From Pseudogemmobacter bohemicus (GTDB lineage Bacteria > Pseudomonadota > Alphaproteobacteria > Rhodobacterales > Rhodobacteraceae), in assembly GCF_003290025.1 (NCBI RefSeq), contig NZ_QNHG01000002.1, positions 896,417-960,416 on the forward strand: a stretch of DNA of 64,000 nucleotides, in the 5' to 3' direction. The notes under the pieces were generated by a model. The model was not told the DNA's origin. It was given only the letters and a program-made list of their open reading frames with translations, and made no database searches. Positions 1 to 64,000 of this stretch are shown piece by piece (the stretch's first letter is position 1; the number at the start of each line of letters is the position of its first letter). A program made the translations under genes and the position numbers.

Positions 1-643
1 GCGCCGGGGCGGTGACGCGCGAGGGCGGGGTCGGCGCGGCCTGGGCGCTGCCCGCCGGCAGGCCCGCAGGCGCAGCGGCCGAACGTGCCGCCCGCATCAC
101 CCGTTTCGCGGTCTTTTGCCGGATGGCGGGGCGCTCACCCCTGGCGGCGGATCTGACGGCGGCCTCGGCCTCGGCTTCGGCGGCCTCGGTTTCGGCGGAT
201 CCGGGGGAGGCGGGTCCGGGGGAGGCGCTCCCCTTGTCGCCCTGTTGCTGTAAGGCATGGGCCAGTTCATGCGCGATCAGCCCGCGCCCCTCATCGGTAT
301 CAGGGCGGAAGGCGCCGGCGGCAAAGGCGATATCCGCGCCATGGGTCAGGGCGCGGGCGCCGTGTTTTGCTGCCAGAGTATCGCCGGCAGCCCCGTCATG
401 CAGCCGCAGCGCGGGCAGGGGCGTGCCGAACCGCCCCTCCATATCGCTGCGCAGCGAAGCGGGGAATTCGCGCCCCGCCGCCAGATCGGAGCTTGCGATA
501 CCGGGCGCAAAAGCCGGTCGCGTCAGTGCAGATTTCGCAGGCGCAGGTTTCGCCGATGCAGGTCTCGCGGGAGCGCGCGTCGATGCGGGAAGGGCGGCGG
601 CGGCCGGGCGATGCGCCATGGCGGGCAAAAGATCACGCTTCAT
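1..643 (-). CDS. DUF4157 eCIS-associated protein, C-terminus beyond window edge
   Basis: The reading frame is open from an ATG at 643 to the window edge (214 codons seen), so the C-terminus is missing. Residues 1-55 are Ala/Pro-rich and look unstructured. Residues 60-135 match the DUF4157 core: an F-G-x-P-L stretch and a zincin-like HELAH at residues 125-129, followed by a run of Gln. DUF4157 proteins are typical accessory genes of extracellular contractile injection systems and may be cargo or toxin-linked; the HExxH is compatible with metalloprotease activity but this is not shown. A Glu/Ala repeat follows at about 150-162. The start overlaps the upstream gene's stop by 11 bases, as expected for the last visible gene of a coupled operon. 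Confidence 0.8.
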   Translation of the reverse strand, partial: MKRDLLPAMAHRPAAAALPASTRAPARPASAKPAPAKSALTRPAFAPGIASSDLAAGREFPASLRSDMEGRFGTPLPALRLHDGAAGDTLAAKHGARALTHGADIAFAAGAFRPDTDEGRGLIAHELAHALQQQGDKGSASPGPASPGSAETEAAEAEAEAAVRSAARGERPAIRQKTAKRVMRAARSAAAPAGLPAGSAQAAPTPPSRVTAPA

Positions 644-908
644 CGCCGTGCCTCCCGCTCCTGGCCACGCCTTCGCTGCGAAGAAGCGCCGCCGTCGCGA
701 TGCGCAAGGCGATGCGTTCGGCCTCGATCTCGATGCGCGGCCGTCCGGCTGCCGGGCGCAGGGCCGGCAGCTCGGGCCAGCGCGAAAAGGAGTGCTGCAA
801 GGCCGCAGGCAGGGCGCCGGCCAGCCGCTGCACCTCGATCCGCGAGGCGCCGGTGATCCGCAGATCGCCGATCCGCACCGTGACCGGGGGAGAGGGGCGC
901 GTGTTCAT
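633..908 (-). CDS. small conserved eCIS-locus protein (91 aa)
   Basis: This 91-residue protein starts at an ATG overlapping the stop of the AAA+ gene (ATGA arrangement), so translation is probably coupled. It has no signal peptide or membrane segment and is rich in Ala, Arg and Leu, with a short beta-like N-terminus (VTVRIGDLRI) followed by helices. Small proteins of this kind lie between the ATPase and DUF4157 genes in other contractile injection loci; the assignment rests on position, not on a recognised fold. The function is unknown. Confidence 0.6.
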   Translation of the reverse strand: MNTRPSPPVTVRIGDLRITGASRIEVQRLAGALPAALQHSFSRWPELPALRPAAGRPRIEIEAERIALRIATAALLRSEGVARSGRHGDEA

Positions 909-2833
909 GCCGCTTTCCCCCAGTCGATCCGGGGCACCGGCAGGTTCATCTTGCGCAGCTCTGCCGCGACTTCCTCGGCGATCAGCGCGCGGGTCACCAC
1001 CTGGCCGCCCGCCGCAGCCCGGAACGCCGCGCCAAGCGCCACATTGCGGATCGAGCCGCCCGAAAGCGGCAATGCGGCAAGGACCGACCAGTCGATTTCC
1101 TCGCAAGGCGTCGGGGCGGGGAAGGCGCGGCTCCAGAGCCGCAGCCGTTCCTCGATACCCGGGGCCGGGAACTCGACCGCAAAACGGAAGCGGCGCAGGA
1201 AGGCGGGGTCGATCGCGCTGCGCAGATTGGTGGTGACGATGGTAAAGCCGGAAAACTCCTCCATTCGCTGCAAGAGGTCGCTGATCTCGGCATTGACCAC
1301 CCGGTCGGTGCCGCTGGAAACCGCGCCCCGGCTGCCCCAGAGCGCCTCGCCCTCATTGCAGACCAGCACCGCGCCCGAGGCTTCGGCGCAATCGAACAGG
1401 GCGGCGATGTTTTTCGAGGTCTCGCCGATCCATTTCGACATGATCTGCGAGAGATCGACCGCCAGCACGCGCAGCCCCAGCGAGGCCGCCAGAACCTCGG
1501 CCGCCATGGTCTTGCCGGTGCCGGGAGGACCCGAGAACAGCGCGGCGACGCCGCGCCCGCGCCAGCCCTCGCGCCCGCCCATCCGCGCGGCGAAACCCCA
1601 GTCATCGAAGACAAGGCTGGCATGGCGGACATGCGCCCCGATCCGGTCGAGGGCCGAGGCGGTGGCGGCGGGCAGGATCAGATCGTCGCGGATATAACCC
1701 GGCTCGATCAGCCGCGCGCCGGGGATGCCGGGATCGGGAACGGCCCGGGCAGCTGCGCGCCAGAGGGCGGTTTCCGGTTCCGCCGTCGCATCGGCGAGGG
1801 CATTGTCGAGCGCAGGGGCGGCTCCGGCAATGGCGGTGGCGATACCGGCCGGGTCCAGCCGGAACTGCGCGGCGATGCGCCCGATCCCCCGGCCAAGCCG
1901 TGCCACCAGTGCTGGCCCGAGCGCCTCTTCCCAGGCGCTGCGCGCCAGCGCCGGATCGTCTTTCGGTGGCGGCAGCAGGTGCAGCCCGCGCAAAGGCGGC
2001 GTGGCAGGAATGGTATCCAGCACGATCTGGCCAAGAAAGCGGTCGGCGAAGCCCGGGGTCAGAGTGCCGGTGACGATCAGCGCCGCCCTGGACAGCGCCG
2101 CCTCACGGCTGAGAAGATCGGCAAAACCGGCGCGTTCGGGCGGATCCTGCGGCAGATCGCTCGCGGCGATCACCCATGGCTGCAGCCCGGTGGCGGCGAT
2201 CAGGGTGGCAAGCGCCCCCGGGGTACGGCCCGGCGCGGCAATGGCCGGCGGCAGGCCAAACGGCCCCCGCGCCTGCAGGCCCGCCAGCAGGCTGGCCGAT
2301 GCGGAGGCCCCTTCCTGCGTCCCGGCCCTAATCCCGGCCCGCATCTCCACCGGCATCTCGGGTGCCACCACCCGCGCGCCCACGCGGGCATCCGGGGCCT
2401 CACCGCCCAGAAACCGGTCAAGCAGCGCCGGTGAGATCCGCAGCCTTGCCTCGATCCTCGGCGCTGCTGGGCTCAGGGTTTCCACCATGTCAAACCGCAT
2501 CAGCGGCGCATCGGCGGCAAGAGCCGTTGGCGTAAGGCCGGGGATCAGCCGCATCAGCAGCCAGAAGGGCAGGCCTGGCCCCGGCTGGCCGCCCGCCATG
2601 GCCTCGGCACTCACCGCTGCCCGCGCCACCCGCTCGGAAAGGCTGGCCGCTGCCAGCACCGCAAGCGCCGCGACCGAGGGCTGAGACAGCGCGAAACCGC
2701 TGCCGAGCTGCGCGAGCGGATGCCCCTCGTCCTGCGCCAGCGCGGCGCCGAGCGGGGCGAAAAGATCGGGCGTTTCCGGCGCGGCCAGCGCGGCCAGCGT
2801 CAGTCCCTCGGCCAAAGCAAGGATCGGGGTCAT
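905..2833 (-). CDS. AAA+ ATPase of contractile injection system (Afp15/Pvc15-like)
   Basis: A 642-residue protein whose first ~400 residues are Ala/Leu-rich helical sequence and whose C-terminal ~230 residues form an AAA+ module. Walker A is GPPGTGKT at about 434-441, sensor-1 is in the FTIVTTNL stretch, and Arg-finger-like residues lie in AFLRRFRF. The Walker B segment reads VLVCNEGEALW: the usual Asp is Asn (residue 493, codon AAT) while the catalytic-type Glu is kept. Related ATPases are needed for assembly or cargo handling of Afp/PVC particles. The start overlaps the upstream DUF4255 gene by four bases (ATGA), and the downstream gene overlaps this one the same way. Confidence 0.85.
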   Translation of the reverse strand: MTPILALAEGLTLAALAAPETPDLFAPLGAALAQDEGHPLAQLGSGFALSQPSVAALAVLAAASLSERVARAAVSAEAMAGGQPGPGLPFWLLMRLIPGLTPTALAADAPLMRFDMVETLSPAAPRIEARLRISPALLDRFLGGEAPDARVGARVVAPEMPVEMRAGIRAGTQEGASASASLLAGLQARGPFGLPPAIAAPGRTPGALATLIAATGLQPWVIAASDLPQDPPERAGFADLLSREAALSRAALIVTGTLTPGFADRFLGQIVLDTIPATPPLRGLHLLPPPKDDPALARSAWEEALGPALVARLGRGIGRIAAQFRLDPAGIATAIAGAAPALDNALADATAEPETALWRAAARAVPDPGIPGARLIEPGYIRDDLILPAATASALDRIGAHVRHASLVFDDWGFAARMGGREGWRGRGVAALFSGPPGTGKTMAAEVLAASLGLRVLAVDLSQIMSKWIGETSKNIAALFDCAEASGAVLVCNEGEALWGSRGAVSSGTDRVVNAEISDLLQRMEEFSGFTIVTTNLRSAIDPAFLRRFRFAVEFPAPGIEERLRLWSRAFPAPTPCEEIDWSVLAALPLSGGSIRNVALGAAFRAAAGGQVVTRALIAEEVAAELRKMNLPVPRIDWGKAA

Positions 2834-3558
2834 GCCTCATCCTCCTCTGACCGGGGAACCGGCAGTACCCGCTTGCGGTCGGGGTCGGGATGGGCCGCAA
2901 GGCGCAGCGCCTCGACCAGCCGGGCAGGGGGCACGGCCTCATCGAGATGGAGGAACACGGTGGTTACGAGAAAGGAGGCCGAGGGTCGCAAAGGCGCCTG
3001 CAATGCCGACCAGAGTTTGGTCGAGAGGTCGAAATCGACCGGGTTCTGGGTGACGGTGATCTGTTCGGGCTGGTGAAGCGGGTCGAAAAGCGGCTCATTC
3101 CCCAGCTCTTCAATCGGCGTGGTGGGCTGCGCCGGCACCTGCAACTGGCCAAGGATGGCATGGACGCGGGAGCGCGGCACGATGGCCGCGCGGGTCAGCG
3201 CATGGATTCCGAGGCCCAGCAGCATCTCGCGCTCCAGCGCCGGGCCGGTGGCGGCCAGCAGGTAATGCAGGTCAAGAACCACCGGCGCCGCGACGATGCG
3301 GCGCCCGTCCGGCCCCGTCTGCGGATCATGCATGTTGCGCCAGGCGGGGTTCGGGCCGGCATGATGCAGAAAGAGATGCAAAGCGAGCGGCTCGGGCGGT
3401 GGCGCCTGGTTTTCGCGCAGTGGTGCGGGCTGCTGGCGCGGCGGTGGCTCGGCCAGCACGGGGGGCGGGATAAAGCCCTGCCAGGCGGTCTCCAGCGCCT
3501 CGCGAAGGAGGCCGCACAGCACCACCGTGGTGGCGGGTATGGCGAAATGGGCGGTCAT
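2830..3558 (-). CDS. DUF4255 tail-terminator-like protein (Afp16/Pvc16-like)
   Basis: A 242-residue protein with the DUF4255 pattern: an N-terminal helix that begins after the start (VVLCGLLREAL), a Pro-rich linker, then the conserved core with VLDLHYLLAATG and a G-I-H-A-L segment. In Afp/PVC systems this family caps the sheath and tube and sets the end of the particle. The start codon overlaps the stop of the Pro-rich gene by four bases and the stop overlaps the AAA+ start, so the three genes are translationally coupled. Length and position match the family. Confidence 0.8.
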   Translation of the reverse strand: MTAHFAIPATTVVLCGLLREALETAWQGFIPPPVLAEPPPRQQPAPLRENQAPPPEPLALHLFLHHAGPNPAWRNMHDPQTGPDGRRIVAAPVVLDLHYLLAATGPALEREMLLGLGIHALTRAAIVPRSRVHAILGQLQVPAQPTTPIEELGNEPLFDPLHQPEQITVTQNPVDFDLSTKLWSALQAPLRPSASFLVTTVFLHLDEAVPPARLVEALRLAAHPDPDRKRVLPVPRSEEDEA

Positions 3559-4433
3559 CGTCCGGGCTTTCCGGCCTGATCGAGATAGTCGCCAAGGGAC
3601 GGCGCATGGGGCGGCGCGCGCTGCGGGTTACGGGTCGGCGCGCGTGGCGGGGCCGGATCGGGGCCGAGGCGGATCTCCAGCCGGGCAATCTCGATCACCA
3701 CGGGGGCGGGGTGGTCTGTTTCGGCGGGGGGCAGGTCGAGGGCGAAGGGGGAGGGTGCGGTGCCCGGACCCGCGGCCTCTGGCTGCACCGGCAATGCGGC
3801 GACGGAGGCAGCCGGGGCGGGGCTGTCCCGGAGTGGATCATCCCCGCCTTTGATCTGTCGCGGGGACGGGTCATCTTCGTCGGACAAAGCGGGCTGAGTG
3901 GCATCTGCGAAACCGCTTGCTGGCACTGAAGGGTGGTATGCTGGCCGCGCCTCGACGGTCGGCGGCGGTGGGGCGGCGATATCAGAGGGGGCGGTCTGTG
4001 CACCTGGCGCGGGCACGGGCGAGGTCCGCACGGGCGCCGGATCCTGCGGCCCGGCGCCACCAGGGGCGGGGTGATCCGCCCCGCGCTCTTGCCGTTGCGG
4101 AACCGGCAGGGCTGCGATGGGCCGTTCAGCCCCTGGATGGCCGGGATCGGGGCCGCGATGATCGGGGCGCCGGGTTGCGCGCTCTCCGGTCCCGGCGGCA
4201 GGGCGGGGCCTGTCGGGTGCTGCATCGCCGAAGGGGAGTTCCGGGCCGGTAAAGCCCGGCTCTGCTTCCAGCGAGAAAAAGGGAGAGGCGTCGTCTTGCG
4301 CTGTGGTCCCGGTCCAGCCCGGTCCGGTATCCTCAAAGCGGGAGCGCGGGCGGGGGGTGGCGAGGCTCTGGCCTTCGGTTACCGGGGCCGGCAGGCCGGC
4401 GGCAAGGCGCAAGGCGGTCAGATACTGGCTCAT
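3555..4433 (-). CDS. proline-rich eCIS-locus protein (292 aa)
   Basis: The start was set at the ATG at 4433, which overlaps the previous stop (ATGA) and gives MSQYLTALRLA; a longer upstream frame has no support. The middle of the protein (about residues 25-240) is low-complexity Pro/Ala/Asp-rich and probably disordered. The last ~50 residues are more ordered: a beta-like VVIEIARLEIRLG, a Pro/Arg tract, and a C-terminal PSLGDYLDQ motif. Similar Pro-rich proteins ending in a S-L-x-D-Y-L motif sit just before the DUF4255 gene in other contractile injection loci. The role is unknown; a linker or baseplate-associated role is only a guess. Confidence 0.65.
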   Translation of the reverse strand: MSQYLTALRLAAGLPAPVTEGQSLATPRPRSRFEDTGPGWTGTTAQDDASPFFSLEAEPGFTGPELPFGDAAPDRPRPAAGTGERATRRPDHRGPDPGHPGAERPIAALPVPQRQERGADHPAPGGAGPQDPAPVRTSPVPAPGAQTAPSDIAAPPPPTVEARPAYHPSVPASGFADATQPALSDEDDPSPRQIKGGDDPLRDSPAPAASVAALPVQPEAAGPGTAPSPFALDLPPAETDHPAPVVIEIARLEIRLGPDPAPPRAPTRNPQRAPPHAPSLGDYLDQAGKPGR

Positions 4434-5197
4434 GCCCGCCCCCCTGCTGCCAGTCTTCGCGCGGGGACTGCGCCCGTGGTGCCGGTGCCGGCGCTGCCGG
4501 TGGCGAGGATCATGCCGACATAGCGGCGGCGGCGGTTTTCCGGCAGCGCGAGGATCTCGCCCTCGCTCCAGCCATAGGCACGGGCGATCAGGTCGATTTC
4601 GCGAAACAGCCGGTCGATCAGCGCATCCAGCACCGGGGCGACAAAGGCGGCCGGATCGGCCAGCGCAGCAAACCCCTGGCCGCAACCGGCGCAATCCAGA
4701 CCCAGTGTGAGCGAGCCGGCGGGGTCTGCCTCCTCCCAGGCGGCGGCAAGTGCGGGCAGGTCGGCGGCGGTGAAAGCCCGGGCATCCGCCCCGGCGATCA
4801 GCGAGCGCGCCAGGCGCAGCGGGTCAGCGGCCAGCGGATCGCCCGCCGCCGGCAGCCCCGCCCGCATCGGACCGGCCGCTGCGGTGAGACCGACAAGGCT
4901 GCCCGCTGCCGGCGCCGGCAGGGCAAGCAGTGCATCGACCGGCAGCGCCACCTCATTCGCGGCCGCGCAATGGGGGCAGATCATCTGCGCCTCGGGCAGC
5001 CGTCCGGTCAGCGCCCGGTGCAACAGCAAAAGCCGCTGGTTGCGCCGCCCGGGCCCGTCGGCGGCGACATCCTGGCCAAAGACCGCAAGGCAGAACCGGG
5101 CGAGCCGTGGAGATGCTGCGCCAGCCTCCGCCGCATCCGGCCAGTGCCGCAAGAGATCGGCGGCAGCCGGCAGCACTGGCAACAGATCCAGAGCCAT
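4430..5197 (-). CDS. eCIS protein with CxxC pair and Afp6-like WSxxEI C-terminal motif
   Basis: A 255-residue protein with two CxxC pairs (CPHC at 74-77, CAGC at 169-172), which could form a zinc site, separated by ~90 residues of helical Ala/Leu-rich sequence. Near the C-terminus (about 194-230) it has a helix, then YGWSEGEI and NRRRRY. This W-S-x-x-E-I plus Arg-rich pattern resembles the very small Afp6/Pvc6 (DUF6760-like) proteins, which are normally separate genes of about 50-60 residues. It lies directly after the tube gene (7-base gap), the right place for such a protein. It may be a fused tube/baseplate adaptor or chaperone; this is inference. Confidence 0.55.
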   Translation of the reverse strand: MALDLLPVLPAAADLLRHWPDAAEAGAASPRLARFCLAVFGQDVAADGPGRRNQRLLLLHRALTGRLPEAQMICPHCAAANEVALPVDALLALPAPAAGSLVGLTAAAGPMRAGLPAAGDPLAADPLRLARSLIAGADARAFTAADLPALAAAWEEADPAGSLTLGLDCAGCGQGFAALADPAAFVAPVLDALIDRLFREIDLIARAYGWSEGEILALPENRRRRYVGMILATGSAGTGTTGAVPARRLAAGGRA

Positions 5198-5204
5198 GAC
5201 AGCC

Positions 5205-5729
5205 TCAGTTCGGTTCCGAGAAGCTCGGCTCTGCCGGCTCGGTCACGGCATAATCGCGCTCCCAGCCCTCATTTTCGAGCTTCAGTTTCGCGATCGCCAC
5301 CGCATTCGCATTGGCATCCAGATCGGGCAGCGCCTGGTATTCCGACACCCAGCAGCGGTAGATGCTGTAGCTCAGCACCACCTGGCCGGCCTCATTCAGC
5401 AGGTCGATAATGATATCCTTGCGGAAGTCGGCCAGCGAGACCTCGCCGCCCAGGCCGGACCCGAAATTCCAGACCTTATTGGCCCATTTCTCGAAATCCC
5501 CGTCATGGGTGACGCCGCGTTCAAGCGTGATCGCGTCATATTCGGTGCGGCCAGGCGATTTATACGAGGTCGAGGGGTCGCCTCCTGCGCGGTGCTTGAT
5601 CACCTCGGTCGTGCGTTTCAGAAGCGATACCTTTGAGATGCCCGCGACATAGCGACCATCCCATTTCACCCGGAATTTGAAGTTCTTATAGGGGTCGAGC
5701 CTGCGTGCATTCAGGGAAAACTGTGCCAT
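5205..5729 (-). CDS. contractile tail tube protein (gp19-like)
   Basis: This 174-residue protein matches the T4 gp19-like tube family used by eCIS: it begins MAQFSLNARRLDPYKNF, followed by FRVKWDGRYVAGISKVS, a GRTEYDAITLERG turn, and a beta-hairpin C-terminal half ending in a YRCWVSEYQALPDLDA segment. Such proteins stack as hexameric rings to make the inner tube. The start has an AGGGCG ribosome site, and the gene sits 10 bases after the sheath gene. Only one tube gene is visible; Afp/PVC loci often carry two. Confidence 0.9.
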   Translation of the reverse strand: MAQFSLNARRLDPYKNFKFRVKWDGRYVAGISKVSLLKRTTEVIKHRAGGDPSTSYKSPGRTEYDAITLERGVTHDGDFEKWANKVWNFGSGLGGEVSLADFRKDIIIDLLNEAGQVVLSYSIYRCWVSEYQALPDLDANANAVAIAKLKLENEGWERDYAVTEPAEPSFSEPN

Positions 5730-5739
5730 ATCTGCGCCC

Positions 5740-7782
5740 TCAGCCTGTGGCCTGTGTGATCTGCCGCAGATTGATCACGACAAATTCGGCGGGTTTCAGC
5801 GGCGCGAAGCCCACGACGAGATTGACGATGCCGGCATTGATATCGTCGGCGGTGGTGGTCGAGGAATCGCAGGCGACGAAATAGGCATCGCGTGAGGAGG
5901 TGCCCTTGAAAGCCCCCTGACGGTAAAGCCCATGCATGAAACTGGTGGCGGCAATGCGCAGCTGCGACCAGAGATCCTCGCCATTGGGCTTTTGCACCGC
6001 CCAAAGCAGCCCCTCGGACAAAGAGCGCAGGATGTAACTCGCGGTGCGGCGCACGGGGATATATTTGTAATCGCTGGCCATGGCATCGGCCCCGTCCACC
6101 GTGCGCGATCCGAAAGCCACGGTGCCGAAGATCGGGAATTTGCGGATCACGTTCAGGCCAAGCGGGTTCAGCAGCCCCTGTTCGATATCGGGCACATCCA
6201 GCGCCGGGCCGAAAGTGCCGCTCAGCCCGGCCTCGGTGCCTGCCGGCGCCTGCCATACTCCGGTCTGGGCATCGGTGCGGGCGATCATGCCCGCCACCGC
6301 GCCCGAAGGCGGATGCGAGCGGATCGCGCCCGGCTCAAGCGGGTCGGAGACGCGAATATTCGGGAACCAGGCGCCGGCATGTTCCGAGCGAAAGCCGAAT
6401 TTCACCGATTTCCACGCCTCGGCGCTGTTGGTGCTGGTGGCGTCGGGTGGCGGGTCCACCAGCAGGAACGCGTGTTTCAGAGCGCAGATCCGCGCAGCCT
6501 CGGCATAGATCCCGGCCGCATCGGTATGGTGCAGCGCCTTCGGATCGCTGGCCGAGGGCCGTACGAGGTCAGGCAGGCAAAGAAGATTGAAGAAAGGATC
6601 GGGGATCTCAAGCGCAGTGACGGCGGCCTGAAAGACGGGCGTTTCGGGCTGGCCGCCGGCGCTGTCCAGCCCGGCGGTGAAGGCAGTCACCTCGCCGCCG
6701 GCCAGAGCCAGACCCAGCCGGTAGCGCGAGGGCATCGTCTGCAGCTGCGAGATGCCGGCAACGGCCATGAATTTGTTTGCCGCAGCCGCCGGATCGGTCA
6801 GCGAGATCACCGCATCATGCACCCGCGCCGAAGGCGCCGCCCCGGGCGCGCTGAGGGTCAGGCGCAGCAGGCGGTTATCCTCGAATGTGGCGCTCTGGAT
6901 CGTGGCGCCGCCCAGTTTCGCGAAGAGGGCGGTGTCTGCGGCCAGCTTTGCATTCAGCGCCCGGGTGAGAAGGAGGGCCAGATCGGCGGGATTGGCGGGG
7001 CGCGCCTGGTTCGCGGTGAAAACCGTGACTTCCTGCCCCTGGATCGAATTGGCGGCATCGGCGGTGCCATCGGCGGCATAGCGGCTGATGCCAAGAATGA
7101 CCTTCAGCTCATTGGTCATCACCATGGTCGCGACCGAAGCGGGCAGGCGGTAGATCGAGCCGTTCGGCTTTGGCGCGGGGCCGTCATTGCCGCTCAGGCT
7201 CAGCGCGATCAGTTTCGATCCGGTGTCCGGGTCCTTCAGCACATCCGGCGCACAACGCGCCGAATTCGACGCGGTGGAAAGGCCGCCGAACCGCTCGCTG
7301 CGACCGTTGACCGGGTCGAGAATGGTCAGGTTGAAGCGCGGGCTCAGCGCGCCATCGGTGGTCGAGAAGGGGTTGGTGCCCAGGCCGAACGGGTCGATCT
7401 CGACATAAAGCGCATTGCCGCCACCGCCCGAGGAAAGCGCCTCGAATGTCATGGCCCGGTCAGGATCGGCGGCTGCCTTCTTTTGCTGTTTCAGCCCGAG
7501 CGAGGCTTTTGCCGCGCCCTTGCCCGCCACCCGTTTCACCCAGGCCTGGCCACCACCATTGGCAAAGAAATGCAGGACGGAATAGGAAAGCGCGCTCTCG
7601 GAACTGAGCCCGCCAAAAGCGCGTTCGAAATCGGCAAAACTGAAGAGGCGGGTCGGCCGGTCATCAATGCCGCTTTTGGTTGGCCCGACGAAAAGCGCCA
7701 CCGAAGTCGGTGCCCCGGCAATGCTGCGCACGCCAGAGGGGATTTCGCGGGTATAGATGCCTGGATAGGTTAACTGCAGCAT
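5740..7782 (-). CDS. contractile tail sheath protein
   Basis: The 680-residue protein starts at the ATG at 7782, which has a GGAGG site nine bases upstream; a longer frame to 7836 lacks a ribosome site. The N-terminus (YPGIYTREIPSG, then ALFVGPTKSG and an F-A-N-G-G-G-Q-A-W-V motif) and the C-terminus (GIVNLVVGFAPLKPAEFVVI) are diagnostic of the phage tail sheath family. The central ~250 residues are the variable surface domains. It forms the contracting outer sheath around the tube. It is the first gene of the operon, so the promoter should lie in the ~900-base gap upstream. Confidence 0.92.
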   Translation of the reverse strand: MLQLTYPGIYTREIPSGVRSIAGAPTSVALFVGPTKSGIDDRPTRLFSFADFERAFGGLSSESALSYSVLHFFANGGGQAWVKRVAGKGAAKASLGLKQQKKAAADPDRAMTFEALSSGGGGNALYVEIDPFGLGTNPFSTTDGALSPRFNLTILDPVNGRSERFGGLSTASNSARCAPDVLKDPDTGSKLIALSLSGNDGPAPKPNGSIYRLPASVATMVMTNELKVILGISRYAADGTADAANSIQGQEVTVFTANQARPANPADLALLLTRALNAKLAADTALFAKLGGATIQSATFEDNRLLRLTLSAPGAAPSARVHDAVISLTDPAAAANKFMAVAGISQLQTMPSRYRLGLALAGGEVTAFTAGLDSAGGQPETPVFQAAVTALEIPDPFFNLLCLPDLVRPSASDPKALHHTDAAGIYAEAARICALKHAFLLVDPPPDATSTNSAEAWKSVKFGFRSEHAGAWFPNIRVSDPLEPGAIRSHPPSGAVAGMIARTDAQTGVWQAPAGTEAGLSGTFGPALDVPDIEQGLLNPLGLNVIRKFPIFGTVAFGSRTVDGADAMASDYKYIPVRRTASYILRSLSEGLLWAVQKPNGEDLWSQLRIAATSFMHGLYRQGAFKGTSSRDAYFVACDSSTTTADDINAGIVNLVVGFAPLKPAEFVVINLRQITQATG

Positions 7783-8712
7783 GGAAACGGGCCTCCAATC
7801 TCTCATCCGCAGATGGTGAAGGCAAACCCCGACCATGGGTCACAAGTGCTGTGGCCGTAAGAAATGCCCTTGAAAATCAGAAGGTTCTGGTTCCCCGTGA
7901 AGGGGTGCCGTGCCGAAACGCTACTGCCTCAGTTCGATTCGGACAACCCGGAATATTTTTAATGCAAGCGCATGGCGATGCGTCGCCAGCCGAGCGCGCG
8001 CCGGCAAATTCAACGCCAGGTTTTTGGGGGAAATCTGTGGGAGAGGCATATGGAACCGGCCATTGCCACTATGATTCCAGCCGTAAATCAGACCTGAAAT
8101 CGCTCGTCTGAAAGACACCGCCGCATTGCCGGTTATCAGATGCCAGAGAGCCGTATTCTGCGGCGTGATCCTGATATACGGGTCGACATGCGGGGAGGCT
8201 GTTTCACAACAGGATTGTAGTTCCGGCTGTTGCCGCAGCCCGGGTTTGTCACCACCGTTCCATCCGCAATATGTGCCGTCGACTGTCCGGGCGCGGCCCC
8301 TTTTCGCCGGTCTGCACCAGTCCTGGTCCTGTGGGGGGCGCCGCCATGATATGCGGTGTCACGATGGGATCGGGGGGCGATGTCCGGCGGGTAAATCCCG
8401 GGGCGTTCTCTCGCGGGGCGGGCATGGCCTGGCTGCCGGATTGCGCCAATGTTGCCTTGCCACCCGGCGCCGCAATCGCCTTGCAGAACAGCATCGCAAA
8501 GAGGCGGGGAGCAGTCCTGCCCTCGGGCGTGTGGCGGGAGGTTCATCGCCCGACTACAGGGTCGCAATCCCGAACCCTTGCCTCCGGCCCGGGACCTGAG
8601 GCCGCGCAGATCGGGATGGCTGCCCGTGTTCTGCCGTCAGAGCTGCCGCAGCAGGAATACAGTGGGCGCGATTTGGGGCTGGCCTTCAATCGCGCCCGCC
8701 TTCAGCCGGGGT
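7783..8712. other. 930-base intergenic region upstream of the sheath operon
   Basis: No convincing gene is seen on either strand. Open frames at 8126-8599, 8271-8966 and 8136-8567 have no ribosome site and low-complexity translations with no recognisable family. The stretch next to 7782 should hold the promoter of the injection-system operon, but no clear -35/-10 or sigma-54 element stands out. Confidence 0.5.
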
Positions 8713-10515
8713 TCAGCTCAGGTGATGCGGCGCCTCAAGCCCCCAGACCGGCGTTTCGATTCCGGCATGCCGCGCTTTCAGCTGCAGCGAGAGATAGCGC
8801 GAGTAATGGCGCGACTGGTGCAGGTTGCCGCCATGGAACCAGAGGCCCTCTTGCATGGTGGGTTTCCACATATTGCGTTGCTCGCCCTCCCACGGCCCGG
8901 GATCTTTGGTGGTCTCAGACCCCAGACCCCAGCATTTCCCGACCTTATCCGCGACCTCCTGGCTGATCAGATCCGCAGCCCAGCCATTCATCGAGCCATA
9001 GCCGGTGGCGTAAACCACCAGATCGGCGGGCAGCTCAGAGCCGTCATCCAGCACCACGCCGGTCTCGGACAGATGACTGATCCCCTTGCCGGATTGCAGC
9101 TTGATCGAGCCATCAATGATCAGATCACAGGCGCCCACGTCGATGTAATAGCCCGAGCCACGGCGCAGATATTTCATAAACAGGCCCGACTCATCATCGC
9201 CGAAATCAAGCATGAAGCCGGCTTTCTCCAGAGCCGCGTAGAAGTCAGCGTCGCGGACCTTGATCTCGTCATATTGCGGCACATGGAAATCGGCCATGAT
9301 CTTATAGGGGACGGATGCGAAGATCATATCCGCCTTGTCATGGGTGATCCCGTTCGCCACCGCCTGTTCGGAATAAAGCCCGCCGAGGCAGACCTCCATC
9401 AGGCTGTCCGATTTGACGATATGGGTGGAAGAGCGCTGCACCATCGTCACATCCGCCCCGCCCTCCCAAAGCGCGGCACAGATGTCATGCGCCGAGTTGT
9501 TGGCACCGATCACCACGACCTTCTTGCCCTTATAGGCATCCGGACCGGGGTGCTGACTGGAATGCTGCTGCTCCCCCTTGAACACGTCCTGGCCTTTGAT
9601 CACCGGCACATTGGCCTTGCCGGACATGCCGGTCGCCATGACCAGCTGTTTCGGGCGGAGCGTGATGTCACGCCCGTCGCGATGGACCACGACCTCCCAT
9701 TCGCCCCTGGCCTCGTCATATTTCGCCGATTTCGCGGTGGTGGAGGACCAGTAATTCAGCTCCATCACCCTGGTATACATCTCCAGCCAGTCGCCGACCT
9801 TGTCCTTCGGCGCAAAGACCGGCCAGTTGTCGGGGAAGGGGATGTAAGGCAGGTGATCATACCAGACCGGGTCATGCAGGCAGAGCGATTTGTAGCGGTT
9901 GCGCCACTGATCGCCGGGGCGCGGATGTTTGTCGATCACGATGGTCGGAACGGAAAGCTGCCGCAGCCGCGCGCCAAGCGCGATGCCGCCCTGGCCGCCG
10001 CCGATCACCAGCACATAGGGTTGATCTTCAAAGCCAAGCCGCGCGGCCTCATCAAGCTGCTTTTCCTTCCAGGTCTTGCGGTTCGGGTCATGGCCGTGCT
10101 CGGCCCCCATCGGACGGCGCAGCTTCCTCGGCTCCTCATGGCCTTTCAACTCGTGGAGGGTGGTCAGAAGGGTCCAGATCTTGCCCTCTTTCATGCGGAT
10201 ATAGCCCTGACCCCGGCCCGTGGCGGTCTCGATATTCAGCCAGCCCTCGGTGACGCCACCGGCATCGGCAACCGCCTCGGCAGGGTCCAGCGCCAGGGCT
10301 TTCGGGGCGACTTTCGGCAGCTGCGCGCGGGCCATTTCGGCGATCTGCGCCCGGCCCTCACAGGTTTTCAGGTTCCAGGTAAAGGCCGCCAGGTCGCGCC
10401 AGAAGCCGGTTTCCAGGAACAGATCGGCCACCGCATCCGCGTCCTGCGCCACCAGCGCGCGTTCCAGATCGGCGACCAGCGCGGCAAGCGCGCCCTCTTT
10501 GGTGGTATCAAGCAT
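8713..10515 (-). CDS. flavin-containing / Baeyer-Villiger-type monooxygenase with N-terminal NTF2-like domain
   Basis: The start is the ATG at 10515, preceded by GGAGGAG; 600 residues. Residues ~1-130 look like a SnoaL/NTF2-like alpha+beta domain. The rest is a group B flavoprotein monooxygenase: a first dinucleotide fold with VIGGGQGG (about 165-172), a fingerprint-like FKGEQQHSSQH, a second NADP-type fold VIGANNSAHDI, and ATGYGS near the end. Such enzymes oxygenate ketones, sulfides or amines using FAD and NADPH. It is followed upstream (same strand) by an alcohol dehydrogenase and a divergent AcoR-like regulator, which suggests an alcohol-to-ketone-to-ester route. The substrate cannot be read from the sequence. 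Confidence 0.85.
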   Translation of the reverse strand: MLDTTKEGALAALVADLERALVAQDADAVADLFLETGFWRDLAAFTWNLKTCEGRAQIAEMARAQLPKVAPKALALDPAEAVADAGGVTEGWLNIETATGRGQGYIRMKEGKIWTLLTTLHELKGHEEPRKLRRPMGAEHGHDPNRKTWKEKQLDEAARLGFEDQPYVLVIGGGQGGIALGARLRQLSVPTIVIDKHPRPGDQWRNRYKSLCLHDPVWYDHLPYIPFPDNWPVFAPKDKVGDWLEMYTRVMELNYWSSTTAKSAKYDEARGEWEVVVHRDGRDITLRPKQLVMATGMSGKANVPVIKGQDVFKGEQQHSSQHPGPDAYKGKKVVVIGANNSAHDICAALWEGGADVTMVQRSSTHIVKSDSLMEVCLGGLYSEQAVANGITHDKADMIFASVPYKIMADFHVPQYDEIKVRDADFYAALEKAGFMLDFGDDESGLFMKYLRRGSGYYIDVGACDLIIDGSIKLQSGKGISHLSETGVVLDDGSELPADLVVYATGYGSMNGWAADLISQEVADKVGKCWGLGSETTKDPGPWEGEQRNMWKPTMQEGLWFHGGNLHQSRHYSRYLSLQLKARHAGIETPVWGLEAPHHLS

Positions 10516-10586
10516 GGTTTCTCCTCCCATGTGGTTATGAAACGCACCGGCCGGGGCCTCCCAACCCCGGGGCGGTGCGGGTTGGA

Positions 10587-11657
10587 TCAGGTCAGATCAA
10601 TCAGGATCTTCAGCTGAGTGCCGGCCGGGTCGAGCAGCACGTCGAACCCCTCCGCTACCGCCTCATCGAGGCGGATCTTCTTCGTCACCACCTTTGAGGC
10701 AGGGATGGCGCCGGAGGCGATCAGGTCGATCACGCGCGGCCAGAGATGGGTCGGATAGGCCCAGGAGCCGCGCAGATCCACATCCTTGAAAGTGACATTG
10801 TGCCAGTTCAGCCCCGAATTCCCCGGATGCAGGCCGACCTGGACGATGGTGCCCTGTTTGCGCACAGCATCGAGGCAGCTTTGCAGGGCTTTCTCATTTC
10901 CCACGCATTCCAGCGCCACATCAACACCGACACCGCCCTCGGTTGCGGCACGGATCACCGCGCCGATATCATCGCGCCTCGGGTTCAGCGCGATCACGCC
11001 CGGCAGGATCTTTTTCGCCAGCTCCAGCCGGGTGTCGTTCAGGTCTGACAGGAACAGCTTCGTTGCACCAAAGGCCAGCGCCGTCAGCGCGGTCAGGATG
11101 CCGATCGGCCCGGCACCGGTGATCAGCACCGCATTCCCGGCCGTGACCTGGCCCCGGTCGCAGGCATAGACCGCAACGGCAGTGGGCTCGACCAGCGCCG
11201 CCTCTTCGTCGCTCATCGTGTCCGGGATCTTCACCACGTTGTAATCGTTGAGCAGCGCGCCCTCGGCCATGCCACCCGAGATCCAGCTGAGCCCTGCCAG
11301 CGCCAGGTTCTCGCTGAGGTGAAACAGCCCGCGATCCGCGAAATAATCGCCCGAGCGCGGCATAATCAGCGGCTGCACCGAGACGCGGTCGCCCACCGCG
11401 ATATGGGTGACACCGGCGCCCACCGCCGTCACCACGCCGCCGAATTCATGGCCCAGCACCTGCGGGCCGGAACTGCCGGTGAACGGATGCGGCGCGGTCG
11501 GGATAAAGATCGGGCCGTAGGCATATTCATGCAGATCGGTGCCGCAGATGCCGACAAAGCGGTTGGAAATTGCCACCTGGCCCGGGCCTGGCGCGGGAAT
11601 CGCCGCAATATCCTCGACTCGCAGGTCTTTGGCGGCGTGGAAGCGCAGAGCTTTCAT
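10587..11657 (-). CDS. medium-chain alcohol dehydrogenase, butanediol dehydrogenase-like
   Basis: A 356-residue MDR-family enzyme. Catalytic zinc residues are visible: C38 in GICGTDLHE, H70-E71 in GHEFGG, and the Glu in LVEPTAVAVYA. The cofactor fold has VLITGAGPIGI. It most resembles (R,R)-2,3-butanediol/sorbitol-type dehydrogenases. The loop that normally holds four structural-zinc cysteines has none (it reads PRSGDYFADRGLF), so the structural zinc is probably absent. The start has a strong GAGGAGGAG site. It is likely co-transcribed with the flavin monooxygenase 72 bases downstream, and divergent from the AcoR-like regulator. Confidence 0.85.
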   Translation of the reverse strand: MKALRFHAAKDLRVEDIAAIPAPGPGQVAISNRFVGICGTDLHEYAYGPIFIPTAPHPFTGSSGPQVLGHEFGGVVTAVGAGVTHIAVGDRVSVQPLIMPRSGDYFADRGLFHLSENLALAGLSWISGGMAEGALLNDYNVVKIPDTMSDEEAALVEPTAVAVYACDRGQVTAGNAVLITGAGPIGILTALTALAFGATKLFLSDLNDTRLELAKKILPGVIALNPRRDDIGAVIRAATEGGVGVDVALECVGNEKALQSCLDAVRKQGTIVQVGLHPGNSGLNWHNVTFKDVDLRGSWAYPTHLWPRVIDLIASGAIPASKVVTKKIRLDEAVAEGFDVLLDPAGTQLKILIDLT

Positions 11658-11779
11658 ACTGTCTCCTCCTCGAAACTGTCACCATGCTGTCCGGGCCACA
11701 GGCAAAGCGAAAACGCGAAAACTGCGTTGAGCGATTTCAACCACTTGGGCCTGCGACCTGTGGCAGGGGCTGCGCCATG

Positions 11780-11799
11780 TGTTGCATCCTGGTGCAACA
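11780..11799. promoter_or_regulatory. inverted repeat TGTTGCA-N6-TGCAACA between dehydrogenase and AcoR-like regulator
   Basis: Perfect 7-base arms with a 6-base spacer lie in the divergent intergenic region, 123 bases upstream of the dehydrogenase start and 143 before the regulator start. Position and symmetry fit an operator for the Fis-type HTH of the adjacent regulator. Confidence 0.5.
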
Positions 11800-11941
11800 G
11801 GTTCGCCGCAGTGCAGCGCGATGCTGCGCCATGCAGACAGCCGGGTTCATCCCTGCGCCGATCTGTGCAAGGATCACCCCAGGGATCACGGGGGGACTGC
11901 GCTGCGGGAAACACCGTGGCGGGGGGCGCAGAGGAGGCCAT

Positions 11942-13801
11942 TTGCAAACCGATATCGACCATATCCGTGAGATCGAGGTGGTGTCGCATCAGGGCAGCGG
12001 CACCCGCGATCCGGTTGTGGTGCAAAGCTGGCTGCGCTGTCTGGAAAAGCACGGGCTGGACCCCGCGACCCGGGCCGAGGCCTATATCCTGCCGGATGCG
12101 GCGCTGCGCCGCCATCGCCAGCGGTCCGAGGATCTGATCCGCATCGCGCGCTCGGGGATCGACGATCTTTACAAGCTGGTGGCCGGGCAGAATTACGTTT
12201 TGCTTTTGTCGGATGATGCCGGGGTGACGGTCGAGTATCTGGGCGAGGAGGTGCAGAAGGAAGAGCTGCGCCGCTCGGGCCTCTGGCTGGGCGCGGAATG
12301 GTCCGAGGCGCGGGCCGGGACCTGCGCGCTTGGCGCCTGTATCGAGACGGGCGAGCCGCTGATCATCCATCAAAGCGACCATTTCGATGTGACGCATGGC
12401 GGGCTCTCCTGCACCGCTGCGCCGATCTATGACACCGAGGGCCGGCTGGCGGCGGTGCTGGATATCTCGCTTTTGTCGTCGCCGCTGGCACGGGCAAGCC
12501 AGTTTCTGGCGCTGAACCTGGTGCGCCAGACCGCGCGGCGGATCGAGATGGCGAATATCATGGCCGAAAGCCGCGAAGACTGGGTGCTGCGGCTGGCGGG
12601 CAGCCCGGATTTCCTGGACGTTGACCCCCAGGCGGCGATCAGGCTGGATCAGGCGGGCCGGGTGATCGGCATGACCAATGGCGCGGCGCGGCTGATGGCG
12701 CGCAGCCTTGGCCAGGACTGGCGGCGGGGCGAGGCGCTGATTGGCCGCTCGATCACCGATATGTTCAACCTGGAGCTTGGCGATCTTGAGGGGCTGACGC
12801 GGAGCCACGCCGCCCGCGACCGGCTCCTGGAAACCCGCGACGGCTACCGTCTGTTCGCCCATGCGATCGAGCCGCGCCGCAACAGTCCGGTTGCCGCGCC
12901 GGCGCTGGCACGACCACAGGTGATCCCGCCGGCCCTGCGGGAGCTGGCGGGGGATGATCCGGCGATGCGCCAGATTGCCGGGCGCGCCGCGCTGCTGGCG
13001 CCGGGGCGGCTGCCGATCCTGATCGAAGGCCCGGCGGGCAGCGGCAAATCCGGCCTGGCCCGGGCGATCCATGATGCAGCCCGGCGCGGCCCTTTCATCA
13101 CCCTCGCCTGTGACAGCATCGCCGAGGATGAGGCGGCCATCCTGTTCGGGCGCGGCGATCCGCGCAGCTACAGCCCCGGCCTGATCGACGCGGCCGAAGG
13201 CGGGACGCTGGTTCTCGACAATCCCGGCGCGTTGCCGCCGCGGCTGCAGGCCCGGCTGATGACCCTGATCACCGAGCGCAGCTTTCGCCCCGTCGCCGCG
13301 CTGCGCGAACGGGCCTCGACCGCGCGGGTGATCGTGACCCAGACCGATGCGACCGGGCTGCGCGAGGATCTGTTGCACCGGATCTCGGGAACAAGGCTAA
13401 GCCTGCCGCCTTTGCAGGCGCGCCAGGATCTGGTTGCGTTGGCCATGCGGATCTTTCAGCGCGCCTTTGGCGGGCCGGTGCTGTTTGACCGCGAGGCGGT
13501 GGCGGCCCTGACCGCCTGGTCCTGGCCCGGAAATCTGGGCGAGATGACTGTGTTGGCCGAGGCTCTGGCCGCCGGATGCGCGCCGAAACAGACCGGCACG
13601 ATCACGCTGGGCCTTGCGCAGTTGCCTGAGCAGTTTCTGTCCGGCACTGGTTCTGCGCCGGACAGTGCCGCGATGCTGGCGCATCTGCTGGGTGAAAGCG
13701 GCTGGAATGTCTCGGCTGTCGCGCGGGAGATGGGGGTCGACCGCAGCACCATCCACCGTCAGATCCGCCGCCACGGTCTGAACCGCAGCGGGAGCCTCTG
13801 A
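11942..13801 (+). CDS. AcoR-like Fis-family regulator lacking GAFTGA
   Basis: The start is proposed at a TTG at 11942 with GAGGAGG just upstream; homologues also begin near the D-H-I-R-E motif. The 619-residue protein has an N-terminal GAF sensor domain, then an AAA+ domain with Walker A GPAGSGKSGL and a Walker B-like GTLVLDNPGALP (Asn in place of the Glu), and a C-terminal Fis HTH (SAVAREMGVDRSTIHRQI). The segment that should contain GAFTGA is replaced by LFGRGDPRSYSPG, so contact with sigma-54 is unlikely; it may act with the housekeeping sigma as Rhodobacter NtrC does. It is divergent from the dehydrogenase/monooxygenase pair and probably controls it. Confidence 0.8.
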   Translation: MQTDIDHIREIEVVSHQGSGTRDPVVVQSWLRCLEKHGLDPATRAEAYILPDAALRRHRQRSEDLIRIARSGIDDLYKLVAGQNYVLLLSDDAGVTVEYLGEEVQKEELRRSGLWLGAEWSEARAGTCALGACIETGEPLIIHQSDHFDVTHGGLSCTAAPIYDTEGRLAAVLDISLLSSPLARASQFLALNLVRQTARRIEMANIMAESREDWVLRLAGSPDFLDVDPQAAIRLDQAGRVIGMTNGAARLMARSLGQDWRRGEALIGRSITDMFNLELGDLEGLTRSHAARDRLLETRDGYRLFAHAIEPRRNSPVAAPALARPQVIPPALRELAGDDPAMRQIAGRAALLAPGRLPILIEGPAGSGKSGLARAIHDAARRGPFITLACDSIAEDEAAILFGRGDPRSYSPGLIDAAEGGTLVLDNPGALPPRLQARLMTLITERSFRPVAALRERASTARVIVTQTDATGLREDLLHRISGTRLSLPPLQARQDLVALAMRIFQRAFGGPVLFDREAVAALTAWSWPGNLGEMTVLAEALAAGCAPKQTGTITLGLAQLPEQFLSGTGSAPDSAAMLAHLLGESGWNVSAVAREMGVDRSTIHRQIRRHGLNRSGSL

Positions 13802-13824
13802 CGCCCCTGGCGCCAGAGGCTCCC
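13790..13824 (+). terminator. hairpin terminator at the end of the AcoR-like gene
   Basis: GGGAGCCTCTG pairs perfectly with CAGAGGCTCCC over a 13-base loop. The hairpin overlaps the stop codon and a short T run follows eight bases later. Confidence 0.6.
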
Positions 13825-13833
13825 GCAGGGATT

Positions 13834-14278
13834 TTGCCAGCGATATGCGGACATATACGCGATAGGGCGCCCTGTTGCAGCGCGGTGATGCGCGACGCCA
13901 CCCGTCGGATCGGTGCCGTCTATGACGAGGCCCTGGCCCCGTTCGGCATCAATGTCGCGCAATATCCCCTGTTGCGCCGGATCGGGACGCTGCAGCCGGT
14001 CAGCTTTACCCGGCTGGGCCATGAGCGGGAGCTGGATCGCTCCACCGCCAGCCGCAATACCCGTGTGCCGAAAAAAGGCACATCTGGTGGCGATGGGCCG
14101 GGGCGAGGAGGATCAGCGTGAGGCGGTGGTGGGCCTGACCCCTCGGGGCGTCGCCGTCCCTGAGGCCGCACGCCCCGCCTGGGGGGCATGCCAGACGAGG
14201 ATCGAGGCGCGGATCGGCGCCGCCAGCCTGGATTTCTTTCCCAAAACCCTGAAGGAACTGCAATTTTTTGCCGCTTAG
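13834..14278 (+). pseudogene. MarR-family regulator, frameshifted
   Basis: The first frame encodes a MarR-type winged-helix start (ATRRIGAVYDEALAPFGI, then PLLRRIGTL and RELDRSTASRN). After an A6 run at 14071-14076 the match continues in another frame (KAHLVAMGRGEEDQRE, then GLTPRGVAV and a C-terminal helix) to 14278. The combined length of about 148 residues is normal for MarR. One base lost or gained in the A run explains the break. The homopolymer makes a sequencing error possible, but the next gene is clearly decayed, which favours true loss. It probably once regulated the adjacent reductase. Confidence 0.75.
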
Positions 14279-15304
14279 CCTGCATATCCCCATAAAAATC
14301 GCTGCCAGCGGCAAAACCCGGAAAGGAAAGACGAGGCACTGTCTCCCCTTTGGATCGACCGGCCGGAGCCTGTCGCAGATCGCCCCTGGCACCGGGGCAT
14401 TCGGCACCGGCTGGGGCCATAGAGCCAGCGCCGCTGACGCCGCCGCGATTTTGACGCCTATGCAGTGGGGGTGGCCATGTCATCGACACTGCCGCTATCT
14501 GCCAGTTCGGCAAGTCGGAAGAGATCCTCGGCACGCCGCTGGCCGGTCAGCGCGAGAATGTCCTGCGGGCCAGAAATTACACCAATGGCGCGCTGCCAGG
14601 CTGGTCACCGGCAACAGCCGCAAGGCGATGGTGGCCTCGTCTGAGGCCAGCCTGACGCGCCTCAGGAGCGACCGCGGGTGCACCATCCCGATGGCGTGAC
14701 CCGGTGGAAGAGATCCTGCGCGGGCTGGATGACCTCGCCCTTGCAGGCAAATCCTTTATGCGGGCCTGTCGAATTTCCCCGCCTGGCAGCTGTCGCGGGC
14801 GGTGACGCTGGCCGAGGTGACCCGCAGCCTGCTGATCGCTGCCGCGCAATTCGAACACAGCCTGGTGCGTCGTGAGGCCAGGGCCGATCTTTTCTCCACG
14901 GCCCGCGCCCTGAGGCTGGGCATTGCCACCTGGTCGCCGTTGGGGGATGGGGTGCGACCGGCAAAGACCGGTGCGGCGAAACGGGTCGGGTCGAGGCCAT
15001 GGGCGGCCCGGTCTTTCAGCCTGAAAACAGCCCGCAGCGCGGCCTGGTGATTGACACAGTGATGGAGATCGCCGCCGATCCTGGTGCGAGCCCCGATCAG
15101 GCGGCCCTCGCCTGGGCTGGCAGCCATGGTGCGCTGCCGATGATCGGGACGCGCAGCCTGATGCAGCTTAGCCCCAATACCGGAGCGCTTGTGCTGGAGC
15201 TGACGCCGGCCCTGATCGTCCGTCTCGATGAGGTCAGTGGCAGTCCGATCACACCGGCGCGGCAGGCGGCGGAGCCCCGGAAAGCCGCTGCGCCAGGGCT
15301 CTGA
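14268..15304 (+). pseudogene. aldo/keto reductase, multiply frameshifted
   Basis: Pieces of one aldo/keto reductase are spread over all three forward frames in the right order: an N-terminal LPFGSTGRSLSQIAPGTG, then a VIDTAA-like segment with GKSEEILGTPLAGQRENVL, then GNSRKAMVASSEASLTRL, VTLAEVTRSLLIAAAQFEHS, LGIATWSPLGDG, and a C-terminal FQPENSPQRGLVIDTVMEIA with GASPDQAALAWAGSHGALP. At least four frame changes and in-frame stops separate them. The catalytic Tyr position reads Cys (AAICQFG) and the Lys segment is altered, so this is real decay rather than one error. Confidence 0.8.
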
Positions 15305-15355
15305 CCCCGGCGGCCGCAAAATCCGGCAGTTTCAGAGGCCGGAGAGAGAATTTCT

Positions 15356-15392
15356 GATCCGGCATGCCTTCACGAAACAGCCATGCCGGATC
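15356..15392. promoter_or_regulatory. inverted repeat GATCCGGCATG-N15-CATGCCGGATC upstream of the monooxygenase/ABC operon
   Basis: Perfect 11-base arms lie 80-117 bases before the start of the luciferase-like gene. It could be a repressor operator or a leader hairpin. No T tract follows, so a terminator is less likely. Confidence 0.45.
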
Positions 15393-15472
15393 GGCGCGAT
15401 CTTTAGACGACCCGTTTTATAGACATTAACCCCGCCGAAAGAGAGAGTCGTCCCGATCCTGGAGACGATCCG

Positions 15473-16873
15473 ATGAGCCGGCGCCTGCGCTTTAATGCCT
15501 TTGAAATGAACTGCGTGGCGCATCAGTCGCCCGGGCTCTGGACATTTCCGGGCGACCGCGCGCGGCAATACAAGGATATCGGCTACTGGACCGATCTGGC
15601 TTTGATCCTCGAAGAGGGGCGTTTTGACGGTATCTTCATCGCCGATGTGATCGGCAGCTATGATGTCTATGGCGGCTCCAACGGGGCCGCCTTGCGTGAG
15701 GCGGCGCAGGTCCCGGTCAATGATCCGCTGCAGCTGGCTGTGCCGATCTCGATGGTTACCGAACATCTGGGGATCGGCATCACCGCCTCGACAAGCTACG
15801 AGCATCCTTACCTTTTCGCCCGCCGTCTCAGCACCGCCGATCACCTGACCAAAGGGCGGATCGGCTGGAACATCGTCACATCCTATCTCGAGAGCGGGGC
15901 ACGGAATACCGGCATCCCGCTCAGGCCCCATGATGACCGCTATGAGGTCGCGGCGGAATATCTTGAGGTGATCGGCAAGCTGCTGGAGGGCAGCTGGGAA
16001 GAGGATGCCGTGCTGGCCGACCCGGCGCGGAGGATTTACGCCGATCCGGCAAAGGTGCATCCGATCCGGCATAAGGGCCGCTGTTTCGATGTGCCGGGGC
16101 CGCATCTGTGCGAGCCCTCGCCGCAGCGCAGCCCGGTCCTTTATCAGGCGGGCGCCAGCCGGGCTGGTATCGGCTTTGCGGCAAAGCATGCCGAATGCGT
16201 CTTTGTGTCGACCCCCACGCAAGCGGCGCTGGCCCGCTATATCACCGCGCTGAGCGAGGCGGCAGCGGCCCAGGGCCGGCAGCGCCACGATTTCCTCGTC
16301 TATGCGCTGGCCACGGTCATCGTCGAAGAGACCGATGCAAAGGCGCAGGCTTTGTACCAGCACTGCCTTGACCATGTCTCGACCGAGGGCGCGCTGGTGC
16401 TGCTTTCGGGCTGGACAGGTGCCGATCTGTCGGCTTACGCGCCGGGGGATCCGCTGGCAAAGATCCGGGCGGAGTCCGGCCTGTCGATGCTGGAGCGCTT
16501 TGCCGATCAGCGTGACTGGAGCCTTGCCGATCTGGCCCGCTGGGCCGGGATCGGCGGTGCAGGGCCGGTGATCGTCGGCGGGCCGGAAACCGTGGCCGAT
16601 CAGCTTGAGGCCTGGCAGGAGACGACCGGGGTGGACGGGTTCAATCTTGCCCGCGTCACCGCGCATCAGACCTTTGCCAATGTCACCGGCTATCTTGTCC
16701 CCGAACTGCAAAGACGCGGCATCTATCCGCGCGATTATGCCCCCGGAACCCTGCGCCAGAAGCTTTTTGGCCAGGGCGACCGGCTGCGCGCATCGCATCC
16801 GGCGGCCCGTTTTCGCCATCCGGCGGCCATGGCGGAGGCGCCCGGGCCGCATCTCGTTCCCCCCTTTTCCTGA
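15473..16873 (+). CDS. LLM-class FMN-dependent monooxygenase (NtaA/SnaA/DszA family)
   Basis: A 466-residue bacterial-luciferase-fold enzyme of the NtaA/SnaA/SoxA/DszA subgroup, recognised by FNAFEMNCVAHQSPGLW, GRFDGIFIADV, YDVYGG, QVPVNDPL, GITASTSYEHPY and KGRIGWNIVTSYL. These two-component enzymes use FMNH2 from a separate reductase to oxygenate organosulfur or aminopolycarboxylate substrates. The start has a GGAG site. It heads an operon with a CUT2-type importer and a DszC/SfnB-like enzyme. No flavin reductase is in this operon; one is present at 46812-47348. Confidence 0.88.
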   Translation: MSRRLRFNAFEMNCVAHQSPGLWTFPGDRARQYKDIGYWTDLALILEEGRFDGIFIADVIGSYDVYGGSNGAALREAAQVPVNDPLQLAVPISMVTEHLGIGITASTSYEHPYLFARRLSTADHLTKGRIGWNIVTSYLESGARNTGIPLRPHDDRYEVAAEYLEVIGKLLEGSWEEDAVLADPARRIYADPAKVHPIRHKGRCFDVPGPHLCEPSPQRSPVLYQAGASRAGIGFAAKHAECVFVSTPTQAALARYITALSEAAAAQGRQRHDFLVYALATVIVEETDAKAQALYQHCLDHVSTEGALVLLSGWTGADLSAYAPGDPLAKIRAESGLSMLERFADQRDWSLADLARWAGIGGAGPVIVGGPETVADQLEAWQETTGVDGFNLARVTAHQTFANVTGYLVPELQRRGIYPRDYAPGTLRQKLFGQGDRLRASHPAARFRHPAAMAEAPGPHLVPPFS

Positions 16874-16894
16874 CCTCTCATCCCGGAGCCTTCG

Positions 16895-17866
16895 ATGACC
16901 CCCACTTCCATCCGCAGCGCGCTTGTGGCGCTTGTCGCGAGTACCGCCCTGACCGGCGCGGCACTGGCCGATGATGCAAAGCCGCTGGCCGGCAAGACCA
17001 TCGGCATCACCACCATCCGCGCCGACAACCAGGCCGACCGATTGTTCTATCAAAGCGCCATCGCCGAGGTCGAAGCGCTTGGTGGTACCGTGATCGGGCT
17101 GGATGCGCAATCGAATGACCAGACCCAGATCGCCCATATCCAGACGCTGATCGCGCAGAAACCGGATGCGGTGATCGAGATCCTCGGCAATCTTGAGGTG
17201 CTGGAGCCCTGGCTTGCGAAAGTGACCGAGGCCGGCATTCCGCTTTTCACCATCGACACCACCTCGAAAGCGGCGGTGAATGTGGTGGCCTCGGACAATT
17301 ACGGGCTGGGGTCCGCGCTGGCGCTGCAACTGGTGAATGACATCGGCGCCAAAGGCAATGTGCTGGTCTTCAACGGCTTCTATTCGGTGCCGCCCTGCCG
17401 CATCCGCTATGACCAGTTCCGCTATGTTCTGAAAGATTTCCCCGAGATCACCGTGATCGAGCCGGAACTGCGAGACGTGATCCCGAACACCGCGCAGCGC
17501 GCTTATTCCGATGTGACGGATATGCTGACGAAATACCCCAATGAGGGCGATATCAGCGCCGTCTGGTCCTGCTGGGATGTGCCGCTGATCGGCGCCACAC
17601 AGGCGATCGACGCCTCGGGTCGCAAGGGGATTTATACCTATGGCGTCGATGGCAGTCCGGATTTCCTTGACCAGGTGGCCGATCCGGAAAGCGCCGGCGG
17701 CGCCGTCGTGGTGCAGCAGCTGGTCGAGATGGGCAAGGTCTCGGCCCGCAACGTCGCCGCCTATCTGAACGGCGAGACCGTGCCGCCGGTGACCTTTGTT
17801 CCCGGCATCATCGTCACCAAGAAGAATGCGGACGAGGTCATCCCGACCCTGCCGGCAACCGACTGA
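16895..17866 (+). CDS. ABC transporter substrate-binding protein, type 1 (CUT2/ribose-like)
   Basis: A 323-residue periplasmic binding protein with a clear signal peptide (hydrophobic ALVALVASTALTGAALA, cleavage near ALADD). The mature part follows the peripla_BP_4 pattern: GKTIGITTIRADNQ, repeated alpha/beta units with DAVIEILGN and LFTIDTTSKAAVNVVASDN, and a hinge region near YTYGVDGSPD. It starts 21 bases after the monooxygenase stop and is followed by the matching ATPase and two permeases. The ligand is unknown; the operon suggests it is, or leads to, the substrate of the flanking flavin monooxygenases rather than a sugar. Confidence 0.88.
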   Translation: MTPTSIRSALVALVASTALTGAALADDAKPLAGKTIGITTIRADNQADRLFYQSAIAEVEALGGTVIGLDAQSNDQTQIAHIQTLIAQKPDAVIEILGNLEVLEPWLAKVTEAGIPLFTIDTTSKAAVNVVASDNYGLGSALALQLVNDIGAKGNVLVFNGFYSVPPCRIRYDQFRYVLKDFPEITVIEPELRDVIPNTAQRAYSDVTDMLTKYPNEGDISAVWSCWDVPLIGATQAIDASGRKGIYTYGVDGSPDFLDQVADPESAGGAVVVQQLVEMGKVSARNVAAYLNGETVPPVTFVPGIIVTKKNADEVIPTLPATD

Positions 17867-17873
17867 GCGCGCC

Positions 17874-19436
17874 ATGACCAAAGCACCGGATCCCCGCCTG
17901 CCCGCCTCCCAACCCGCTGTCGAGCTTCGCGGCATTGTGAAAACCTATGGCGCCTCGCAGGCTTTGCGCGGCGCGGATCTGGTGCTGCATCCGGGGCAGA
18001 TCCACGGGCTTGTCGGCCAGAACGGCGCCGGCAAGTCGACCATCATCCGCATTCTTGCCGGGATCGAACAGGCCGATCCTGGCTCGGGTCTGGTGCAGGT
18101 GTTCGGCGAAGCCGTCAGCCATCCCAGCCCCGAGGAGATGGAGCGGCGCGGCATCCATTTCATCCACCAGGACCGGCTGCTGGTGCCGACCGCCACCGTC
18201 GCCGAGGCCATCGCTTTGGGGCAGGAGCCGAAATTCGGCCCCTTCTACAATGGGCGCCGCGCCACGCGCCAGGCGGAAGCGCTGATCCGCCGGCATTTCG
18301 GGCTTGATATCCCCGGCAACCGGCTGATCCGCGACCTCTCGGCGGCGGAACAGAAGATCGTGCAGATCAGCCGCGCGCTGGCCTCGGATGCGCGGGTTCT
18401 GGTGCTGGACGAGCCGACCGCCGCCCTGGTGCGGCGCGAGGTCGAAAGTCTGTTCAGCGTGTTGCGCAACCTGCGGTCTCGCGGGCTGAGCATCCTTTTC
18501 ATCTCGCATTACATGGATGAGATCGAAGAGATCTGTGACCATGTCACCGTCTTCCACGACGGCCGCCATGTGGCCTCGCATCCGGTCGCCAGCACCTCGA
18601 TCCCCGAAATCGTCACCGAAATGGTCAATCGCGAGGTGGGCGAGCTTTACCCCCGCCGCAGCCACGCGCCCGGCGCCGTTGTGCTGAAGGTCGAGGGCCT
18701 TGGCCGCGACGGTGCCTTTTCGGATGTGGGTTTCGAACTGCGCGCAGGCGAGGTCCTGGGCATTTCCGGCCTGCTTGGATCGGGGGCGAAAGAAATCCTT
18801 GCGACGCTGTTCGGGCTTGCCCCCGCCGATCATGGACGGGTCACGCTGGAGGGGCGCCCCTATGCGCCGGGATCGGTGCGCGCGGCCGTCAGCCGGGGCG
18901 TCGTGCTGGTCCCCGAGGACCGGCGCCGCCAGGGGGTCTCGGTCTCGCATTCGATCCGCGAGAATATCACGCTCGGCAATCTCGGGCTGCTCAGCCGTCT
19001 GGGCCTTGTCAGCCGTTCCTCTGAACGCAGCCTTGCCGGGCGTGGTATCGCCGATCTTTCGATCCGCACCACCGGGCCGGATCAGAAAGTCGCGGCGCTG
19101 TCGGGCGGCAATCAGCAAAAGGTGGTGTTGTCGAAATGGCTGTCCTCGGGCGCCCGTGTCTATCTGCTGGATGAGCCGACCGTCGCCGTCGATGTCGGCG
19201 CCAAGGTCGAGATCTACACCGTGCTGAACCGGCTGGCATCCGAGGGTGCGGCGGTGATCGTGCTGTCATCCGACCTGCTGGAACTTGCGGGTCTTTGTGA
19301 CCGGGCGCTGATCATCCATCGCGGTCGCATTGCCGGGCGGTTCGAGGGCGAGACCCTGCGCCCGGAACTGATGCTGGCCGCCGCAAGCGGTGCCACCCCT
19401 CATCTGCCCGGACCCAATATGAAAGGAGCCGCGTGA
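17874..19436 (+). CDS. CUT2-type ABC transporter ATPase with two nucleotide-binding domains
   Basis: A 520-residue RbsA/XylG-like double ATPase. Domain 1 has Walker A GQNGAGKST, a degenerate signature LSAAEQKIVQISRAL and Walker B VLVLDEPTAAL. Domain 2 has a weakened Walker A (GLLGSGAKE), a full signature LSGGNQQKVVLSKWL and YLLDEPTVAVDVGA. This asymmetry is normal for the family. The ATG at 17874 lies seven bases after the binding-protein stop. It energises import through the two downstream permeases. Confidence 0.92.
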   Translation: MTKAPDPRLPASQPAVELRGIVKTYGASQALRGADLVLHPGQIHGLVGQNGAGKSTIIRILAGIEQADPGSGLVQVFGEAVSHPSPEEMERRGIHFIHQDRLLVPTATVAEAIALGQEPKFGPFYNGRRATRQAEALIRRHFGLDIPGNRLIRDLSAAEQKIVQISRALASDARVLVLDEPTAALVRREVESLFSVLRNLRSRGLSILFISHYMDEIEEICDHVTVFHDGRHVASHPVASTSIPEIVTEMVNREVGELYPRRSHAPGAVVLKVEGLGRDGAFSDVGFELRAGEVLGISGLLGSGAKEILATLFGLAPADHGRVTLEGRPYAPGSVRAAVSRGVVLVPEDRRRQGVSVSHSIRENITLGNLGLLSRLGLVSRSSERSLAGRGIADLSIRTTGPDQKVAALSGGNQQKVVLSKWLSSGARVYLLDEPTVAVDVGAKVEIYTVLNRLASEGAAVIVLSSDLLELAGLCDRALIIHRGRIAGRFEGETLRPELMLAAASGATPHLPGPNMKGAA

Positions 19437-20458
19437 TGACGCTGGCGCAAACCGAAATTACTCTGCCGGGGCCTGGACCGGGCCGGGTCAGGGCCTGGAC
19501 CGCCACGCTTTCCGGCGGCGATGTGACAAGGCTGGTCGCGCTGGCCACGGTGGCGCTGGTCTTCATCGGCTTTGCGGTCACGACACGAGGGTTCTTTACC
19601 AGCTGGAACATCCTCAATGTGATCGAGCAATCGGCGATCCCGGGGATCCTTGCGCTGGCAATGGCGCTGGTGATCCTGACCGGCGGATCGGATGTGCAGA
19701 CCGGCGGCATCGACCTGTCGCTGGCGGCCAATATGGGGCTTTCCGCCGCGATCTTCGCGGTCGCGCTGCGCGCCGGCTGGGGTGAACCTGCCGCCCTGGC
19801 CGCCACATTGGGCGCGGGCATGCTGGTCGGCGTGGTGAACGGGCTGGCGGTGGTGCGGCTTGGCATCCTGCCGCTGCTGGCGACCCTGGCCATGAGCAAT
19901 ATCGTCGGCGGCCTGGAGCTGGTTCTGACCGAAAACACGGTAATCCCAGCGACATCACCGATCCTGAATGTGCTTTCCGCCGGCAGTTTCCTTGGCCTGT
20001 CCAGCCTGACCTGGGTGCTGATCCTGGTCAGCACTCTCGCCGCTGTTATCCTCCATGCCAGCCCGCCGGGCCTGCGCCTCTATGCGACCGGCGGTCACCC
20101 CGAAGCCGCGCGCGCCGCCGGCGTCTCCGTGGGACGGTTGATCCTGGGCAGCTATGCGGTGGCCGGCTTCACCGCCGCCTTCGCCGCCATTCTCAGCGTT
20201 TCGCGGTTGTCGGCCTCCTCGACCGGCACCGGCGAGATGCTGCTCTCGATCCTTGCCGCGGCCTTGCTGGGAACGGTGTTTTCCCGGCGCGGAGTGCCGA
20301 CTGTTGCCGGCACATTGATTGCGGTGCTGTTCATCGGCTTCCTGTCCAACGGCTTCCAGCTGAAGGGCCTGTCGAGCAACTGGGTCTCGGGCGTCCAGGG
20401 CGCGCTGATCCTTGCCGTGGTCGCCGCCACCGCGCTGAACCGCCGCAAAGGGGGCTGA
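19436..20458 (+). CDS. CUT2-type ABC transporter permease 1
   Basis: A 340-residue RbsC-family inner-membrane permease with about 8-10 hydrophobic segments and the family motif GGIDLSLAANMGLS. The ATG at 19436 overlaps the ATPase stop by one base (TGATG) and has an AGGAG site; a GTG at 19433 is the alternative. It forms the import channel with the next permease. Confidence 0.9.
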   Translation: MTLAQTEITLPGPGPGRVRAWTATLSGGDVTRLVALATVALVFIGFAVTTRGFFTSWNILNVIEQSAIPGILALAMALVILTGGSDVQTGGIDLSLAANMGLSAAIFAVALRAGWGEPAALAATLGAGMLVGVVNGLAVVRLGILPLLATLAMSNIVGGLELVLTENTVIPATSPILNVLSAGSFLGLSSLTWVLILVSTLAAVILHASPPGLRLYATGGHPEAARAAGVSVGRLILGSYAVAGFTAAFAAILSVSRLSASSTGTGEMLLSILAAALLGTVFSRRGVPTVAGTLIAVLFIGFLSNGFQLKGLSSNWVSGVQGALILAVVAATALNRRKGG

Positions 20459-20461
20459 GAC

Positions 20462-21442
20462 ATGAGCATCGCATTGCCCCGCGCCGGGCTGATCGGCGAG
20501 AGACTGGCGGCATCGGCCCTGCTGATCGCCTTTGCCGGGCTGTTCCTGTTCTTTGCGCTTTCCGCCCCGGCCTTCCTGACCGCCGGCAATCTGAAGAACA
20601 TCCTTGTCAACAATGTCGCCATCCTGGGCGTGGTCGCCATCGGCATGACCTTTGTGGTGAAATCCGGCGGCATCGACCTTTCGACCGGCGTGGCGCTGGA
20701 TGCGGCGGGCTTTGGCTTCGCCTTCGCGCTGACCGCCGCAATCGCCGCGCCGCTGGCGATCAGTCTGGGGCTGGCGGCGGCCCTGGTGGTGGGGGCGGTC
20801 AATGTGCTGTTGATCGCCAGGCTGCGGCTGAACCCGTTCCTTGCCACGCTTGCGCTGTTGTTCATCGGCCAGTCGGCGCAAAGGCTGCTGACCGGCGGCG
20901 GCAGCCCGATCTATCTGGGCAACCGCTCTTACGCCGATGTGCTGGGGGCGATCGGGCGGTCCGATCTGCTGGGCATTCCGACCCCGGTGATCGTGCTGGC
21001 GCTGGTGGCGGCGCTGGCCTTTGTGATCCTGCATCGCGGGCGGCTGGGGCGCGAGATTTCGGCCATCGGCGCCGCCCCCGAGGCTGCGCATTATTCCGGC
21101 ATCAGCACCACCTTTGTTCTGGCCCGCGTCTGGCTGATCGCAGCGCTTCTCAGCGGCATTGCCGGCATCCTTCTGACCGCGACGGTGCGCTCTTACATCC
21201 CGATGTCGGGGAATGGCTATCTGCTGGATGCCATTGGCGCCGCGTTCATCGGCACGACGCTGAGGCGCGACGGGCGGCCCTCGGTGCATGGAACGCTGAT
21301 CGGCGTTTTGCTGCTGGGTGTGGTCCGGAACGGGCTCTTGCTGATCGGGTGGAATTTCTACTGGCAACAGGTCGGGATTGGCGTCCTCGTCTTTGCTGTG
21401 CTGGCGCTGAGCTATGGGTTGCGGCGAGAGGGACGACATTGA
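20462..21442 (+). CDS. CUT2-type ABC transporter permease 2
   Basis: A 326-residue RbsC-family permease with the motif SGGIDLSTGVALD and many transmembrane segments. It follows permease 1 after three bases, and its stop overlaps the next start (TGATG). Two different permease genes imply a heterodimeric channel, as in AI-2-type (LsrC/LsrD) and some polyol importers. Confidence 0.9.
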   Translation: MSIALPRAGLIGERLAASALLIAFAGLFLFFALSAPAFLTAGNLKNILVNNVAILGVVAIGMTFVVKSGGIDLSTGVALDAAGFGFAFALTAAIAAPLAISLGLAAALVVGAVNVLLIARLRLNPFLATLALLFIGQSAQRLLTGGGSPIYLGNRSYADVLGAIGRSDLLGIPTPVIVLALVAALAFVILHRGRLGREISAIGAAPEAAHYSGISTTFVLARVWLIAALLSGIAGILLTATVRSYIPMSGNGYLLDAIGAAFIGTTLRRDGRPSVHGTLIGVLLLGVVRNGLLLIGWNFYWQQVGIGVLVFAVLALSYGLRREGRH

Positions 21443-22674
21443 TGAACACTTATTCATATATCGCGGATGGACAGGATGAAGCGGCGCATTACGCTGCGCT
21501 CTCTGCCCGCTTTCAGCCGGTTTTCGACCGCATCGCCGAAGGGGCCGTCACGCGCGAGACTAACCGCACCCTGCCGCATGAGCCGATTGCATGGCTGAAA
21601 GAGGCTGGTTTCACCCGCATCCGGGTGCCGCAGGCCCATGGTGGCGATGGCGCTTCGATCACCGTTCAGGCGCGGCTGCTGATCGACTTGGCCGAGGCGG
21701 ATTCCAATATCCCCCAGGCGCTGCGCGCGCATGTCTCGATGGTCGAGGATGCGCTGAACCGCCCCGCAGACGAAGCCGCGCCCTGGCTCCGGCGCTTTGC
21801 TGCGGGGGAGACCTTCGGCAGCGCCTGGACCGAGCTGGGCAATGCGCAGGGCGAGGTGCAGACCCGTCTGCGCCCGGATGGGGCAGGGGGCTGGCTGCTG
21901 TCGGGGCAGAAATTCTACTCGACCGGCACGCTTTTTGCCGACTGGATCGACGTTTTCGCCCGCGACGGTGAGACCGGCGCCGATGTGATCGCGCTGGTGC
22001 CGGCAAAGGCGGCGGGCGTGACGCGGGTGGATGACTGGAAGGGCTTTGGTCAAAGCCTGACCGGCAGCGGCACCACGCGGTTTGAGGCGGTGCGGCTGAC
22101 GGCGGATCAGGTGGTGCCGTTCCGCGCGCGATTCACCTATCAGACCGCCTTTTACCAGCTGATCCTGAATATCACCCAGGCCGGCATCGCCCGCGCCACC
22201 CTGCGCGACGGCGCCGGGGCGGTGCGTGCGCGGCGGCGCGGTTTCAGCCATGCCAGCGCCGCACTGCCGGCCGAAGATCCGCAGATCCAGCAGGTGATCG
22301 GGCGGCTTTCGGTCACCGCTTTCGCGGTAGAGGCGGCGGTGCTGGCCTCGGCCCGCAGCCTTGATGCGGTTTATGAGGCGCTCAGCACCGGGGCGCCGGC
22401 TGAGGTGCTGATCATCCGGGCCGAGCTTGATGCGGGCCGCGCCCAGGCGCTGGCAAGCCAGCTGGTGCCGGCAGCGGCGACGCAGTTCTTCGATGCGCTT
22501 GGCGCCTCGGCCACCGACCGCGATGCTGCCCTTGACCGGCACTGGCGGAACAGCCGCACCATCGCGCAGCACAATCCTGCGATCTTCAAAGAGCGGGTGA
22601 TCGGCGACCACGCGATCAATGGCACGCCGCCCGTAGGGCTGTGGCAGGTGGGCGAGGTGGCGGCGAAGGCCTGA
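21442..22674 (+). CDS. acyl-CoA dehydrogenase-fold flavin monooxygenase (DszC/SfnB-like)
   Basis: The start was set at the ATG overlapping the permease stop; the frame upstream is permease sequence in another register. The 410-residue protein has the acyl-CoA dehydrogenase fold: N-terminal helices with FTRIRVPQAHGGDG, a mid beta-domain with GSAWTELGNAQGE and LSGQKFYSTG, and a C-terminal helical domain ending in a D-x-x-H-x-R-N-S-R-T pattern seen in DszC/SfnB-type monooxygenases. Such enzymes use reduced flavin on sulfur compounds. With the first gene it gives two flavin monooxygenases around one importer. Confidence 0.85.
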   Translation: MNTYSYIADGQDEAAHYAALSARFQPVFDRIAEGAVTRETNRTLPHEPIAWLKEAGFTRIRVPQAHGGDGASITVQARLLIDLAEADSNIPQALRAHVSMVEDALNRPADEAAPWLRRFAAGETFGSAWTELGNAQGEVQTRLRPDGAGGWLLSGQKFYSTGTLFADWIDVFARDGETGADVIALVPAKAAGVTRVDDWKGFGQSLTGSGTTRFEAVRLTADQVVPFRARFTYQTAFYQLILNITQAGIARATLRDGAGAVRARRRGFSHASAALPAEDPQIQQVIGRLSVTAFAVEAAVLASARSLDAVYEALSTGAPAEVLIIRAELDAGRAQALASQLVPAAATQFFDALGASATDRDAALDRHWRNSRTIAQHNPAIFKERVIGDHAINGTPPVGLWQVGEVAAKA

Positions 22675-22684
22675 TCCTCAGGCC
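22668..22684. terminator. short hairpin between convergent operons
   Basis: GGCCTGA and TCAGGCC pair over a 3-base loop; the arms contain the stop codons of both convergent genes. There is no T tract, so termination strength is doubtful. Confidence 0.35.
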
Positions 22685-23733
22685 ATCAGCCGGTCATCAA
22701 GGTATAGCCGCAGCCGCCCCGGATCCAGCGCGATGCCGGCGGTATCGCCGGGCACGAGCCCGGTGCCGGCGGGTGCGCGCAGCCGGATTTCGCCCGCCGG
22801 ATGGCGGATCGCAATGATCTCATCCAGCCCTTCGAACCACAGGCGGGTGACGGTGCCCGACAGTATGGCATCCGCTGTGGCGAGGCGCGCATGTTCGGGC
22901 CGGAAGCCAAGGCTCAGCGCGCTTCCGGCCCCTTCCGGCAGCGGCATGGAAAGCCCGGTGCCCGGCACCACTGCCGCGCCCCCCTGCGCGGTGGCGGGCA
23001 GGAAATTCATCGCCGGTGCGCCGATGAAACTGCCGACATGCCGTGTCAGCGGGCGCTCGAACAGGTCTCGGGGGCTGCCGGCCTGCACCACCTCGCCGGT
23101 ATTCATCACGATCACCTCTTCGGCGAAGGTCATCGCCTCGGTCTGGTCATGTGTCACCAGCACCATGGTCACCCCGAATTCCGCGTTTATTTCCTTGAGG
23201 ATGCGGCGCAGCTCGAATTTCTGCTGCGGGTCGATCACGGTCAGCGGCTCATCCAGCAGGATCGCCGCCACATCGTCGCGCACAAGGCCGCGCCCCAGCG
23301 AGACCAGCTGTTTCTGATCCGCCGTCAGCGCATTGGCGGGGCGGTTCAACGCGCCGGTCAGACCGAGACGTTCGGCAATCGCCTCGACCCTTTTACGGCG
23401 ATGCGCGGCGGGCACCCCCTGGCAAACCAGCGGGAAGCCAAGATTCTGCCCCACCGTCATCGAGCGATAGATCACCGGCACCTGAAACACCTGGGCGATC
23501 CTGCGCCGCCCGGTGTCGAAAGCGGTCACATCCTGGCCGTCAAACAGCACCCGCCCCTCAGACGGGCGAATGAGACCCGAGATGATGTTCAGCATCGTTG
23601 ATTTGCCGCAACCCGAGGGGCCGAGCAGCGCATAGGTCCCCCCCGAGCGCCAGATCATATCCAGCGGCTTCAGCGCATAGGTGCCGCCCGGGCTGTAGCG
23701 ATGGGCAAGGGTCTCCAGCCGGATCTCAGCCAT
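22678..23733 (-). CDS. CUT1-type ABC transporter ATPase (second of two)
   Basis: The chosen start (23733) has a strong G-rich ribosome site and gives MAEIRLETLAHRY; 351 residues. MalK/UgpC-like: Walker A GPSGCGKST, Walker B AAILLDEPLTV, switch His in VTHDQTEAMTF, and a C-terminal TOBE domain. The signature motif is degenerate (NALTADQKQLVSLGRGL instead of LSGGQ), as also seen in GlpS/GlpT-type glycerol transporter ATPases. It overlaps the upstream ATPase gene by eight bases. Two distinct ATPases in one operon suggest an asymmetric heterodimer. Confidence 0.85.
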   Translation of the reverse strand: MAEIRLETLAHRYSPGGTYALKPLDMIWRSGGTYALLGPSGCGKSTMLNIISGLIRPSEGRVLFDGQDVTAFDTGRRRIAQVFQVPVIYRSMTVGQNLGFPLVCQGVPAAHRRKRVEAIAERLGLTGALNRPANALTADQKQLVSLGRGLVRDDVAAILLDEPLTVIDPQQKFELRRILKEINAEFGVTMVLVTHDQTEAMTFAEEVIVMNTGEVVQAGSPRDLFERPLTRHVGSFIGAPAMNFLPATAQGGAAVVPGTGLSMPLPEGAGSALSLGFRPEHARLATADAILSGTVTRLWFEGLDEIIAIRHPAGEIRLRAPAGTGLVPGDTAGIALDPGRLRLYLDDRLMA

Positions 23734-24778
23734 TCCGGCCCCCTTTCGCAATCAGCCTGCCATCCGGCCCATAGATCAGGGCCGCCTTGAAATCGGGTGT
23801 CACCACGAGGCTGCTGCCAAGGGCATGCTCAGCCACCTGGCGCTCCAGCATCACCAGCGGCTGCCCGCCCGCATCGAGATGGGTGACGGTTTCCGAGCCG
23901 GAAACCTCGGTCAGGGCAACGCGGGTCATCAGGCTGCCGCCCTGGCGGATGTCTTCCGCCCTGAGCGCCAGGGTGTAGCGGCCAGGCGGCAGGGGGGGCA
24001 GCAGATCGCGGGGTGCAGGGCCGAGATGGTCCAGCACAAGGGTCGTGTCGCTGACCGCAGCCCCCAGCAGATTGACCGGCGGGTCATTGACCACCCGCGC
24101 CGCATCCAGCGTTTCCGGCGCGGCGAAGACCGCGCGCGGTGCGCCCGATTGCAGCGCCCGGCCCTCGGCCATCAGCACGACCTGATCGCCCATCCGCAGC
24201 GCCTCACGCGGGTCGGTCGAGGCATAGATCACCGTGGTGCCGCTGGCTTGCAGCAGGGCGGAGAGTTCCTCGCGCATCCCCTCGCGCAGGTTGTAGTCGA
24301 GGTTCACGAAGGGCTCATCCAGCAAGAGGATCGGGGCGCCCTTGACCAAAGCGCGGGCGATGGCGACGCGCTGCTGCTGGCCGCCGGACAGTTCGGACGG
24401 GCGGCGGGAGGCCATTTGCGACAGGCCCACCCGGCCCAGCATATCGCGCGCGGTCTCGCGCGCTGCCGCCTTTGCCTCGCCCCGCCGCATCAGCGGGAAG
24501 GCGAGGTTATCCAGCACATTCAGATGCGGGTAGTTGATGAATTGCTGCGTCACCATCGCGACCGGGCGCTGCCAGGGGGCCAGGCGCGACCAGTCCTCGC
24601 CGTTGAAACGGATCTGCCCGGTGGGCTGCGCCAGCCCGGCAATCGCGCGCAAAAGCGTGGTCTTGCCGGCGCCGGTGCGGCCCAGCAGTGTGGTCAGCCC
24701 GGGTCTGAATGCAAGGCTGATCCCGGCCAGATGCGGCACGCCGGATTCTGTGAGGGTGAGGTCTGAGAGGCTCAGCAT
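23726..24778 (-). CDS. CUT1-type ABC transporter ATPase (first of two)
   Basis: A 350-residue MalK-like ATPase starting at the ATG overlapping the permease stop by one base. Walker A GRTGAGKTT, signature LSGGQQQRVAIARAL, Walker B ILLLDEPFVNLD, and a C-terminal TOBE region. The switch-loop His is replaced: the usual V-T-H-D-Q reads YASTDPREAL, so this ATPase may be the less active partner. Two-ATPase arrangements of this kind are known for the rhizobial glycerol importer GlpSTPQV. Confidence 0.87.
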   Translation of the reverse strand: MLSLSDLTLTESGVPHLAGISLAFRPGLTTLLGRTGAGKTTLLRAIAGLAQPTGQIRFNGEDWSRLAPWQRPVAMVTQQFINYPHLNVLDNLAFPLMRRGEAKAAARETARDMLGRVGLSQMASRRPSELSGGQQQRVAIARALVKGAPILLLDEPFVNLDYNLREGMREELSALLQASGTTVIYASTDPREALRMGDQVVLMAEGRALQSGAPRAVFAAPETLDAARVVNDPPVNLLGAAVSDTTLVLDHLGPAPRDLLPPLPPGRYTLALRAEDIRQGGSLMTRVALTEVSGSETVTHLDAGGQPLVMLERQVAEHALGSSLVVTPDFKAALIYGPDGRLIAKGGRNG

Positions 24779-25620
24779 CAGCGCACCGCCCCGGCCAGGC
24801 CGCCCTTCGCGAGGAAACGCTCGACCACGAAGGCCAGGACCGCGAGTGGCGCGACCGAGACGATGGCGGCGGCGGAAAGCGACCACCAGGGCGTGACGGA
24901 AGAGTTCAGCGCGACGATGGAGACCGGCAGCAGCTGTGTCTCGGTAAAAGTCAGCGTGAAGGCAAAGAAGAAGTCGTTCCAGCCGAAGATCAGGCAGAAC
25001 ATCCCCGCGACCACCAGGCCCGGAAGCACATTGGGCAGGATCACCCGGAAAAAGGTGGTCACCGGCGTGCAGCCATCCATCCAGGCCATCTCATCCAGGG
25101 CGCGCGGGATGGTGTTGAAAAAATCCACCATCACCCAGACCGCGATCGGCATCAGGGCTGCAACATAGACGAGGATCAGCCCCGCAAGGCTGTCGAGCAG
25201 CCCCAGCCAGCGCAGCATCAGGAAGAACGGGATCGCCAGCACGATGGGCGGCATGATCCGCTGCGAGATGAAGAAGAAGGTGATGTCCCCGTTGCGCAGC
25301 GGCCCGGCGCGGAAGGTAAAGCGCGACAACCCGTATGCGGCCAGCGTTCCCAGCACCAGCGCGATCACCGAGGCCGAGCCGGTGACGATGACCGAGTTGA
25401 TGTAAGGCTTCACGATATTGATGCCGCCCGCGCCGCCGAACAGCGACTTCCAGCCGGCGAGCGAGGGTTCAAACTGCGCCCAGGGGAGCCAGGTCGCGCC
25501 ACCGGTGACGGCGTTCGAGGTTTTGAAACTTGTCGAGAGCATCCAGAGAAACGGGAAGATCACGAAGGCTGACCAGAGCGTTACGGCAAGGTATTTCAGC
25601 GCGAGATACAGCGTTTTCAT
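24778..25620 (-). CDS. CUT1-type ABC permease (MalG-like)
   Basis: A 280-residue permease with six predicted transmembrane segments and the EAA motif region DEMAWMDGCTPVTTFF followed by RVILP. It overlaps the partner permease by four bases (ATGA), so the pair is coupled. It forms the import channel with the MalF-like protein. Confidence 0.9.
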   Translation of the reverse strand: MKTLYLALKYLAVTLWSAFVIFPFLWMLSTSFKTSNAVTGGATWLPWAQFEPSLAGWKSLFGGAGGINIVKPYINSVIVTGSASVIALVLGTLAAYGLSRFTFRAGPLRNGDITFFFISQRIMPPIVLAIPFFLMLRWLGLLDSLAGLILVYVAALMPIAVWVMVDFFNTIPRALDEMAWMDGCTPVTTFFRVILPNVLPGLVVAGMFCLIFGWNDFFFAFTLTFTETQLLPVSIVALNSSVTPWWSLSAAAIVSVAPLAVLAFVVERFLAKGGLAGAVR

Positions 25621-26486
25621 GCATTCGCCCCCCGCACCATCAGCCGCATCAGGGCTTTCGCGATCAGGGTCAGAGCCACCGCCATGATGATCAGATAGGT
25701 CAGCGACAGGGCCGCCGAATAGCCGATCTGGAAATCACGCATCCCCCGGATATAGATGTAGTAACTTACTGTTTCGGTTGAGGTTCCCGGGCCGCCCGAG
25801 GTCAGGACATAGACCGTTTCCATGATCTTTGACGCCTCGATCGCGCGGATCAGGATGGCACCCACGGATATGGCGCCCATCATCGGGAAGGTCACAGAAA
25901 GGAAGGTGCGGATCGGCCCGGCACCATCGACTTTCGCGGCGAGATAGGGCTCGGATGGCAGCGACAGAAGGCCCGCAAGCAAGAGAAGGAACATGAAGGG
26001 CGTCCATTGCCAGATCTCGACAATCATCACGGCGGCGAAGGCAAAGCCCGGTTGCGACAGCCAGGGCTGCGCGCCGATGCCGATGGCGTTCAGGATCGGG
26101 TTCAGCGGCCCGAGGCTTTCATGGAAGATCGTCCGCCATATCACCGACATCACCACCGGCGTCGTCATCATCGGCACGAGGAACAGCACCCGGAAGAAGC
26201 GCCGCGCGGCGATCTCGCGCCACACGAGCAGCGCCAGCGCGAAACCCAGCACATATTGGATCAGCACGGTCGAAACGGACAGCAGCGAGAGGCGCCACAA
26301 AGCCTCCCAATAGCGGGCATCTTCCCACATGCGGGCATACATCGCGCCGCCGGCATTGTTCAGCCCCGGATTGTAGACATCCCAGGAGGAAAAGCTGACG
26401 CGGATGGTGAAGAGGAGCGGGAACAGGATCACCGCGATCAGCACCAGCAGGCCGGGCAGCAGGAAGATGTATTTCTGGCGGTACAT
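25617..26486 (-). CDS. CUT1-type ABC permease (MalF-like)
   Basis: A 289-residue permease: N-terminal KYIFLLPGLLVLIAVILFPL, six membrane segments, and an EAA-type loop (AAKVDGAGPIRTFLSVTFPM). It lies 123 bases after the binding-protein gene, with a G/C hairpin between them, and overlaps the MalG-like gene. Confidence 0.9.
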   Translation of the reverse strand: MYRQKYIFLLPGLLVLIAVILFPLLFTIRVSFSSWDVYNPGLNNAGGAMYARMWEDARYWEALWRLSLLSVSTVLIQYVLGFALALLVWREIAARRFFRVLFLVPMMTTPVVMSVIWRTIFHESLGPLNPILNAIGIGAQPWLSQPGFAFAAVMIVEIWQWTPFMFLLLLAGLLSLPSEPYLAAKVDGAGPIRTFLSVTFPMMGAISVGAILIRAIEASKIMETVYVLTSGGPGTSTETVSYYIYIRGMRDFQIGYSAALSLTYLIIMAVALTLIAKALMRLMVRGANA

Positions 26487-26569
26487 GGCGCTCCTCGTGG
26501 CAGGGACGGCTGGCTGTCTGGTTCCGACGGGATGCGGAGCACTGGATGGCTGGCCGGATATGCAAAAGC

Positions 26570-26591
26570 GGAGGGCCGGGCACGGCCCTCC
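26570..26591 (-). other. intercistronic hairpin between binding protein and permease genes
   Basis: GGAGGGCC and GGCCCTCC form an 8-bp stem with a 6-base loop just after the binding-protein stop. Such stem-loops protect the upstream mRNA, giving more binding protein than permease. There is no T tract. Confidence 0.5.
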
Positions 26592-26609
26592 GGTTGCGGT
26601 CAGCCGCGA

Positions 26610-28142
26610 TCAGCGGTCTTCCAGGGCTACCACATTGGCATAGGCCTCGCGGACCCGGTCGGCACCGATACGTTCCACGATAGCGGTCCATTCCGCGGCA
26701 ACACCGTCAAGCGCTGCCTGGGCCGTCTGTTCGCCCGATTGCGCCCGGGCGACCCCGGCGGCGAGCGAGGACATGAATTCCCCCACTCCGGGCACCCGCA
26801 GGTCAAAGACCTGGTTCGGCGCGGTGTCGATGCCTTTCAGGGTGGTGGTATAGGTCTCGGCCACCGCCTTGTCCCAGCCAAGTTCCGCCTCATAGAAAGC
26901 CGGATCGAAATGGCTGTCGCGATAGGGGTTGATGCCGAAACGCCCGATCTGGAGATCGGATTCCGTGTTCCCCTCATTGGCAAAGAAGCACAGGAAATCG
27001 AAAGCCATATCCTGGTTCTGGCTGTCCTTCGCCACTGCCGAGGTCCAACCCCAGGTGACATAGGCGACGCGGTTCGGCTCGTCGAACGTGTCCCATTGGC
27101 CGGTCTCGCGGTTCCAGACCTCGCGCGCGCCGGGCAGCATGGCAGCGGCGACCTTGTTGCGGATCGGGCTGTCTTCCTGCATCGCCTGGATGAAGGCGTC
27201 ATCCCAGCTGTAAGACATCAGCGTCTGGCCGCCGCCGAAGGAAAAGATCTCGTCGCCCAGCCCAAAGGAGGTGCCGCCGGGCGGCATCGAGGCCTGGGCC
27301 TCGACAAACAGCTCCAGCCCGCGCACCCAGCCGGGCGAGTTGACCAGCGGGGTCATGGTCTCAAGGTCAAAGAAGAAGCCACCCTTCACATCGGGATGTT
27401 TCGCGTAAGGCGCGACACGGCTGATAAAGGCCGAGAACATCAGGTCGTCGCGTTTGGTGACCTCGGCGGTGCCGAAATTCGGCGCGCCATCGCCATCCCA
27501 GTCGGTATTGGTGAAGGCGGCGGCGACCTCGTTATACTCTTCCCAGGTGGCGGGGACGGTCAGATCGCGGCCGGTTTTCTCTTTGAACAGCGCCTGGGCC
27601 TCGGGGCTGTTGAACACATCCGCGCGGTATTTCAGGTAATGCCGGTCGCCATCCATCGTATATTGCAGCATGCGATCCCCCCAGGAGGCGATGCCGCGAT
27701 AGGTGGCGGTCACGGATTCCATGCCGGAAACCTGCTGGTACTCCGCGGGCACTTCGGCAAGATAGGGGTTGAAATCGCCGATCCAGAGCGAGGCGTAGAA
27801 CAGCACGTCATAGGCGGCCTGCCGGGTCTGGAACGGGATCATCACGCGCTGGAACAGATCGCCGAAGGGGACATGGACGACATTCACCGTCGCGCCGGTC
27901 AGCTCCTGAAACTGTTGGGCGTGCAGCGCGGTCGGCTCTCCGATCACCGGGATCGCATGGGTGATGACGTTCAGCGTGCGGCCGGAATAATCCTTGGCAT
28001 CAATGGACGCATAGCTGCAAATCCCCGGCACATCTTCTTTGATACCGTATTTTGAGTAATCCTCGGCCAGAGCCCCGCCGGCGGTCAGTGCCAGTGCGGT
28101 CGTGGCCAGAAAGCCCCGTTTCAACGTGGTTCCTGCGGTCAT
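26610..28142 (-). CDS. CUT1-type ABC substrate-binding protein
   Basis: A 510-residue extracellular binding protein with signal peptide (KRGFLATTALALTAGGALA, cleavage near ALAED). The mature part has ELTGATVNVVHVPFGDLFQR, then a PATWEEYNEVAAAFTN segment and many aromatic residues (SYSWDD, YVTWGWTSAVAKDSQ), as in sugar and polyol binders. It is longer than MalE-type proteins (~400) and nearer to the glycerol-type GlpV proteins. With two permeases and two ATPases it completes an importer; adjacent alcohol dehydrogenase suggests a small polyol or alcohol ligand (inference). Confidence 0.85.
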   Translation of the reverse strand: MTAGTTLKRGFLATTALALTAGGALAEDYSKYGIKEDVPGICSYASIDAKDYSGRTLNVITHAIPVIGEPTALHAQQFQELTGATVNVVHVPFGDLFQRVMIPFQTRQAAYDVLFYASLWIGDFNPYLAEVPAEYQQVSGMESVTATYRGIASWGDRMLQYTMDGDRHYLKYRADVFNSPEAQALFKEKTGRDLTVPATWEEYNEVAAAFTNTDWDGDGAPNFGTAEVTKRDDLMFSAFISRVAPYAKHPDVKGGFFFDLETMTPLVNSPGWVRGLELFVEAQASMPPGGTSFGLGDEIFSFGGGQTLMSYSWDDAFIQAMQEDSPIRNKVAAAMLPGAREVWNRETGQWDTFDEPNRVAYVTWGWTSAVAKDSQNQDMAFDFLCFFANEGNTESDLQIGRFGINPYRDSHFDPAFYEAELGWDKAVAETYTTTLKGIDTAPNQVFDLRVPGVGEFMSSLAAGVARAQSGEQTAQAALDGVAAEWTAIVERIGADRVREAYANVVALEDR

Positions 28143-28183
28143 GACTTCCTCCCAGAGTCCTGTTGCGTTTGGTCGGGCGCCCT

Positions 28184-29236
28184 TTACGGCACCAGCACGG
28201 CGCGGCCGCGGATCCGGCCGGCATGCAGGTCCTGCAGCGCCTCATTCGCCTGATCGAGCCGGTAATGTTTCGTCGCGAGTTCCACGAGGCCGCGATCGGC
28301 GAGCGCCATCAGCTCGGTCAGTTCGGCCCAGGTGCCGACCAGATTGCCGATGATGTTCTTCTCGGTGATCACCATATCAACGGTGGGGACGCGGATATCC
28401 TCGCCATAGCCGACGACGTAGTAACTCCCCATGGCGCGGGTCATATCGAGACCCTTCTTCGTGGTGCCCTTTTCGCCCACGAAGTCGATGACGGCTTCCG
28501 CCCCCTTGCCGCCGGTCAGCGCGAGCACCGCATCGACCTCGCCGCCATCGGCCTTGATCAGATGGTCGGCGCCATGTTCGGCGGCCAAAGACAGCGAGGC
28601 GTCCGAGGTGTCGACCACGATGATCCGGGCTGCGCACATCGCCCGCAAGACCTGGATGCCGATATGGCCAAGCCCCCCCGCTCCGATCACCACCGCCGCC
28701 TGATCCGGCAAAAGCTGCTGCGCCGCCTTTTTTGCGGCCCGGTAGGCGGTCAGCCCTGCATCGGCATAGGGTGCAACGTCTTTCGGAGCCAGCGTCTTCG
28801 GCAGCGCGATCAGGTTCCGGGCCGAGGTATGCAGCAGTTCGGCGTAACCGCCATTGCTGTCGAGGCCGGGGAACTTCCCCTCCCCATGCATGTCATGGCC
28901 ACGCCGGCAGGCGATACAGGTGCCCCCAGTCACTTTCGGATGGACGATCACCGGATCGCCCTTTTTGAACCCCTCGACCTCCGGCCCGACTTCTTCGATC
29001 CAGCCGGCATTCTCATGCCCCATGATCAGAGGCAGGAGGGCGGTGCCCGAGGGGTCGGTATGGGGACGCCAGATGCCCTCGATAATATGGAGATCGGTGC
29101 GACAGACACCCGCGCCGCCGATGCGGATGATCACGTCATTCGATTTCACGATCTTCGGATCGGCCACCTCTTCGCCGCGCACCCATTGGGGGGCGGTCAG
29201 AGCGGGATCATAGGTATGAAGAACCTGTGCTTTCAT
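28184..29236 (-). CDS. zinc-type alcohol dehydrogenase (second copy)
   Basis: The start at 29236 has GAGGAGG; 350 residues beginning MKAQVLHTYDPAL. MDR family: catalytic zinc in GVCRTDLHIIEG and GHENAGWIEEVG, NAD fold VIGAGGLGHIGIQ. The structural-zinc loop is incomplete (TCIACRRGHDMHGEG keeps only two of four Cys). It resembles the dehydrogenase at 38507-39550 closely (shared CRTDLHIIEG, GHENAGW, ITEKNIIGNLVGTW/NEIKIGGSLVGDY-type C-terminus). It precedes the ABC importer in the same direction and is divergent from an AcoR-like regulator. Confidence 0.87.
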   Translation of the reverse strand: MKAQVLHTYDPALTAPQWVRGEEVADPKIVKSNDVIIRIGGAGVCRTDLHIIEGIWRPHTDPSGTALLPLIMGHENAGWIEEVGPEVEGFKKGDPVIVHPKVTGGTCIACRRGHDMHGEGKFPGLDSNGGYAELLHTSARNLIALPKTLAPKDVAPYADAGLTAYRAAKKAAQQLLPDQAAVVIGAGGLGHIGIQVLRAMCAARIIVVDTSDASLSLAAEHGADHLIKADGGEVDAVLALTGGKGAEAVIDFVGEKGTTKKGLDMTRAMGSYYVVGYGEDIRVPTVDMVITEKNIIGNLVGTWAELTELMALADRGLVELATKHYRLDQANEALQDLHAGRIRGRAVLVP

Positions 29237-29258
29237 GGTCGGGGTGCCTCCTCGGATA

Positions 29259-29305
29259 CCGCCCTCCCCGGCGGTGAGAGGCACTTTCCCCACCGGGGAG
29301 GGCGG
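29259..29305. promoter_or_regulatory. long inverted repeat in the leader of the second alcohol dehydrogenase
   Basis: CCGCCCTCCCCGG and its exact complement CCGGGGAGGGCGG are separated by 21 bases. In the dehydrogenase mRNA the hairpin would sit about 23-70 bases before the start codon, close to its GAGGAGG site. It could attenuate or stabilise the transcript. Confidence 0.5.
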
Positions 29306-29368
29306 GGGCAAATAAAGGCGATGCTGCGCCGGCAGCCGTTCGCGAAATGAACGAAACGGCGGTGGAGC

Positions 29369-29446
29369 CTGTTCAGGGTCTGAACAGCGGGGGTGCAGGG
29401 TTCCGGGATGGGTGCCGGGCCGGAGGGAGTGTTCAGAAACTGGACA
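29369..29446. promoter_or_regulatory. two operator-like palindromes TGTTCAG-N3-CTGAACA
   Basis: The first (29369-29387) is a perfect CTGTTCAG-GGT-CTGAACAG. The second (29430-29446) is TGTTCAG-AAA-CTGGACA with one mismatch. They are 61 bases apart in the divergent region between the dehydrogenase and the AcoR-like gene, the expected place for binding by that regulator's Fis-type HTH. Confidence 0.6.
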
Positions 29447-29576
29447 ATATCAGGCGAATCACAGGCTTTGATTGACAGAGAACCCCGGACCCTTAGGCTT
29501 TCCCAAAGCTGACGCGCCTGTGGGGAGACAGGCCGGGCGGTCGTGATGGACAAAGCCCGGGGGAGGGGCCTCGGCC

Positions 29577-31442
29577 ATGGATATGCAGACTTCGGCGCTG
29601 ACCCGTGCCCGCCATCAGCTTGAAACGCAAGGGCGTTTTCCCGGCGGTGCGCTGCCCGGGGATATCACGGAAAGCTGGCTGCGCAGCCTGTCGCATGGCC
29701 TTGATCCGCTGGAGCGGAGCCGGCGGCTGATCCAGTCCTCCACCGAATTCACCGCGACCTGTCAGATGCATGCCGATCTGATCCGCTTCGCGCGGCCGGA
29801 ACTGGAACTCTTGTTCGACCAGATTGCGGGGTCGAATTTTATGATCGCGCTCGGCTCGCCCGAGGGGGTGGTGCTGGACACCATGCATGACCCGCAATTC
29901 GCCGAGACCGAGGCCGGCGCCCAGGTGATCCCCGGCTCGGTCTGGAGCGAGGAACTGCGCGGCACCAATGCGATGGGGGTCTGTATCGCGACGGGGCGCC
30001 CCGCCCAGGTCTATGGCGGCGAGCATTTTTTGCGCGCCCATGGCGATGTCTCCTGCATCTCCGCGCCGATTTTTGACGGGGCGGGGCGGCTGGCCGGGGT
30101 GCTGGATGCGTCCTCGATGTCGGCGGTCAGGCAGCAACATACGGCGGCCCTGGTGCAGATGTCGGCGTCGAGCATCGAGAACAGTCTGATCCGCGCCCGC
30201 CATGATCGCAGCATCGTGCTGCAATTCCACCCGCGTCCGGAATATCTCGGCACGCTGTCGATGGGGATGCTGGTCCTGGGCGAAGACCTCACCGTCACGG
30301 CGATCAACCGCAAGGGCGAGATGTTCCTGACCGGTTTCCCGCGCCTGATGGGGGAGAGCTTCGACCGCATTTTTGAACAGCCTTTCGCCGCGATCCAGCG
30401 CCGTCTGGCCGAGGGAGAGACGCTGCGCATCCGCGACCGGATCGGATCGGCCGTGTCTTTGCGCGCGGTGGCGAACCGGGCGAGTTTCGCGCTGGCGCGG
30501 CGGCTCCGTCCGGTGGCAGTCGAGGAGGCGCCAGCCCGGAACCTCTTTCGCGATGTGGTGGTCGAGGATGCGGCGCTGTGGCAGCGGCTTCAGGCGCTGC
30601 CCGATGCGGCGCGGCGTGGCGTGGTGATTGCGATCAGCGGCGAGACCGGCACCGGCAAGGCGCTGATCGCGCGGCTGGCCCATGCGGCGATGGGGCGGCA
30701 GGGGCCGCTTGTCGTGCTGGATGGCCGGATGCCGGGCGACGCCGATCTGCCGCAGCTGCTGGGCGCGGAGGGGCAGCCGGGGCTGTTGCAGCAGGCGAAT
30801 GGCGGCACATTGCTGCTTGATGAGGTGACGGCGCTGCCGCAGATGGTGCAGGCGGCGCTGGCCGCCGTGATGGATAGCGGCGAATACCGCCAGCCCCGGA
30901 CCGGCGCGCTGATCCGCTGCGATCTGCGGCTGGTCAGCGTGACCAGCGAAGCGGATGGGCTGGCGGGGCTGCTGCCGGCCCTTCGCTACCGGCTGGAAGG
31001 GTTCCGGCTGGAGCTGCCGCCCCTGCGCAAACGCAGCGATCTGGCGGCGCTGGCCTCGCGCTTCGCGCGCACGGTGCGGCACGAGGCGCGAATTTCCGAT
31101 CCGGCGCTGGCGCGGCTGGGGGCACATGACTGGCCCGGCAATCTGCATGAGCTGCGCGCCACCATCATCCAGGCCATGCTGACCTGCGCCGATGAGGTGC
31201 TGGAGCTGCGCGACCTTGACCCGCTCTTGCCGCCGGATGGGGCGCCGGAGGAGGCCGAATGCTGCAACCAATGCGCGGGCGTTCCCTGGAAGGAAAGCCA
31301 GTGCGAAGCGATCCGCGCTGCAGTGCAGCGCCATGAGGGCAATGTCTCGCTGGCGGCGCGGGCGCTTGGCATGTCGCGCACCACGATCTACAAACATCTG
31401 GGTGATCAGCCCCAGGCATCACTTCGGCCGCGCAACCTCTGA
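29577..31442 (+). CDS. AcoR-like Fis-family regulator (second copy), lacking GAFTGA
   Basis: 621 residues: GAF sensor domain (about 60-200), PAS-like linker (LGTLSMGMLVLGEDLTVTAI), AAA+ domain with Walker A GETGTGKALI and Walker B GTLLLDEVTALP, and C-terminal Fis HTH (SLAARALGMSRTTIYKHL). Between the two Walker motifs the usual GAFTGA loop is deleted: the chain runs from DLPQLLGAEGQPGLLQQANG straight to Walker B. It should not open sigma-54 promoters. A Cys-rich patch (ECCNQC) precedes the HTH. It is divergent from the dehydrogenase/ABC operon with operator-like palindromes between. Its end overlaps the convergent sigma-54 gene. Confidence 0.82.
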   Translation: MDMQTSALTRARHQLETQGRFPGGALPGDITESWLRSLSHGLDPLERSRRLIQSSTEFTATCQMHADLIRFARPELELLFDQIAGSNFMIALGSPEGVVLDTMHDPQFAETEAGAQVIPGSVWSEELRGTNAMGVCIATGRPAQVYGGEHFLRAHGDVSCISAPIFDGAGRLAGVLDASSMSAVRQQHTAALVQMSASSIENSLIRARHDRSIVLQFHPRPEYLGTLSMGMLVLGEDLTVTAINRKGEMFLTGFPRLMGESFDRIFEQPFAAIQRRLAEGETLRIRDRIGSAVSLRAVANRASFALARRLRPVAVEEAPARNLFRDVVVEDAALWQRLQALPDAARRGVVIAISGETGTGKALIARLAHAAMGRQGPLVVLDGRMPGDADLPQLLGAEGQPGLLQQANGGTLLLDEVTALPQMVQAALAAVMDSGEYRQPRTGALIRCDLRLVSVTSEADGLAGLLPALRYRLEGFRLELPPLRKRSDLAALASRFARTVRHEARISDPALARLGAHDWPGNLHELRATIIQAMLTCADEVLELRDLDPLLPPDGAPEEAECCNQCAGVPWKESQCEAIRAAVQRHEGNVSLAARALGMSRTTIYKHLGDQPQASLRPRNL

Positions 31443-32643
31443 CTGCGGATCGGAATTCCCAGCTCTTCCCGATATTGGCGACGGTTCGCCGCGCCAGCGG
31501 TAAGCCTTCGCTGCGCAGCATTTCCGCCAGAGCCGCATCGCCCAGCGGGGCCTCGGGGTCTTCGCCCGCGATGATCTGGCCCAGCCGGTGCCGGATCGCC
31601 GAACCCGCCATGCCGCCCCCGCGCGACGGCCCGCTATAAAAAAGGCTGCACAAAGTCCGCATCCCATGCGGCGTTTCGACCAGCAGATCGCGGGCCACCC
31701 GACCGACCGTGCTGTCATGCAGCCCCAGCCCGGCGGCGATTTCCGACCGGCTGAGTGCCCTGATCGCGCCGGGTCCATGGTCAAGAAAGCCGCGCTGCCG
31801 CAGCAAAACTGCCCGAGACACTGCCAGCACCGTTCGGTTGCGACGCTCTACAATCGAGGCGATCCATTCCGCTTCGGCCCGGACGGCGCGCAGGGCGGCG
31901 CCGGCCTGTGCGCGCGGCGCGAGGCTCAGCACCGGCAGCGTGCTGCGGTTCAAGTCGATTTGCCAGCCGGTTGCTGCGCGCGAGACGATCACATCCGGCG
32001 CCCGGATCGGGGCGGTGCTGCCGCCAAAGGCGAGGCCCGGGCGCGGATCCATCCGCCGGATCTGCGCGAGGCAGGTCTGCACCAACCCGATGGCCAGACC
32101 GGCTGCCCTGGCCACCGCCTCTGGTCCCGTTGCCACCAGGTCAAGATGGCGCAGAACCGCCTCCATCGCAGCGTTCAGCTGACCGCGCTCCCGCGCCTGG
32201 ATGCGCAGACAATCGGCAAGGTCCCGGGCGAAAAGGCCGGCCGGCTCCAGTTCGTGCTGCAATGCAGCAAGTATATACTCCGCCTCCCGCAGCGAGCGCC
32301 CGGCGGCAGCGGCAATTGCGGGCAGCGGCCGGTCCAGCCAGCCATTGCCGTCCAGCGCCTCGACAAAGGCCATGGAGAGCGCCTCATCCGCCCGCGCTGC
32401 GGCAATCATACGCAATTGCGCCATCACATGCGCGTAAAGACCATCCGGCGCGCTGCCCTCTTCGCCGGTTTCACCCGCATTGCCAGCCGGCAGCCGTAAC
32501 CGCAGAAACGGGTTCGCTGCGGCGCGGCGAGACAGCTCTGCCGTCAGGTCCTCATTCGAGAGCCGCAGCAGGTTCACCGCCTGGATCTGGCGGAAGCCCA
32601 GCGTTTGGCGCTGGCTTTGCGTCAGGCGTGAGGCTACCGTCAT
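31406..32643 (-). pseudogene. rpoN: sigma-54 factor, frameshifted inside the RpoN box
   Basis: The N-terminus shows sigma-54 region I (SQRQTLGFRQIQAVNLLRLS, then LTAELSRRAAANPFL), followed by the core-binding region and the DNA-binding domain (ALSRSEIAAGLGLHDSTVGR and CSLFYSG). In the RpoN box the frame reads ARRTVAN and then departs into unrelated residues. Removing the shift near 31475 (one base missing) restores A-R-R-T-V-A-x-Y-R-E-E-L-G-I-P-I-R-S and a natural stop at 31406, giving about 412 residues. The box contacts the -24 promoter element, so the present frame should be inactive. It may be a locus-specific RpoN paralogue. A sequencing indel cannot be excluded. Confidence 0.85.
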
Positions 32644-32672
32644 GCTGTCTTACCTTTCGGGGAGGAGCCGCC

Positions 32673-33674
32673 TTGGCGCATCGGGCATTTGATCAACCCA
32701 TTGGACCTGAACGTTTCTACCGCGAAATGTCGCCGCAGCTCGCGGCGCGTTTGCGGCAGATGTGGTCCGCGCGCGGGCATGATCTCGACAAGCTCTGGGG
32801 CGAATGTATCCGGGACCTGCCGGGCTTTCGCCCGCTGCCCGCGACCGAGCGGCCCGAGGCCGACAGTCGCGCGCATGACCGTCTTTGCCTCTTTGACCAG
32901 GCGCTGATCTGGGTCATGGCGCTGAACCGTGCCGCCGGGGCCGGTATGCGGCTTGAAGGGCTGCGGCTCGCGCGGGATCAGTTCTGCGCGCTGCATATCC
33001 TCAGCGGGCGGGTGATCGAGACGGTATCGGCGATCCGGCTGCTTGTGCTCTCGGAACTGGCGGTGCCGGCGTTGCAGCTGGCGCGCTCGGTTTCCGAGGA
33101 TGTCGATATGCTGCTGGCGCTTTTGCTGCGCAGAAAACTGGCGCAGCAATTTGTCGCCTGCCACAGCGCTGACGAGGCGAATGACTTCTGGCGCCGCCAT
33201 ATCGCGGGGGGGCGCGCCTTCCGGCTGGTGGCCGAAAAGCTTTACGCCATCGGCCTCGATCATTCCGATCAGAGCGAATATGGTCGCTGGCGGCGCGAGG
33301 TGCTGACATTGCTGGGCTCGGCGGTTCACAGCTCTCCGCTGGGCCAGGGGGAACGCGGACGTGACGCCGCCTGGCCGGCCAATCCGGTCGCGCGGGACTG
33401 TCTGGAATTCGTGACGCACCGCCTGCACGAGCTTTGCGCCTGGGCGCATCTGATTGATATCGGGCTGGAGGAGGATCTCACGATGATCGCCGCGGTCGGG
33501 GCGCCGGAGGCGCGGTTGCTGGGCTTTTCGGCCGGGTCGCGCGATATTCTGCTCGACCAGATGCGATGGGCAATGGTCGGTCAGGGCGCGGCCCAGACCG
33601 GGACGGTCGAAGCGGGGGCAGCGGGCGCCACCTCCGGGCCCGGCCTCTTCAATGCGGGGCGGGCGCTGCACTGA
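32673..33674 (+). CDS. uncharacterised protein, 333 aa, divergent from rpoN
   Basis: The start is proposed at a TTG at 32673 with GGGGAGGAG five bases upstream; an ATG at about 32728 (MSPQLAARL) is the alternative. The protein is predicted mainly helical, soluble, with no signal peptide. It has a central segment VISA-type helix pair (LVLSELAVPALQLARSVSED) and an R-R-x-L-A-Q-Q-F stretch. I do not recognise the family. It is divergent from rpoN with only ~29 bases between starts and converges on the small gene of the WD40 cluster, overlapping it by 26 bases. Confidence 0.6.
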   Translation: MAHRAFDQPIGPERFYREMSPQLAARLRQMWSARGHDLDKLWGECIRDLPGFRPLPATERPEADSRAHDRLCLFDQALIWVMALNRAAGAGMRLEGLRLARDQFCALHILSGRVIETVSAIRLLVLSELAVPALQLARSVSEDVDMLLALLLRRKLAQQFVACHSADEANDFWRRHIAGGRAFRLVAEKLYAIGLDHSDQSEYGRWRREVLTLLGSAVHSSPLGQGERGRDAAWPANPVARDCLEFVTHRLHELCAWAHLIDIGLEEDLTMIAAVGAPEARLLGFSAGSRDILLDQMRWAMVGQGAAQTGTVEAGAAGATSGPGLFNAGRALH

Positions 33675-33834
33675 TCTTGTCGCTGGCGATCCAGCGCGCC
33701 GCCAGAACCAGGGTGCCCATCGCGAAATCCTTGCCATGGGCGGCGATCATCTCTTGCGAGATTTCGGCGATCCTGGCGAAGAACGCATCCTTGCTGGCAT
33801 CCTCATCCGTTTGTTTCTGCAGGGCTTCACTCAT
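33649..33834 (-). CDS. small uncharacterised protein, 61 aa
   Basis: Starts at the ATG at 33834, 15 bases after the WD40 gene stop, with an AAGGA-like site. Acidic/polar N-terminus (QKQTDEDASKD) then helices (FFARIAEISQEMIAAHGKDF) and a short hydrophobic stretch (GTLVLAARWIA). It is cotranscribed with the WD40 gene. Function unknown. Confidence 0.55.
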   Translation of the reverse strand: MSEALQKQTDEDASKDAFFARIAEISQEMIAAHGKDFAMGTLVLAARWIASDKISAAPAPH

Positions 33835-33848
33835 GTCGGATCCTTTCC

Positions 33849-35027
33849 TTATTTGAAGAGCTGTTCGGGCAGGGTCACCAGCGCGGCCGAGCCTGCTGCC
33901 GTGCCGATGGCGAGATGCAGACCGTCCGCCGACCAGGCCAGCGCGGTGACCGCAGAGCCATCGGCATGGCGCAGCGGCATTTCCTCGGGCTGGCCGATCC
34001 GGGCGATGGAGACGGCGCCATCGGCAGTTCCGAGGGCGATCAGATCGCGGCGGGGATGGGCGGCGAGTTTGTCGATCAGCACGAGGCCCGGGCGGCCGGT
34101 CTTCAGCGCGCCGGTCATCTGGTTGCCGGTCATCTGGTTGCCGGTCTGGCCGTCGCCCAGCGGCGGCTCGGCCAGCGACCAGCCGGCGGCGCGGAAGGCG
34201 CCCGAGGCAAACACCGCCCCGGCGCTTTTGCTGAAGGCGATTGCCGAGGGCGCGGCGCGGAAATTGCCGATCCGCGCGGTGGTGCCATCCGCCCGCCGCA
34301 AGAGCCATATCCCGTCCTTGCCGTTCGACCCTGCAACCCAGGCGCCGTCGGCCGAGAAACCCAATGGCCCCTTGCCGCCGAGCGGATGGCTTTCATAGCC
34401 CTGGCGCGGCTGGCCGATCAGCACTGTCTCTTCCAGCATCACGGCGAGCGAGCGGTCATCGGGGGCGAAGGCCAGCGCATGCGCCGGGCCAGGGGTCAGC
34501 AGCCCGATCAGCCGCGCCATCCCCTCTTCCTCATGCAGATCGGTGCGGCCGTCGCGCGCAATGGCGACCCTGCCGGCCCCATCCGTGGCAATGGCGAAAA
34601 TCGGGCTGGCCTTATCGGTCATGGCGATCACCTGGCCGCGCGGGGTGACGCGGTGAATGCGCCCATCCCGCCCCGCGGCGATCAGCCCGATACTGCCCGA
34701 GGCCGCCAGCATCGCCGCCCCATCGGCCAGCTCCGGTGTCAGCACCGGCTGAGCCACCGGCTTTTCACGCGGCCGGATGGTCGAGCGACCGGAATCCGCC
34801 TCGACCCGCATCCGGCTGATCGGGCCATCGGCATCCTCCAGCGCCATCAGGGCGAGGCGGCCATCTTCCAGTGCGAAGCCGGCGATCTTGCCGGCGGCGT
34901 CGAAAGCGAGGCCGGAAATGCCGGCCTCAAGTTGCCAGCTGCGCGCCAGCAGATCGAAAAGCGGAGATTGGACTGCCTGTTGCGGCGCGGGTCTGGCCGG
35001 CGCCTCCGGGGTGGCGGTGTCGCTCAT
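33849..35027 (-). CDS. WD40-like beta-propeller protein
   Basis: A 392-residue protein made of repeated beta-blades of the WD40/Nucleoporin type (e.g. ISGLAFDAAGKIAGFALEDGRL, then HALAFAPDDRSLAVML and VTALAWSADGLHLAIGT). No signal peptide, so cytoplasmic. Such propellers are scaffolds. A 15-base tandem repeat in the gene (34111-34149) gives GNQMTGNQMTG in one loop. The gene lies between a 61-residue and a 93-residue gene on the same strand (gap of 11 bases to the latter). The cluster has no recognised pathway. Confidence 0.75.
   Translation of the reverse strand: MSDTATPEAPARPAPQQAVQSPLFDLLARSWQLEAGISGLAFDAAGKIAGFALEDGRLALMALEDADGPISRMRVEADSGRSTIRPREKPVAQPVLTPELADGAAMLAASGSIGLIAAGRDGRIHRVTPRGQVIAMTDKASPIFAIATDGAGRVAIARDGRTDLHEEEGMARLIGLLTPGPAHALAFAPDDRSLAVMLEETVLIGQPRQGYESHPLGGKGPLGFSADGAWVAGSNGKDGIWLLRRADGTTARIGNFRAAPSAIAFSKSAGAVFASGAFRAAGWSLAEPPLGDGQTGNQMTGNQMTGALKTGRPGLVLIDKLAAHPRRDLIALGTADGAVSIARIGQPEEMPLRHADGSAVTALAWSADGLHLAIGTAAGSAALVTLPEQLFK
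34111..34149. repeat. 15-base tandem repeat inside the WD40 gene
   Basis: CCGGTCATCTGGTTG occurs twice in a row and a third partial copy follows. The unit is a multiple of three, so it adds five residues (GNQMT-type) per copy to a propeller loop without breaking the frame. Confidence 0.8.
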
Positions 35028-35038
35028 CTACAATGTCC

Positions 35039-35320
35039 TCATGTCAGATCGGAGAGTTCCCGCCCCAGGGCGGAGAGTTGCTTTTCCAGCGCCTCGACCT
35101 GCAATTCACAGGTCTCGGCGGTCAGTTTCGCGGCGATCTCAATGCGCTCCGCCTCGGCCAAAGCGGGGCCGGGATCATCCTCGGCCATCTGCCGCGCAAA
35201 GCCGGCGGCAGCGACCTTCTGCAAAAGGCGGTGATATTCGCCGGTCATCCGGCTCAGTTCGGCAGTGATGCGGAACTGGTCCGACAGAATCTCTTGCATG
35301 CTGCGCTTTTCGCTGCTCAT
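35039..35320 (-). CDS. small coiled-coil protein, 93 aa
   Basis: Starts at MSSEKRSMQEIL (ATG 35320). The whole protein is charged and helical with heptad-like spacing (ILSDQFRITAELSRMTGEYH and LQVEALEKQLSALGRELSDL), typical of a dimeric coiled coil. It lies 11 bases upstream of the WD40 gene and is divergent from the 91-residue gene. Function unknown; a partner or adaptor for the WD40 protein is a guess. Confidence 0.6.
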   Translation of the reverse strand: MSSEKRSMQEILSDQFRITAELSRMTGEYHRLLQKVAAAGFARQMAEDDPGPALAEAERIEIAAKLTAETCELQVEALEKQLSALGRELSDLT

Positions 35321-35379
35321 CTTTGCCCCCATCCGCCGCCCGATCCGCCGCAATGCCCGGCCGCAAGCAGAAGCCGCAT

Positions 35380-35655
35380 ATGCAGACGCCCAGTCCCGAG
35401 ACCCGTTTCCTTGCCGCCATTGGCCGCGCGGCGTTGGCCGAATTCGGAGCCGGTCATCCGCTTGCCCTGGCCACCAAAGCGGCGGCTGAGGGTGGCTCCC
35501 CCGCCGATGCCGCGCGGGTTCAGGAGATACTGGCGGGGCTGGAAGACGGCGTTCGTGAACGATTGCTCGCTTTCGCCCATCGCGAGATGCGCGAGGATAT
35601 CGCGGCGATCTGGGGTCTGCTGCCGGGCGCAGCGCAACCGGGTGGGATGCATTGA
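35380..35655 (+). CDS. small uncharacterised protein, 91 aa
   Basis: Starts MQTPSPETRFLAAIG at an ATG at 35380; an upstream in-frame ATG at 35353 is possible, and neither has a strong ribosome site. The protein is Ala/Leu/Glu-rich and helical, with no membrane segment. It is divergent from the coiled-coil gene and converges on the 154-residue gene. Function unknown. Confidence 0.45.
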   Translation: MQTPSPETRFLAAIGRAALAEFGAGHPLALATKAAAEGGSPADAARVQEILAGLEDGVRERLLAFAHREMREDIAAIWGLLPGAAQPGGMH

Positions 35656-35660
35656 TCCGG

Positions 35661-36125
35661 TCATAATCTGAGCCGCCGCAGCTCGGCCTCTTCGGCGTTC
35701 AGGCTGGAGACGACGCGGGAAATCCCCTCGCTGAAGCGTTTCTCGGCAATGTCGATATGGGCGGCTATGGCGTCCCAGATATCGACCCGCATCAGTGTCT
35801 CGACGTCACCGGTCAGGATCTCGATCTCGCCCAGGCGAAAGCTGCGCGCGAGAGAAACGCCGGTGGTGACAAATTCGCGCAGTTCGACCGCATGGCTGTC
35901 GATGAAGAAGGGCAGCAGCGGATGGCTTTCGGGGGTGACACCCGCCTGCGCCAGCCGGGTCTCAAGGAAATCGCGGAAATGGCTGTGCAGGATTTCCTGG
36001 CTCTGGCCGAGAAAGCGCATGGTGAAGACCAGGTCATCCGGCGCGCGGGCCAGCATGGCCTCGGCCGTTGCGCGCGAGGGGCTCTGGCCGGGAAGCAGCG
36101 GGTCAGGGTGTATCGGGTCTGACAT
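35661..36125 (-). CDS. uncharacterised helical protein, 154 aa
   Basis: A 154-residue soluble helical protein: MSDPIHPDPLLPG, then LVFTMRFLGQSQEILHSHF, LPFFIDSHAVELREFV and a Glu/Arg-rich C-terminus (SLNAEEAELRRLRL). I do not recognise the family. It is the outermost gene of the WD40 cluster and borders the AT-rich control region of the hydroxylase operon. Confidence 0.6.
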   Translation of the reverse strand: MSDPIHPDPLLPGQSPSRATAEAMLARAPDDLVFTMRFLGQSQEILHSHFRDFLETRLAQAGVTPESHPLLPFFIDSHAVELREFVTTGVSLARSFRLGEIEILTGDVETLMRVDIWDAIAAHIDIAEKRFSEGISRVVSSLNAEEAELRRLRL

Positions 36126-36255
36126 GGGAAAGGCCTTTGGCGATCAGACCGGACAGTGCCGGCAAGTCAGCCGATGGTAACAGCCGCGAGGGGCTGAAAA
36201 CAGAGTCTATGTGGTGATAAGATGATGAATATAAACGGGAAAAATACGTTCATCC

Positions 36256-36457
36256 GTTACGAATGTAACATTTCTTTCCAATGGGTGATTACAGTTTTTC
36301 AGCCGCGTTACATGCTGCAGCGCCGCATAAATTTGCCGCACTCTGACAAAGATGAAATCGTCCCGAATCGCGCAAATGAGGGGTGTAACGCCCGCTGCGT
36401 TACAGATTTGTGCAACGCCGGTCGGAACCGGCGTGACAGTTGTAACGAAACGCTACG
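36256..36457. promoter_or_regulatory. cluster of TGTAACG inverted repeats (activator sites)
   Basis: Four elements: GTTAC-N4-GTAAC at 36256-36269; a single CGTTACA at 36306-36312; TGTAACG-N7-CGTTACA at 36384-36404 (perfect 7-base arms); and TGTAACG-AAA-CGCTACG at 36441-36457 (imperfect). They lie 130-340 bases upstream of the sigma-54 promoter, the usual enhancer distance, and probably bind the activator encoded at 39643-41661. Confidence 0.6.
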
Positions 36458-36590
36458 CTGACCGGTGGCGCGGGTCTGGGGCCGCAAAAAGCCGGCCCAA
36501 AAATTATGCAAAAAATAAAATCATATATTTCAATCCATTACCTCAGGTCGCGCACCCGTCTGGCAAAAATCTTCGGGGCGAGGCCAAAGC

Positions 36591-36606
36591 TGGCACAGGT
36601 TCTGCA
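36591..36606 (+). promoter_or_regulatory. sigma-54 (-24/-12) promoter
   Basis: TGGCACAGGTTCTGCA carries the invariant GG and GC with exactly 10 bases between, matching TGGCAC-N5-TTGCA with one mismatch. It is ~265 bases before the hydroxylase-chaperonin start and downstream of the activator sites. Confidence 0.7.
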
Positions 36607-36870
36607 TGTATCCCTGGCACAATAAGGCGGTTCTCCGATGCGGAAAGGCGCCACAAGAACGAAGGAATGGGAGGAGAAGCGAGGCCACCGGGAAACGGCA
36701 GCACGCTTGCGCATTGTCGTTATTGCCCCTGGCCCCGTTGCCCGGAACCTTTGCCGTGACCTGACCCGGCCAGCCGTCCTCTAGGCGGAGCGGCCGGAAA
36801 ACCCGGGCGGATCAACCGCCCACCGGCAGGGACCGCCAGTCCCGACCGTCAACATCAGGAGATTCATGGC

Positions 36871-38436
36871 ATGACGCAACTGACGCTCAACAAGATCACC
36901 GCGCAACGCGGGATCTCGGTCGGCGAAGCGACGAAGCGGATCTCTGACCTTGGCTGGAACCCCAGCTATGTTCAGGAAGCCGCGACATTCCCGACCGATT
37001 ACAAGATCGCCAAAGCGCCGCGAGACCCGATGAAACAGGTGCTGCGCTCTTACTTCCCGATGCAGGAAGAGAAAGACAACCGCGTTTACGGCGCGCTCGA
37101 CGCGGCTTTGCGCGGCGATATGTTCCGCAACGTCGAGCCCCGCTGGGTCGAGTGGATGAAGCTCTTCCTCGCGATCATTCCCTTCCCGGAAATCTCGGCC
37201 GCGCGGTCGATGGCGATGGTTGCCCGGATCGCGCCGGGTGAGGATCTGCGCACCGGTTTTACCATGCAGATGGTTGACGAGTTCCGCCATTCCACCATTC
37301 AGATGAACCTGAAGAAGTGGTATATGGAAAACTATATCGACCCGGCCGGCTTTGATATTACCGAAGAAGCGTTCGGTAAATGCTATGCGACCACCATCGG
37401 CCGCCAGTTTGGCGAGGGCTTCATCACCGGCGACGTGATGACCTCGGCCTGCATGTACCTGACCGTGGTCGCGGAAACCGCCTTCACCAACACGCTTTTC
37501 GTCGCCATGCCGTCGGAAGCCGCCCGCAACGGCGACTACGCGCTGCCGACCGTGTTCCTTTCGGTGCAGTCGGATGAATCGCGCCATATCGGCAATGGCC
37601 ACTCGCTCTTGATGGCTGCGCTGAAAGAGCCGGAGAACCATCTCCTGCTGGAGCGCGATCTGCGGTATGCGTTCTGGCAGAACCATGCGATCGTCGATGC
37701 CGCCATCGGCACGCTGATCGAATACGGCACCCGTGAACAGCTGGGCGCGGCACGGCAGGTGCGGGCCTCGGCCAGCCAGACCACGGTGATCGGTGGCGCC
37801 GGTGATGCGGGCGCGATCACCGCGCGGCGTCTCCAGGTGCAGCGCCAATATGACATCGCGCCGCCGAATATCGAACAGGACAAGCTGCGCGAGCGGCTGG
37901 CGAAACTTTCGGGCGGCACGGCGGTGATCCATGCCGGCGGCCTTACCCCGGTGGAGCAAAAGCGCAAGATCCAGCTGATCGAGGACTCGCTTTACGCCAT
38001 CCGCGCGGCGGTCGAAGAGGGCGTGGTGCCCGGCGGCGGCTCGGCTCTGGCCCATACCGCGCCGTTGCTGGATGCGGTCGTGGCCGATGCTTCGGGCGAT
38101 GTGGCGGCGGGAATCGAGCTGGTGCGCTCGGTCCTGACCCGGCCGCTGGCCCGGATCGCGCTGAATGCGGGGTCTGACCCGAATGCGGTGATCGCGGAAG
38201 TGGTGCGGTCAGAGAGTGGCGTCGGCTTCGATGCGTCCCAGGGCAAGTTCCGCGACATGATCGAGGCCGGCATCGTCGACCCGGTCCGTGTCACCTGCTC
38301 GGCGCTGGCCAATGCGGCCTCGGTCGCGGCGCTGATCCTCACGACCGAGACCCTGATCGGTCATGCCGAGGACTATGTCGATCCGACGGCCGGACCGGCG
38401 CTTGGCGGCGGATCAGAACGGCTTGGCCGGCAGTGA
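36871..38436 (+). CDS. in-frame chimera: propane-monooxygenase-type hydroxylase N-terminal half + GroEL-type chaperonin C-terminal half
   Basis: 521 residues. Residues 1-287 match the large subunit of propane/acetone soluble diiron monooxygenases (PrmA/MimA): both diiron motifs are present (DEFRH, E137/H140; DESRH, E236/H239), and the family ending AFWQNHAIVDAAIGTLIEYG. From about residue 288 the chain becomes chaperonin: GAARQVRASASQTTVIGGAGD, KLRERLAKLSGG, AAVEEGVVPGGGSAL, and an equatorial C-terminus with GFDASQGKFRDMIEAGIVDP. In intact operons the order is hydroxylase, reductase, small hydroxylase, coupling protein, chaperonin, dehydrogenase. A deletion of several kb from inside prmA to inside the groEL-like gene would produce exactly this frame. 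The ribosome site is AGGAG. Oxygenase and full chaperonin function are unlikely. Confidence 0.88.
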   Translation: MTQLTLNKITAQRGISVGEATKRISDLGWNPSYVQEAATFPTDYKIAKAPRDPMKQVLRSYFPMQEEKDNRVYGALDAALRGDMFRNVEPRWVEWMKLFLAIIPFPEISAARSMAMVARIAPGEDLRTGFTMQMVDEFRHSTIQMNLKKWYMENYIDPAGFDITEEAFGKCYATTIGRQFGEGFITGDVMTSACMYLTVVAETAFTNTLFVAMPSEAARNGDYALPTVFLSVQSDESRHIGNGHSLLMAALKEPENHLLLERDLRYAFWQNHAIVDAAIGTLIEYGTREQLGAARQVRASASQTTVIGGAGDAGAITARRLQVQRQYDIAPPNIEQDKLRERLAKLSGGTAVIHAGGLTPVEQKRKIQLIEDSLYAIRAAVEEGVVPGGGSALAHTAPLLDAVVADASGDVAAGIELVRSVLTRPLARIALNAGSDPNAVIAEVVRSESGVGFDASQGKFRDMIEAGIVDPVRVTCSALANAASVAALILTTETLIGHAEDYVDPTAGPALGGGSERLGRQ

Positions 38437-38443
38437 GAAAAAC

Positions 38444-38464
38444 GGGCGGCCCCGTAGGCCGCCC
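38444..38464 (+). other. hairpin between the chimera and the alcohol dehydrogenase
   Basis: GGGCGGCC pairs with GGCCGCCC around a 5-base loop, eight bases after the stop. No T tract follows, so it probably stabilises or processes the mRNA rather than ending it. Confidence 0.45.
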
Positions 38465-38506
38465 GACCTCCCCCCAGGAACCCAATCCCAAGGCAAGGAG
38501 CGCGCC

Positions 38507-39550
38507 ATGAAGGCCGCAAGACTCTACGAATATGATCCCGCGATGAATGTGCAGCTGGTGATCGAGGATATCCCGGCGCCGACCATTCTTGCCCCCGATG
38601 AGGTGATCGTGCGTGTCGGCGCGGCGGGGCTGTGCCGCACCGATCTGCATATCATCGAAGGCGTGTGGAAGCCGATCATGGATCCGCACAATACCCTGCT
38701 GCCCTATGTGATGGGCCATGAAAATGCCGGCTGGGTCGAGGATGTCGGCTCAAACGTCAAGACGGTGAAACCGGGTGACGCGGTGATCTGCCATCCGCTG
38801 CGCACCTGCGGCGTCTGTCTGAACTGCCATCACGGCCATGATATGTATTGCGATCATGGCCTCTTTCCGGGGCTCGGGCTGGATGGTGGTTTTGCCGAGT
38901 ATTTCAAAACGAATGAACGTTCATTAATTAAGCTGAACACCGATATCATGCCGCTGGATGTGGCGCCGATGGCCGATGCCGGCATCACCGCCTACCGTGC
39001 GGCAAAGCGGGCGGCAAAGATGCTGGCGCCCGGAACCTGGTGCGCGGTGCTGGGGGTGGGTGGCCTTGGCCATATCGCATTGCAATCTCTGCGCGAGCTT
39101 TGTGGCGCAAGGCTGATCGCCATTGACCGCGAACCCGGCGCGCAGCTGCTGGCGAAAGAGCTGGGCGCCGATGTGGTGCTGGATGGTGGCCCGAACCTGA
39201 TCGCCGAACTGAAGGAAATCACCGGCGGTGGCGCCCATGTGGTGATCGACTTCGTGGGGGAGCTGGGGGTGGAAAATATCTGCTGGAAGCTGTTGCGCAA
39301 GGGCGGCGAATGCATCGTCGTGGGCTATGGCGGCACGGTCGAAGTGCCGACGCTGGAGCTTGTCGCCAATGAGATCAAAATCGGCGGCAGCCTGGTCGGT
39401 GACTATACCGAACTGGTCGAGCTGATGGAGCTGAACTCAGACGGCAGGGTGAAGATGCATTACACGCCCTATAAGCTCGACGACATCAACACCGCAATTG
39501 ACGACTTCAAGAACCGTCGCTTTACCGGCCGGGGCGTGATCGTTCCCTGA
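38507..39550 (+). CDS. zinc-type alcohol dehydrogenase (third copy), propane-operon type
   Basis: Start at ATG 38507 with AAGGAG; 347 residues. Catalytic zinc residues in GLCRTDLHIIEG and GHENAGWVEDVG; here the structural-zinc loop is complete (TCGVCLNCHHGHDMYCDHG). NAD fold LGVGGLGHIALQ. An NAD-dependent secondary alcohol dehydrogenase in this position follows the chaperonin gene in propane/acetone monooxygenase operons and would oxidise 2-propanol to acetone or related alcohols. It remains intact although the oxygenase genes are deleted. Confidence 0.88.
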   Translation: MKAARLYEYDPAMNVQLVIEDIPAPTILAPDEVIVRVGAAGLCRTDLHIIEGVWKPIMDPHNTLLPYVMGHENAGWVEDVGSNVKTVKPGDAVICHPLRTCGVCLNCHHGHDMYCDHGLFPGLGLDGGFAEYFKTNERSLIKLNTDIMPLDVAPMADAGITAYRAAKRAAKMLAPGTWCAVLGVGGLGHIALQSLRELCGARLIAIDREPGAQLLAKELGADVVLDGGPNLIAELKEITGGGAHVVIDFVGELGVENICWKLLRKGGECIVVGYGGTVEVPTLELVANEIKIGGSLVGDYTELVELMELNSDGRVKMHYTPYKLDDINTAIDDFKNRRFTGRGVIVP

Positions 39551-39598
39551 AGGCACGATCCGGGGGCTCAGCCCCCCGGACCAGACAAAAGCGGCAGG

Positions 39599-39634
39599 AA
39601 AAGGCGCCACGCTCCCCCCGGTGGCGCCTTTTCT
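39599..39634. terminator. bidirectional terminator between dehydrogenase and activator genes
   Basis: AAAAGGCGCCAC and GTGGCGCCTTTT form an A-stem-loop-stem-T structure that works in both directions, serving the two convergent genes. A second G/C palindrome lies just upstream at 39560-39579. Confidence 0.85.
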
Positions 39635-39642
39635 ATGCGCGC

Positions 39643-41661
39643 TTACTCGTAAGTGCGTTTGATGCCATAGGTCTTGAGCTTGCGGTAAAGCGTCGGGCGC
39701 GAGATCCCCAGCACCTGGGCCACGCGGGTGAGATTGCCCTCTTCGGCGGTCAGGGTGCGCCGGATCGCCTGCTCTTCCATATCGGTGAGATTGACCGGGG
39801 CCACCGGCCCGGACGACGCGGCCACCGTCTCGCGCGGCATGCTGCGGATCGCCACCGGCAGATCCTCGGGTGTCACCATGCCGCCATTGACCATCAGATG
39901 CAGCCGTTCGAACAGGTTGCGCATCTCGCGGACATTGCCGGGCCAGCCATAATGCGCAATCATCGTGGCGGCCTCTTCCGACAGGATCAGCGCCTCACGA
40001 TGCAGCCGCGTCGCCACGGCGCGGTTGAAATGATCGGCCAGGGCGAGGATGTCACAGGGGCGTTCGCGCAAGGGCGGCACCTCGATCGTCATGGCGCCGA
40101 TGCGGTAATAGAGATCACGGCGAAAGCGACCGGCCTCGACCTCTTCGCGTAAGTCGCGGTTGGTCATCGCGACCAGCTGCACATCGACCTGACGACGTTT
40201 CGAACAGCCGATGCGATAGACCGCGCGCTGCTCCAGCACCCGCAGCAGATAGGGCTGCAATTCCAGCGGCATCTCGCCAATCTCATCGAGGCAAAGCACG
40301 CCGCCATCGGCCTGTTCGAACTTGCCGGGCTTGCCGTCGCGGCTGGCGCCGGTAAAGGCGCCCGGCGCATGGCCGAACAGTTCGGAGCCGAACAGCTCGG
40401 CCGAGATCGCGCCACAATTGACGGTGATGAAAGGCGCACGGCCCTTATGCGGTGCGGCGGTGTGGATGAGGCGGGCGAAAAGCTCTTTGCCGGCGCCGGT
40501 TTCGCCCTGGATCAGCACGACCGAGCCAGCCGCCGCCGTGCGCCGCGCCAGATCGACGGCGGCGGTGAATTTCGGCGCCTGGCCGACCATCAGCAGCTCA
40601 TCGCGCTCGGCCCCGGCGCGGGGCGGAATGCGGAAAGGCTCCATCGGCGCGGCCGGAGCGGCGGCTGCGGCCAGCCGGGGCGGCAGGATCAGTGCGGCGC
40701 CACTGAATTCGCCGTCAAGGAACAGGCGCGAGATTCCGCTGGGGCGCAGATGCGGCGGGATGGCACGGGCGATGTCCTGATCGCTCATCGACCCCGACAG
40801 CGGGATGAATTGCTGCCCGAGCGACAGTTTCGGGGCCGCCTGGTCGCGCGTCGCTCCCGAGGGCAGGCGATGATACATAACCCGCCCGATCCGGTCGAGG
40901 ATCAGCACCGCATCGCGGCTGCCCTGGGCGGGGCCATTGTCGAGAAACTCTTCCAGCAGCCTGGTGCGCCGCATCTCCTGGCGCTCGGCCAGCGCCGCCT
41001 CGATCTCACGCGCGACCGAGGCGATCATCGCGACATTATGCGGGCGAAAGATCGCGGGCGGGCCAGAGAGATCCACCGCCCCGATGATACGCTGATCGAC
41101 CGGATCGCGCACCGGAGCGGCGGCGCAGGTCCAGGCCTTGATGCCCTGGCAGAAATGCTCTGATGCATGCACCAGCGTCGGGCGACCCGAGCGGATCGCA
41201 GTGCCGATCCCATTGGTCCCGATAACGGCCTCATCCCATTTCCCGCCCTGAATCAAATGGATAGAGCGTGCCGCATTATGGGTTCGCAGATCGCCGATCT
41301 GTTCCAGAACCATACCGTCGGCATCGGTCAGGATCAAAAGCGCATTGGCCTCGGACAAAAGCGGCCCGATCTTTTCAAACGGCTCGCGGGCGGCGACGCG
41401 CAGATCGGCATTCTTCTGCCGCGCGTCCTCAAGCATCTCCTCGGTCTCGTCCAGGGGCGCCAGCTCGGCCGTGGCGTCGATCCCGGAGGCGAGACTGCGT
41501 GACCAGGATTCAAGGATCTCGCGGCGAACGCCGGAGGTGCGGCTTTGTTCGATGTCGCGATAGGTGAGGAAATCCTCCCAGGCGCGCATGGTGGCGCGCT
41601 GGTCGAGCCAGTCATCGAACATGCCGGTCCGGGTGTGGAAACCCGAAAGCGCGTCGGTCAT
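39643..41661 (-). CDS. sigma-54-dependent activator, MimR/AcoR type
   Basis: 672 residues with a GGGAGG ribosome site. N-terminal GAF region (WSRSLASGIDATAEL, then EAVIGTNGIGTAIRSGRP and HFCQGIKAWTCAAAPVRDP), AAA+ domain with Walker A GETGAGKELFAR, an intact GAFTGA loop (GHAPGAFTGASRDG), Walker B CLDEIGEMP, and a C-terminal Fis HTH (RVAQVLGISRPTLYRKL). Unlike the two other AcoR-like proteins here it can engage sigma-54. MimR-type activators control propane/acetone monooxygenase operons; the sigma-54 promoter at 36591 and the TGTAACG sites are its likely targets. Confidence 0.9.
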   Translation of the reverse strand: MTDALSGFHTRTGMFDDWLDQRATMRAWEDFLTYRDIEQSRTSGVRREILESWSRSLASGIDATAELAPLDETEEMLEDARQKNADLRVAAREPFEKIGPLLSEANALLILTDADGMVLEQIGDLRTHNAARSIHLIQGGKWDEAVIGTNGIGTAIRSGRPTLVHASEHFCQGIKAWTCAAAPVRDPVDQRIIGAVDLSGPPAIFRPHNVAMIASVAREIEAALAERQEMRRTRLLEEFLDNGPAQGSRDAVLILDRIGRVMYHRLPSGATRDQAAPKLSLGQQFIPLSGSMSDQDIARAIPPHLRPSGISRLFLDGEFSGAALILPPRLAAAAAPAAPMEPFRIPPRAGAERDELLMVGQAPKFTAAVDLARRTAAAGSVVLIQGETGAGKELFARLIHTAAPHKGRAPFITVNCGAISAELFGSELFGHAPGAFTGASRDGKPGKFEQADGGVLCLDEIGEMPLELQPYLLRVLEQRAVYRIGCSKRRQVDVQLVAMTNRDLREEVEAGRFRRDLYYRIGAMTIEVPPLRERPCDILALADHFNRAVATRLHREALILSEEAATMIAHYGWPGNVREMRNLFERLHLMVNGGMVTPEDLPVAIRSMPRETVAASSGPVAPVNLTDMEEQAIRRTLTAEEGNLTRVAQVLGISRPTLYRKLKTYGIKRTYE

Positions 41662-41785
41662 GCAAGTCCTCCCAATGGGCTGGGGCGATCTCGTCGCCCT
41701 TGCTGGCGCACGCGAACATGCAGGTGGTCAGGCAACTGCGGGAGGGCCGGCGCCAAAGGAGTGTGAGGCCGGCGGAGCGGGTGGT

Positions 41786-42279
41786 TCAGCGAAACCCCAG
41801 GCGTTCGGATATTTCTTCGGACAGCAGGGTCTCGGGGCAGGCCTGGTCGATGATCTGACCATCCAGCTCGCCGATTTTCCCGGTCACCTCATCGGGCAGG
41901 GGCGAGAAGAATCCGTTCTCCTTCGAGGCGATGGCGAAGTAGCGCGTGCCCTCCTGGCGGCGGATTTCGCCGAGATGCAGCACCTGGCGCCCCGAGCCGC
42001 TGTCATAGGCGACGACGCGGTTGTTCACGCTGACCTTGACGCGGATTTCCCCGCTGTCGGAACTGATCCGTGCGCCGGCGCCGCCGTCATAGATCAGCGT
42101 GCCCTCGGGTGCCGGTGCCGCGCTTGCGCCAGCGGCTTTCGCGCGCTTGTTGGCGCTGTAACTGCCCTGTGTCAGGTGATCGGCGATCTGGGTGATGGCA
42201 CCCTGATTCGCCTGAATATGCGTCTTGCGCGTTCATCCTCGCGGCGCGGACCGTCGCGTTTCGATATGATGTCGACCAT
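41786..42279 (-). pseudogene. uncharacterised protein, frameshifted near its start
   Basis: A good start (GGAGG, then ATG at 42279) gives MVDIISKRDGPRREDERAR, but that frame degenerates. After one base is restored near 42220 the sequence continues as HIQANQGAITQIADHLTQG, a Lys/Ala linker, LIYDGGAGARISSDSGEIRV, and a C-terminal half ending ISERLGFR at 41786, about 165 residues in all. I do not recognise the family. It lies upstream of, and in the same direction as, the activator gene. Confidence 0.55.
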
Positions 42280-42494
42280 GGTCATCCTCCCAATGTCCAG
42301 TGATCACAAACCAGTAAAATCAGGCTCTTGCCCAGCATCAGCCTCCCTGCTGACCCTGGGGTGGAACCTTTGCATTGTCGGTTCAGCACAACCCTGCGCT
42401 GTCGCTTCTGTGAAAGAAAGCTACAATAGGGATGTGCCTTTCAGCAAGCATTTCCGCAGAAGGGGTCTCTCTTGCAGCTGCGGCATAGCGGCGA

Positions 42495-43433
42495 TCAGTC
42501 GCGGCGCCAGCCCGGCAAACTGGTCAGCCCGCTGGCCTGTCTGAGCCGGTTGCCGCAGTCGCGAACCACCTCGGCGATCTGCATCAGCTGGGCCTCCATC
42601 GCGCTGGATTTGCGCCAGACCATACCGATGGACCGCAGCGGCTGCGGGTCGCGAAACCGCGCCACCGAGACGGCGGCCGAGCGGGTCTCGATCGGCACCG
42701 CCATCTCGGGGATCAGCGTCACGCCGACGCCGACGCCGACCATCTGCACCAGGGTGGAAAGCGAGCTTCCGTCCAGCATCTCGCGCGGCTGGCTGGAGGG
42801 CACATCGCAAAAAGACAGCGCCTGCTGGCGGAAGCAATGACCCTCCTCCAGCAGCAAAAGCCGCATCTCGCGCAGCTTGTCGCGGTGCGGGACCGGCTTT
42901 TCCGCGTCAGCCGCCGGGCGGATCAGCACGAAGCGCTCGTTGAACAGCGACACCTCGGTCAGGGCGGGTTCCGAGACGGGCAGTGCCAGAATCGCCGCGT
43001 CGATGCGGCCATCCAGCAGCTCCTCGATCAGGCGCGAGGTCATGCTTTCGCGCAGAATCGGGCTGAGGCCGGGGAACAGCACTGCCAGCCGGGTGATGAC
43101 CGAGGGCAGCAGATAGGGCGCGATGGTCGGGATGACGCCAAGCCGCAGCTTGCCCGCAGGGGCGCCACCGGCGCTGCGGGCAAGCGCATCAAGGTCTTCA
43201 AGGATCGCAAGCATTGTCTGCGCCCGCTGATGCACCATCTCGCCAAAGGCGGTCAGCCGCACGCCGCGCGGGCCGCGTTCCAGCAGGGCCGCGCCGGCAC
43301 CTTCCTCCATCTCTTTGATCTGCATCGACAAAGCCGGCTGGGTGACCGCACAGGCCTCGGCGGCCGCACTGAAAGTGCCCAGACGCGCCAGGGCGTCGAA
43401 ATAGCGGATCTGTTTCAGGGTCAGGCTGCGCAT
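42495..43433 (-). CDS. oxyR: OxyR-type LysR regulator
   Basis: 312 residues: N-terminal LysR winged HTH (FSAAAEACAVTQPALSMQIK) and a C-terminal sensor domain with the peroxide-sensing cysteine pair C200 and C209 in GHCFRQQALSFC, nine residues apart as in OxyR. It is divergent from katG, which it most likely activates when oxidised by H2O2. A palindrome overlaps its start codon. Confidence 0.92.
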   Translation of the reverse strand: MRSLTLKQIRYFDALARLGTFSAAAEACAVTQPALSMQIKEMEEGAGAALLERGPRGVRLTAFGEMVHQRAQTMLAILEDLDALARSAGGAPAGKLRLGVIPTIAPYLLPSVITRLAVLFPGLSPILRESMTSRLIEELLDGRIDAAILALPVSEPALTEVSLFNERFVLIRPAADAEKPVPHRDKLREMRLLLLEEGHCFRQQALSFCDVPSSQPREMLDGSSLSTLVQMVGVGVGVTLIPEMAVPIETRSAAVSVARFRDPQPLRSIGMVWRKSSAMEAQLMQIAEVVRDCGNRLRQASGLTSLPGWRRD

Positions 43434-43446
43434 AAGGAAACCTTAT
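43432..43446. promoter_or_regulatory. palindrome ATAAGG-AAA-CCTTAT overlapping the oxyR start
   Basis: A perfect dyad spans the oxyR start codon in the oxyR-katG divergent region. LysR proteins often bind such sites to repress their own gene and activate the divergent target. Confidence 0.5.
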
Positions 43447-43494
43447 ACACATCATCAGAATATTCAAGTTTCCCTGAGGTCTGCCCCGGGCTAG

Positions 43495-45795
<2,301 letters not shown>

Positions 45796-45852
45796 GCGAA
45801 ACGCCGGATCAGCGGCGCGCGGCGGCTTTCTTGCCGCGCCCGCAGGAACAGA

Positions 45853-45881
45853 CCGGCCCCGGAATTGCGGGACGGGGCCGG
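45853..45881. terminator. hairpin between convergent katG and SphA-like genes
   Basis: CCGGCCCC and GGGGCCGG pair over a 13-base loop in the 107-base gap between convergent genes; a weaker G/C hairpin precedes it. Confidence 0.5.
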
Positions 45882-45902
45882 CTATCGGGCAGGGCGCCGG
45901 GG

Positions 45903-46770
45903 TCAGAACATCTTCATCAGGCGGATCTGGGCCACGGTGTCATATTCAAACCCGCCCTTCACATTGATGTCGCGGCCGATCATGCCCTGGAGCTGGAAAT
46001 CCTCGGTCAGGAAGGTCGAGCCATAGAGGTGGATCTGGTCGCGGTTGTTCTCCAGCCCGGTCTCGACGCCGTTGAACTTCTGCTCACCGCCGCGATGGCC
46101 GTTATAGCCGATGGCGATTGAGGTGGTCGGCGTGACCTGCTTCCTCAGCATCGCCTGGACCTGCCAGGAGGGCTCGCGCGAGACTTCGATGCCGTTCTCG
46201 TCATGGTCAAGGCTGAACGCCACATCGACGATGCCGTCGAGGTAAAAGCCGTTGCCAAGCCCCTGGATCAGCCCGACCTGGGGCGTGAACTGCCAGGTGC
46301 CCTCGCCAATGCCGACCGAGCCGAATTCATATTTCCCGGTGGGCGCGGTGACGAAAAGCGAGACGCCCGGCGTGGTGCCGGTTTCCGGGTTCGAGGGTTT
46401 CACCGGCCAATAGGTCAGGCCGAGGGTCAGATCGCCGATCCCTTCGGCCACCGGCTGATCCGCGCCGCCGATCCGGGCGGTCGGGATGCCGGAAATCGGC
46501 AGAACCACATTCCACAATACGGTCTCGCCGCCGAGATCGGCATACCAGAGCCCGCGCAGGATCGCGACATTGGCGCTGAACCTGGAATCCGGCACCTCGG
46601 TGCCGCCGACATGCAAAGTGTCAGAGCTCAGATGCTGAAAGTAGAACACCCCCAGCGTGGTGCCCAAAGGCATGATCGTATAATCGGCGGGGCCGACATC
46701 AATGGCCTCGCGCAGGCGTTGCCGCCAGCGCGAGGCCCGCCGCCAGCAGGCGGGTTGTCCGTCTCTTCAT
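45903..46770 (-). pseudogene. SphA/MetA-type outer-membrane protein, frameshifted after signal peptide
   Basis: The body (IDVGPADYTIMPLGTTLG, then FYFQHL, GGETVLWNVVLPISGI, LFVTAPTGKYE and a C-terminal beta-strand ending RLMKMF) matches the phenol-degradation meta-pathway outer-membrane family. Upstream, a good ribosome site and start at 46770 give a signal peptide (MKRRTTRLLAAGLALAA), but this frame stops at 46699 while the body is in another register; one added base near 46708 explains it. An internal Met at 46673 would give a protein without export signal. It may have taken up a hydrophobic substrate for the following enzymes. Confidence 0.7.
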
Positions 46771-46811
46771 GGTTTCCTCCCTGGTATGAAGCGCGTTTTG
46801 TCAGATGCCTG

Positions 46812-47348
46812 TCAGCCGCGTGGCGGCTGGTCGGGATGGGGGCTGGCCAGCGCATAGGCGCCCTTGTGGAACAGAAGCGGCGCATGGCCCTCGGTTGCAA
46901 AGCTCAGCACCCGGCCGATCAGGATCCAGTGATCGCCGCCATCAAGGATCTGATGGCGTTCGTATTCGATCAGCCCGCAGGTGCCGGGCAAAAGCGGCGC
47001 GCCGCCGGCACCGGTGCCGGTCCCGATCCCGTGGAAACGGTCCTCGGCGGGGCGGGCAAAGCGCTGCGACAGCGCGATCTGGTCATGCGCCAGGATATTC
47101 ACCGCGAAATGGCTTGCGGCCTCGAAGACCGCATAGCTGGACGAGGCTTTGATGATGCTCCACAGGATCAGCGGCGGGTCGAGCGAGAGCGCGCTGAAAC
47201 TGTTGACCGTGACGCCGATGCGCCGGCCGCCCGCTGCCGCCGTCATCACGGTGACGCCGGTGGGGAAATGGCCAAGGGCAGTGCGGAAGGCGCGTGTATC
47301 GAAACCGGTCTCATCGGGCGGAGCCGGCGGGGTGAAGGCGGCGGTCAT
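46812..47348 (-). CDS. flavin reductase (HpaC/HsaB-like)
   Basis: 178 residues of the flavin-reductase-like family: GHFPTGVTVMTA, VTVNSFSALSLDPPLILWSI and FAVNILAHDQ. It supplies FMNH2 or FADH2 to the oxygenase 72 bases upstream, as HsaB does for HsaA. It might also serve the luciferase-like and DszC-like enzymes at 15-22 kb, which have no reductase in their operon. Confidence 0.88.
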   Translation of the reverse strand: MTAAFTPPAPPDETGFDTRAFRTALGHFPTGVTVMTAAAGGRRIGVTVNSFSALSLDPPLILWSIIKASSSYAVFEAASHFAVNILAHDQIALSQRFARPAEDRFHGIGTGTGAGGAPLLPGTCGLIEYERHQILDGGDHWILIGRVLSFATEGHAPLLFHKGAYALASPHPDQPPRG

Positions 47349-47419
47349 GTCTGTCTCCCGATTTCTGGGGGATGGGGCCGGCCGGTGATGGGCCGGACCC
47401 GGGAAAGAGGCGGGCAGGC

Positions 47420-48592
47420 TCAGAACAGCGCGGGGTCGGGTTCCAGCCCCATCAGGGCGCGGCCAAGGATCTGGGCGCAGATGTTGTAATCGGTATAGGC
47501 ATGGGCGCCGGTCATATGGCTGTCGCGGAACAGGCGCTGCGCCTCGCTGTCATCGAACCAGGCTGTGCCGCCCGAGGCCGCGAAAAGCCGGTCGACCGCC
47601 TCGATGAAGATCCTGACCGCATAGGCCTGGTTGGTGCGCCAATACGCCATCTTTTCCGCATCCGGATAGACGCGGCGGGCGGCGTGGTCGCGCATGTCCT
47701 CCCAGGCCTTTTCCAGAAAAGCCCGGCCCGCCGCCACCTGATGCGCCGATTCCGCCAGCCGCATTGCCGCCGGGATGCTTTGCCCGACCTTTGCGCCGGT
47801 ATAGGCGCGGACACGGCCCTGGGTGCGGGTCTTGTAAAGCTCGATCATCCGTTCCGCGATGCCGAGACTGACGGCGGCGAAGCAGCTGGCGAAGACATAG
47901 ATAAAAGGCGTGAAATAGGTCTTGCTGTCAGGGTAAAGTGCCGCGCCGGCCGATTGCATCGACATCAGCGCAGGGACCGTTTCGATCCGGTGTTCGGGAA
48001 CGAAGACGCGGTCGACCACGATGGTTTTCGACCCCGAGCCGCGCATGCCTTTGGCGAACCAGGTGTCGCGGATGGTGTAATCCCTGCGCGGCAACACGGC
48101 GAAGGAATAGGCCTTGCCCTGGGGTGTGGCGCGCAGAAAGCCAAGGATCGCCCATTGCGCATGGTCCGACCCGCTGGACCAGCCGAATTCGCCGGAAAAT
48201 GTGATGCCGCCTTCGGTCTCTTCGGCGCGGCCATAAGGGGCGATGGAGCTGGAGGCCACCACATCGGGATCTGCCGCCCAAAGTTCGTCCTGCAGCTCTT
48301 TTGAACAGATCGCCAGCTGATGGCTGTGCTGCGCCAGCAAAGAGAACGCCCAAGCGGTCGAACCACAGGCGCCGGCAATCGCCGCGATGCAGTTTTCAAA
48401 TTCCGGCACCGGCATTTCCAGCCCGCCATAGGCTTTCGGCTGGAAGGCACGATGCAGGCCGGTGGTCTTCAAAAGCGCGATATTCCCGGCCGGGACCATG
48501 CGGTTTTCCTCGGCGAGGCTCGCACGGGCGGCGATTTCGGGCAGGACGGCTTTGACGCGGTCAAGCATCGTCAGGGGCTGGTCAAGCATCAT
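47420..48592 (-). CDS. flavin-dependent aromatic hydroxylase (HsaA-like)
   Basis: 390 residues with the acyl-CoA dehydrogenase fold of two-component phenol hydroxylases: FQPKAYGGLEMPVPEFENCI, CGSTAWAFSLLAQHSHQL, then WFAKGMRGSGSKTIVVD and a C-terminal helical domain ending HAYTDYNICAQILG. HsaA-type enzymes ortho-hydroxylate a phenol to a catechol using flavin from a separate reductase, here the adjacent gene. The extradiol dioxygenase and hydrolase in the same run would cleave and split that catechol. Confidence 0.87.
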   Translation of the reverse strand: MMLDQPLTMLDRVKAVLPEIAARASLAEENRMVPAGNIALLKTTGLHRAFQPKAYGGLEMPVPEFENCIAAIAGACGSTAWAFSLLAQHSHQLAICSKELQDELWAADPDVVASSSIAPYGRAEETEGGITFSGEFGWSSGSDHAQWAILGFLRATPQGKAYSFAVLPRRDYTIRDTWFAKGMRGSGSKTIVVDRVFVPEHRIETVPALMSMQSAGAALYPDSKTYFTPFIYVFASCFAAVSLGIAERMIELYKTRTQGRVRAYTGAKVGQSIPAAMRLAESAHQVAAGRAFLEKAWEDMRDHAARRVYPDAEKMAYWRTNQAYAVRIFIEAVDRLFAASGGTAWFDDSEAQRLFRDSHMTGAHAYTDYNICAQILGRALMGLEPDPALF

Positions 48593-48624
48593 TACTCTCC
48601 TGTTGGTTTTGTTTTGGGGCTGGC

Positions 48625-49308
48625 TCAGGCGCGGGCGAGAAACGCGGTCGCGGCTTGCAAAAAGCGCGGATCCTCGGTCAGGCCGATATGGCCGGCGCCG
48701 TCGATCTGCAGATATTCAGCGCGGGGCATCGCGGCGCGCAGCCTGGTGTCGGGCATGGCGACAGTGTCGTCGCGACTGTTGACGATCAGCACCGGGGCGC
48801 GGGCCAGGGCCAGCCGCGCCTCGTCCAGCTGTGGATTGGCAGGGCGTTGCAGGATTGCGGCAAGGCATAGCGGGTCGCTCTGGCTTTTCGCGGCATAGGT
48901 CAGCAGCGCGGCGATGCCGGGCGCGGCGGGGGGCTTGCCGGCCAGTGCGACCAGCAGCGCCGGGCCTGCGGCTTCGGGCGCGAAGATATTGTCGCCAATG
49001 CCGCCCAGCACGAGGTGACCATTGGCCCGGGGCTTTCGTGCCTCCAGCTCCAAAAGCAGCTTGGCTCCAAGCGAGAAGCCGATGGCGCCATAAAGATCCG
49101 CAGGCAGGATCCGCGTAAGGTCCGAGGCCAGATCGGCGTAAGCCGCCGGATCATGCGCGCCGCCCGCCGGCCCATGGCCCGGCAGATCGACCGCAACTGG
49201 GGTGAAGCCCGCCGTTTCCAGCGCGCGCTCCCAGCCCGCCAGGGGCCAGGTCGCCTGGCCCGAGCCGCCCCAGCCATGCACCAGCGCAACCTTGCGCCCG
49301 CCGCTCAT
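48625..49308 (-). CDS. alpha/beta hydrolase (meta-cleavage-product hydrolase candidate)
   Basis: 227 residues starting at the ATG overlapping the upstream gene's stop. Nucleophile elbow GFSLG, oxyanion region LVHGWGGSG, and late Asp/His in VLIVNSRDD and GAGHIGL, so the catalytic triad is complete. In this setting it could hydrolyse the ring-cleavage product (HsaD role), although its short length is closer to lipase/esterase-type hydrolases. Confidence 0.75.
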   Translation of the reverse strand: MSGGRKVALVHGWGGSGQATWPLAGWERALETAGFTPVAVDLPGHGPAGGAHDPAAYADLASDLTRILPADLYGAIGFSLGAKLLLELEARKPRANGHLVLGGIGDNIFAPEAAGPALLVALAGKPPAAPGIAALLTYAAKSQSDPLCLAAILQRPANPQLDEARLALARAPVLIVNSRDDTVAMPDTRLRAAMPRAEYLQIDGAGHIGLTEDPRFLQAATAFLARA

Positions 49309-49764
49309 GCGCCCGTCCCCGAAGTTGCTCTGGTGGCGGAAGTCTGCGCGCGGGCGAGGTCGGGCGTGTCGGCACCGGCAAATATCCGCAGCCCCTCGAC
49401 TCGGGCAAACCGCCATTCCCCGCCGGATTGCACGCAGTCAAACTTGAAATCGCACAGTGTCGACGGGGCACCCAGCGGTATCGGCCAGGCGCCATAGCCC
49501 GAGAACACCGTGATGGTGATCCGGACCAATGCGCGGCCCTCGCCGGAGTCGACGAGGCGCAGGTTGCTGCAAAGATGGCGGGTGGCGCTCGGCGAAGTAG
49601 CGGATCAGGGCATCCCTGCCCCGGGCTTCAAAGCTCCCGATCACCAGGGTGCCATCCGGCGTAAAGAAATCCGGGCCGGGGCTGTCGCTCTGTTCATCAA
49701 TCACCGCCCAGAAACGGTGGATCAGATCGGCCAGCAGAATATGGGTGTCGGGCGTGATCGCCAT
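49305..49764 (-). pseudogene. SnoaL/NTF2-like protein, frameshifted
   Basis: The first frame (ITPDTHILLADLIHRFWAVI, then FFTPDGTLVIGSFEARGRDA and IRYFAERH) and a second frame (ATRHLCSNLRLVDSGEG, then ITITVFSGYG and WRFARVEGLRIFAG) join into one NTF2-like protein of about 152 residues if one base is restored near 49590. Such proteins often act in aromatic or steroid degradation. Its stop overlaps the hydrolase start (ATGA). Confidence 0.7.
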
Positions 49765-49827
49765 TCTCTCCTCCCTTGATATGTCGTGCTGCCCGCCCCT
49801 CCTCCAAAGGACGGGCAGCGGGGCCGG

Positions 49828-50742
49828 TTACGAGCCGGTGGTCATAAAGGTCTCGGCCATCTCATAGCCCCAGCCGTTCATCACATCGGGCATCTGCTCG
49901 GGGCGGATATCGGTATAGAGCGGCGGCGTATCCGGCGCGAACTGCTCCATCCCCGAGGAGAATTCGTTGCGATTGCCAAAGGGATCAAAGGCATAGGCAT
50001 AGTTGTTGGTGCCAAAGCCGGTCGATTTTCCGAGGCCCGCATTGTGCCGCCCCGGCCCGAATTCCCAGCGGTGGCCGGTATCCATCAACCGGTCCGAGAG
50101 GCGGAAGTAATGGTTGCCGTCCTCGGCCGCGAAGGCGACATGGTGCAGGCGGTCTTTCGGATTGACGCCGCGCATATAGGCGATGTCGTGGTCGTAATCG
50201 GAACCCCGCAGCCAGACGCCGCCCGGCTCGCCATTGACCGAGATGTTCAGCGAGGATTTGAAACCGATCTTCACGAGGAAATCACGCATCACCACGGGCG
50301 AAACCTCGCCCAGCAGATTGATATGATCCATGTCGCCCGGCGCATGGCTGCCGTCCGAGGCGAAATCGCTGATCCCGGCGCGGCGGGTTTTGGTGCCGGT
50401 GGCCAGCCGCATCCTATGGCCCGAGGGCAGGGCAAAGCACAAAGCTGCGCCCTCGCCGGGGCGGCTGTCGCCCGAGTGACGCTCATGCGCGACGCCCTCA
50501 TCGGTCAGGATCCGGGCCACGCGGGTCAGGTCTTCCTCGTCATCGACGCCGAAGGTGAAATTGTCGACGCTGCGATTGCCCAGAACCAGCGTCAGATCGG
50601 CGGCATCGTCGCGACAGGCGAGGTGGATGCGCTTCTTGTCCTGCGACAGCACGTTCAGGCTGAGCACGTCACGATACCAGGTCAGTGCCTTTTCAAGATC
50701 GCTGACATAGATCGCGGCGTGGTCGATGCGGTTGATTGCCAT
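49828..50742 (-). CDS. extradiol (type I, VOC-fold) ring-cleavage dioxygenase
   Basis: The start has GGGAGGA; 304 residues of two VOC modules. The Fe(II) ligands of type I extradiol dioxygenases are visible: His in MDHINLLG, His in RLHHVAFA, Glu in NRNEFSSG, with a Tyr in the second module. It would cleave a catechol next to its hydroxyl groups (BphC/HsaC/DmpB role). It is the first gene of the meta-cleavage run, divergent from the TetR gene. Confidence 0.88.
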   Translation of the reverse strand: MAINRIDHAAIYVSDLEKALTWYRDVLSLNVLSQDKKRIHLACRDDAADLTLVLGNRSVDNFTFGVDDEEDLTRVARILTDEGVAHERHSGDSRPGEGAALCFALPSGHRMRLATGTKTRRAGISDFASDGSHAPGDMDHINLLGEVSPVVMRDFLVKIGFKSSLNISVNGEPGGVWLRGSDYDHDIAYMRGVNPKDRLHHVAFAAEDGNHYFRLSDRLMDTGHRWEFGPGRHNAGLGKSTGFGTNNYAYAFDPFGNRNEFSSGMEQFAPDTPPLYTDIRPEQMPDVMNGWGYEMAETFMTTGS

Positions 50743-51347
50743 GTGGTCCTCCCATTGGTCCAGGATGCGCGGCATCGGTCGGCGGCTGCCGGGCGGTCCG
50801 CGTTTGCGGTTGGCTGAAACCCGCGCGCCGACAGGATCCGGCGGCGTCAGGTTCTGGAAATCATTGAATTATCTGCGCGGACGGCGCAGGGTCGCGCCTC
50901 GCGGTGATGCTCTGTTCAGGGCAGAGCTATGTCCTGTCTTGCATTCCGGTGATCCTCCCCTTGCCAGTCCTCCCCGGCCGGCTTTCGTGCCGGAGGTTCG
51001 CCCCGGTGAATTCATATTGTGATTAAAGATCATTATGACAGTATGTCATTTTTGATCGTGCTGAAAAATGTGACACCGGGATGACGGGCCGGGGGCCATG
51101 ACCGGCCAGCGGGAAGTGCCGGCGGCGGACGATGAAAGATATGTATTTCAAAGTGTTGTTTGCCCGGAGCCAGGGGCATCCGCCAGTTCCTTCCTGCGAC
51201 GACCGGGGCCGCCACAGAGCCGCACCACGCGGGGAGTTCCGGTCACGCGCCGGGTCAATCGGCTGGGGGCGGCTGCCACGGCTCTGGCAATCGCCGGTGG
51301 TTCGGGTATCAGGTGGGGGCGATCAGACCGCTGATGCAGGAAGAAGA
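50743..51347. other. 605-base divergent control region
   Basis: No gene is seen. The AT-rich middle (51008-51065) contains the palindrome described separately and probably the promoters of the dioxygenase operon and tetR. The rest is G/C-rich without recognisable features. Confidence 0.5.
51035..51049. promoter_or_regulatory. palindrome ATGACA-GTA-TGTCAT, candidate TetR operator
   Basis: A perfect dyad with GATCA/TGATC flanks one base out of register, lying in the most AT-rich part of the divergent region ~290 bases from both genes. Its size suits a TetR-family dimer. Confidence 0.55.
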
Positions 51348-52082
51348 ATGGCTCCGACCGGACCGCGCCGCGCTGCGGCGGGTACAACCCGATCCGTCAA
51401 TCTGGAACGCCGTGCCGAGATCGGCGCCGAGCGGCGGGCGCGTTCGCGCAACGCGATCCTTGTCGCGGCCTGCCGGCTTTACGGCACTCAGGCCGGTCAG
51501 GCGACAAGGATCGAGGATATCTGTGGCGAGGCCGGCATCGCACGTGGCACCTTCTACAACCATTTCACCGATCTGGAACAGCTGCGCCATGAGCTGCTGG
51601 ATGAGCTGACCCGCGAATTCGACCGCGCCGTCCATCTGACTTTCGACCAGCTTGAAGGGCCGGTCGAGCAGACCTCGGTTGCGGTGCGCTATTATCTGCA
51701 TGCGGCGGCCAAGAACCCGGAATGGGGCTGGGCAATGGTGAATACCGGCACGCCCGGGCATATTTTCGGCAAGACGGTCTGGCAGAACTCTTATCTGACG
51801 CTGAAAGACGCGATTGATGCCGGCGCCTTCCGGCTGCGCGATGCAGCAACCGGGCGCGATATTCTGATGGGGACGATCAGCGCGGCGACCGTTTCGATTC
51901 TGCGCGGCGATATGTCGGAAGGCTATCCCGAGGAAATCGCAGAGCATATCCTGATGTCCTTCGGGTTGGGCGACTGCGCGGCAGAGGTTGTGAGCCGCCC
52001 GCTGCCGGTGCTGCCGGCGATTGCACATGAGATCATCGTGATCGCCAATATGCCGGCGCTTGGTGATATCGGGCGGGCGTAG
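51348..52082 (+). CDS. TetR-family regulator
   Basis: Start at the ATG 51348 with AGGAAGA; 244 residues. The N-terminal HTH is clear (ATRIEDICGEAGIARGTFYNHF after an ~35-residue basic extension), followed by a helical ligand-binding domain. It is divergent from the dioxygenase operon and probably represses it until an aromatic inducer binds. Confidence 0.88.
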   Translation: MAPTGPRRAAAGTTRSVNLERRAEIGAERRARSRNAILVAACRLYGTQAGQATRIEDICGEAGIARGTFYNHFTDLEQLRHELLDELTREFDRAVHLTFDQLEGPVEQTSVAVRYYLHAAAKNPEWGWAMVNTGTPGHIFGKTVWQNSYLTLKDAIDAGAFRLRDAATGRDILMGTISAATVSILRGDMSEGYPEEIAEHILMSFGLGDCAAEVVSRPLPVLPAIAHEIIVIANMPALGDIGRA

Positions 52083-52099
52083 CCGGACCCGGCCCGTGA

Positions 52100-53173
52100 T
52101 CAGCCCGTGATCAGCCCGAAGAGATGCGCCGGCGCATTGGCGGCGCGCATCCGCGACAGCGCCTCCTCGCCCTCGTTCAGCCGGTTCAGCGCCTTCAGGC
52201 ACATCAGATATTCGAAATCCATCCAATAGGCATAGATATCGAACCACAGGAACAGCCGCGTCCGCGCCGGCAGCGGGATCTTCAGCCCTTCACGCGCGAG
52301 GATCAGGGCCATTTCGCAGCGCCCCTCGGCCCGCAAGAGCTGCACCAGCTGGAACAGGCATTCGGCGCGGTCGGGGCAGACCTCATGGCCTTTCATAAAG
52401 GCCTGGATGGCGCCCTCGGTATCGCTGGTGCGGCGCAACTCGATCCCGAGACCCATCCAGGACAGGTAAATCTCATCTTTCCAGCCGCCAAGGTCGATCC
52501 GGCGGCGATACCAGTGGATCGCCTCATGCGGGGCGCCGGCATCGCGCCAGGAATTGGCGCAGTAAAAGGCATAGCGCGGCAGCAGATCGCGGTCGGCATC
52601 GGGCAGGTTCGCCACCGCTTTCGCCAGCATATTGGCGTCGCGCAGAAAGGTGACCGGATCGCGCGAGCGCGCGCCCGCTGATCGGCTGATCACCGCGTAA
52701 TCGCCCGGGACATGCAGCACTTTCTCGGGCCCCGCGCCCCGAAAATACAGCCCCTCATGCACCACGCCGCGCCAGCGGTAACGGCCGTCATTCCTCAGGA
52801 TCAGCTTGGTCGGGTAGGTGACGGCGCCGCGCTTCATGTTCAGGGTCAGCGAGTCGCAATCCTGCGGCATCCCGGGCAGCTTCCCCTCGAACCCGTCATC
52901 CGCATCAAAAATCAGCGCGAATTCGGCGCGGCCCTCGGCATCCTCAAGCGCATACTGGCGGTTGGCGCCGAAATTTTCCCAGTCGCGAAAGGCCAGCAAT
53001 CCGGGGATGCCGCGCGCCGCGAAGAAATCGCGGATGATCTGCTGCGTCGCATCGCGTGAGCCGGTATCATGGATCACCCAGGTCGAAATCGTCACATGGT
53101 CGAGGATATTCGCCAGTGTCGCCGCGATGATTGGCGCTTCGTCGCGCACGATCATATTGAGACAGAGATCCAT
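52100..53173 (-). CDS. glycosyltransferase family 2 protein with TPR-like C-terminus
   Basis: The start at 53173 has a G-rich ribosome site; 357 residues. N-terminal GT2 domain: LCLNMIVRDEAPIIAATLAN, a nucleotide-sugar site with FALIFDADDGFEG (D-x-D) and WRGVVHEGLYF. The C-terminal half contains TPR-like helix pairs (EAIHWYRRRIDLGG and AIQAFMKGHEVCPDRAECLF). It has no membrane segment. It probably modifies a cell-surface glycan or protein; it looks unrelated to the catabolic genes around it. Confidence 0.85.
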   Translation of the reverse strand: MDLCLNMIVRDEAPIIAATLANILDHVTISTWVIHDTGSRDATQQIIRDFFAARGIPGLLAFRDWENFGANRQYALEDAEGRAEFALIFDADDGFEGKLPGMPQDCDSLTLNMKRGAVTYPTKLILRNDGRYRWRGVVHEGLYFRGAGPEKVLHVPGDYAVISRSAGARSRDPVTFLRDANMLAKAVANLPDADRDLLPRYAFYCANSWRDAGAPHEAIHWYRRRIDLGGWKDEIYLSWMGLGIELRRTSDTEGAIQAFMKGHEVCPDRAECLFQLVQLLRAEGRCEMALILAREGLKIPLPARTRLFLWFDIYAYWMDFEYLMCLKALNRLNEGEEALSRMRAANAPAHLFGLITG

Positions 53174-53246
53174 CCTCACCCCCTTGCCACCTGCGCCTGC
53201 TATAGCGCGGAACAGAGATGGGGCGAAGGGGCCTCGGATCCGGAGT

Positions 53247-53522
53247 TCAGGTGGCGCGCGCCTTGTGGGCGGCGATCTCATAACGGATGCGGGCGCGTTT
53301 ATAGGCGTCGAAAATCGCCATGGCCCAGACGAAGAAGCCGCCGGCATAGCGCCCGACGAATGAGATATCCGGCCCGGCGGTGATCAGGGTGAAACCGCCG
53401 AGGAGGAAGATGAAGAAGAGAAAAATCAGCCCGCGCTGTGGCTCGCCATTCCAGACCTGGCCAGAGCCCGGGAGCACGATGGAAGAGGCCAGCACGATAT
53501 AGGGATTGGGTGGGGTTTTCAT
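53247..53522 (-). CDS. small membrane protein, 91 aa
   Basis: Starts MKTPPNPYIVLASS at the ATG overlapping the upstream stop (ATGA). Two hydrophobic segments (IFLFFIFLLGGFTLITAG and GRYAGGFFVWAMAIF) follow a conserved LPGSGQVWNGEPQRGL loop, a pattern of TM2-like small membrane proteins. A basic C-terminal tail ends it. It is last in the APC-permease run. Function unknown. Confidence 0.65.
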   Translation of the reverse strand: MKTPPNPYIVLASSIVLPGSGQVWNGEPQRGLIFLFFIFLLGGFTLITAGPDISFVGRYAGGFFVWAMAIFDAYKRARIRYEIAAHKARAT

Positions 53523-54220
53523 GCGGTTTTCCCTGTGTTCTCTTGCCTGTTCTGCCACGCAGCCCCGGCGAGGATATCGGCGCGCAGATCGGCCAGCGCA
53601 TCCAGAAGCGGCGCGAGGGTTTCGGGCTCCAGCGGCTCTTTCCCCATCTCGGCCTCGCGAAAGATAAGATAGCGGCCTCGCTCGGCCTCATCGGCGAAAA
53701 AGGTCAGACGCAGCCCCTCGGGCGCGAGGATCAGCTCTTTGATCCTGGGATCCTGCAACAGATGCAGGTGGCGAAACAGAAGATCGGCCTCGTCCGGCGA
53801 CAGCGCGCGTTCGCTGCGCAGGCTGGCATCAAAGGGGAAATCCTGCGGCAGAATGGTCTGATGCGGCAATGCGTCAAAGGTGGAAAACGGCTCGACGCCT
53901 CTCGGGCGGACCATCAGGTCGATCCGCTGCGAGACCGGCAGCGCCCCGGGCTGGGTGATCAGCAGCCAGAGCGTGGGCAGCTTTCTCCAGGTCAGCGTGT
54001 CGGGGACCAGTTGCAGATCGGTCAGCACGCCGCCGATCTGGCCCGAGACCCGCGCAAAGCCCGTGGGCATCACCGCGCGCCTGAGCGCGGTCATATGCGG
54101 GGTGATCAGCTCAAAATACCCCTCGCGCCAGGCGCGACGTGCGCGGGTGGCGCGTGAAAGACGGAGGGCCAGGATGACCAGCCCTCCGCCAAGGATCAGG
54201 GCGATGATGCCCGCTTGCAT
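53519..54220 (-). CDS. membrane-anchored protein of unknown function, 233 aa
   Basis: The start at 54220 (MQAGIIALILGGG) lies 18 bases after the permease stop. One N-terminal transmembrane anchor, then a soluble domain of ~200 residues without recognised motifs. Coupled by ATGA overlap to the 91-residue membrane protein. Function unknown. Confidence 0.65.
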   Translation of the reverse strand: MQAGIIALILGGGLVILALRLSRATRARRAWREGYFELITPHMTALRRAVMPTGFARVSGQIGGVLTDLQLVPDTLTWRKLPTLWLLITQPGALPVSQRIDLMVRPRGVEPFSTFDALPHQTILPQDFPFDASLRSERALSPDEADLLFRHLHLLQDPRIKELILAPEGLRLTFFADEAERGRYLIFREAEMGKEPLEPETLAPLLDALADLRADILAGAAWQNRQENTGKTA

Positions 54221-54237
54221 CTCAATACCTGCCCAAT

Positions 54238-55632
54238 TCAGTAACCCCGGGGTTTCGGCCAGGGCATGGTGAATTGCGCACCCCGGTTGACGAAACGATA
54301 GCGCCAGAAGTGGAACCACAGCGAGACGACGATATAGAAGGCGATCATCGCGACCAGCTGGGTGCCATAGCCAAGGAACACCGCGAAGAAGGTGATCCCG
54401 CACAGCCCGAGCAGCACATAGGCCGGCAGCGGGTGGAACGGGTGCTCATAGCCGCGCTTGATGGACTCGAGCGGCCATTTCTTGCGGAAGAGGATGATGT
54501 TCAGCGGCATGAACGTGTATTCCAGCAGCCCCGAGAGGATCGAGAAGGTGATCACCTGGTCGATCGGCGCCCCCAATGCGAAGATCAGCGCGATCGGCAC
54601 CAGGAAGATGATCGCCCGATAGGGGGTGCGGTATCTCGGATGCACCGCCCCGAACCAGCCCGGCAGATAGCGGTCGCGGCCCATGGCGAACCAGGCGCGG
54701 CTTGCATCATTGATGCAGCCATTGGCCGAGGCCAGCGTCGCGAACAGCGTGCCGATCCCCAGAAGCACCATCAGGAAGGTCGATCCCGACAGTCGCGCTG
54801 CGTCAAACAGCGGCACCCCTGCCTGGCCCAGATATTCCCAGGGCATCAGACCGGAACTGACATACCAGGTCAGCGTTGCCGCAATCGCCAGCGTCATCAC
54901 GCCCGCAAGTGTGCCGAAGGGCAGCGACCGCGCCGGCGAGCGCACCTCTTCGGCGGCCTGGGTCGTCCCTTCGATCCCGAGGTAATACCACAAGCCGAAA
55001 TGCATCGCCGCCAGCACGCCAAGCCAGCCATAGGGCAGGGCAGCCGGGCCGCTCATCAGATCCTTATGCTGCAGCGGGCTGGTGGTGAAGATGCCCGAAG
55101 TCGCAAGGAACAGGATGATCACGGCGGTGAAGGCGATGGCGGTGATCACCAGGTTGAAGGTCAGCGTCGCCAGCACGCCGCGATAGTTCAGCCAGGCGAG
55201 GAACATGATCGCGAGGATGATGAAGGGCCGCTGGTCAAGCCCGCCCTCGTGGCCGGTCATCGTGGCGACGGTATCGACCAGAAAGCCCACCGTGATCGCA
55301 TTCGCCGCCTCAAGCATCGTATAGGCGAAGACGAGGTAAAGCCCGACATTGAAGGCCATCAGCGGCCCGACGATATGTTTGGCCTGGGTATATTGGCCCC
55401 CGGCGGCGGCGACGGTCGAGGTGACCTCGGAATCGATCATCGCGACGCAGGTATAAAGAATGCCGGCGAACCAGCAGGCCATCAGAGCCGCATAGGCGCC
55501 ACCTTTGCCAACGGCAAAGTTCCAGCCCATATATTCGCCCACAAGCACGATTCCGACCCCAAGCGCCCAGACATGGGCGGGGCCAAGCACGCGGGCAAGG
55601 CCGACATGTTCAGTCTGTTGTGCGTTTGCCAT
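54238..55632 (-). CDS. APC-family amino-acid/amine permease (ethanolamine-permease-like)
   Basis: 464 residues, about 12 transmembrane segments, APC superfamily: VLGPAHVWALGVGIVLVGEY and GWNFAVGKGGAY in TM1-2, ESVE-like MIDSEVTSTVAAAGGQYTQA, and IEGTTQAAEEVRSPARSLPF. The closest remembered group is the ethanolamine permease type. It lies in a run with three upstream small membrane proteins (57, 125 and 100 residues) and two downstream unknown proteins, which suggests a multi-subunit or regulated transporter. The substrate is unknown. Confidence 0.85.
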   Translation of the reverse strand: MANAQQTEHVGLARVLGPAHVWALGVGIVLVGEYMGWNFAVGKGGAYAALMACWFAGILYTCVAMIDSEVTSTVAAAGGQYTQAKHIVGPLMAFNVGLYLVFAYTMLEAANAITVGFLVDTVATMTGHEGGLDQRPFIILAIMFLAWLNYRGVLATLTFNLVITAIAFTAVIILFLATSGIFTTSPLQHKDLMSGPAALPYGWLGVLAAMHFGLWYYLGIEGTTQAAEEVRSPARSLPFGTLAGVMTLAIAATLTWYVSSGLMPWEYLGQAGVPLFDAARLSGSTFLMVLLGIGTLFATLASANGCINDASRAWFAMGRDRYLPGWFGAVHPRYRTPYRAIIFLVPIALIFALGAPIDQVITFSILSGLLEYTFMPLNIILFRKKWPLESIKRGYEHPFHPLPAYVLLGLCGITFFAVFLGYGTQLVAMIAFYIVVSLWFHFWRYRFVNRGAQFTMPWPKPRGY

Positions 55633-55636
55633 TCTC

Positions 55637-55810
55637 TCACCCCCGATGATGCTGTTCTTCGGTGAGCGCTTCGAGTTCGCCCTCGCGTGACGAGGTCAGG
55701 AACTCTTCGCTATAGGTGCTGTCGGTTTTGATCCAGTCGATCACGATGAACAGACCAAACAGCGCCGAGGCGGCCCAGGCCGCGTATTCCAGAAAATCCC
55801 ACAGATCCAT
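55637..55810 (-). CDS. 57-aa single-pass membrane protein upstream of the APC permease
   Basis: ATG at 55810 to TGA at 55637. One hydrophobic segment (YAAWAASALFGLFIVIDW) near the N-terminus, then an acidic polar tail (REGELEALTEEQHHRG). It ends five bases before the permease start and begins nine bases after the 125-residue gene. It fits a small transporter subunit. Function unknown. Confidence 0.65.
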   Translation of the reverse strand: MDLWDFLEYAAWAASALFGLFIVIDWIKTDSTYSEEFLTSSREGELEALTEEQHHRG

Positions 55811-55819
55811 ATGCTGCCC

Positions 55820-56197
55820 TCACTCGCCGAATTTTTCAGCGATAACGTCGCGGTATTCCTTTTCGGAAAACCGCAGCAGAATTGCGTAATAGCCCACGAT
55901 GACCACGATCATCACGATCAGCGACGAGATCGAGAAAGAGTAGTCAAAGCGTGCCGTGATCAGCTCGGCTGCCGAAGCGGGGTCGCTGTAACCCAGTTTC
56001 TCCCATTGGCCGACCATGACCGGGTTCTGGCCAAGCGCCTCCCAGGTCGGGTTCTCGATGGCGACGGGCTCTTTCGAAGAGCCGGCCATGCCCATCCACA
56101 ACGGGATGTAAAGCGCGCCAATCGCCATGATCAGCAGCACGATCACGTCGACGATCTGGCCGATCTTGCTTTGGACGGGGGCGGTGTATTTAGCCAT
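55820..56197 (-). CDS. 125-aa two-pass membrane protein
   Basis: Start at 56197 with GGAGG; MAKYTAPVQSKIGQIV followed by two hydrophobic segments (VIVLLIMAIGALYIPLW and ISSLIVMIVVIVGYYAILL) with a ~50-residue loop between, which would lie on the periplasmic side if the N-terminus is inside. Overlaps the 100-residue gene by eight bases. Function unknown. Confidence 0.65.
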   Translation of the reverse strand: MAKYTAPVQSKIGQIVDVIVLLIMAIGALYIPLWMGMAGSSKEPVAIENPTWEALGQNPVMVGQWEKLGYSDPASAAELITARFDYSFSISSLIVMIVVIVGYYAILLRFSEKEYRDVIAEKFGE

Positions 56198-56492
56198 TTT
56201 TCCGCCTCCGTTTCGCATCGCGTGCCTCATCAAGGAACTGGATATCCAGCCCATACATGAAATCCCGGTCTTCGCGGTAATGGCGCAGCATCGCCAGAAT
56301 CGCCGCCGTGTTGAACAAGAGAACGATGGCGCCGCCGATCAGCAAAACCGTCCGCGCAGCACCCGAAGGTGCGAGCGACCAGGTGCCGATGGCGACAAAG
56401 ATGATCGCAAACCACAATCCCAGAACGAAGGCCCAGGCCACGGCGACATCGCGCCGGTGCATGGTCTCGATCCGTTTCGTCAGATCTGACAC
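56190..56492 (-). CDS. 100-aa two-pass membrane protein
   Basis: MSDLTKRIETMHRRDVAVAW, then two transmembrane segments (AFVLGLWFAIIFVAIGTW and TVLLIGGAIVLLFNTAAIL) and a charged C-terminal tail. A GGAGGGA ribosome site precedes it. It is the first gene of the run that includes the 125- and 57-residue proteins and the APC permease. Function unknown. Confidence 0.65.
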   Translation of the reverse strand: MSDLTKRIETMHRRDVAVAWAFVLGLWFAIIFVAIGTWSLAPSGAARTVLLIGGAIVLLFNTAAILAMLRHYREDRDFMYGLDIQFLDEARDAKRRRKNG

Positions 56493-56817
56493 GTTGCATC
56501 CCTCCCTGAGGCCCTGAAAAATGGATATTTCCGCGCCGGGCCCTGGCGTTTGTTTTCTGTGTTTGAAAACTTTTTCCCCACAGTGAGCGCGCGCTGCGAC
56601 ATTCTGTCAAGTTTCTTATGCGGGAAATTCAGGCTTTCTGCGCAGAAAACAGGCGTAATGAGAACTTTTGAAATCAGGCGGAATGCGCATGAACTCTGCA
56701 TCAGCCTGGCACAGAATTCTTGTAAAATAGCATAATTTCAGATGAATATCGGAATGCCGCGATGCGGCAATCGAGGGTCGGCGCGCGACGGTCACCGTGC
56801 AATGCACCCGTGCCTGG
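56493..56817. other. 325-base intergenic region
   Basis: Contains no gene. The half next to 56493 must carry the promoter of the permease run. A TGGCAC-like element at about 56707 lacks the -12 GC at the right spacing, so it is not a sigma-54 promoter. Confidence 0.5.
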
Positions 56818-56978
56818 GCTTTGTTGCGCTATGCCTTCGGCTCACGGAATCATGTTTGTGAGTCAGTGGCCCGATGAGCAACCCTGTCCCTGTTTTCCGA
56901 ACACCGAACTGGTCGGGCGACAGTCGTGCCCTGAAGCGCCGTGGCGCGCTGATGGTGTGGCTCGTACCGGAGATGGGT
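56818..56978 (+). mobile_element. IS5-family remnant, left end and transposase N-terminus
   Basis: GGGCTTTGTTGCGC at 56818 resembles a terminal inverted repeat of the IS903/IS5 group. The frame from 56874 encodes a transposase start (MSNPVPVFRTPNWSGDS, then LKRRGALMVWLVPEMG) matching IS5 transposases, and then leaves the family where it meets a second fragment in the opposite direction. The rest of the element is absent. Confidence 0.65.
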
Positions 56979-56990
56979 CCGTCGGACAAA

Positions 56991-57389
56991 TCAGCTGAGG
57001 GCGGAGGCTCGCTTTTCCGCCGGGCAGACTTGTCCCGGGGCTTCTGTGACGGGGATGCCGCCTGCGGTGAAGCCGTTCAGGACGGCAATGCGGGCCTGGA
57101 ACTTTGCGACCTGACGGTCGAAGTCGCTGGAGGACAGGCGCTGGCCCGGCAGCCTGACGCGATGCATCCGGTCGTCGGGAAGACAGTCCACCGGATTTTT
57201 TCTGACCCTCCTCATATCTGGATCGTCGCGTCGCCGCAGGCGGGTTTGCGGCCACACGTGTCGGTGGGGAAGGCTTCCCGGGTCATGGCCGGATCGAGCC
57301 CGATCGTGAGCGAACCACAGCGCCTGAGCGCCTGGTTGCAGTTGGCCCGGTTCAGGCTCTTGTCGACCGGAGGTGCCGGTCTGCTCATG
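56991..57389 (-). mobile_element. IS5-family remnant in opposite orientation, internally deleted
   Basis: On the minus strand 57389-57212 encodes an IS5 transposase N-terminus (MSRPAPPVDKSLNR, then LRRCGSLTIGLDPAMT and ACGDATIQI). From about 57190 to 56991, in another frame, is the C-terminal tail typical of these elements (DFDRQVAKFQARIAVLNGFT then GIPVTEAPG). The central catalytic part is missing. The fragment sits head-on against the one at 56818. Confidence 0.65.
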
Positions 57390-57804
57390 CTGCGGTATGA
57401 TCTGCGTCTGGCGCCGGTCGAGGTGCATCGGGTGCTGACCGATCCGGTCTCGCATCTGGCCATCGCCGCGCCGGATCTGGAAAGGGGTGGTCGATGGGGC
57501 GCCCCGGGTGACGCCGGCAAAGGGTCTGGCAGGCGGGCGGATCACCATCACCGCCGCCTCGGCCGCCATGGCGCTGACGCGGGGCCTGCCGCAGCGCTAT
57601 TCCGACGAGGCCATGCGCAAGCGCGGCGCCGATGACCGTCTGTTCCGCTATGCGGATGTGTCCGGAAAGGTGCCGGTCTATTGGGGCGAGGAGCGGTATG
57701 TGGCGTCAGACGCTGCCCCGGTCACCGGCGACTCGGGCTGGCTGGGCGGAGGAGGCCCCATCAGCAAAGGCGGCCGTGGCACCGGCGGAGGTCCCACGTC
57801 GTGA
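57390..57804 (+). pseudogene. phage tail-region protein, C-terminal fragment
   Basis: Remnant of a phage structural gene cut on its left by the IS5 fragment. EVHRVLTDPVSHLAIAAPDL is in one frame; after a G4 run at 57484-57487 it continues in another as VVDGAPRVTPAKGLAGG and YSDEAMRKRGADDRLFRYAD, ending with a Gly-rich tail at 57804. It directly precedes and overlaps the next phage gene (GTGA). I do not know the exact family (possibly DUF2163-like). Confidence 0.5.
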
Positions 57805-58208
57805 CCCGGCATCCCGACTGGCGCGCGCGCCTGACCACTTTTATCGCAGACCATGCCCGGACCCCATACCGACCCGGACAGCATGACTGCATCCTTTTCG
57901 CGGGCGGCGCCCGGCTGGCCGTGCGCGGCGAGGATCTGACCGGGCCTTACATCGGGCGTTATGAAACCCTTGAAGAGGGGTTTAAACTCCTGCGAGCCCT
58001 TGGCCATGAAGATCATGTATCGGCCATCACCGGCGGGCTGGAGGAGATCCCGGTCGCTTATGCCCGGATCGGTGACCTGGTCGAGCTCGAGGGCGAAGAC
58101 GGACTCGCCGCGATGGGTGTGGTCGGGGGTGAGCATATCTATGCGCTGACCCCGCGCGGCGCCGGCATCGTGCCCCTGACCTCTGCGCGGAGGGCCTGGC
58201 GGCAATGA
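57801..58208 (+). CDS. phage tail-assembly protein, NlpC/P60-like (DUF6950)
   Basis: 135 residues: PYRPGQHDCILFAGGARLAV contains the Cys expected of NlpC/P60-like phage proteins, followed by IPVAYARIGDLVELEG and GEHIYALTPRGAGIVPL. Starts with GTG overlapping the previous gene and ends overlapping the next start (ATGA). In lambda-like tails such proteins sit between minor tail and host-specificity genes. Confidence 0.7.
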   Translation: MTRHPDWRARLTTFIADHARTPYRPGQHDCILFAGGARLAVRGEDLTGPYIGRYETLEEGFKLLRALGHEDHVSAITGGLEEIPVAYARIGDLVELEGEDGLAAMGVVGGEHIYALTPRGAGIVPLTSARRAWRQ

Positions 58209-59300
58209 TGCGCTTCGCACTTCTTTGCCTCGCTTTTGCGCTGGTCGCAGGCCCGGCGCATGCCGGCCCGGGGGCCGTCGCCATTGGCGCAATCGTTAGG
58301 GCGATTACGACCTTTGCCGCAAAAGGCTGGTTCGCGGCCTTTCTTGTCCAGACCGGCGCCTCCATCGCGCTGTCGGTGGTGCCGGGCTGCACTTTGCAGC
58401 GGGTGATCATCGACGACAGATGGGCACCTTTGGGCGCGGAATCGCCGTCCGGCTGGGGGGGGGCGGTGGAGGGTCCCTATGCCGGCCATGCCTGGATCGA
58501 TTATCGCGACGGCCGCCAGACCACGGCGCATCCGGGCTTTCTTTCGGCCTATGCTGCCGATCCTGACCGCCCCTGGTCTGCCGATATGGTCGGCCCTGGC
58601 ACCTGCTACGCCACCACCTATTTTTTCTACAACCGCCAGTATTTCAACGGGCTGCCGCAGTTGCGCTTCGAGATGCTGGGCATCCCGGTCTATGACCCGC
58701 GTGCCGACAGTACGGTCGGAGGCTCCGGGCCGCAGCGCTGGAGCAATCCCGCCACCTGGACCCAGAGCGCCAATCTGGCGCTGCTGATCTACAATATCAT
58801 GCGCGGCATCGATGTCGGCGCGGGCCTCCGCTGGGGCGGCGAATGCACCGCCGAAGATCTGCCGCCGGACAACGGGTTCGCGGCGATGAATGCCTGCGAT
58901 CTTGCCATCCCGGACGGTGCCGGCGGCACGGTGCCGCAATATCGGGGCGGGATCGAAGTTGCGCTCGATGACGAACCGGCGGCGATCATCGAGGAGCTGC
59001 TGAAGGCGGCCTGCGCCCAGATGGCCGAGATCGGCGGCATCTGGAAGATCCGTGTCGGCGGGCCGGCGATGCCGACATATTTCCTGACAGATGACGATGT
59101 GCTGGTCAGCCAGGAACAGCAATTCGATCCGTTCCCTTCGCTCTCGGATACCTGGAACGGGATCTCCTGCACCTATCCCGACCCCGAAAGCCTCTGGGAA
59201 TCGAAAAAGGCCCCGCCGCGCTATAATGCCACCTGGGAGGCGGAGGATGGCGGGCGGCGTCTCGTCGCCGATCTGCGCCTGCCGGCCTGTCCTTACCCCG
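58205..59300 (+). pseudogene. phage tail/host-specificity protein, 3' truncated
   Basis: An N-terminal signal-like or membrane segment (FALLCLAFALVAGPAHA, then AIGAIVRAITTFAAKGWFAAF) and a tail-protein body (HAWIDYRDGRQTTAHPGF, SNPATWTQSANLALLIYNIM, TYFLTDDDVLVSQEQQ) end abruptly at about 59300, where the DNA becomes the antisense of an integrase gene. The frame continues to 59410 with unrelated residues. Typical proteins of this kind are far longer, so most of the gene is lost. Confidence 0.7.
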
Positions 59301-59983
59301 AGCATGGTGCCGAACTCTTTCTCGTCGGTGATCGCGGCATGGTTCGTCGCGACCGGCGATGCGACCGCGCCCTGCAAGGGGGCCACAGGATCGACCTCGG
59401 CCTTCTCTGACCAGATGGCGAACCGGAAGAGGGCGCTGAGGGTGCTGCGGGTGCGCTTGGCGGTTTCCAGCTGCTTTTTCGCTTCCAGGCTGCGCAGGAT
59501 TTCGAGGACGTCCGACGGTTTGATCTCCCGCACGGTCTTTCCGGTCAGCGCCGGGCCGGCGATGTCCCTGACTATCCATTCCTTCTTCGTGATAGTCCGC
59601 GCCGCGAGTGGAGGCTCCTTCCCCTTTAGCCATTCGAGGAAGTCCTCCCCCACGTCCTCGAAGCGCTCCGAGGCTTCTCGCTCGACGCTCCGGGCCTGCT
59701 CCCGGCGCATCTCGACCTTGGCCTCCCGCTTGGCGCCAGACGGATCGACGCCCGAGGCGATCTTTTCCTTCGCCTCTGATTGGGCCGATCTGGCAGCCGC
59801 GAGGGTGACCGAAGGATAGCGCCCTATGGTAAGGGTCTTCCGTTTGCCGCCGAAAGTATAGTCAAAACGCCACGTTTTGAGGCCCGTCGGAGATACGGCG
59901 AGATAGAGGCGATCCCGGTCGAATGTCTTGTAAGTCGCTTCACGGGGCTTCAATTGCCTGATTGTGATGTCTGTTAGTGTCAT
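59300..59983 (-). pseudogene. P4-type tyrosine integrase, N-terminal part only
   Basis: Starts MTLTDITIRQLKPREATYK, with the Arm-binding (DUF4102) domain (LYLAVSPTGLKTWRFDYTFG and KRKTLTIGRYPSVTLAAAR) and SAM-like core-binding domain (WLKGKEPPLAARTITKKEW). It is cut at about residue 228 (HAAITDEKEFGTML), before the catalytic Arg/His/Tyr domain, at the join with the phage tail gene. The open frame runs on to 58139, but that part is only the antisense of phage genes. It cannot recombine. Confidence 0.85.
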
Positions 59984-60220
59984 TGCGTGTCAGCTCGTAA
60001 TTCAGCGTGTCATTCGATGGCTGTGCCCCGATTCTTGGGCAGCCTGCGACGAGGAGAGCGGGCGATAATTTTACCGCCGTTTTACCGCCGTTTTACCGCG
60101 CTTTCGGTTTGATTGGAGAAGAAACCGCATGACACGCGGCGACACACCATGACACAGAAAAACCCTGTGAAAACAAAACAGTGTCCCGCCCGTTTGACAC
60201 GGGGAGACACGGTTTGACAT
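59977..60220. repeat. TGACAC-type repeats and TTTTACCGCCG tandem between integrase and tRNA
   Basis: GTGTCA occurs at 59977, 59987 and 60007; in the opposite sense TGACAC occurs at 60130, 60150 and 60195, with variants at 60140, 60205 and 60215. Between them TTTTACCGCCG is repeated at 60069, 60080 and (imperfect) 60091. Directly repeated short motifs flanking an attachment site are typical of integrase arm sites and excisionase sites. Confidence 0.6.
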
Positions 60221-60237
60221 GGTATGAAAGTAGTAAG

Positions 60238-60322
60238 TGGTGCCCAGAAGAGGACTCGAACCTCCACGCCTTGCGGCGCTGGTACCTGAAACCAGTGCGT
60301 CTACCAATTCCGCCATCTGGGC
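60238..60322 (-). tRNA. tRNA-Leu (anticodon CAG)
   Basis: On the minus strand the sequence folds with an acceptor stem GCCCAGA/TCTGGGC, the Leu-type D-loop, an anticodon stem CTGGT/ACCAG with loop TTCAGGT (CAG), a class II variable arm GCGCCGCAAGGCGT, a GGTTCGAGTCC T-arm, and an encoded CCA. It is the likely integration target of the prophage whose integrase lies next to its 3' end. Confidence 0.95.
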
Positions 60323-60518
60323 ACGCTTCAGTGGGGGCGATTTAGCCCTGGGGCCAGGTGTTGTCAACACGGGCACTGGCGGAAAGTGCAAGATTTTTTG
60401 ACAGGGATGTGAAAGGGTCTGGCCAGCCCGTGCCGCCCGGGGCTTTGGGCTTGCTGGCGGGGCGTCCCGGGGCTATGGAACGGGAGATGGACGCGAAGCC
60501 CGCAGGGGAGATTTCCGC

Positions 60519-61505
60519 ATGAGCAAGCTGGTCACCATTTACGGCGGGTCGGGCTTTGTCGGCCGCTATATTGCCCGGCGCTTTGCCCGCCTCGGCTGGA
60601 GGGTCCGCGTCGCGGTGCGCCGCCCGAATGAGGCGATCTTCGTCAAACCCTACGGCGCTCCGGGCCAGGTCGAGCCCGTCCTGTGCAACATCCGCAACGA
60701 GGCCAGCGTGAAACGCGCGGCGCTTGGCGCGGATGCAGTGATCAATTGCGTCGGCACTTTCCGGCGCGGCGGCAAGAACAATTTCCAGGCCGTGCATGTC
60801 GACGGCGCCACCATCATCGCCCGCGCCGCGCGTGAGGCGGGGGTGGCAAAGCTGGTGCATATCTCGGCCATCGGCGCCAGCAAGGAAAGCGCCTCGCTTT
60901 ACGGTCAGAGCAAGGCGGCGGGCGAAAAGGCTGCTCGCGAGGAGTTTCCGGCTGCAATCATCCTGCGCCCTTCGGTGATCTTCGGCACCGAGGATGAATT
61001 CTTCAATAAATTTGCCGGCATGGCGCAATTCGCGCCGATCCTGCCGATTGCCGGCGGCAAGACCCGTTTCCAGCCGGTCTGGGTGGATGATGTCGCGCTG
61101 GCCGCCGTCAATGCAGTGACCGGCGACGCGGAGGCCGGCATCTATGAACTCGGCGGACCCGAGGCGATGCCGCTCCGGGATCTGCTGCACCGGATGCTGC
61201 CGGTGATCCGGCGCCGCCGTCTGGTCCTGAACCTGCCCTCGGGCATCATGGCGCTGCCGGCTTTCGGTTTTGACATGGCCGAAACGCTGACCGGTGGTCT
61301 GATCGTCAACAGGATCGTCACCCGTGACCAGCTGAAGATGCTGCAATCCGATAATGTCGTGGCAGGGGATGCGCGTGGATTTTCCGATCTGGGGGTGACG
61401 CCTTCGGCTTTCGGGGCGGTGATCCCGGATTATCTCTGGCGCTTCCGGCCCTCGGGGCAATATGCCGCCATCAAGGATTCGGCAAAGAACCTGAAGAAGG
61501 TTTGA
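60519..61505 (+). CDS. complex I NDUFA9-family NAD(P)-binding protein
   Basis: 328 residues of the extended SDR/NmrA type: [17 protein letters not shown] dinucleotide motif, VINCVGTF, and an active-site-like YGQSKAAGE. The C-terminal half ([14 protein letters not shown]-type, [15 protein letters not shown]) matches the NDUFA9 group, which in alphaproteobacteria is a supernumerary subunit of respiratory complex I. The ribosome site is GGGGA. It is followed by uppP after a few bases. Confidence 0.88.
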
Positions 61506-61509
61506 GATT

Positions 61510-62310
61510 TTGGACAATACGCTGATCGCCGCTTTTCTGGGTCTCCTGGAAGGGTTGACCGAGTTCATTCCGGTCTCATCGACCGGCCATCTGCTGTTGG
61601 CCGGGCATTTCCTGGGCTTTGACTCGCCGGGAAATACTTTCGAGGTTGTGATCCAGCTGGGGGCGATCCTGGCGCTGACCTCGGTTTTCGCGGTCAAGGT
61701 CGGACGGCTTTTCATGGATGCGCGCCATGACATGGCGGCGCGGCGCTCGATTGTGTCAGTAGCACTGGCCTTTTTGCCGGCGGTGCTGATCGGGCTGCTG
61801 GCGCATAGCTTCATCAAAACGGTGCTGTTTGAATCGCCGATGCTGATTTCGGTGATGCTGATCATCGGTGGCGTCATTCTGCTGGTGGTGGACCGCATCG
61901 CGCCGAAGCCGGAATATTTCGACGCGCTGAAGCTGCCCTTCGGCAAGTCGCTGGCGATCGGTTTCTGGCAGTGCCTCGCGATGATTCCGGGCGTTTCGCG
62001 CTCGGGGGCAACCATTGTGGGGGCGCTGATGATGAAGGTCGAAAAGCGCGCCGCGGCCGAGTTTTCCTTCCTCCTCAGCCTGCCAACCATGATGGCCGCC
62101 GTCTCTTATGATCTGTTCAAGAGCCGCAACGAGCTGGATTTCAGCGCTGTCTGGGATATCGCGGTCGGCTTTGCGGTGGCCTTTCTGGCGGCGGTTCTGG
62201 TGGTGAAATGGGTGCTCTCTTATGTCAGCCGCCACGGCTATGCGATCTTCGGCTGGTGGCGAATCATCGTGGGGACGGTGGCACTGATTGCTCTGCTGGC
62301 TGGCAAATAG
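61510..62310 (+). CDS. uppP: undecaprenyl-diphosphatase UppP/BacA
   Basis: 266 residues starting at a TTG. Both family motifs are present: [14 protein letters not shown] and [10 protein letters not shown], in a protein of about eight transmembrane segments. It recycles undecaprenyl pyrophosphate to the monophosphate carrier used in peptidoglycan and polysaccharide synthesis. It starts four bases after the NDUFA9-like stop, so the two are cotranscribed. Confidence 0.95.
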
Positions 62311-62471
62311 GCGTGTTTGGAAACTTTGCTGACCTTGATTTTTGGTGAAACCAAAGTTTTTTCGCTGAAGGCTGGTGAAAACGTCATATAGGTCAGCATT
62401 GGTGACTTTTATTTGCCATCCCTCAGGGATAGGAAGGCGCACCCGGAACCCGATTTGAGGGAAGCGCAGCT

Positions 62472-63911
62472 ATGGCCACGCAAAAGATGCTGAAATTTGT
62501 TTCGCTGGGCAAAGAGATGCCCGTGAAACGCGAAGCCTCGGACCGCAATCAGGATTTTGACGAGATCTACCGCGAATTCGCGGCGGAAAAGGCGGCGGAA
62601 CAGGCCAGCCGCTGCTCGCAATGCGGCGTGCCTTATTGCCAGGCGCATTGCCCTCTGCACAACAACATCCCGGACTGGCTGCGTCTCACCGCCGAGGGCC
62701 GCCTGAAAGAGGCCTGGGAGATCAGCCAGGCCACCAATTCCTTCCCCGAGATCTGCGGTCGCATCTGCCCGCAGGACCGTCTTTGCGAGGGGAATTGCGT
62801 CATTGAACAATCCGGCCATGGCACCGTCACCATCGGCTCGGTCGAGAAATACATCACCGATACCGCATGGGAGGAAGGCTGGGTCCAGCCGGTCACCCCG
62901 CATAGCGAGCGCCCCGAGTCGGTCGGTATCATCGGCGCCGGCCCTGGCGGTCTTGCCGCCGCTGAAAGGCTGCGCCGCGCCGGTGTTCAGGTCACCGTCT
63001 ATGACCGTTACGACCGCGCCGGCGGGCTGCTGACCTATGGCATCCCCGGCTTCAAGCTGGAAAAGCCGGTCGTCATGCGTCGGGTCGAACAGCTTGAGGC
63101 TTCGGGCGTCACCTTCGTGCTGAACTGCACCGTCGGCGTGGATCTGTCCTTTGACGAAATCCGCGCGCGCCATAATGCGGTGCTGATCGCCACCGGCGTC
63201 TACAAGATCCGCGAGATCGAGGCTCCGGGCTCGGGCGCCAGCGGCATTGTCAGGGCGCTGGACTATCTCACCGTGTCGAACCGGCTCTCTTTCGGCGACA
63301 GTGTGCCCGAATATGAGGATGGCAGCCTGAATGCAGCCGGCAAGCGCGTCGTCGTCATCGGCGGCGGCGATACCGCGATGGACTGTGTGCGGACCGCGAT
63401 CCGCCAGGGCGCCACTTCGGTGAAATGCCTCTATCGCCGCGACCGCGCCAATATGCCGGGATCGCAGCGCGAGGTGCAGAACGCGGAAGAAGAGGGCGTC
63501 GAATTCGTCTGGCTCGCCGCGCCGAAGGGCTTCTCGGGCGGGTTGAGTGTCGAAGGCGTCATGGTGCAAAAGATGCGCCTCGGCGCGCCGGATGCCTCGG
63601 GTCGTCAATCGCCCGAGGTGATCGAGGGGGCCGATTATGTCGAGCCCGCCGATCTGGTGGTGCAGGCGCTTGGCTTCGAACCCGAAGCTCTGCCGAAGCT
63701 CTGGGGTGTTGACGCGCTGACGGTCACCCGCTGGGGCACGATCAAGGCCGATTTCCGTACCCATGCGACCACTATCCCCGGCGTCTATGCGGTAGGCGAT
63801 ATCGTGCGCGGTGCCAGCCTTGTCGTCTGGGCGATCCGTGATGGACGCGAGGCCGCCGATGCGATCATCGGGTCCTTCCTCCATTCCTCTGGCGCGGTCG
63901 CGGCAGAGTGA
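62472..63911 (+). CDS. gltD: glutamate synthase [NADPH] small subunit
   Basis: 479 residues, full length. Cys-rich N-terminus that binds the 4Fe-4S clusters (CSQCGVPYCQAHCP and ICGRICPQDRLCEGNC), then FAD and NADPH folds (IIGAGPGGLAAAE, VVVIGGGDTAMDC). The beta subunit passes electrons to the large GltB subunit for glutamate formation from glutamine and 2-oxoglutarate. gltB is not in the window; it should follow downstream. Confidence 0.96.
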   Translation: MATQKMLKFVSLGKEMPVKREASDRNQDFDEIYREFAAEKAAEQASRCSQCGVPYCQAHCPLHNNIPDWLRLTAEGRLKEAWEISQATNSFPEICGRICPQDRLCEGNCVIEQSGHGTVTIGSVEKYITDTAWEEGWVQPVTPHSERPESVGIIGAGPGGLAAAERLRRAGVQVTVYDRYDRAGGLLTYGIPGFKLEKPVVMRRVEQLEASGVTFVLNCTVGVDLSFDEIRARHNAVLIATGVYKIREIEAPGSGASGIVRALDYLTVSNRLSFGDSVPEYEDGSLNAAGKRVVVIGGGDTAMDCVRTAIRQGATSVKCLYRRDRANMPGSQREVQNAEEEGVEFVWLAAPKGFSGGLSVEGVMVQKMRLGAPDASGRQSPEVIEGADYVEPADLVVQALGFEPEALPKLWGVDALTVTRWGTIKADFRTHATTIPGVYAVGDIVRGASLVVWAIRDGREAADAIIGSFLHSSGAVAAE

Positions 63912-63962
63912 GCCTGCCCGACAGTGACCCTGCTCCAGTGTGATCCTGGCCGGAGAGTGACC

Positions 63963-64000
63963 ATGTTCCGTATCGCCGCCCTGATGCTCACCTTAGCGGC
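63963..64000 (+). CDS. start of a possible secreted or membrane protein, cut by the window edge
   Basis: Only 12 codons are seen (MFRIAALMLTLA), which look like the start of a signal peptide. The upstream bases have a weak GGAGAG site. The rest lies outside the window. Confidence 0.35.
   Translation, partial: MFRIAALMLTLA

Follow-up and report, generated by a model that had tools for sequence, protein, structure and literature searches.

How a diiron hydroxylase and a GroEL-type chaperonin came to share one open reading frame in Pseudogemmobacter bohemicus, and whether the product should be regarded as a new protein or as the wreckage of an operon, is the question raised by this locus. The frame lies within a stretch of 64,000 nucleotides, hereafter the window, and can be described by three features:

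36871..38436, plus strand: chimeric open reading frame of 521 aa, open from end to end (with Pfam matches).
36871..37731, plus strand: N-terminal 287 of the 555 residues of a soluble diiron monooxygenase hydroxylase alpha subunit (MimA/PrmA-like), with six putative iron ligands (Pfam, DNA alignment and alignment to sMMO).
37732..38436, plus strand: C-terminal 234 residues (311-544) and stop codon of the operon's GroEL-like chaperonin (MimG/PrmG-like) (Pfam, NCBIfam and DNA alignment).

The original prediction of an in-frame chimera holds, since the frame is open over 521 aa, both Pfam domains are recovered (PF02332 Phenol_Hydrox at residues 29-253, E 6.7e-61; PF00118 Cpn60_TCP1 at residues 286-496, E 8e-25) and DNA alignment resolves the product into alpha-subunit residues 1-287 followed in frame by GroEL-like residues 311-544. 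The alpha part retains the Phenol_Hydrox domain and the ligand set of the MimA/PrmA type (two ExxH pairs plus two Glu), all six putative diiron ligands (E107, E137, H140, E202, E236 and H239) being placed by alignment to the sMMO alpha chain, whose corresponding residues we take to be the diiron ligands. Residues 1-287 had been described as the hydroxylase with both iron motifs. The motifs are indeed there, but the protein around them is the N-terminal half of an alpha subunit that is about 555 aa at full length. For the other side of the join, the assignment of residues from about 288 to 521 to the C-terminal part of the operon chaperonin is confirmed by homology to the GroEL-like gene from R311 onwards in the DNA alignment. 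In a complete Cpn60 protein the equatorial domain would have both its parts and the GDGTTT motif would be present, and the chimera lacks GroEL residues 1-310; the motif occupies residues 85-90 of the intact GroEL-like protein of the same-genus genome G401 and hence falls within the missing portion. Matches of the NCBIfam GroEL models to the chimera begin at profile position about 297 at the earliest and lie below the cut-offs. Nor does the window hold a complete soluble diiron monooxygenase system, as the beta subunit, the reductase and the coupling protein are unmatched anywhere in it.

The origin of the two halves becomes apparent from relatives in which the operon is unbroken, namely the same-genus genomes G401 and G396 (read by tblastn) and the plasmids pAMI4 of Paracoccus aminophilus and p2 of Gemmobacter fulvus (read directly). 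Their genes run in the order alpha, reductase, beta, coupling protein, amidohydrolase, Fe-S-assembly protein, GroEL-like protein and alcohol dehydrogenase, with an extra alcohol dehydrogenase between coupling protein and amidohydrolase in G401 and G. fulvus, an IS5 element between reductase and beta in P. aminophilus, and a convergent sigma-54 activator after the operon in three of the four, the exception being G. fulvus. In all four relatives the operon genes match over their whole or nearly whole length and without stops. Gene content and order are those of the MimABCD-MimG and PrmABCD-GroEL operons, whereas the operon of the window is gutted, with two gene ends fused and the intervening genes gone. 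Published accounts describe mimABCD together with mimR and an associated chaperonin (PMC8394569), assign the GroEL-like MimG a role in the maturation of MimAC (PMC7176365) and mention that GroEL is thought to aid folding of the hydroxylase (PMC11057499); alpha, reductase, beta and coupling components and a GroEL-like partner are named in PMC8394569 and PMC7176365. By analogy with these relatives, the substrate of the operon would be propane or acetone.

Alignment to the unbroken operons narrows the join, which had been placed at about 37729-37735 and is confirmed to keep the frame, to four bases:

37728..37731, plus strand: deletion join, where the two parental sites have CACC in common (G401, P. 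aminophilus) or ACC (G396) (alignment to unbroken operons).

On either side of these bases the window stays collinear with G401, G396, P. aminophilus and G. fulvus (L036), and in the first three nucleotide identity is 81-87% both left and right of the join. Homology to alpha stops at 37731 in all four unbroken operons and homology to the GroEL-like gene continues without a gap in the DNA alignment, T287 being the last alpha codon before the join and R311 the first GroEL-like residue after it. The block absent from the window measures 7,484 bp against G401, 6,406 bp against G396, 7,474 bp against P. aminophilus (IS5 included) and 7,471 bp against G. fulvus; in G401 it contains the rest of alpha, the reductase, beta, the coupling protein, an alcohol dehydrogenase, the amidohydrolase, the Fe-S-assembly protein and the first part of the chaperonin. 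Collinear flanks against an unbroken relative and a single clean join are what a deletion-derived fusion is expected to leave. Four unbroken operons with the same gene order, a missing block lying between the two halves and the collinear flanks thus support the proposal that a propane/acetone monooxygenase operon suffered one internal deletion. We are confident, short of certainty, that a single recent deletion of about 7.4 kb in a mim/prm-type operon fused the 5' half of alpha to the 3' part of the GroEL-like gene, and about 7.4 kb of a propane/acetone-type soluble diiron monooxygenase operon would have been lost in one event.

Misassembly of two distant loci had been offered as another explanation. 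It is not supported, because the halves sit where synteny with one operon places them and because the searches recovered no missing gene from other parts of the assembly, which comprises 5,607,742 bases on 16 contigs and is listed as 100% complete. Protein queries with the small (beta) subunit and the coupling protein found no match in this assembly, while the same beta query was positive in G401 and G396 and the coupling protein query matched both at their operon loci. Of 208 candidates for an 8,001-bp DNA query covering the missing block and its edges, 40 were scored, and seven matches resulted. Two of these are the ends flanking the join, three are groEL-like stretches from other contigs, and the remaining two are short (56-75 bases); the reductase part of this query was unmatched among the same scored candidates. 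The three other matches of the chimera in its own genome are likewise all to the GroEL half. These searches thus show no second copy of the missing genes, and the halves did not come from separate, distant loci. The chimeric frame is also the single PF02332 match in the assembly, and no second hydroxylase that could use the operon was found there.

A different kind of artefact is that the strain carries an intact operon, and that a chimeric read allowed the contig to be closed or the contig shows a deleted minority. The fusion occurs in one genome only, and candidate frameshifts inside and outside the locus could mean that the assembly is prone to indels, which both speak for such an error. 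However, the three to four bases shared at the join would by themselves be too short to mislead an assembler, the contig carrying the window is 1.44 Mb long and the missing genes were found on none of the 16 contigs, so that we regard an assembly or library artefact as unlikely.

The restriction to one genome is seen at every level sampled (the family, genus, order and class samples overlap). Twelve of 394 family genomes match the chimera at E <= 1e-60 (at most three candidates scored per genome), its own genome in one piece and the other 11 at two separate places about 6 to 7.5 kb apart on a single contig; in the genus sample three of 13 genomes match, its own with the fusion, G396 and G401 with two separate genes. 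When a 98-residue query spanning the join was used, a full-length match came from its own genome only, both in 390 order genomes (among the matches listed, with at most 12 candidates scored per genome) and in 385 class genomes at E <= 1e-30. The best other match in the order, among those listed, had an E of 2.0e-28 and covered one side only. Hence no recurrent fusion was found in the family (394 genomes, at most three candidates scored each), genus (13), order (390, among the matches listed) or class (385) samples. On plasmids, 29 records match at E <= 1e-30, and in none does a single place account for 80% of the query; pAMI4 of P. aminophilus matches best (99% over residues 1-287). A degenerate junction pattern, run without a positive control, gave no hits in the genome_contigs set, and no report of such a fusion appeared among the papers listed from the open-licence PMC literature.

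If a single deletion created the gene, the question becomes by which route. The bases common to both parental sites number four in G401, three in G396 and four in P. aminophilus. Among 50,000 random breakpoint pairs in G401, at least four shared bases occur in 2.4% and at least three in 6.7%, so the microhomology at the join is short and only mildly beyond chance. A deletion at short microhomology is nevertheless likely, and it may have proceeded by slippage or end-joining. Recombination between long repeats was rejected, since none is reported at the join within the window. It is also conceivable that an IS-flanked deletion made the fusion and that the IS was lost afterwards, given the IS5 element in the P. 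aminophilus operon and the IS21 element beside the cut alpha gene of Shinella sp. HZN7. Yet no IS remnant is present at the join, where alpha and GroEL homology abut directly, and we consider an IS origin extremely improbable. In Shinella sp. HZN7, plasmid pShin-04 (L054 12001-13050) carries an unannotated alpha remnant cut at about residue 345 and adjoining the IS21 element, and the other operon genes queried were unmatched in 24,861 bases, except for a distant alcohol dehydrogenase (47%) and activator (47%). The same alpha gene is truncated there as in the window, but with an IS21 beside the cut and without a GroEL fusion. Another remnant is a diverged alpha gene with three in-frame stops in a genome of the same family, G250 (L055 8656-9688, G250:C11), where no other of the eight operon genes queried was matched in 19,000 bases around it.

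That the frame survived the deletion does not call for a special explanation. When alpha was joined at random to the GroEL-like gene 20,000 times, the frame was retained in 33% of cases, nearly all of them open, and an open chimera therefore requires no selection; the in-frame outcome would be luck, at one chance in three. Like other gene fusions and pseudogenes derived from deletions, the locus shows one deletion, few shared bases and two same-strand genes of one operon; it differs from them in remaining in frame over 521 codons. The fusion is ordinary in kind, a deletion-fusion remnant that ends a propane/acetone-type monooxygenase operon.

What remains around the deletion is considerable:

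36591..36606, plus strand: sigma-54-type promoter-like site TGGCACAGGTTCTGCA (GG-N10-GC) (alignment).
38507..39550, plus strand: surviving NAD(P)-dependent alcohol dehydrogenase of the operon, 347 aa, full-length open frame (tblastn and ORF).
39643..41661, minus strand: surviving sigma-54-dependent activator (GAF, sigma54_activat and Fis HTH domains), 672 aa, full length (domains and ORF comparison).
41789..42279, minus strand: companion gene of the locus (164 aa in P. aminophilus), out of frame by one base near 42217 in comparison with three relatives (alignment).
31165..32643, minus strand: operon-linked rpoN (sigma-54) paralogue, whose frame leaves that of the relatives at the RpoN box near 31474 (alignment).

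The GG and GC of TGGCACAGGTTCTGCA, which presumably correspond to the sigma-54 promoter consensus, occupy the corresponding position in each of the four unbroken operons. Both this site and the ribosome-binding site are conserved between the window and its four relatives, G. fulvus showing small changes. Transcription of the chimeric gene is plausible on this pattern of conservation, because the promoter-like site, the ribosome-binding site and the full-length activator are kept. The site is followed by a long leader (36591-36870), in which the blocks CAAGAACGAAGGA and AACCTTTGCCGTGACC are kept in all five aligned operons; its fold is a little better than those of shuffled sequences (z -1.99, with eight of 200 shuffles folding as well), and no Rfam match was found in 36300-37000.

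Several neighbouring genes are also shared with relatives. The rpoN paralogue adjoins it in the window, P. aminophilus, G. fulvus, G401 and G396, the copy in the window continuing to 492 aa. The companion gene, which lies next to the activator, is conserved in three relatives, and its P. aminophilus copy has no Pfam match. Upstream of the operon, at 33652-36125, the window and its relatives share a conserved group of genes that encode small unknown proteins and a protein of WD40-like type, and at 42495-45795 a LysR-type regulator and a katG peroxidase lie beside the operon in the window, G401 and pAMI4. Perhaps these act against peroxide from uncoupled monooxygenase. Comparison of the window with G401 (31 ORFs listed) gave multi-frame matches at three further places (34777-35662, 48016-48487 and 56193-56610), and comparison with G396 (nine ORFs listed) gave one, over the companion gene. 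The first of the three is probably not one gene, since it overlaps the WD40-like gene, which lies on the other strand; the two-frame matches to G401 ORFs at 48016-48487 and 56193-56610 could possibly be frameshifts or sequence errors. Decay across the whole locus was set aside as support, as multi-frame matches also occur outside it and the one-base frameshifts of the companion gene and rpoN may be sequence errors.

The age of the deletion can be approached through substitutions. On the branch leading to the window, singleton changes among five sequences (a count that omits sites variable among the relatives) number, synonymous against non-synonymous, 14.5 and 1.5 for the alpha half, 9 and 0 for the GroEL half; for the surviving genes they are 17 and 3 in the alcohol dehydrogenase and, among four sequences, 43.5 and 4.5 in the activator. 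A wholly neutral branch would be expected to carry about 61 non-synonymous changes, and the observed number bounds its neutral part at about 10%, which is a rough upper bound. Measured against the majority of three close genomes, the ratio of non-synonymous to synonymous changes is 5/52 = 0.096 in the alpha half (0.072-0.088 in intact genomes) and 7/52 = 0.135 in the GroEL half (0.103-0.188 in intact genomes). Little or no relaxed evolution has probably occurred in either half, and the deletion is probably recent, because the substitution patterns of both halves resemble those of intact genomes. Pairwise dN/dS of the GroEL half is 0.072, 0.105 and 0.071 with the window and 0.049, 0.054 and 0.050 among G401, G396 and P. 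aminophilus, and given these higher values it is possible that some relaxed evolution of this half followed the deletion. The alternative to recency, that the fusion is constrained, appears much less likely.

An open frame and absent relaxed selection are also expected of a selected fusion, such as a diiron-binding scaffold with a fragment of a chaperonin attached. Such a protein would accord with a frame open throughout, with the retention of all six putative iron ligands, with a majority-count ratio that falls inside the intact range in the GroEL half and exceeds it only slightly in alpha, and with the conserved promoter-like site and ribosome-binding site. Yet it is seen in one genome only, an in-frame join has a chance of one in three, half of alpha, beta, the reductase, the coupling protein and GroEL residues 1-310 are gone, and a recent deletion explains the substitution pattern equally well. 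We therefore hold a selected new fusion to be very improbable, and give equally little credence to a newborn protein made from the intact sigma-54-type promoter, in which an iron-loaded helical core would be stabilised by the chaperonin fragment and the frame kept open by benefit.

Most likely, then, the chimeric gene is dead rather than a new protein. Monooxygenase activity requires alpha together with reductase, beta, the coupling protein and the GroEL-like partner. Since the second half of alpha, the partner proteins and GroEL residues 1-310 with the GDGTTT motif are missing, the chimera, if made from the conserved promoter, would be non-functional as either parent and would probably misfold or be degraded. 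The AlphaFold2 model (mean pLDDT 39.3, from a shallow alignment and without a control run) is too poor to bear on folding. It had been suggested that the gene, if expressed, would yield a novel protein, and formally it would, but each half is without parts required for its parent's function and the join had one chance in three of being in frame. The downstream alcohol dehydrogenase may still be made, and the strain would have been without this monooxygenase since the deletion.

Automatic annotation pipelines could name the chimeric gene a monooxygenase or a GroEL, and such a gene is a trap for annotation. For the group at large, the deletion appears to be one route by which short-chain alkane and ketone oxidation is lost, the alpha remnants of Shinella (IS21) and G250 (stops) having arisen otherwise. 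For P. bohemicus itself, it represents a natural deletion of the catalytic genes in which regulator and promoter are kept, and the strain would be predicted not to grow on propane or acetone through this pathway.
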